The notes beneath the pieces are model-generated. The model did no database searches. It saw only the letters and a program-made list of their open reading frames with translations, and was not told the DNA's origin. A stretch of DNA of 25,138 bases from a virus. A program made the position numbers and the translations under genes. Shown one piece after another: positions 1 to 25,138 of the stretch. The stretch spans positions 1-25,138 of the IMG/VR virus record IMGVR_UViG_3300027849_000056; one strand, 5' to 3'. Position 1 is the stretch's first letter, and the number at the start of each line of letters is the position of its first letter.

Positions 1-44
1 TGAGTCAGTTTTGGTGTATCTTTTATGGCGCACAGATATTTTCT

Positions 45-57
45 CGAGGTGACCTCG
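45..57. repeat. 13-bp perfect palindrome, possible packaging-site element
   Basis: CGAGGT and ACCTCG form two perfect 6-bp arms around a single central G. As RNA it would be a 5-bp stem with a TGA loop. It lies 10 bp before the iteron array and about 250 bp before the small terminase gene, where cos or pac elements usually sit. The stretch GGTGACCTCG differs at one base from the GGCGACCTCG I recall at the lambda left end, but that match is short and may be chance. It could equally be a repressor operator. The palindrome is certain; its role is a guess. Confidence 0.4.
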
Positions 58-67
58 ACTCTATGGA

Positions 68-217
68 CATAGCAATATCATAGCAATATCATAGCAATAT
101 CATAGCAATATCATAGCAATATCATAACAAGTATGTGACAATATGTGACAGTATGTGAGAGTATGTGGCAATATCATAACAAGTTCGTGACAAGTATGTG
201 ACAAGTTCGTGACGCAG
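68..217. repeat. Iteron array of about 14 units of 10-12 bp upstream of terminase
   Basis: Five perfect head-to-tail copies of CATAGCAATAT occupy 68-122. They run into diverged units: CATAACAAGTAT (123), four 10-bp units of the GTGACAATAT type (135-174), CATAACAAGTTC (175), GTGACAAGTAT (187), GTGACAAGTTC (198) and a broken last copy at 209-217. The period is close to one DNA helical turn, so all units present the same face to a protein. Position just before the small terminase gene suggests a terminase-recognition or packaging-initiation site; a replication origin or regulator-binding array is the alternative. Identical units at the left and decayed units at the right suggest recent expansion of one unit. 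No open reading frame of note crosses this region. Confidence 0.9.
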
Positions 218-254
218 TTAGAGCCCACGCAATGTATCTAATGTAAATTCGCAC

Positions 255-283
255 TTGACATTGCAATATCCATGATGTATAAT
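255..283 (+). promoter_or_regulatory. Promoter P1, consensus sigma-70, drives terminase genes
   Basis: TTGACA at 255-260 and TATAAT at 278-283 are separated by exactly 17 bp, a perfect sigma-70 consensus. Transcription should begin near 290. The spacer contains GCAATATC (263-270), the core of the iterons upstream, so an iteron-binding protein could also control this promoter. The -10 box overlaps an ATG at 282, which therefore cannot be the start used on this transcript. Confidence 0.85.
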
Positions 284-305
284 GTCTAAAATGGAGAAAA
301 CAAAT

Positions 306-755
306 ATGACTGATAATAAATTAACAGTAATCTCGCCTGAAGGCTTAGAGATAGCAGAAGCCTACCTACAGAATGGTAGTGACAGCGAAAGGACTGCTAT
401 GTCCTTAGGGATTCCCCTTGAAACCATAGTAGAATACATGAACAAAAGAGAGGTCAAAGCGTATGTGGACCAACTTTATTTCGAGGGCGGTTTCAGGAAT
501 CGCGAAAGGTTTGCTGCTGTGATGGACGAGATCATTAGCCATAAACTTGAAGAGATGGAAGATACCGGGATGGGTAGCAACAAAGATATCCTAGAGATAA
601 TGAAAGAAGCACATTCCATGAAGATGAAAGAAATGGATATGCAAATCAAACTCCTAGCTGCTGAGAAAAGTGGCGGCCCCGCGATTCAAGTCAATAACCA
701 GACTAATAATAACTATAATTCACTTTTGGAGAAGATACTAGATGCTGGTAAGTAG
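306..755 (+). CDS. terS: Terminase small subunit
   Basis: This is the DNA-recognition subunit of the packaging motor: it would bind the packaging site and load the large subunit. I start it at the ATG at 306 (149 aa). The upstream in-frame ATG at 282 is inside the -10 box of P1, and GGAG at 293-296 lies 9 nt before ATG 306. Residues about 13-55 look like a helix-turn-helix (a region around SERTAMSLGIPLETI). Residues 67-121 are long, charged helix typical of the oligomerisation part. The tail is polar and Asn-rich, ending in a short helix that may contact the large subunit. It overlaps the large subunit gene by 14 nt. The call rests on length, helix-turn-helix and position, not a catalytic motif. 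Confidence 0.8.
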   Translation: MTDNKLTVISPEGLEIAEAYLQNGSDSERTAMSLGIPLETIVEYMNKREVKAYVDQLYFEGGFRNRERFAAVMDEIISHKLEEMEDTGMGSNKDILEIMKEAHSMKMKEMDMQIKLLAAEKSGGPAIQVNNQTNNNYNSLLEKILDAGK

Positions 756-2064
756 ACCTTGTTTAAACTATACAGAGATACTTGATTTTCCTGTTGAATC
801 CAGGTTCCTCAAGTTACCTATACAGGGATTCCTAGACGTATCTAATATTGTCCCTATCGCGCCACAGATCGCTTTAATCAATGCTCTCAACTCTCCAGAG
901 TACAGGTTCATAGTAGCCTGTCTATCTAGGCGTACAGGGAAAACATTCATTGCTAACTCCGTGGCATTTCTTAAAAGCCTAGAACCCAATACTAATATTT
1001 TGATTGTGTCGCCCAACTTCTCGTTAACTAACATATCTTGGAATGAGCAATTGCGCATGATAGAAGAACATGCTATAGAGATCAAGTCTAAGAATAAGAC
1101 CGAGAAAGAGATGCATTTTGAGAATGGTAGCATGATTAAGTTTGGCTCCATTTCTTCAGTGAATTCACTAGTTGGTCGTTCTTACGATCTAATACTGTTT
1201 GATGAGGCTGCGTTAGACGGCAATGGTCGTGATGCTTTCAACATCCAACTACGTCCAACGCTGGATCGTCCTAACAGTAAAGCCATATTCATATCTACTC
1301 CTCGTGGTTTGAACTACTTCCATGAGTTCTATATGCGTGGGTTTGATAAGAACTCATTAACTGGATTAGATGACTCTAACCCTGAATGGGTATCTATACA
1401 TTCTACGTGGAAAGATAATCCTCGTAACAGTGAGAAAGATATAGAGTCTGCTAAGAAAGGTATGAGTGCTGCAGAGTTTAAACAAGAGTACGAAGCAGAT
1501 TTTGCTACCTTTGAGGGGCAAATATACGAGAGCTTTGACAGTGATAAACATGTGATGGATCTGAGTGATAAGGATTGGTTAACTGACCCATATCGTTACG
1601 AAACTATAATGGGAATCGATCCTGGTTACAAAGATGCCACAGGTGGTCTTGTTATTAAGTACGATACAGAATACGATACGTTCTACGCAATATGGGACTA
1701 TCAAGTTAGTCAGAAACTTACTAGTGATCACGCGAAAGCGTTCATTAAGGTGTATGATAAGTATGACGTAGACATGGTATTTTGCGATTCCGCTGCAGCT
1801 CAGTTTAGGCAGGACATGGCAGTAGAATATGATCTTCCATCATCTAAAGCTAAGAAATCAGTTCTAGACGGTATAGCTTCTGTACAATCATTGATCGATA
1901 ACGATAAGTTATTTGTTAGTCCAGAATGTGAAGATCTAATATTGATGTTAACCAACTACCGATGGGATCCTAACTCTGCGTTAATAAAACCAAAGCCTAA
2001 GCATGATCAGTTCTCGCATTTAGCCGATGCTCTACGCTATGCTATATATAGCTATAGGCGATAG
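742..2064 (+). CDS. terL: Terminase large subunit (packaging ATPase and nuclease)
   Basis: This 440-aa protein powers DNA translocation into the prohead and cuts the concatemer. The N-terminal ATPase shows a Walker A-type loop SRRTGKT (residues 62-68), Walker B LILFDE (150-155) and the coupling motif STPRG (185-189). The C-terminal RNase H-like nuclease shows its acidic residues in GIDPG (D293), VFCDS (D349) and HLADA (D429). Length is normal for the family. The start ATG at 742 lies inside the end of the small subunit gene, with GGAG at 728-731 as ribosome site, so the two subunits are translationally coupled. The gene ends 20 bp before promoter P2 with no terminator between, so P1 transcripts probably run on into the head genes. 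Confidence 0.97.
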   Translation: MLVSRPCLNYTEILDFPVESRFLKLPIQGFLDVSNIVPIAPQIALINALNSPEYRFIVACLSRRTGKTFIANSVAFLKSLEPNTNILIVSPNFSLTNISWNEQLRMIEEHAIEIKSKNKTEKEMHFENGSMIKFGSISSVNSLVGRSYDLILFDEAALDGNGRDAFNIQLRPTLDRPNSKAIFISTPRGLNYFHEFYMRGFDKNSLTGLDDSNPEWVSIHSTWKDNPRNSEKDIESAKKGMSAAEFKQEYEADFATFEGQIYESFDSDKHVMDLSDKDWLTDPYRYETIMGIDPGYKDATGGLVIKYDTEYDTFYAIWDYQVSQKLTSDHAKAFIKVYDKYDVDMVFCDSAAAQFRQDMAVEYDLPSSKAKKSVLDGIASVQSLIDNDKLFVSPECEDLILMLTNYRWDPNSALIKPKPKHDQFSHLADALRYAIYSYRR

Positions 2065-2084
2065 AGTCAAACTTAATTAACTAG

Positions 2085-2113
2085 TTGACATTTTTGTTAC
2101 TGTTAAGTATAAT
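2085..2113 (+). promoter_or_regulatory. Promoter P2, consensus sigma-70, drives HNH and head genes
   Basis: TTGACA (2085-2090) and TATAAT (2108-2113) are separated by 17 bp, again a perfect consensus. It sits just after the large terminase stop. The predicted transcript starts near 2120 and has a leader of roughly 125 nt before the HNH start, long compared with the other leaders here. It would supply HNH, portal and capsid messenger independently of P1. Unlike P1, its spacer carries no iteron core. Confidence 0.85.
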
Positions 2114-2142
2114 ATACTTATATTGAATCAAAATGTACCGAA

Positions 2143-2237
2143 CTGGAAAATTACATAGAACTATATTTTTAAAGTAATTTCGCTGTTTCAGCGGAAAAAG
2201 TACTAACATTAAAAAGAACTTTTAATTTCCAGAGGAG
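2143..2237 (+). promoter_or_regulatory. Structured leader ending at the HNH ribosome binding site
   Basis: CTGGAAAATTA (2143-2153) can pair with TAATTTCCAG (2223-2232), 10 bp with one bulged A. Inside this long-range stem lies CGCTG-TTT-CAGCG (2181-2193), a 5-bp hairpin, and a small AAAAG-AA-CTTTT hairpin (about 2213-2224). The second one competes with the long stem. The 3' arm ends at CCAG 2229-2232 and touches the ribosome binding site AGAGGAG (2231-2237). A switch between folds could therefore change access to the HNH start. Pairing is read by eye; no folding energy was calculated. Confidence 0.45.
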
Positions 2238-2244
2238 AGACATT

Positions 2245-2715
2245 ATAGCTTCAAATACTAACAAACGAGTGGCAACAAAACATATTCGAGACGGAATAAA
2301 ATCACAGTACCCGAAAGAGTGTAACTGTGCAGTGTGTGATACGGAGCTGGACCTAGAATTCCACCACTATCGTACACTCTCTATCTTGTTGAAAGACTAC
2401 TCCAGACAACATAATATACCCATTTCTACAGATGAACAAGTCCTAGCTATGCGAGACAAATTCTATGAAGATAATTGGGAAGCTGTTGTTACTGATGGGG
2501 TTACGCTATGTAACGAACATCATAAAAAATTACATAAAGTATACGGCAGAGAGCCTGCCATGTCTACTGCTGAAAAGCAGAAAGTTTGGGTGCTTAAACA
2601 GCGCCAAAAAGTTATGGACAGAGAGTCGGGGACGGAATCCCAACCTACTATAGACTCAGGAAAATTCACTAAACACATACCAAGGATACGGAAATCTTTC
2701 GCGTCCCTACTTTAA
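2245..2715 (+). CDS. HNH endonuclease, apparent ATA start
   Basis: The protein carries the HNH/treble-clef pattern: CAVC (C28-x-x-C31), FHHY (H40 H41) and CNEHHKKLH (C89, H92, H97), followed by YGREP and a KQ..WV..Q stretch. I recall this arrangement from phage HNH nucleases. I prefer a start at ATA 2245, giving 156 aa: AGGAG at 2233-2237 is 7 nt upstream, and the frame then reads ASNTNKRVATKH. The nearest standard start, GTG 2269, has no ribosome site at a usable distance; ATT 2242 is another rare candidate. It could be a free-standing homing endonuclease. It could also be a packaging partner, since HNH proteins beside terminase and portal are known components of packaging in phages such as HK97. 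The stop overlaps the portal ribosome site. Confidence 0.85.
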   Translation: MASNTNKRVATKHIRDGIKSQYPKECNCAVCDTELDLEFHHYRTLSILLKDYSRQHNIPISTDEQVLAMRDKFYEDNWEAVVTDGVTLCNEHHKKLHKVYGREPAMSTAEKQKVWVLKQRQKVMDRESGTESQPTIDSGKFTKHIPRIRKSFASLL

Positions 2716-2725
2716 GGAGTCCAGT

Positions 2726-3922
2726 ATGCCAAAATTTTGGGCAAATATAGTAGAAAAACTAAATCCCGTACAGCCTATTATAGGTAGGGATGAAGGTTCT
2801 AACATAGGGACTACCCAATCAAAGATAAATACTTTAAAAAATGCTTACGAGCTAGTTGAAGTAGTTAATAGGTGTGTCAATTTACTAATTGATAATGCCT
2901 CGATGATAAACTATGACGTTGCCGGATCGCTACCCTTTACAGGACAAGCAACAGGTGTACGAAATAAGACCCTAGGAAATCTACTAAACCACCGACCAAA
3001 TCCCTATATGGATATTAATACGTTCAGACGTTTAATCATAATGGATTTTATAATGGATGGTAATGCTTTTATTCATTATGATGGTAGTAGCCTATACCAC
3101 ATACCTGCTGCAGAGATGGAAGTAATTCCTGACAATAAACATTATATAAATTCTTTTATATATAATGGACAGCACACGTTTAAGTCAGATGAAATAATTT
3201 TTATAAAAGATAATAGTCTCAACAGTATTTACCGAGGAGACTCAAGAATTAACAGTGCACTAGATAGTATACTTTCTAGAGAAGCTATGTTAAATTTCCA
3301 AAAGTCATTTTTTGAGAACGGAGCGGTAATGGGTCTTATTGTAGAGACCGATGAAATTCTTAGTAAGAAACTAAAAGATAGACAAGAAAAAGAGTGGATG
3401 GCTAAATTCAATCCTAAACGAGGTTCTACTAGACCACTAATTCTGGACAATGGTTTAAAAGCCAAATCTATGTCAAACTCAAACTTCAAAGAAATGTCGT
3501 TCAACGAGAGCATAGATGCTAAAGAAGAAAAGATTTGTATGGCCCTAGGAGTTCCTCCTATCCTACTTAATAGTGGTAACAACGCTAATCTTAAACCTAA
3601 CTTAGAGCTAATGTTCTATACTACTATTCTTCCTATGATGCGTAAGTTTGAATCCGCATTTGAGTACTTTTTTGCTTACGATGTAGAACTCTCTACTCAC
3701 AAAGTCCCAGCATTAAAGCCAGACCAAAAAGATCAGGCAGAGTATCTATCTTCACTAGTTAATAATGGTTTAATGATAGGTAATGAAGCTAGGGTTATTC
3801 TTAGATTAGAGCCGGTTGATGACCCTCTAATGAAGAAAATCAGGATCCCAGCAAATGTTGCAGGATCTGGTACAGGTGTCTCAGGACAAGAAGGTGGAAA
3901 GCCGCCAGAAGATAAGGAATAA
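2726..3922 (+). CDS. Portal protein, HK97 type
   Basis: This 398-aa protein would form the dodecameric ring at one capsid vertex through which DNA enters and leaves, docking terminase first and the tail adaptor later. It has the pattern of the HK97-like portal family: LLNHRPNPYMDINTFRR (about 86-102), followed by a segment reading DGNAF (111-115) and the YRGDSRI segment (169-175). There is a helical stem-like region at 190-240 and a conserved-looking GVPPILL near 276-282. The last 20 residues are Gly- and charge-rich and probably disordered. AAGGAG directly overlapping the HNH stop gives a strong ribosome site 7 nt before ATG. Order terminase-HNH-portal-protease-capsid matches cos-type phages. 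Length is normal. Confidence 0.93.
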   Translation: MPKFWANIVEKLNPVQPIIGRDEGSNIGTTQSKINTLKNAYELVEVVNRCVNLLIDNASMINYDVAGSLPFTGQATGVRNKTLGNLLNHRPNPYMDINTFRRLIIMDFIMDGNAFIHYDGSSLYHIPAAEMEVIPDNKHYINSFIYNGQHTFKSDEIIFIKDNSLNSIYRGDSRINSALDSILSREAMLNFQKSFFENGAVMGLIVETDEILSKKLKDRQEKEWMAKFNPKRGSTRPLILDNGLKAKSMSNSNFKEMSFNESIDAKEEKICMALGVPPILLNSGNNANLKPNLELMFYTTILPMMRKFESAFEYFFAYDVELSTHKVPALKPDQKDQAEYLSSLVNNGLMIGNEARVILRLEPVDDPLMKKIRIPANVAGSGTGVSGQEGGKPPEDKE

Positions 3923-3925
3923 ATA

Positions 3926-4168
3926 ATGGATCACGTTATTAAAGAAGTATATAAAGTATTCGGTACTAAGCTCCCTGAGACAAGAAGTGCGTACAGCGCC
4001 CAGTCTATGAAGCCTTTTCCAGTACTTACTATTACTAAAGCTTATAAGAATTGGACAATGTTTTACTCGGAGTATACTAAATACTGTATTGCTCAACGTA
4101 ACATCCAAGCCAAAACTAAAGTAGTAGAAAAGAAGGTGGTGTCTAAATATGTCAAAAAAGATGTATAA
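3926..4168 (+). CDS. Small protein of unknown function between portal and protease
   Basis: This 80-aa protein is not one I recognise. It is basic, with a Lys-rich C-terminus (from about residue 61, KTKVVEKKVVSKYVKK), contains several aromatic residues (KNWTMFYSEYTKYC, 41-54), and has no signal peptide or membrane segment. It starts 3 nt after the portal stop, with AAGGA upstream, and overlaps the protease-capsid gene by 20 nt, so it is co-translated with essential head genes. Position suggests a small head assembly or DNA-contacting factor, but this is inference only. Good ribosome site, tight spacing and no stop codons make it likely to be a real gene. Confidence 0.65.
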   Translation: MDHVIKEVYKVFGTKLPETRSAYSAQSMKPFPVLTITKAYKNWTMFYSEYTKYCIAQRNIQAKTKVVEKKVVSKYVKKDV

Positions 4169-6122
4169 TGCCCAATTAGTAAGTAAGATTAAATCCGTTC
4201 ATCTAGATGATGATGGTGAAGATCTTATAATTGAAGGGTATGCCAACACAGTTACTAAAGACCGTGCTGGTGACGTTATTCCAATGGAAGCTTGGATGAC
4301 AAAAAATGCTCTCACCAATTACTTAAAGAACCCAATTGTTCTAGCTTACCACAACCATAGTATGCCAATCGGAGCAATGATTGGTCATGAGGTTACGGAG
4401 ATAGGACTAAAAATAAAAGCGAGAATCAGCAAAGGTGCTGGTGACGTTTATCATTTAATCAAGGATGGTATCTTAACAACATTTAGTGTTGGATTTGGTA
4501 TACTTGATGCAGAATACGACCAGAAATCGGATACGTACTACATCACAGATGTAGAACTACACGAGGTATCAGTTGTATCTGTGCCATGCAATCAAGACTC
4601 TGTCTTTTCGGTTGCTAAAAGCATGAACTCTCAAGACTTTGAGAAATTCAAAAATAACATTACGCCATCCGGCGATATTAAGGACAAAAATATAATGACT
4701 TTAGAACAAATGCAAGCACAACTTGCAGAAATGCAAAAAAATTCAGTAAGCCCAGAGGCAATTGCCAAGGCTGCTGCTCAAGCTGCAACTTCAGCAATCG
4801 AAGCTGCTACATCAAAAAAATTAGCTGAAGATGCTGCTACATTAGTTGCTGAAAAAGCTGCTGCTGACCAAACTGCTAGCGTAAAAACTGCTGCTCGTCT
4901 TGAAGCTGAAACTTTAGTAAAAGAATTAAAAGCTGAGTTAAGTGCTAAAGATGGTACTTTTGCTGAGATGGTTAAAGCTAACAACGATCAGATCGTTTCT
5001 CTTAAAGAAGAAATCGCTCAGGTAGTTGCTTCACGCTCTAACGCAGTATCTGCAGTTGCTACAGCAGTACGTGGCGGTGACGCTCAACGTGCAAAGAACG
5101 TAGACTCAATGGTAATGTTAGGCATTATCAAAGGTGTAGACGGTGCTTTAACTTCTTTCGGTAAGAAATTTACTGCTACTGAAAAAGCTGTTAACGGTTC
5201 TTCAAGCATTGCTGTTTCAAGCGATGGTTATGAAACTGAGTTTTCTACTAACTTAATGCGTGATATTCAAGCTAAATTAGTTGTTGCTCCATTATTTACT
5301 GAATTATCAATGAATTCAGCTAATATGACTATTCCAATTAATCCAGCACGTTCAAACGCTAACTGGATTTCTGCTGCTAACATGGCTGACGGTACTGCTT
5401 CTGCTCGTACTGGTGCTGAGATTACAGTTACAATTACTGAAAAGACTCTTAAGACTTTCAAGCTTGCTGCTAAGACTTTCTTAACAGAAGAGACTGAAGA
5501 AGATGCAATCATCTCAGTAATCCCTCTTTTACGCTCTCACTTAGTTGAATCTCACGCTGCTGAAATGGATGCTTCATTCTTAATCGGTGATGGTACTGCT
5601 AAGCCTAAAGGTTTGGCTACTCAAGCTATGGCTGTAGCTGCTGGTGCACAAACTTCAGTTTCTACTGCTAAAGCAGATGGTACTGTTAAAGTAACTGCTG
5701 CTGATTTATTAGCTGCACGCCGTAAGATGGGTCTTTATGGTATTGATATTAAAGATATTTCATTAATCGTTTCTCAAGACGCTTACTGGGATTTACTTGA
5801 AGATGCTGAATGGGCTGATGTTCAACAGGTTGCTACTGCTTCTACTAAATTAGTAGGCGAAGTTGGTAACGTATATGGTATGAAAGTACTAGTTTCTGAT
5901 GAATTTGCTGCTAAAGCTGTTAGTACTGCTTACGCTGTTATGGTTAATACTTCAAACTTCGTAGTAACACGCCAACGTGGTGTAACTTTACGTAGCGATT
6001 TTGATGTTGAGTTAGATCGTACAGTATTCGTTGCAACCCAACGCGTTAACTTGGAGCCTCTAATCGAAGCTTCTGCTGGTAACGGTAAAGGTGTTGTTGC
6101 GGTTACATACGCAGCCTCTTAA
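4149..6122 (+). CDS. Prohead protease - scaffold - major capsid protein fusion
   Basis: One 657-aa polypeptide covers three jobs usually split among genes. Residues 1-160 are an HK97-type prohead serine protease: H68 (in AYHNH), S113 (TTFSVGF) and a Glu near 136-139 (ELHEVSVVSVP) are the likely catalytic residues. Residues about 183-295 are Ala/Lys/Glu-rich coiled coil, like the HK97 delta (scaffold) segment. Residues about 350-657 look like an HK97-fold capsid subunit, including SMNSANMTIP and a C-terminal VTRQRGVTLR segment. Self-cleavage would remove protease and scaffold, probably between 300 and 350; I cannot place the cut. From about 4740 onward codons become strongly biased, with no AGA, AGG or ATA seen. 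A possible internal start lies at 4695. A terminator follows the stop directly. Confidence 0.92.
   Translation: MSKKMYNAQLVSKIKSVHLDDDGEDLIIEGYANTVTKDRAGDVIPMEAWMTKNALTNYLKNPIVLAYHNHSMPIGAMIGHEVTEIGLKIKARISKGAGDVYHLIKDGILTTFSVGFGILDAEYDQKSDTYYITDVELHEVSVVSVPCNQDSVFSVAKSMNSQDFEKFKNNITPSGDIKDKNIMTLEQMQAQLAEMQKNSVSPEAIAKAAAQAATSAIEAATSKKLAEDAATLVAEKAAADQTASVKTAARLEAETLVKELKAELSAKDGTFAEMVKANNDQIVSLKEEIAQVVASRSNAVSAVATAVRGGDAQRAKNVDSMVMLGIIKGVDGALTSFGKKFTATEKAVNGSSSIAVSSDGYETEFSTNLMRDIQAKLVVAPLFTELSMNSANMTIPINPARSNANWISAANMADGTASARTGAEITVTITEKTLKTFKLAAKTFLTEETEEDAIISVIPLLRSHLVESHAAEMDASFLIGDGTAKPKGLATQAMAVAAGAQTSVSTAKADGTVKVTAADLLAARRKMGLYGIDIKDISLIVSQDAYWDLLEDAEWADVQQVATASTKLVGEVGNVYGMKVLVSDEFAAKAVSTAYAVMVNTSNFVVTRQRGVTLRSDFDVELDRTVFVATQRVNLEPLIEASAGNGKGVVAVTYAAS
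4680..4697 (+). promoter_or_regulatory. Possible internal ribosome site and start for scaffold-capsid
   Basis: AAGGA at 4680-4684 is followed after 10 nt by ATG at 4695, in frame with the fusion gene (residue M183). It lies exactly between the protease and the coiled-coil scaffold and just before the codon-usage shift. Initiation here would give a 475-aa scaffold-capsid protein without protease, allowing far more capsid than protease. Ribosome-site quality and location are seen; use of the site is inferred. Confidence 0.5.
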
Positions 6123-6133
6123 TATAGATTAAT

Positions 6134-6164
6134 AAAAAAGGCTGGCTATATGCCGGCCTTTTTT
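6134..6164 (+). terminator. Rho-independent terminator after capsid gene
   Basis: GGCTGGC (6140-6146) pairs with GCCGGCC (6152-6158) around a TATAT loop, with one T-G wobble. It is flanked by a run of six A and six T that extend the stem and provide the U-tract. It begins 12 nt after the capsid stop and ends 16 nt before the next start. It would cap capsid messenger and lower transcription of the downstream connector genes, for which I see no separate promoter. Confidence 0.9.
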
Positions 6165-6179
6165 GTATAGGAGTATAAC

Positions 6180-6701
6180 ATGAGTATAATTACTTTAGGA
6201 GCTTATAAAACTTATATGGGTATTAGTAGTCCCAATCAAGATAGTAAACTTCAATACATCATAGACTTCGTTAATCAATATATAGTAAACTATTGTAACA
6301 CTACATTTACACCTACTGTAGTGCTTGTACATAAAACTTCTTGCCTTAATGGAGAAGAAATTTTACTGCCCCATGCGCCTATTATAAGCGTGGAAGCAAT
6401 TAGATATAATGAAGTTGCCTTGGATGTTGCAGGATACCTCTTGCACAAGGGAGAAGGCAGAATAGAATCTTACACTAGTTTTTCAAAAAAAAGGTTTGCC
6501 TTAGAAGTAGATTACACACACGGACACTCTAGTGTTCCTGCAGATCTAATGTTATCGGCTTTTGAGTTTGTTACTTATTTAAATAAGCGAGAGTTTATAA
6601 AATCTAGGAATCTAGGTAATGGTCAGTCTGCAGACTATGGAGATACGGAGCTAATCCCGTCTTATATAAAACTGGCTATGAATATTTATAAGGTACTGTA
6701 A
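6180..6701 (+). CDS. Head-tail adaptor (gp6-like DNA packaging/connector protein)
   Basis: The 173-aa product matches the layout of gp6-like head-tail connectors, which form a ring under the portal after packaging. Helices at 15-40 (KLQYIIDFVNQYIVNYC) are followed by a beta region containing LLPHAPIISVEAI (62-74), characteristic of the family, then YTHGHSSVPADL (112-123) and a C-terminal helix bundle. TAGGAG is 7-8 nt before ATG. It is the first gene after the capsid terminator, the expected place for this protein, and its stop overlaps the next start as TAATG. Confidence 0.82.
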   Translation: MSIITLGAYKTYMGISSPNQDSKLQYIIDFVNQYIVNYCNTTFTPTVVLVHKTSCLNGEEILLPHAPIISVEAIRYNEVALDVAGYLLHKGEGRIESYTSFSKKRFALEVDYTHGHSSVPADLMLSAFEFVTYLNKREFIKSRNLGNGQSADYGDTELIPSYIKLAMNIYKVL

Positions 6702-7399
6702 TGAGTGCTGCATATGACGCAATATTAGAAAGAAAGCTAGGTAGAAAATTAAATAAAGCTAATGCTATTGATGCTACTACCTCGGTAAATATAAATGCTA
6801 AAGGGTTATCTTTAAAAAACTCATTTATAGAATTAAAAAGTACCGATGTATTTGCAGAGGGTGTTGTAGATGATGCTTTTAATGCGGCTTCGGAAAGGTT
6901 AGATGATATATTGGAAAATATAGTAATGGGTCAGCGGTTTTTTGATAAAAAGACCGAGACTACTAAGTTTGCTAAGAAAGGTAGAGTAAAGATACCTGGC
7001 GAAGTAAGAGGTCTTAGAAGTAAGGCAGGTCAATTTATTTCTGGACTACAGCTATCTGTAATACTAAATTCTACTTTAGATAACTATATTTCTCAATTGA
7101 TGGGTCATGATGGTAGACTTGAGCGGCAGTCTGGTAGGCTATCTAATAGCGCACAGGTTACTGGTATTCGTTTCCAAGATAATGTTGCTAACCAGAGGGA
7201 GAATAAGGTATCTATCTTTTTTAATTATATGATAGCCCCTTACTCTGTATTTGAGGAAGGAGGGCGTCAACACAAACCCGGCAGATCCCCAAGTATTTTA
7301 ATAAAAGAAGCACTACACTTGGCACTTAGAAATGCCCTTAGTAAGACGTCTTTTAATAATAATGTGTTCACAAACATATATAAAGGAAGGAGGTTTTAA
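6701..7399 (+). CDS. Probable neck / tail completion protein (HK97 gp10-like position)
   Basis: The 232-aa product has a charged N-terminal half and a C-terminal half with IAPYSVFEEGGRQHKPGRSP (178-197), followed by a helix (200-215). That arrangement resembles the conserved edge of gp10/Z-like tail completion proteins (aromatic, E, G, then a basic proline-containing loop and helix). It lies exactly between adaptor and tail terminator, where such a protein belongs. It would join the neck to the first tail ring. It is longer than typical members (about 110-190 aa), with the N-terminal 100 residues unexplained. It has TAATG coupling at both ends. Family assignment is moderate; position is strong. 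Confidence 0.6.
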   Translation: MSAAYDAILERKLGRKLNKANAIDATTSVNINAKGLSLKNSFIELKSTDVFAEGVVDDAFNAASERLDDILENIVMGQRFFDKKTETTKFAKKGRVKIPGEVRGLRSKAGQFISGLQLSVILNSTLDNYISQLMGHDGRLERQSGRLSNSAQVTGIRFQDNVANQRENKVSIFFNYMIAPYSVFEEGGRQHKPGRSPSILIKEALHLALRNALSKTSFNNNVFTNIYKGRRF

Positions 7400-7869
7400 T
7401 GAGTGCAAGATCAGGAATAGCTAAAGGTTTAGCTTCAGTTATAGGTACCTCTTTAAATGGTACTGGAATATACGTTAATAATATTTATGAGAACGTCACA
7501 AATAAAGTAGTTCATTTCGATGATATACAAGACTTTCCATATATAAGTGTTACCCCCGGACCAGAGAGCAGAGAAGATATGCCCTCTAATTTTACATGGG
7601 CCACTATAACTATGTATATAAGAATATACGTAGAAAGTAATGAAGATGCTCAGGGAGAGCTAGAATCTCTCATATCGGATATAGAGAATGTTGTTGACAC
7701 GCACTTAAATTTGTCGTATAATGTAACTACATCCCAAGGTTTGGAAATAAGAAATACGGTGGATAATAGTATTATTACCATCACTACAGATGAGGGTCTA
7801 CTTGATCCTAATGCTTTAGGCGAAGTCGTTCTAGAAGTTCGATATGAAAAAATAAGACAAACATTCTAA
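7399..7869 (+). CDS. Tail terminator protein (gpU-like position)
   Basis: The 156-aa protein has the pattern of tail terminator proteins that cap the tube and meet the neck. An N-terminal helix is followed by a hydrophobic strand, the YISVTPGPESREDMPS segment (48-63), long beta strands (TITMYIRIYVES, 68-79) and a central helix (about 83-99). A terminal strand, EVVLEVRYEK (141-150), follows. GGAGG lies about 8 nt before ATG, and the start overlaps the previous stop. Placement directly before the tail tube gene supports the role. No enzymatic motif is expected. Confidence 0.7.
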   Translation: MSARSGIAKGLASVIGTSLNGTGIYVNNIYENVTNKVVHFDDIQDFPYISVTPGPESREDMPSNFTWATITMYIRIYVESNEDAQGELESLISDIENVVDTHLNLSYNVTTSQGLEIRNTVDNSIITITTDEGLLDPNALGEVVLEVRYEKIRQTF

Positions 7870-7885
7870 AAGGAGAATATAAAAG

Positions 7886-9022
7886 ATGAGCATTAACTTA
7901 TCAAGAAATACCCGTTTGTGGATTAGTACCGTGACTACTGGTCACAATAACGCTAATACATTCGAGATACCCGTACAGGAAGGTTACTCTCTTTCTCAAT
8001 CAGTAACGTCATCAGATGTTATGGTAGAAGAAGCAGGCCCTACACCAACACGTGGTTCAAAACGTTTTAATGAAACTATGGATCCAGTGGATTGGAGTTT
8101 CACAACCTACACAACACCGTATGAAGATACTAACCACTACACTTGTGACATGTTATTATGGCATGCCCTAGCAAACGCTGATGGTACCGCTACTGATTTT
8201 GATAATACCACTTCAACTTCTACAGTATTCGGTGACGGCACTGCTTTTAATGTTGCTTTTACCAATAACTCTGCACATGTGCTAACTAAATTATATTTGT
8301 ACTTTAAAATTGACAACCAGACCTACTTTGTAGATGCTGCACAAGTTAGTCAAGCTGATGTATCTATAGATATTGCAGATATTGGTCAAGTAGCTTGGTC
8401 GGGACAGGCATTGAGTTATGCTCCAATAGCCAATCCTGGGTTTATGTCTTCTGCTGGTAGTACTTTAGATGAAGCTGCTCCTACTGCAGATAGCTATGTT
8501 AAAATACCCGCTGTTAAGTCTTATTTGGTTAATAAATTAACTATTATGAATATGACCGCAGATGTTGCGCCTAGTGCGAATAATAACTATGGAATTCCTA
8601 TCACTGGAGCCAATCTTACTATTAACAACAACATAACTTACTTAACGCCTAGCACCTTAGCTCAGGTAGATAAGCCTGTTGGTTCATTTACTGGGTCTTT
8701 TGAAGTTTCTGGTAGTATTGAAGCTTACTTGAAAGATACAGGCGGTACAGGTAGTGCGGCTAGCAAATACGGTTCTGCAGAGTTATTACAGCATATGTTA
8801 TCTAATGTTGCTGGCGCTGTTACAAACGCTGCTAATATTGTGTTAAATGTTGGCGGCCTTACAGGTGCTCGTATGGAAGTAACTATTCCACTAGCTCACC
8901 TTGCTGTTCCTGACCTTTCTGTTGATGATGTAGTTTCTACCTCGTTCGAGTTTAAAGGCATCCCTTCAAGTTCATCTCTAATAAGTGGTGATGAAGTTAG
9001 CTTAAAATTCTACGCTAGCTAA
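7886..9022 (+). CDS. Major tail tube protein
   Basis: The 378-aa protein is rich in beta strand, Thr, Ser and Asn. Its N-terminal part reads EGYSLSQSVTSSDVMVEEAG, then GSKRFNETMDPVDWSFTTYTTPY, a pattern common in tail tube subunits that polymerise into the tail shaft. The C-terminus has another beta module (about 255-378) containing GSFTGSFEVSGSIEAYL. It is larger than lambda V, so it probably carries an additional surface domain. AGGAG is about 10 nt before ATG. It lies between the terminator and the tail chaperones, the standard tube position. Compare the next gene, which appears to be a diverged relative. Confidence 0.8.
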   Translation: MSINLSRNTRLWISTVTTGHNNANTFEIPVQEGYSLSQSVTSSDVMVEEAGPTPTRGSKRFNETMDPVDWSFTTYTTPYEDTNHYTCDMLLWHALANADGTATDFDNTTSTSTVFGDGTAFNVAFTNNSAHVLTKLYLYFKIDNQTYFVDAAQVSQADVSIDIADIGQVAWSGQALSYAPIANPGFMSSAGSTLDEAAPTADSYVKIPAVKSYLVNKLTIMNMTADVAPSANNNYGIPITGANLTINNNITYLTPSTLAQVDKPVGSFTGSFEVSGSIEAYLKDTGGTGSAASKYGSAELLQHMLSNVAGAVTNAANIVLNVGGLTGARMEVTIPLAHLAVPDLSVDDVVSTSFEFKGIPSSSSLISGDEVSLKFYAS

Positions 9023-9057
9023 TGATTACGTTCCAAAAAGGAACGAAATTAGTCATT
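9021..9057 (+). promoter_or_regulatory. Hairpin covering the start codon of the second tail-tube-like gene
   Basis: CGTTCC (9029-9034) and GGAACG (9040-9045) form a perfect 6-bp stem with an AAAAA loop. Outside it AATGATT (9021-9027) pairs with AGTCATT (9051-9057), 7 bp with one T-G wobble, separated by an unequal internal loop of 1 and 5 nt. The ATG at 9022 lies inside the outer stem and no ribosome site is evident before it. Translation probably depends on ribosomes arriving from the tube gene, whose TAA at 9020-9022 overlaps the ATG. No T-run follows, so it is not a terminator. Confidence 0.65.
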
Positions 9058-9867
9058 GATAATGGAGTCAACAGGTACCAGTTACTTGTTGGCTCTGCTA
9101 CTGCCTCACAAACATTTGTAGAGTCTAGCCAGAAAGTAAAAACAATACACAATCCAAATATTGTAGAACGAACTTTTGTAAATGAAAAGGGTACTAGTAA
9201 TTTAACATTCTCTTGCTATGTAGGAGATGGTATTACAGAGTCCAGTATATTTGAATGGTTTGGTTTTTCAGAGTCAACAGGTACTTATGTTATAGATCCT
9301 AATATTAATACTCTACAAACTGTAGATATTTATATTGATGCGGGTAATACTATATATAAGTTAGATACTTGTGTTGGACAAAATATTTCCTTTAAGCTAA
9401 GTAGAAAGGAAGCTCTCATGTTAGAAGTTACAGGTGTTGCTAGTGATTTAATCACTGTAAGCAGTATTCCATCAATAACTTATGCCCAAGATTCTAGTAA
9501 GTTCTATAATGATACAATAGATATAACTAATTTTAGTAATATAGCAGAAGTAACTTGCGAGATTACTAGAACAATTAATTGGTTAGGCCAAAAAAGCGTT
9601 CACGATACTCTTAGTGGTACTATCTATAAACAAAAGAACCCAGTACTGGCATCCATGGCTATTAGTGGTTCCATTACCCAGAACAAAGTAGACAACACTA
9701 ATGTCTATAACAACAGCACTCCTGTACAAATTAAGTATGGAAGTACATTCGAAATAAATTTAACTGCTTGTAACACCACAGATAGATGGGACATGAGTAG
9801 TATCCACCAAAAGACTACGGATTATAAACTATTACCAACAGCCGTAAGTTCTTACATTAAATTCTAG
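9022..9867 (+). CDS. Second tail-tube-like protein (minor tail protein)
   Basis: The 281-aa product resembles the N-terminal part of the preceding tube protein in pattern. ASQTFVESSQKVKTIHNPN corresponds to SLSQSVTSSDVMVEEAGPT, and FVNEKGTSNLTFSCYVGD to RFNETMDPVDWSFTTYTTP. In both, a conserved S..V.S segment precedes a basic/aromatic turn and a long strand. The C-terminal half is again beta-rich (GTIYKQKNPVLASMAISG). It may form a minor ring at the tail tip or a tube variant. It starts by TAATG overlap without a clear ribosome site and its ATG is in a hairpin, suggesting a lower level than the major tube. Similarity was judged by eye. Confidence 0.6.
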   Translation: MITFQKGTKLVIDNGVNRYQLLVGSATASQTFVESSQKVKTIHNPNIVERTFVNEKGTSNLTFSCYVGDGITESSIFEWFGFSESTGTYVIDPNINTLQTVDIYIDAGNTIYKLDTCVGQNISFKLSRKEALMLEVTGVASDLITVSSIPSITYAQDSSKFYNDTIDITNFSNIAEVTCEITRTINWLGQKSVHDTLSGTIYKQKNPVLASMAISGSITQNKVDNTNVYNNSTPVQIKYGSTFEINLTACNTTDRWDMSSIHQKTTDYKLLPTAVSSYIKF

Positions 9868-9880
9868 AGGAAAAGATTAA

Positions 9881-10285
9881 ATGTTATTAAAAGATATAAT
9901 TGTAAACACAAAAACAGTAGAAGTAGAGTTCCCAGGACTAGACGGATTTAAAATAAGTATTGCAGCTATTTCTAGAGAAGTATCTAGAAAGCTCAAAGAA
10001 GAATCAGAAACTACTAAAATTGATCCAGCATTAAGAATGTCTGTTACCGAACTAGATGAAGATAAGTTCTTGGAAAAGTTTGCAAGCGCGGCCATCAAAG
10101 GATGGTCTGGCTTAAAGATGAAGTACCTTAGCGAACTACTACTTGTAGACGCAAGCAAGATTGAAGATCTTGAAAGTGAAGTAGACTTTAGTTTAGAAAA
10201 TGTCGTAGAATTATTAAAACACTCGCAAATATTCGATACTTGGATAAATGAGCAGGTGTTTAACATCGAACGATTTCGAGACTGA
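9881..10285 (+). CDS. Tail assembly chaperone, upstream frame (gpG-like)
   Basis: This 134-aa acidic helical protein occupies the place of lambda gpG, between tube and tape measure. It would bind the tape measure and keep it soluble while the tube assembles. The N-terminal VEVEFPGLDGFKISIAAISR (13-32) reads as a short beta unit, then helices rich in Lys/Glu (ALRMSVTELDEDKFLEKFASAAIKGWSG spans about 50-77). AGAGGA lies about 10 nt before ATG. Its last 38 nt overlap the downstream frame, and TTTC at 10274-10277 offers a +1 slip site. It is followed immediately by a second in-phase stop (TAG), so normal termination is secure. Confidence 0.8.
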   Translation: MLLKDIIVNTKTVEVEFPGLDGFKISIAAISREVSRKLKEESETTKIDPALRMSVTELDEDKFLEKFASAAIKGWSGLKMKYLSELLLVDASKIEDLESEVDFSLENVVELLKHSQIFDTWINEQVFNIERFRD

Positions 10286-10673
10286 TAGACAAGAAGCTAC
10301 GTTAAAGTACTTGGGAAAGTACTTTGACAACGCTAAAGTTGGTATGACTACTGAAAAGTACCTAATAATGTGTGAAACCTTTGGGGATAAACCAGACCCT
10401 GAAAAAATACCACCTGAATACAGTAGTTTTCCTACTTATGTTCATGTTGCTATGGAAATATTTAATGCGCTGCCTGATTTATATAGTGGAGGAATGTCTC
10501 CCATATACACTGGAAAGGCTATATCGTCACTACCTGTACTTTATGATTTGTACATGGTAGACAATCACATGAAAATGAAGACATTCGATGTAATCAGATT
10601 CCTTGATAATAGAGCTAGACAACAGGCTGTGAAAGAGGCGGAGAAAGCCAATAAAAAGGCTTCTCGCAAATAA
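10248..10673 (+). CDS. Tail assembly chaperone, downstream frame (T domain, probably a frameshift extension)
   Basis: The open frame is bounded on the left by TAA at 10245-10247 and starts with ATG 10248 (141 aa), but no good ribosome site precedes that ATG, unlike most genes here. Its content fits the T part of G-T chaperones: a helical region, then a small hydrophobic core including PIYTGKAISSLPVLYDLY (about 85-102) and a basic helical end. I think it is made mainly as an extension of the upstream frame by a +1 slip at TTTC, giving a fusion of about 263 aa joined ...NIERF-ETDRQ.... Independent translation from 10248 remains possible. Confidence 0.75.
   Translation: MSRCLTSNDFETDRQEATLKYLGKYFDNAKVGMTTEKYLIMCETFGDKPDPEKIPPEYSSFPTYVHVAMEIFNALPDLYSGGMSPIYTGKAISSLPVLYDLYMVDNHMKMKTFDVIRFLDNRARQQAVKEAEKANKKASRK
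10274..10277 (+). promoter_or_regulatory. Candidate +1 programmed frameshift site
   Basis: In the upstream chaperone frame the codons read CGA TTT CGA GAC TGA TAG. Phe tRNA on TTT can slip forward one base and pair with TTC, and the waiting CGA codon is slow in many gammaproteobacteria. The next frame then reads GAG ACT GAT AGA and continues as the T domain. This is the only point in the 38-nt overlap where I find perfect re-pairing in the +1 direction. Confidence 0.55.
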
Positions 10674-10684
10674 ATCCTCTAGAA

Positions 10685-10698
10685 AAGGCGAAAGCCTT
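10685..10698 (+). other. GNRA-loop hairpin between chaperone and terminator
   Basis: AAGGC (10685-10689) and GCCTT (10694-10698) enclose GAAA, a very stable tetraloop. It lies 12 nt after the chaperone stop and 9 nt before the larger terminator. It is followed by ATTTCTC, too weak to terminate alone. It may protect the messenger 3' end or slow polymerase before the terminator. Confidence 0.55.
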
Positions 10699-10706
10699 AT
10701 TTCTCG

Positions 10707-10738
10707 CCCCCTAGTCCTTGTGGTTAGGGGGTTTTTTT
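10707..10738 (+). terminator. Rho-independent terminator before the tape measure gene
   Basis: CCCCCTA (10707-10713) pairs with TAGGGGG (10725-10731); CC (10716-10717) can pair with GG (10722-10723) inside. Seven T follow (10732-10738). It would stop most transcription 22 bp ahead of the tape measure ATG. I find no promoter between it and that gene, so tape measure expression depends on read-through or antitermination. Confidence 0.85.
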
Positions 10739-10759
10739 AATATTATAAGGAGATATAAT

Positions 10760-13700
10760 ATGGCAAATAAACAACAAATTAAACATGTACTAATAGACAT
10801 AAATACTAAGGGGGCCGCAGAGGTAACTACCGCAGTAAAAGCTATTAATACAGAGCTTGAGAACATTCAAGATAACTCTGTAAGGGTAGGGGGTTTCTTA
10901 AAAGGCCCTATAAAGTCCTTAGAGACTCTTATCAGTAGAACCCAATCTCTTAATAATACTTTTCAGTCTGCAGCTAAGGGTGCGCAAAGTATTAACAGGG
11001 CTATGACTGGAGATGCTAAAGCAACTCAAAGAATAGAAGGTTATATTGTAAACTTAGAGGTTGTTACTTTAGTGCTTAAGGACATGGCTAAGCAAGCGAA
11101 CATTACTAATACTGCCTTAGGTAATATGAGTGAGACTTCTGGCATGACGTCTATGGTTAAACTATTGAAAGATATTGAGGCCAATACCGGCAAAGCCGCT
11201 ACTCGTATTAAACAAACTAGAAAGGCTATAGTTGATTTAGACTTTACAACAAATGAGATGAGTGAAGAATTTCAAGACTTTGCACACGAAACCAATAATG
11301 CTACAAAAGCACAAGGTAAGTTTAACAAAAGATCTAAAGAGACTCAAGTTAACCTAACCAATATGACTAAATCAGGCAATGGTGCTACTAAGTCTTTTAG
11401 TAAAATGGCTTTTGGCATGAACCCTCTTACGTCTATGTATGCTAGCATAGCTATTAACGTTTACGCCGCCACAGAAGCCTTTAGGGTTTTAAGTGACGCA
11501 GCAAACCTAGACCGACTAATAAATTCAACAGCATCATTCTCAGCAGGCGTAAGTGGTCTTAATATACCTAGACTAGCTAAGCAAATGAATGAGCTTTCAG
11601 GTTCTATACTTTCGGTTAAAGATAGTATGAACTTTGCCACTAAGGGTGCAGCTTTCGATTTTACAGCAGACCAATTAGGTAGGTTAGCAGAAGGTGCAAG
11701 GAAGTCTTCAATAGCTTTAGGTATAAACTTTAGTGACGCTATGGATAGAGTACTTCGTGGTATATCCAAGCAAGAAATCGAGCTTTTCGATGAGCTAGGT
11801 ATCGTAACCAGACTAACTCCGGCTTTCAAAGCTTATGCAGAAACAGTGGGTAAGACCATTGATCAATTATCTGACTATGAAAGACAGTTAGCATTAACTA
11901 ATGAAGTACAAAGACAGTTAGATGAAAGGTTTGCGGGTATTCAAGTTAAATCTACCGTTTACGAAAAGTTAGCGGTAAATGCTGCAAACTTTAAAGACCA
12001 ATTAATGATAGCTGTAGCTTCCGGACTAGAGCCTATGGTAGGTGCTTTAGCTAATATACTAGATATTTCTGACACACTTAAAGACTCTCAAGACCAACTA
12101 GCACAGTCAATGAAAACTATGACGGATGCTGCAAGGTCAGACTCTTTAGGCATAATGATAACGGCCTATAGTGAGCTATCTTTATCTCTCAGAGACGCAA
12201 GAAAAGAAATAGATCAGATGGCTGCCCCAATGTCTGAGTCTAATATCGCTATGAAGGGCATTGCTCGCGCAGGTTATGCCGCTGCAGCAGTAATATTGGT
12301 TATGTCTTTAGCGATGGGAGCAGCAGGCGGTACTATAGTGTTTGTGACAGCTGCATTAGGAAAAATGACTGGCGCCTTAGCTTTCGCTACAGGAGGGTTT
12401 AACGCTCTAACAGCAGCTATGTTAAAAAATCCTATAACAGCAGGGCTAATAGCTCTATTAGCAGTAGCTACCGCAGCTTATGTAGCATACTCAAGTGCTG
12501 TTAACGATGCCGCAGATGTCGAAGAAAAAAGGGCAGAATCCTTAAAGAAAGTAAATGAGGCTGCTGCACAAAAATCTGTAGCGAACGAGGCTATTCAAGC
12601 CACTGGCGTAGATATTACCGCAGTAAGATTACTAGCGGAAAAACACTACATAATTGAGAAGTATAAGATTAATTTTGATTTTAATGAAAAGACATTTCAT
12701 TTGAATAAAAAACGGTTGACTAAAGAAGAAAAGGCTGAAAAAGCCCACCTTCTTGCGATTAAAAATGTTAAACTAAAAAATCTTGGAGAAATTGAAGATT
12801 ATAAAGATAAAGCTGTAGCACTAGATGCTGCTAGAATCAAGGCATCGGAGAAATCAATACTTAAGGGCAGATCAGATTTAAGTGTTCTATCTCAAAAAGC
12901 TGCCACAGGAGGCAGTGCACTAACGGAGACATTAACTGCAGCACGTAAGTTATCTCAAATTGCTACTAATGTAGGTAGTGATTCAGAGATTACAGCATTG
13001 GTAGATAAACAAAAGTTAGCGTTTAAAGACTTATATAGTGAAATCGCTTCTAGAGGTCTAGTACCTTGGGATGATGAGATAAAAACCGCAGACCAATTAA
13101 CTGCTGCTATAGAGAAAGCCCATAACTCTTTAAAAGAGATAGCACAGACCAGAACTATGAGTGGGGTAACTAGTAAACGGCAAGGTGAAGATACTACAGA
13201 TACCTTATTTAGACAAATATCAATCCAAGCTAACTTCATTGATTCACAGACAAAAATTGGAGGTCTTAACACTGACTTACTGAAAAAAGAGAATGATAAG
13301 TTAGCGGTTATGACTGCACAGTATGTTAATCTTTATAATCAAAGAACAGTTATGCAGCAGATAAAGAAACTTAATGATGATAGTTCTATACAACAGGCTA
13401 AGAATGCAGAATTTGCTGTTAAAGAGTCTACTCTTTTAAAGCAGAAAAAAGAATTAGTATCTAAGACCTTTGATGCTCAGATTGCTTTAGTTGGTATTGA
13501 GAACACCGCCCAGAAGGCTAGGTTAGAGGCTGAGAAAAAGCTACAGTTAGAGCTTCTTGATATAAAGTCTCATGCTATAAAACGTACGGAAAAATACGAG
13601 GCTTCTTTACTTAGACTACAAAAAACAGCATCAGATACTGCTCGAAGCTCTCAACAAGCAGCAACAGTTTCAAGCGCCTTTGGTCAAACTACTAAGGTAG

Positions 13701-14917
13701 GTACAGATAACGCTGCTATTGCTAATATGAGAGCAGAGATTGCAGTTCTAGAAGAGACTAAAAATAGGCTTAATACTGGTGATGGTGCGGGTAGTTTTAT
13801 AGGTACTGATGAAGAGATACAAGCAAACGCACTAGCTCTTGCTAATATGAATGCTCAACTAAAAACCACAGAGGGTTTATTGGGTATGTCTGCAATCGCT
13901 GATTTTTCTGCAGAAGTAGGTAGAATGAAAGAACTAGTATCTGGTTGGGATCTTTCCCCGCTACAGAATACCTTTATAAATACATTTGAAACCGTAGATA
14001 ACTCAATAGGTAAAATGACCGAGGCTTTCAAATTAACTAAAGAGGGTCTGGCTCAGTTAGAGACAGGATCTGTAGGACCTCTAGACGGTTTGAAGTTTGG
14101 GTTTTCAAGCTTATGGCAGAATATCTCAGAAGGTAGTGAGTCACTAAATGAGAACCAGAAATTCGCAGTACAAGAGACTGTAAAAAGTATTTCTGCTGTT
14201 GGACAGGTAGGGTTACAGTTATTCCAAGATATAAGTGCTGGTAAAGTGGCAGGTTATGATAGAGAAATTGCAGCCGAACAGAAAAGGGATGGTAAGTCTA
14301 AAGAATCTGTAGCTAAGATCAAAGGCTTAAACATTAAGAAGATTAAAGAAGAGGCGAAAGCTAAGAAAGCTTCTGTTGGTATGAGTACTGCAGTGGCTGT
14401 TATGGGACAACTAGCGATGCAACCAGTAGGTCCTTGGAACTACGCATTAGCCGGTATTATGGCGGCAAGTGGTGTTATGCAAATGGCTAACATTGATAAA
14501 GCTGCATCTGGTCAATTGGCTAGTTTAAGTGCCCCTTCTGGTCCTGGTGCTATGAGCATTACTGGTGGAAACCGTGACAACTCTATGGACGTTAGCAAAT
14601 CAGCAAATGCTGGTGAGTTCGCATTCCTAGGTGGTTCAGGTAGTACACCTGGCAGGGCTGGTGGTGGTTATTCAGAAGCCGGAGCAAGTATTATTGTAGG
14701 AGAACGTGGACCAGAAATGATTACCCCACAAGTACCTGTTAATGTTGCAACTGCTGGTGAATCTACTAAGCAAGCAGGACCAAGTATTGTATTCTCTCCA
14801 TCTATTAGTATAGATGCGATGGACGGACAGTCTATATTAGACAGAAGCCCTGAGATATTCGATGCATTTGAACAAGAGTTTAACGCACGCTTTAGCAAGT
14901 CTGTAGAAAACTTATAA
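10760..14917 (+). CDS. Tape measure protein
   Basis: The 1385-aa protein fills the growing tail tube and sets its length; about 1.5 angstrom per residue gives a tail near 200 nm. I start at ATG 10760 with AAGGAGA at 10747-10753; an in-frame TTG at 10718 lies inside the terminator hairpin. The N-terminal 450 residues are helical and Thr/Asn/Lys-rich. Residues about 500-590 hold several strongly hydrophobic helices, as in tape measures that enter the inner membrane at DNA ejection. Coiled coils lie at about 600-700 and 860-960. The C-terminus has a Gly-rich segment with SIIVGERGPEMITP (near 1310-1325), a signature of tape measure ends. I see no peptidoglycan hydrolase motif. Confidence 0.93.
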   Translation: MANKQQIKHVLIDINTKGAAEVTTAVKAINTELENIQDNSVRVGGFLKGPIKSLETLISRTQSLNNTFQSAAKGAQSINRAMTGDAKATQRIEGYIVNLEVVTLVLKDMAKQANITNTALGNMSETSGMTSMVKLLKDIEANTGKAATRIKQTRKAIVDLDFTTNEMSEEFQDFAHETNNATKAQGKFNKRSKETQVNLTNMTKSGNGATKSFSKMAFGMNPLTSMYASIAINVYAATEAFRVLSDAANLDRLINSTASFSAGVSGLNIPRLAKQMNELSGSILSVKDSMNFATKGAAFDFTADQLGRLAEGARKSSIALGINFSDAMDRVLRGISKQEIELFDELGIVTRLTPAFKAYAETVGKTIDQLSDYERQLALTNEVQRQLDERFAGIQVKSTVYEKLAVNAANFKDQLMIAVASGLEPMVGALANILDISDTLKDSQDQLAQSMKTMTDAARSDSLGIMITAYSELSLSLRDARKEIDQMAAPMSESNIAMKGIARAGYAAAAVILVMSLAMGAAGGTIVFVTAALGKMTGALAFATGGFNALTAAMLKNPITAGLIALLAVATAAYVAYSSAVNDAADVEEKRAESLKKVNEAAAQKSVANEAIQATGVDITAVRLLAEKHYIIEKYKINFDFNEKTFHLNKKRLTKEEKAEKAHLLAIKNVKLKNLGEIEDYKDKAVALDAARIKASEKSILKGRSDLSVLSQKAATGGSALTETLTAARKLSQIATNVGSDSEITALVDKQKLAFKDLYSEIASRGLVPWDDEIKTADQLTAAIEKAHNSLKEIAQTRTMSGVTSKRQGEDTTDTLFRQISIQANFIDSQTKIGGLNTDLLKKENDKLAVMTAQYVNLYNQRTVMQQIKKLNDDSSIQQAKNAEFAVKESTLLKQKKELVSKTFDAQIALVGIENTAQKARLEAEKKLQLELLDIKSHAIKRTEKYEASLLRLQKTASDTARSSQQAATVSSAFGQTTKVGTDNAAIANMRAEIAVLEETKNRLNTGDGAGSFIGTDEEIQANALALANMNAQLKTTEGLLGMSAIADFSAEVGRMKELVSGWDLSPLQNTFINTFETVDNSIGKMTEAFKLTKEGLAQLETGSVGPLDGLKFGFSSLWQNISEGSESLNENQKFAVQETVKSISAVGQVGLQLFQDISAGKVAGYDREIAAEQKRDGKSKESVAKIKGLNIKKIKEEAKAKKASVGMSTAVAVMGQLAMQPVGPWNYALAGIMAASGVMQMANIDKAASGQLASLSAPSGPGAMSITGGNRDNSMDVSKSANAGEFAFLGGSGSTPGRAGGGYSEAGASIIVGERGPEMITPQVPVNVATAGESTKQAGPSIVFSPSISIDAMDGQSILDRSPEIFDAFEQEFNARFSKSVENL

Positions 14918-14921
14918 CAAG

Positions 14922-14943
14922 AAAAGGGCTTCGGCCCTTTTTT
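14922..14943 (+). terminator. Rho-independent terminator after tape measure gene
   Basis: AAAAGGGC (14922-14929) and GCCCTTTT (14934-14941) form an 8-bp stem with a TTCG tetraloop, among the most stable loops known, followed by further T. It begins 5 nt after the tape measure stop and separates the tail shaft operon from the tip module, which has its own promoter 25 bp downstream. Confidence 0.92.
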
Positions 14944-14967
14944 CATACCCAAAATAAAATTATTAAG

Positions 14968-14996
14968 TTGCAAATGCTCCGTATTTACGATATAAT
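14968..14996 (+). promoter_or_regulatory. Promoter P3, sigma-70, drives tail-tip and fibre genes
   Basis: TTGCAA (14968-14973) and a perfect TATAAT (14991-14996) are 17 bp apart. The -35 differs from consensus in one base (C for A at position 4). It follows the terminator closely, and the next gene starts at 15023 with GGAGG at about 15009-15013. Predicted leader is only about 20 nt. Confidence 0.8.
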
Positions 14997-15022
14997 ATAT
15001 TTAGAAATGGAGGACAATACTA

Positions 15023-15679
15023 ATGAGCTACGAAACACTAAGTCAATTACCTGATCCAAAAACAGCACCGGTAGGTCCTGGGTTTGTATCACAGCAGATA
15101 ACGGATAATACTCCTGGGATGATACACACACTAAATAACGGCGGCAGTGTTGGTGTTAAGTTCTCAGGAAGTAATTGGGAAATCCAGGTAGGATACCCAC
15201 AGCTAACTATAGCTGAAGCAAACACGATTATACCCTTTGTATATTCACTACAAGGCGGCTTCACAAATTTTTACGTTCAACTACCCACGTACGCCAGAAA
15301 CAACCTAGATCCACGTTACTGGGGGGCTACTTCTATTGTGGCAGATGACGTCAGTACTGGAACTAATTCCAATCAGATAGAAATCGCTAACTGGGCTAAC
15401 CGTGGCTCTGGGAACGAGCTCGCCGTTGGAGACATGATAAAATTAGATACTCATAGTAAGATCTATCTAATAACACACGCTTTGGTAACTGCAGGCGTTA
15501 TGACTTTAACACTTAATTGTGACTTATCTATATCTAGGACTGCTGTAGATGCTGCCACTATTGAGCCTAATGATATTAGGTTCAGGGTCAGATTAAAGGG
15601 TACACCTCCGGCATTTAACTTAACTGCAGACGGACTTTACGAAGGGTTTACCCTTAGCATGAGAGAAAATATTATATGA
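15023..15679 (+). CDS. Distal-tail-like minor tail protein
   Basis: The 218-aa protein follows the tape measure, where lambda places gpM and other siphoviruses their distal tail protein. Residues about 50-90 read WEIQVGYPQLTIAEANTIIP, then FVYSLQGGFTNFYVQLP. I recall that pattern (long helix with aligned strand before, then LxG..xxFxxxxP) from a widespread family of distal/minor tail proteins. The middle contains GDMIKLDTHSKIYLIT (about 137-152) and the end IRFRVRLKGTPPAFNL. Beta-rich throughout, no signal peptide. It would form a ring linking tube end and tip complex. Strong ribosome site; the stop overlaps the next start by 4 nt (ATGA). Confidence 0.6.
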   Translation: MSYETLSQLPDPKTAPVGPGFVSQQITDNTPGMIHTLNNGGSVGVKFSGSNWEIQVGYPQLTIAEANTIIPFVYSLQGGFTNFYVQLPTYARNNLDPRYWGATSIVADDVSTGTNSNQIEIANWANRGSGNELAVGDMIKLDTHSKIYLITHALVTAGVMTLTLNCDLSISRTAVDAATIEPNDIRFRVRLKGTPPAFNLTADGLYEGFTLSMRENII

Positions 15680-18600
15680 GCGCAAGAAACTTAAAACCAT
15701 CTGCACTAAGCTACCTAGCTAGTGCCTCTTCAGTAAAGATAGCACACCTTGTTAGGTTTGATATTCCAACTACTGATGCTGCAGGAGACCCTACGGTAAC
15801 CCCTGCTTATCTTACGGACTACGGTTCTAATATAACTTGGGACTTAAAAACATATGAAGCAGGGAAAATAACTAAAGTAGGAGATGTAAAACAGGGACAA
15901 GGATTAATTAACTATAAATTATCTATTGAAGTTGCTGGTGAATATCAAGAAGAGTTAGATAGGGGTCTAGTAGAAAACCTACAATTCTCTTATGTCGGAA
16001 ATGAGCTAGAAGTACTAAGAGCTTATTTAGACGATACGGGTGCTATTATCGCTTTTGACAAAAGTACTAATGGACCTATGCAATACTTTATCGGTGATAT
16101 TACTGATATTAATATAAGCGAGGGCATTACCTCTGGAAAGAGTACAGTATCTTGGAAATGTGCCGGTAAGTTTCAAGACTTTGAACTTATTAACGGTAGA
16201 ATGACAGACAACGACTCACATAGAGGTATAGTAACAGATAGTACTACAGGGCTTCCCACTCCTAGTGACGGAGCTAAGCGTGTAGCACACCGAACCGATA
16301 CCGGTTTTCAACACGCAAACCAAACAATAGAAGTGGTAAGTTCTTATCTTACTACTGAGACTGCATATAAATTTAAGTCTCGCTATTTTTGGCAATCACC
16401 TAAACAGTATGAGTACCAAAAAGAAGTTGAAAATGAGTTGGAACTGGGAGTGTCTTTATCTGCTAAGTTTTTACCCAAAATTTACGGTGTTCAAAAAGTA
16501 CCTGGTATACCAGTATTTATAGACGCACTAAAAAGTGACCCTACTCAAGTATATATAGTATACGCATTCTCGGAGGGAGAAATAGAGTCATTTTTAAATA
16601 TATATATTGATGGAGAGTCTATACTATGTTCTTCTGCTAAAGAGAATGTAGAAAGAAACTGTACTGGTAATATGGCAAATGGAGATACTCTATCTGCGTT
16701 TGGTTCTACAGACTCTAACTACGTTTCAGTAGTTGATGAAACACCTTTAAGGTATAGAGATGGGGCTGAGTGGTCGCAGGTTGCAGGTATATCTCCCATT
16801 CTCCCTACAATAGTCAAAGATAAGACCTTAGGTACGGAACACGGACAGCTTTTTACTATAACTAATGAGACTGGAACCAAAGAGATCCAAGTTTTTCATG
16901 GTAAATCTAACCAGACGGCTTCAAGTACATTAACTACAATAGCACAAAACTTTACGGGCGGGTTTTTAAATCAAGATGCTTGGTTTGCTAAAGAAAGTGC
17001 AAAAGATTCTTCAGTACAAAGACTAAATTACTGGGACGTTAATAGTAAGTTACTAGACACTTCTTATATGGTTGTTAAGATTCAGATCTCAGAAGAAGAA
17101 ACTGAAATGCCTAAAATAGAGGCTGTTGTATCGGGTAATCTTGTTAGTACTTATAACCAAGCAGGTACCAAAACAGATAACCAATACACTCTTAATCCTG
17201 TTTGGCACTTAAGAGATTATATGACAGATACTTTATGTGGGGGATCACTATCTGAGGATCTTATAGATGTAGAATCTTTTTATGAAGTGGCCGCTGCATT
17301 AGATGCACAGACTACTACGTATGATGAAGACTTCCTTACTTATTGGAGGTACTTAGGGTGGAAAACTGCTCCAGTACAGGGCACAGATTCAGGACAAAGA
17401 CAAATAATGCAATGTAATTTTTTGCTTAAAACTGAAGCCACTGTTAATAAGAACATCTCTAATATTCTTACTCAATTTGACGGAACTTTAAATATTATTG
17501 GTGGAAAGTATCATTTAACACTTGAAGATAATTCTGCTACTGTTATTGATATAGATGTATCAGATATTAAAGGTAAAATCACTACTAAAGATCTATCTAA
17601 TAAAAATAAATGGAATTCCATAACAGCATCTATCATAGACCCTAGTCAGGGCTGGAAAGGTACCTCTGTTAACTTTTTTGATTCAAATTATAAAGCACAA
17701 GACAATGGCATAAGTAAAAAAGGTAATATACAGTTTAGTGGTATTACTAATTACTATACGGCTAGGGAGTGGGCTCAGGTACAACTTCGTAAGTCAAGAT
17801 ACTCTAGGGAGCTATCATTTACAACTTATTTTAAGTTTTTATTCTTACAGCCTAATGATAATGTTACACTTACTTATGGCAGATTTGGTTATAACTTAAA
17901 AACTTTTAGAGTGAAAAGTACTACCCTCAAGTCTAACGGCTTAGTTGATATTACTTTGGAAGATTTTGATAGTAGTATTTATACTAACAAAGAAAATGGC
18001 TCTGATAATAGTGGTGAAGTAACTTTTATTAATTCTGCTACTTTGCCTCCAGATGGTTTAGAGTACGTATCGTTACCTAATGCTAGTAGGTTCTCAGTAG
18101 CTACTACAGATGATGTACATGGCATACTAGTTTGGAATACTCCCCCAGCTTCTGACATACTAAGGTATGATGTTAGAGATTGGCAAGAAGAAAGCTCAGA
18201 CTATACAGTTCCTCTTACTCAAACTATTAGCGATAATGGGGTGACTAAACATTTTATATTAATAACTAATCTCAATACTATTAAAGACTACACTTTCAAA
18301 GTATTAACGGTGGCAAGGACAGGTAAAATTAGTAAGTTTGCTGTTGTTAGATTTTCTAATAATAATGTAGCTCCTGTATCTTTTGCTCCTGTTACAAACT
18401 TTCTTAGTGTTGGTACAATAAATGGAGAATTTACTGGGTCTGACTTAGTAATGGGTTGGTCAGAAAGTACCAATACTGCCATAACTACTTATCAAATAGC
18501 TATAGCAGATTCTACAGGAACTTCTCTTAGAGTAGAAAGCATAACTAAGGGCACAGGAAATCCGTACACGTACACACTAACAAAAAATATTACAGATTAC

Positions 18601-18723
18601 GCGACTAATAACTCAGGAGCCGTAGGAGCAACTCGAAACTTACAAATAAAAATAAGGGCAACAAACGGACTTTCCGAGGGAAACTCTAGTTTTGTCTCTT
18701 CAGAATGGGCTAATTTAATATGA
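15676..18723 (+). CDS. Tail-tip protein: L-like N-terminus, J-like hub and Fn3-like domains
   Basis: The 1015-aa protein appears to join two proteins that many phages keep apart. Residues 1-190 resemble minor tail protein L / DUF2163-type proteins: VKIAHLVRFDI near 20-30, then FQDFELINGRMTDNDSHRG at about 165-183. Residues about 255-770 look like the J-type tail-tip hub. This part has YWRYLGWKT, a segment QMQ/QCNFLL...T.ATVNKNISNIL near 575-595, and the YYTAREWAQVQLRKSRYSRE region near 690-712. Residues about 790-1015 are two Fn3-like beta domains. It would form the tip that closes the tube and anchors the fibre. It starts within the previous gene's stop and its own stop overlaps the next gene by 4 nt. 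Domain edges are estimates. Confidence 0.75.
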   Translation: MSARNLKPSALSYLASASSVKIAHLVRFDIPTTDAAGDPTVTPAYLTDYGSNITWDLKTYEAGKITKVGDVKQGQGLINYKLSIEVAGEYQEELDRGLVENLQFSYVGNELEVLRAYLDDTGAIIAFDKSTNGPMQYFIGDITDINISEGITSGKSTVSWKCAGKFQDFELINGRMTDNDSHRGIVTDSTTGLPTPSDGAKRVAHRTDTGFQHANQTIEVVSSYLTTETAYKFKSRYFWQSPKQYEYQKEVENELELGVSLSAKFLPKIYGVQKVPGIPVFIDALKSDPTQVYIVYAFSEGEIESFLNIYIDGESILCSSAKENVERNCTGNMANGDTLSAFGSTDSNYVSVVDETPLRYRDGAEWSQVAGISPILPTIVKDKTLGTEHGQLFTITNETGTKEIQVFHGKSNQTASSTLTTIAQNFTGGFLNQDAWFAKESAKDSSVQRLNYWDVNSKLLDTSYMVVKIQISEEETEMPKIEAVVSGNLVSTYNQAGTKTDNQYTLNPVWHLRDYMTDTLCGGSLSEDLIDVESFYEVAAALDAQTTTYDEDFLTYWRYLGWKTAPVQGTDSGQRQIMQCNFLLKTEATVNKNISNILTQFDGTLNIIGGKYHLTLEDNSATVIDIDVSDIKGKITTKDLSNKNKWNSITASIIDPSQGWKGTSVNFFDSNYKAQDNGISKKGNIQFSGITNYYTAREWAQVQLRKSRYSRELSFTTYFKFLFLQPNDNVTLTYGRFGYNLKTFRVKSTTLKSNGLVDITLEDFDSSIYTNKENGSDNSGEVTFINSATLPPDGLEYVSLPNASRFSVATTDDVHGILVWNTPPASDILRYDVRDWQEESSDYTVPLTQTISDNGVTKHFILITNLNTIKDYTFKVLTVARTGKISKFAVVRFSNNNVAPVSFAPVTNFLSVGTINGEFTGSDLVMGWSESTNTAITTYQIAIADSTGTSLRVESITKGTGNPYTYTLTKNITDYATNNSGAVGATRNLQIKIRATNGLSEGNSSFVSSEWANLI

Positions 18724-21700
18724 TAAATAAACAACCTGCTATATTTAATATAGAGCAGCTAGAGGTAGGTTACTCAAAAATAAGAGTAATCCATAATACC
18801 CCTTCAGACATAGATATAGCTTCTAGGTCTGTTTGGGTTAAGGCCGCTGGAGCTAATCAAAGTACTGCTAATAGAGTTGATACCGCATATATAAGTAAAG
18901 ATCATTTATATGTGGACACTCTTACTGCGGGCACATCTTATGATTTTTCATTTTCTTTAGTAGATGCTTTTGTATCTACTAGCTCAGTACTTTTAAACGC
19001 TCAGTATACTGGTGTTGAAAGTGTTCTTAGTATTACAGAACAAAATGCAGTAAGTATGAAAACTCCTTGTACAATTACTAGCGTGATTAACGTTAATAAT
19101 GATCAAGAACAAATAGGCTCTCCAGCATCTACCGTGCAAATAACTTTTGCCGGTACTGCAGCTACTAGTTTAGTAGAGGCAAGTACTGATAACTTTAGTA
19201 CTTCGGAAGTAATATACACTGGAGCTATTTCAGATAATATTATAGCTATCACACTTAGTGCTAATACTTATAAATTTAGAGTAACTTCTTACTTTACTTT
19301 TAGTGATGGTGTTGTAGATACTGGTTCTACAGACACTTTTTCTACTGCAGTAAGTGTTTCGGATAGTATTAGTGCCCCTGCGGCAGCAACAGGAGCCATT
19401 AGCGCTTCCGCGGTTAAAGTACTTGGTAACGTTGCAACCCACAATCTTAAGTTGGCCTGGGCATGGGAAATAGGGACTACTGGAGGACAAAAACAAAATA
19501 CATTAGTACAGTATGTAGAGTATGACGGTATATCTACGGTTGACTGGACGAACGCAGTATCAGAAATTTCTTTAGGCACAGACCATACGTTTAATTCTGT
19601 TCCTTATAGAAAACACTTAGCAGTACGAGTACAAGTACAGGGTTGGAATAATAATTCTTCTACGTTTTTAACTGGTGAGGTATATATTTCAGAAGATACT
19701 ACGGAGAGCTCAGTAGTTGGTTATGTTTTAGCTGTAGATGGGGAGTCTTTATCTGCAAATACTAAAGTATACATTGATAGTAGGTATATACAAGGTTTTG
19801 ATACTTCCGCAGACAAAACTTTTGAGTTTGATGCTGCTACTGGTAACGTTACTATAGGCAAGGCTGGAGTATATAATAGTACAACAGTTGCTGTGCCTTT
19901 TCAATTTGATGCTGTAAATTCTATACTTAATATTAGTGGTCAAGTAATTACAGATGAGATCGTTGCTGCTGACTTTGTTATGGGTTGGTTGGGAGGTTCT
20001 ACTCCTAGTTTTAGAACTTCTAATAGAAGTGCGACTACTGGATATTCAGAAAGTACTGAAGGTATTTGGATGGGATATTCTGATATTAATAGTGTACAGA
20101 AGTTTAGGTTTGCTTTAGGAGATAGTACTCAGTATATTAAATGGAATGGTTCACAGTTATCTATATCAGGTAGTGTTACTATAGGGGATCCTACAGGGCC
20201 TACTTTAGGACAGCAACAGAAATCTGTTATGTACTATAAAGCTGGGACTACTGCACCAAACCCTCCAACTGGAGGCACTTTTGCTAGTCCTACACCAACC
20301 GAGTCTGGTTGGACTACTTCAATACCTACCTTAGCTACTGGGCCAGACAACGCTTATCTTTCCCAAAGAACTTTTACATCAGATGCTGCGGCTCCACAAG
20401 ATTCATCGTGGACAGCTCCAGGGTTATTTACTGCGGGCGGTGCTCGCGGTGCAGGTAACTATAGTAAAACAAACGCTAGTTGGACTTCGGATTCAAACTT
20501 TACAACGACCAATGTTAATTCAGCATTGCCTGATGGAGTTCCTGTAATAGGGGACATAGTTATTCTTAGTAATACAGATTCTGCAACATGGAATAGAACG
20601 GCTAGGTATGTTGGTGGAACCGTTTCACCTTCACCATTAGCTGCTGGAGGTTGGGAAAGATTTACTCTAGTAATAAATGGTAATGCTCTAGTCACCGGTA
20701 CTGTTGTTGCTGATAATTTTGAAGCTATTTCTTATGCTGCTGATAATACTACAATAGAATCTACCGTTAAACTTAACAAAGGTAATGATCTAATATTCGC
20801 TGCGGCTTCTGTTTGGAACCCTGATGATGGCAGTGACCCAACTGTTAAGAGCTTGGAAACAATATTTCAAATTACTAAAGACGGCGATGGAATAATAGAT
20901 GGTAAAGCTGTTTCAGTCAGGTCTATTTTCCCCAGCTCTTTTAGTGAGCAGGCAGTAGACTATATACAGAATGCTATAGGTGCTACGGTAAACAGTGGTG
21001 GTTTGAAGTCTTATAATGGCCCTTCTGGTACGCTAACGAATAATTCTATAATACAGAAAAATTTAAACCCATTAACACATGTTAATGGTAATCCTACTAC
21101 TATTTCTGGGGAAGGCCTAGTCTCTTTTAGTAATGATTATAGTTATGCTACTCCAATTGCTGCTAATATAACAATGACTCTTAATAGGAGACTAAGTTCT
21201 CAAACCCAATCACAAACGGTACAAATAGCTACTACAGGCTCTGTAGCAGTTACTACAAGCTCTGTTCTACAACAAGGTGCTCAGGGAGAGCCCTCAGAAT
21301 GGACACATAGCTACTACTGGAATGAGACACTAACCCCAACCGCAGAAGATTTAACATCTGGGGACTACGTATATGATATTAGAATTTCTTGTAGTAATAC
21401 TTCGGTTATTGACTCCGTAGGATTAACCTTTTCAGTAGAAGAGCAGGTTATAACAGCAGGAGTAGATCTTTCTGACTATGCTACCGAAGCTGAGGTAGAT
21501 ACAAAACTAGTAGATTACGTATTAGATACAGATTCAAGACTTACAAACGCTAGGGCTGCTACGTTAACTGGTAACTTATTGACTGCTGTTCCTACTAATG
21601 CTTTATTTACAGATACTTTTCGGCCTATTAGTAACCTTGTGAGCTCAACGAGTTCATCGGTTTCAGCTAGTTCGCTCGCGGTAAAAGCGGCTTATGATAA

Positions 21701-22643
21701 AGCTAATGCTGCGCTGCCTAAGAGCGGTGGCACCATGACAGGTTCTATAGGTCTATCACAAAATCCAGTAGGCACAACTTACGGGGATGGTGTATCAACT
21801 GTACCCACCGATATGATTAGCCAAGTCGTCGGAGATAATGATGGCTGGCGTTTATATGGGGAGTCACCTGCAACCAATGATGTTAAGGTAATCTTTGAGG
21901 TTACTGATGATCTTGAGACAGGGGATACGTGGGTATTTAGAAATAAGAAAACATATAGCACAGCTACTGAGCCTTTTAAGATAAATGGTAATGGTAATAT
22001 AACTGCACTTGGCACGGTAACAGCTACAGGAGGTAACTCAGGAAACTGGAATACTTCTTATGGGTGGGGCAATCATGCTTCTGCAGGCTATCTATCAGCT
22101 GTTTCTGTTAACGCTCCAAGCATTACTTCAACAACAGTAGTAGATGAGACAATAGAGATAGTTATAGGGGCATCTACATTTTCTGGAGTAGATCACTACG
22201 AAGTTTGGAGTGATGGAGCTACAGGTTCTGATTACTCCTTAATCGCAAGAATAGCGGAAGAAGACATAGCATCCTCGATGAGTATTATAGATACTTCTTT
22301 TGAAATAGCGGGTACGATTGCTTATCGTGTTTATGCTATTTCAAATGGAACATACTCTACCGCAGCTACCACTACACAAGTTTTTGTAATGCCAACTTTA
22401 GATGTGTTAAATTTATCTATTATACCAGACCTAAACGTTTATCATATTGAATATAACATTCCTGATACTCGCTTTATAGATCATATTGAAATATATGTAG
22501 ATAAGCACGCAGTACTGGGTAGTTTATCAAGATCAAACGCTGTACTTAGTTATAGTGGTAATAATAAACAACATACTTATAGTATAAGTAATCTTAACCT
22601 AGAAAACTTTCATCAGTTCTGGGTTGAAATAGTTAGCACATAA
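18720..22643 (+). CDS. Large tail fibre / host specificity protein
   Basis: The 1307-aa protein continues the J-type tip outward. N-terminal 1-330 are Fn3-like beta domains (AGTSYDFSFSLVDAF; NTYKFRVTSYF). Around 500-670 there is a module with YYKAGTTAPNPPTGGTF and INGNALVTGTVVADNF, of the kind that follows J-type domains in host specificity proteins. Around 910-1010 lie collar-type fibre motifs: LTGNLLTAVPTNALF, then KAAYDKANAALPKSGGTMTG, followed by WNTSYGWGNHASAGYLSA (about 1108-1125). Two further Fn3-like domains close the protein (about 1128-1307). It probably trimerises and touches the receptor. Coupled to neighbours by ATGA and TAATG. Part of the GGTMTG/WGNHASAGY module recurs in the last gene of the window. 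Confidence 0.8.
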   Translation: MINKQPAIFNIEQLEVGYSKIRVIHNTPSDIDIASRSVWVKAAGANQSTANRVDTAYISKDHLYVDTLTAGTSYDFSFSLVDAFVSTSSVLLNAQYTGVESVLSITEQNAVSMKTPCTITSVINVNNDQEQIGSPASTVQITFAGTAATSLVEASTDNFSTSEVIYTGAISDNIIAITLSANTYKFRVTSYFTFSDGVVDTGSTDTFSTAVSVSDSISAPAAATGAISASAVKVLGNVATHNLKLAWAWEIGTTGGQKQNTLVQYVEYDGISTVDWTNAVSEISLGTDHTFNSVPYRKHLAVRVQVQGWNNNSSTFLTGEVYISEDTTESSVVGYVLAVDGESLSANTKVYIDSRYIQGFDTSADKTFEFDAATGNVTIGKAGVYNSTTVAVPFQFDAVNSILNISGQVITDEIVAADFVMGWLGGSTPSFRTSNRSATTGYSESTEGIWMGYSDINSVQKFRFALGDSTQYIKWNGSQLSISGSVTIGDPTGPTLGQQQKSVMYYKAGTTAPNPPTGGTFASPTPTESGWTTSIPTLATGPDNAYLSQRTFTSDAAAPQDSSWTAPGLFTAGGARGAGNYSKTNASWTSDSNFTTTNVNSALPDGVPVIGDIVILSNTDSATWNRTARYVGGTVSPSPLAAGGWERFTLVINGNALVTGTVVADNFEAISYAADNTTIESTVKLNKGNDLIFAAASVWNPDDGSDPTVKSLETIFQITKDGDGIIDGKAVSVRSIFPSSFSEQAVDYIQNAIGATVNSGGLKSYNGPSGTLTNNSIIQKNLNPLTHVNGNPTTISGEGLVSFSNDYSYATPIAANITMTLNRRLSSQTQSQTVQIATTGSVAVTTSSVLQQGAQGEPSEWTHSYYWNETLTPTAEDLTSGDYVYDIRISCSNTSVIDSVGLTFSVEEQVITAGVDLSDYATEAEVDTKLVDYVLDTDSRLTNARAATLTGNLLTAVPTNALFTDTFRPISNLVSSTSSSVSASSLAVKAAYDKANAALPKSGGTMTGSIGLSQNPVGTTYGDGVSTVPTDMISQVVGDNDGWRLYGESPATNDVKVIFEVTDDLETGDTWVFRNKKTYSTATEPFKINGNGNITALGTVTATGGNSGNWNTSYGWGNHASAGYLSAVSVNAPSITSTTVVDETIEIVIGASTFSGVDHYEVWSDGATGSDYSLIARIAEEDIASSMSIIDTSFEIAGTIAYRVYAISNGTYSTAATTTQVFVMPTLDVLNLSIIPDLNVYHIEYNIPDTRFIDHIEIYVDKHAVLGSLSRSNAVLSYSGNNKQHTYSISNLNLENFHQFWVEIVST

Positions 22644-22807
22644 TGGAGAGTATAGTGGAAGATTTAGGGTATTATAAAAAATGTTATGAAGAGTTTGTAG
22701 AGGCTCTGGAGTCAGAACGTCTTATGGAGGAGATAAATGACTCAATGATTCAGTTATTGGTCTATGAAGTCTCTCTGTGTTTAAAGAAAATAGAGGAACT
22801 ATCATGA
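22643..22807 (+). CDS. Small acidic helical protein of unknown function (54 aa)
   Basis: A short open frame of 54 codons starts at ATG 22643, overlapping the fibre stop as TAATG, and ends with TGA 22805-22807, overlapping the next ATG as ATGA. The product is acidic and likely all-helical, with E-rich YKKCYEEFVEALESERLMEE (11-30) and a hydrophobic face (MIQLLVYEVSLCL, 35-47). It has two Cys, no signal peptide and no domain I recognise. Coupling on both sides and matched phase make it a real gene rather than chance. A role as assembly helper for neighbouring tail tip proteins is possible; a membrane role is not supported. Function unknown. Confidence 0.7.
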   Translation: MESIVEDLGYYKKCYEEFVEALESERLMEEINDSMIQLLVYEVSLCLKKIEELS

Positions 22808-24513
22808 GTAGTATAAAGTGTGCTAGTCTTACTAGAGATACGATAAGTTATATAGTTGGTGCCGTATTCGGAGAGTACGGTGGCCAGAGTGCTATAGTTC
22901 CAGCGTGGAAAAGAGGTATGAGTAACGCTACTACTAGCAGTGGCTCGGGTGATTATGATGGTGGCGATAGGGTTATTGGCTATGGCGCGTATCATGTTGA
23001 TGGTGATTTATTAATCACAGCGGGTTGGGGAGATGGTTGTGCCATTCGCAGACTAAACAATGATGGATCTATGACTAAGCTTTTCTATAACAGTCAAGCA
23101 CTTTTTAGAGATACAACCAGTACTTACAATCACATCAACTCGTTAGCAGGTCACTCTGGCTCTAGCCAAATATGCCTGACTACACATAACGTAAATGGTT
23201 ATTCGATGCTAGATTATTCGGATTTGAAAGTGGGCGGAACGACAGTAGTAAACACTAGGCCATCTACTAGATACGTATTCAGCAACGGTGTGAATATAGA
23301 TAGAAGTGGGAACTACTACGAAAGCGGGACAGTTACCGCAGGTGATTGGTTGTATATCTTGGACTACGATGCTTCGCATTATAAAAAATACCCGCGTAGA
23401 CATTGGGTAAACGGTACAGAGGAGCTTATTGATGGCACCTCAGAAAGCTACAAGTACCCAGGGTCTACAACAATTGATAGAAATGGGTATAGAGGCTACT
23501 TAGCTTATGATGAAATCAATGATAGAGTCTATTACATGACGTACTACAATGCTAACTTTACGGTAATTTTAAATGCTTCTACCGCAAATCCTAAATGTGT
23601 TTGGTGTGATATGGGTGATATCGGCTTAGGGGATGATGCTTATGAGGCTGGATTATTTGTAGAAGATCCTGTGAACGCGCCCAATAATATCAGAGTAGGT
23701 TGTAATAGTAGATTTGCTAATATAGACATTACGCCTTGTTTTACAGGGTCAAACGCGACAGTTATTGCACAAATATTTGTAGAGAACATAGCTTATGGTT
23801 TCGCTGGTGGCAACTTATTTAGGGGAGGCACAAACAAACAAAGTACTACAGGCAATTGGATTGATAAGATGCCTAATTACCCCTCATTTAATCCTACTTC
23901 CTCTGACAGGGGTAAAAATATGTTAGATGGTTGGTTAGATTGGGATAATAATAGGGTTGTAGGGCTGTATAGAGATGACCTTACTACAGAAGATACAACA
24001 ACAGGAGGCAGAGGAAGAAGTTACCGCTCAGATTACTCAAACCCCATGTTTAGAATGCAGTCTGCTAACGGCACCTATTGGTGGGTTAAAACAGGGTATG
24101 GGCACGATGGTCATAGTTTTAAAGTATGGTCAAATGATATAGGTCCTGGACTTATAGGTGACTGGTCTTGTGAGTTTGGAAACTTCTCGCTAGATACTTT
24201 AGGTAATATAGACTTTTGTCACGTAGATATGTTGGATCATTTTACACCTTCTGGTTGTTCTATGTTAGCATATGTTAGTAACAACGCAGGTACTACTTGG
24301 GAAGGTTATGCTATTGACAGCGTGCACACTTTCTCTAGTTCGGGCAACCAATTAAAGATTAAATATTTGGCAGTTGGTTCTGTCGACAAAGCCCCTTACA
24401 AGATGAGCACTAAACCAGATTCAATAACATTCGGAACCTTATATACTGGGTTACTAGATAATAATATACCAACTAAAGTTGTTAGAAGAAAAATTAGAGG
24501 GAGAAGGAATTAA
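22804..24513 (+). CDS. Tail-tip protein with Asp-box motif, possible beta-propeller receptor binder
   Basis: I start at ATG 22804 (569 aa), which overlaps the previous stop as ATGA with GAGGA upstream; an in-frame GTG at 22777 has no ribosome site and would overlap the small gene further. The protein is strand-rich, with many aromatics and Gly/Asp turns (HVDGDLLITAGWGDG near 68-82, ending KLFYN). An Asp-box-like motif S492-N-N-A-G-T-T-W499 (Asp replaced by Asn) suggests a beta-propeller fold as in sialidase-like and glycan-binding proteins. No catalytic residues are identified. The C-terminus is strikingly basic (VVRRKIRGRRN). Position between two fibre genes suggests a receptor-binding or glycan-degrading tip protein. 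Family unknown to me. Confidence 0.55.
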   Translation: MSSIKCASLTRDTISYIVGAVFGEYGGQSAIVPAWKRGMSNATTSSGSGDYDGGDRVIGYGAYHVDGDLLITAGWGDGCAIRRLNNDGSMTKLFYNSQALFRDTTSTYNHINSLAGHSGSSQICLTTHNVNGYSMLDYSDLKVGGTTVVNTRPSTRYVFSNGVNIDRSGNYYESGTVTAGDWLYILDYDASHYKKYPRRHWVNGTEELIDGTSESYKYPGSTTIDRNGYRGYLAYDEINDRVYYMTYYNANFTVILNASTANPKCVWCDMGDIGLGDDAYEAGLFVEDPVNAPNNIRVGCNSRFANIDITPCFTGSNATVIAQIFVENIAYGFAGGNLFRGGTNKQSTTGNWIDKMPNYPSFNPTSSDRGKNMLDGWLDWDNNRVVGLYRDDLTTEDTTTGGRGRSYRSDYSNPMFRMQSANGTYWWVKTGYGHDGHSFKVWSNDIGPGLIGDWSCEFGNFSLDTLGNIDFCHVDMLDHFTPSGCSMLAYVSNNAGTTWEGYAIDSVHTFSSSGNQLKIKYLAVGSVDKAPYKMSTKPDSITFGTLYTGLLDNNIPTKVVRRKIRGRRN

Positions 24514-25138
24514 ATGGCAACGTTAATCGGGTCAAAAAGAAAGAAAACAATAGTAGCGGACTCCGTCACTGTTAGCACTAATATAACCCAAGGAGGGTTT
24601 GATGTGTGGGATAAAGGAGACTTTAGTTCTCTTGTAAAAAATACTTGGGATACTGCTTATTCTTGGGGCGATCATGCTTCTGCTGGTTACGCTACCCAGA
24701 CTTATGTTGGTACTCAGATTAGTAACCTTGTTGATTCAGCTCCTGGCACTCTTAATACTCTTAATGAGTTGGCTGATGCCTTAGGTGATGATCCTAACTT
24801 TGCTACAACTGTAACAAACAGTATTGCTACTAAATTGCCTTTATCTGGTGGTACGATGACTGGTAGTTTGGTTGTAAATGATGCAATAACTGGTGATACT
24901 TCTCAGTTTACGATAAACAATGAAGCTGGTGCTACGCTCAGAATGGGTATTACTGGTTCTGGTGCAAACGAAAATGCTCATATAAAAACAAACTCTGGTG
25001 AAGATCTAGAGTTTCATATGGGTCAAGCATCAAACAGCACAACACCTGTAGCTATTTTTAAATCAGGTGGTTCAGTTGGTATCGGAACAGCTTCTCCTCA
25101 AGCCGAACTTCATATTAAGAAACAGTCCGCAGGTACTA
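24514..25138 (+). CDS. Second tail fibre protein, partial (3' end beyond window)
   Basis: An open frame from ATG 24514 runs without stop to the window edge (208 aa visible), directly after the previous stop with AGAAGGA upstream. It has a basic start (MATLIGSKRKK), then WDTAYSWGDHASAGYATQ at about 50-67, a helix containing LNTLNELADALGDDPNF, KLPLSGGTMTGSL near 107-119, and VGIGTASPQAELHIKK near 189-204. The GGTMTG and VGIGT.SP..LH motifs are typical of phage tail fibres with trimeric shafts. The SWGDHASAGY block is shared with the 1307-aa fibre gene. The full length and the receptor tip are unknown. Confidence 0.85.
   Translation, partial: MATLIGSKRKKTIVADSVTVSTNITQGGFDVWDKGDFSSLVKNTWDTAYSWGDHASAGYATQTYVGTQISNLVDSAPGTLNTLNELADALGDDPNFATTVTNSIATKLPLSGGTMTGSLVVNDAITGDTSQFTINNEAGATLRMGITGSGANENAHIKTNSGEDLEFHMGQASNSTTPVAIFKSGGSVGIGTASPQAELHIKKQSAGT

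Follow-up and report, generated by a model that had tools for sequence, protein, structure and literature searches.

A putative T5-type packaging site with a conserved 16-bp element and a fast-changing repeat array next to the terminase genes of an uncultivated phage

The cos region of phage lambda consists of cosQ, cosN and cosB and contains the gpNu1 R sites; cosB positions the terminase for the cut at cosN. Lambda DNA has 12-nt cohesive ends, whereas T5 carries long direct terminal repeats (LTR). How such long terminal repeats arise has been described as unknown (PMC8541194). In HK97, TerS binds one 15-bp site located +15 to +29 past the cos cut (PMC11331095).

The stretch of DNA analysed here, referred to as the window, comes from an uncultivated phage and is a fragment of 25,138 bases that carries a terS-terL-HNH-portal module of the T5 type. 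Its genes follow the order terS, terL, a gene for a small PHROG_3497 protein, portal, a fused protease-capsid gene, and tail. The terS gene (306–755, + strand) encodes a small terminase subunit of the T5 type with an N-terminal helix-turn-helix (HTH) and matches PHROG_3802 with an E value of 5e-47. It is followed by terL for the large terminase subunit (742–2064, +). The gene for the PHROG_3497 protein (2269–2715, +) lies between terL and the portal gene (2726–3922, +), in the place of the HNH nicking endonuclease of T5; T5-like phages encode a nicking endonuclease between terL and portal, and the order in the window matches. The presence of T5-family TerS and TerL genes beside the site and the terS-terL-HNH-portal order fit a T5-type packaging site. 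In the window, the prohead protease and the major capsid protein form a single fused ORF (4149–6122), in contrast to the T5-like phages seen, where each has its own gene. The best cultured matches of the window TerS are T5-like phages, with 39–52% identity. The structural model of this protein has a pLDDT of 82–86 over the HTH and 63 overall, with low confidence outside the HTH. It weakly matches the DNA-binding domain of SF6 TerS (4zc3), and a fold search with it returned no match at E 0.001 or better. A perfect sigma-70 promoter for terS, TTGACA-17-TATAAT (12/12), is located at 255–283 (+). A terS start at 282 was ruled out because this position falls within the promoter, and terS probably begins with the ATG at 306.

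The array upstream of terS occupies positions 68–214 and, when the units are read directly, comprises 13 units of 10–12 bp and one partial unit, with a mean of 10.8 bp. It opens with five identical tandem copies of CATAGCAATAT (68–122, +; 11 bp each), the first of which overlaps element B described below. The degenerate part (123–214, +) holds eight units of the types CATAACAAGTAT, GTGACAATAT and GTGACAAGTTC and the partial unit. These are, all on the + strand, CATAACAAGTAT (123–134, 12 bp), GTGACAATAT (135–144, 10 bp), GTGACAGTAT (145–154, 10 bp), GTGAGAGTAT (155–164, 10 bp), GTGGCAATAT (165–174, 10 bp), CATAACAAGTTC (175–186, 12 bp), GTGACAAGTAT (187–197, 11 bp), GTGACAAGTTC (198–208, 11 bp) and the partial GTGACG (209–214). 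The tandem array is real and far above chance: its TRF score is 119, whereas none of 1,000 dinucleotide shuffles of window positions 1–281 scored above 56. The autocorrelation at lags of 11 and 22 bp is 0.63 and 0.66, respectively, and 500 shuffles gave no value above 0.475. The degenerate half (123–213) taken alone is not above its own shuffles. The original prediction of about fourteen units of 10–12 bp, five of them identical, just upstream of the small terminase gene is borne out by these counts. Some 92 bp separate the array end from the likely start of terS, and the promoter, which begins 41 bp past the array, lies between them.

The DNA of relatives that corresponds to the region left of the window contains a conserved 16-bp element, GGGGCGGTNNNNAGAC, designated element A. 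Close relatives whose sequence extends sufficiently to the left (L002, L005, L007, L011, L012, L013, L085 and L093) carry A or a close variant of it. In L002 it sits at 68–81, upstream of terS and on the terS strand; the window itself does not include it. In the relatives' records that were searched whole, A is single-copy at that place, and a control pattern gave a count of zero. On the far side of A, dmp/A1 genes are encoded in L005, L012, L013 and L085, while the window and L002 end short of there; L012 retains both A1 and dmp homologues beside A. In cultured T5-like phages A also lies on the terS strand, and the distance from its end to the left edge of the annotated LTR is 28 bp in T5 and 27 bp in PR1, My1 and EscoHU1. 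Homology to T5 may have guided the placement of some deposited LTR ends, and these ends are therefore not all independent. A was detected in 31 of 33 T5-like IMG/VR records, 25–28 bp from the record end in 12 of them. Where a record includes both copies of the LTR, A is in most cases present twice. In Vibrio T5-like phages A is located after dmp.

A scan of viral contigs for A by DNA sequence only returned at least 120 contigs, and in at least 102 of these terS/terL of the T5 type follow A on the same strand. Among the matches listed, terS/terL lie downstream of A in 97 of the 107 contigs that leave over 1.5 kb of room, no contig has these genes upstream or reversed, and a dmp-like gene is present upstream of A in about half. 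The dmp-like gene is opposite in strand to terS in 60 of 62 environmental contigs with A (L171–L290, among the matches listed), which is unlike T5. Approximately 800 bp separate A from terS in L143 and L147, where a homing-endonuclease-like ORF has apparently been inserted. KASIA, another phage with long repeats, has a terminase whose nearest match is in Colwellia phage 9A, and A is absent from the 50 kb of it that were read. A search of bacterial genome contigs returned one distant relative, which lacks A. Four forms of A gave no match in the literature searched, which covered few subscription journals, and an earlier description is possible.

Over 3,887 bp, L002 and the window share 99.3% identity, and position 124 of L002 corresponds to window base 1. 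Based on this alignment and on the ends of T5, PR1, My1 and EscoHU1, the terminase cut is predicted approximately 15 bp left of window base 1, and the array would start approximately 80 bp past it. The window contig starts about 15 bp to the right of the predicted cut, and this may hint at a physical end there. The original prediction was exposed to the objection that the genome ends might lie far from the array; the predicted position of the cut speaks against this. The locus is very probably a packaging and cleavage site, as judged from its homology to the T5 group. The annotated terminal-repeat boundary of phiR2-01 (HE956708, 112,796; locus L164), which was set from read coverage (PMC8624392), lies approximately 71 bp from the place predicted by A, and its close relative EscoHU1 ends exactly at the A-predicted place. 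This suggests that the annotated end of phiR2-01 is misplaced by 71 bp. The right LTR edges of T5 (10,170–10,219), PR1, EscoHU1 and My1 have in common the sequence TTGACAAGTGAAAATT...GTGGCTC and variants of it, which is a candidate second cut signal.

On the window side of the predicted cut, a spacer (1–64, +) with a conserved GGCGCA (27–32) and a small dyad, TCGAGG-TGA-CCTCGA (44–58), leads to element B, GGACATAGC (65–73, +), at +80 from the predicted cut. B or a close variant is found at +72 to +91 in seven of the eight close relatives compared; L012 is without it. The offset is +80 in the window, L002 and L013, +82 in L007, +72 in L085, +73 in L005, +77 in L093 and +91 in L011. B occurs with at most one mismatch in four of eight regions, whereas shuffles averaged 0.11 such regions and never exceeded 2. 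B was found solely in close relatives, and it was not found at the corresponding place of the T5 sequence read. In the window, L007, L011, L013 and L093, small dyads with differing arms (TCGAGG-TGA-CCTCGA, TGCGG-TGG-CCGCA, TGAGG-AGAC-CCTCA) precede B, at roughly +58 to +76 relative to the predicted cut. They are weak one by one but, taken as a group, hint at a conserved hairpin or dyad ahead of B. Since B is repeated in five relatives (L004, L005, L011, L013 and L085) and the first unit of the window overlaps it, the array resembles a variable expansion of this element. B and the array would be the likely dock of the small terminase, with B as its proposed cosB-like docking motif.

Related phages have repeats in the same place: tandem repeats or repeated motifs lie upstream of terS in L002, L004, L005, L007/L008, L009–L011, L012, L013, L085 and L091. 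Their units and lengths, in contrast, are not the same. Unit lengths of 8, 10, 11, 15–16, 20, 32 and 46 bp were observed among the close relatives, and helical phasing, proposed earlier as the working principle of the array, was rejected on this basis. The TerS of L002 is identical to that of the window, and yet window positions 74–170 are replaced in L002 by 25 different bases; the two phages still share the last three or four array units, as well as B with one mismatch. Array copy number varies in L007/L095. The array is hypervariable and, judging from these alignments, changes quickly even between near-identical phages. The reading of the array as a small-terminase recognition site therefore stands in part: the region is by homology a terminase cleavage and packaging region, but its conserved parts are A and B and not the array.

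This turnover is the starting point of the main rival explanation, according to which packaging is performed by A, the C-rich block at the cut and possibly B. The array itself would be a neutral satellite, prone to slippage and tolerated in the space before terS, and repair synthesis close to the cut might favour it. The exchange of the array core between 99.3% identical phages with the same TerS, the differing copy number in L007/L095 and the many A-bearing phages without an array are in line with such a satellite. It accounts less well for units that repeat the positionally fixed B in several independent relatives, or for the repetitive DNA just past the cut in the named close relatives and in most of the cultured T5-like phages examined. 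We consider a neutral array possible but doubtful.

In T5, PR1, My1 and phiR2-01, terS is 1.3–3.6 kb away and the repeats still adjoin the cut, which indicates that the repeats track the cut and not the terS promoter. This bears on the view of the array as a set of operators through which a regulator acts on the terS promoter. The perfect promoter so close to the array end would suit such a role, but no candidate regulator gene was recognised in the window and the units are unrelated from relative to relative; together with the position of the repeats, this makes an operator array improbable. Replication-origin iterons, to which the array is similar in unit size and AT content, are a still more remote explanation: no initiator was found among the ORFs searched in the 25 kb window (packaging, head and tail genes), the position of the repeats in relatives follows the terminase cut and the terminase genes, and neither units nor lengths are conserved.

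An early count of repeats in 16 of 26 cases downstream versus 4 of 23 upstream had pointed to a universal array and was not upheld in the unbiased set. Among the matches listed, 57 non-redundant contigs were found by A alone; repeats are located past the cut in 21 and upstream of A in 19, and two further comparisons gave a similar picture. Several contigs with A have just about 100–130 bp from the cut to terS and no repeats. Because repeats are equally common upstream of A and some contigs are repeat-free, the array is not an obligatory part of a T5-type site.

We propose that the locus is a T5-type packaging site in which TerS on B and on the B-like units sets TerL at a cut between A and B, the array being an expansion of B, and we regard this as fairly probable. 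In the concatemer, the proposed order is the LTR side with the first-step-transfer genes (A1, dmp), A, 27–28 bp, the terminase cut, the C-rich block, about 80 bp, B, the array, the promoter and terS-terL. The N-terminal HTH of TerS would bind B and the B-like units. TerS would then place TerL on the cut, possibly together with the adjacent HNH-type protein, in the way that lambda cosB serves cosN. The array, as a fast-changing expansion of B, might multiply the contacts of TerS. A more specific proposal is a bipartite site in T5-type phages, in which A is near-invariant and, in one lineage, the TerS dock B lies at a fixed distance and is rapidly expanded or replaced as an array while TerS stays identical. 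We put this forward tentatively and consider it rather unlikely as stated. If it is true, TerS reads a short degenerate core, and turnover of the array could serve to tune packaging specificity, or to diversify it, among co-infecting relatives.

The fixed position of A, 27–28 bp from the annotated terminus, in T5-like phages and its presence in at least about 100 environmental contigs with T5-type terminases make it a candidate cut signal. A allows the prediction of genome ends from sequence alone and makes recognition by TerS testable in T5 itself.

A terminase cut and packaging site is a known kind of element; new here are the T5-type element at a fixed distance and the fast-changing array. 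The closest counterpart is the left LTR edge of T5, PR1, My1 and EscoHU1, with A on the terS strand 27–28 bp from the terminus. The T5 group also shares the C-rich block at the cut, the repetitive DNA just past it, the dmp/A1 genes on the side, the TerS family and the terS-terL-HNH-portal order. In T5, oad lies between the site and terS, whereas terS directly follows the site in the window's group. Neither B nor the 11-bp CATAGCAATAT units are seen in T5. The window has a fused protease-capsid gene, and the LTR of its phage is putative. HK97 is similar in that its TerS site is a short way downstream of the cut and an HNH protein aids cos cleavage, but it has a single site and no array. Lambda, likened here by layout alone, has the same succession of a cut site, repeated TerS-type sites over 100–200 bp and terS, and the array of the window is far more variable.
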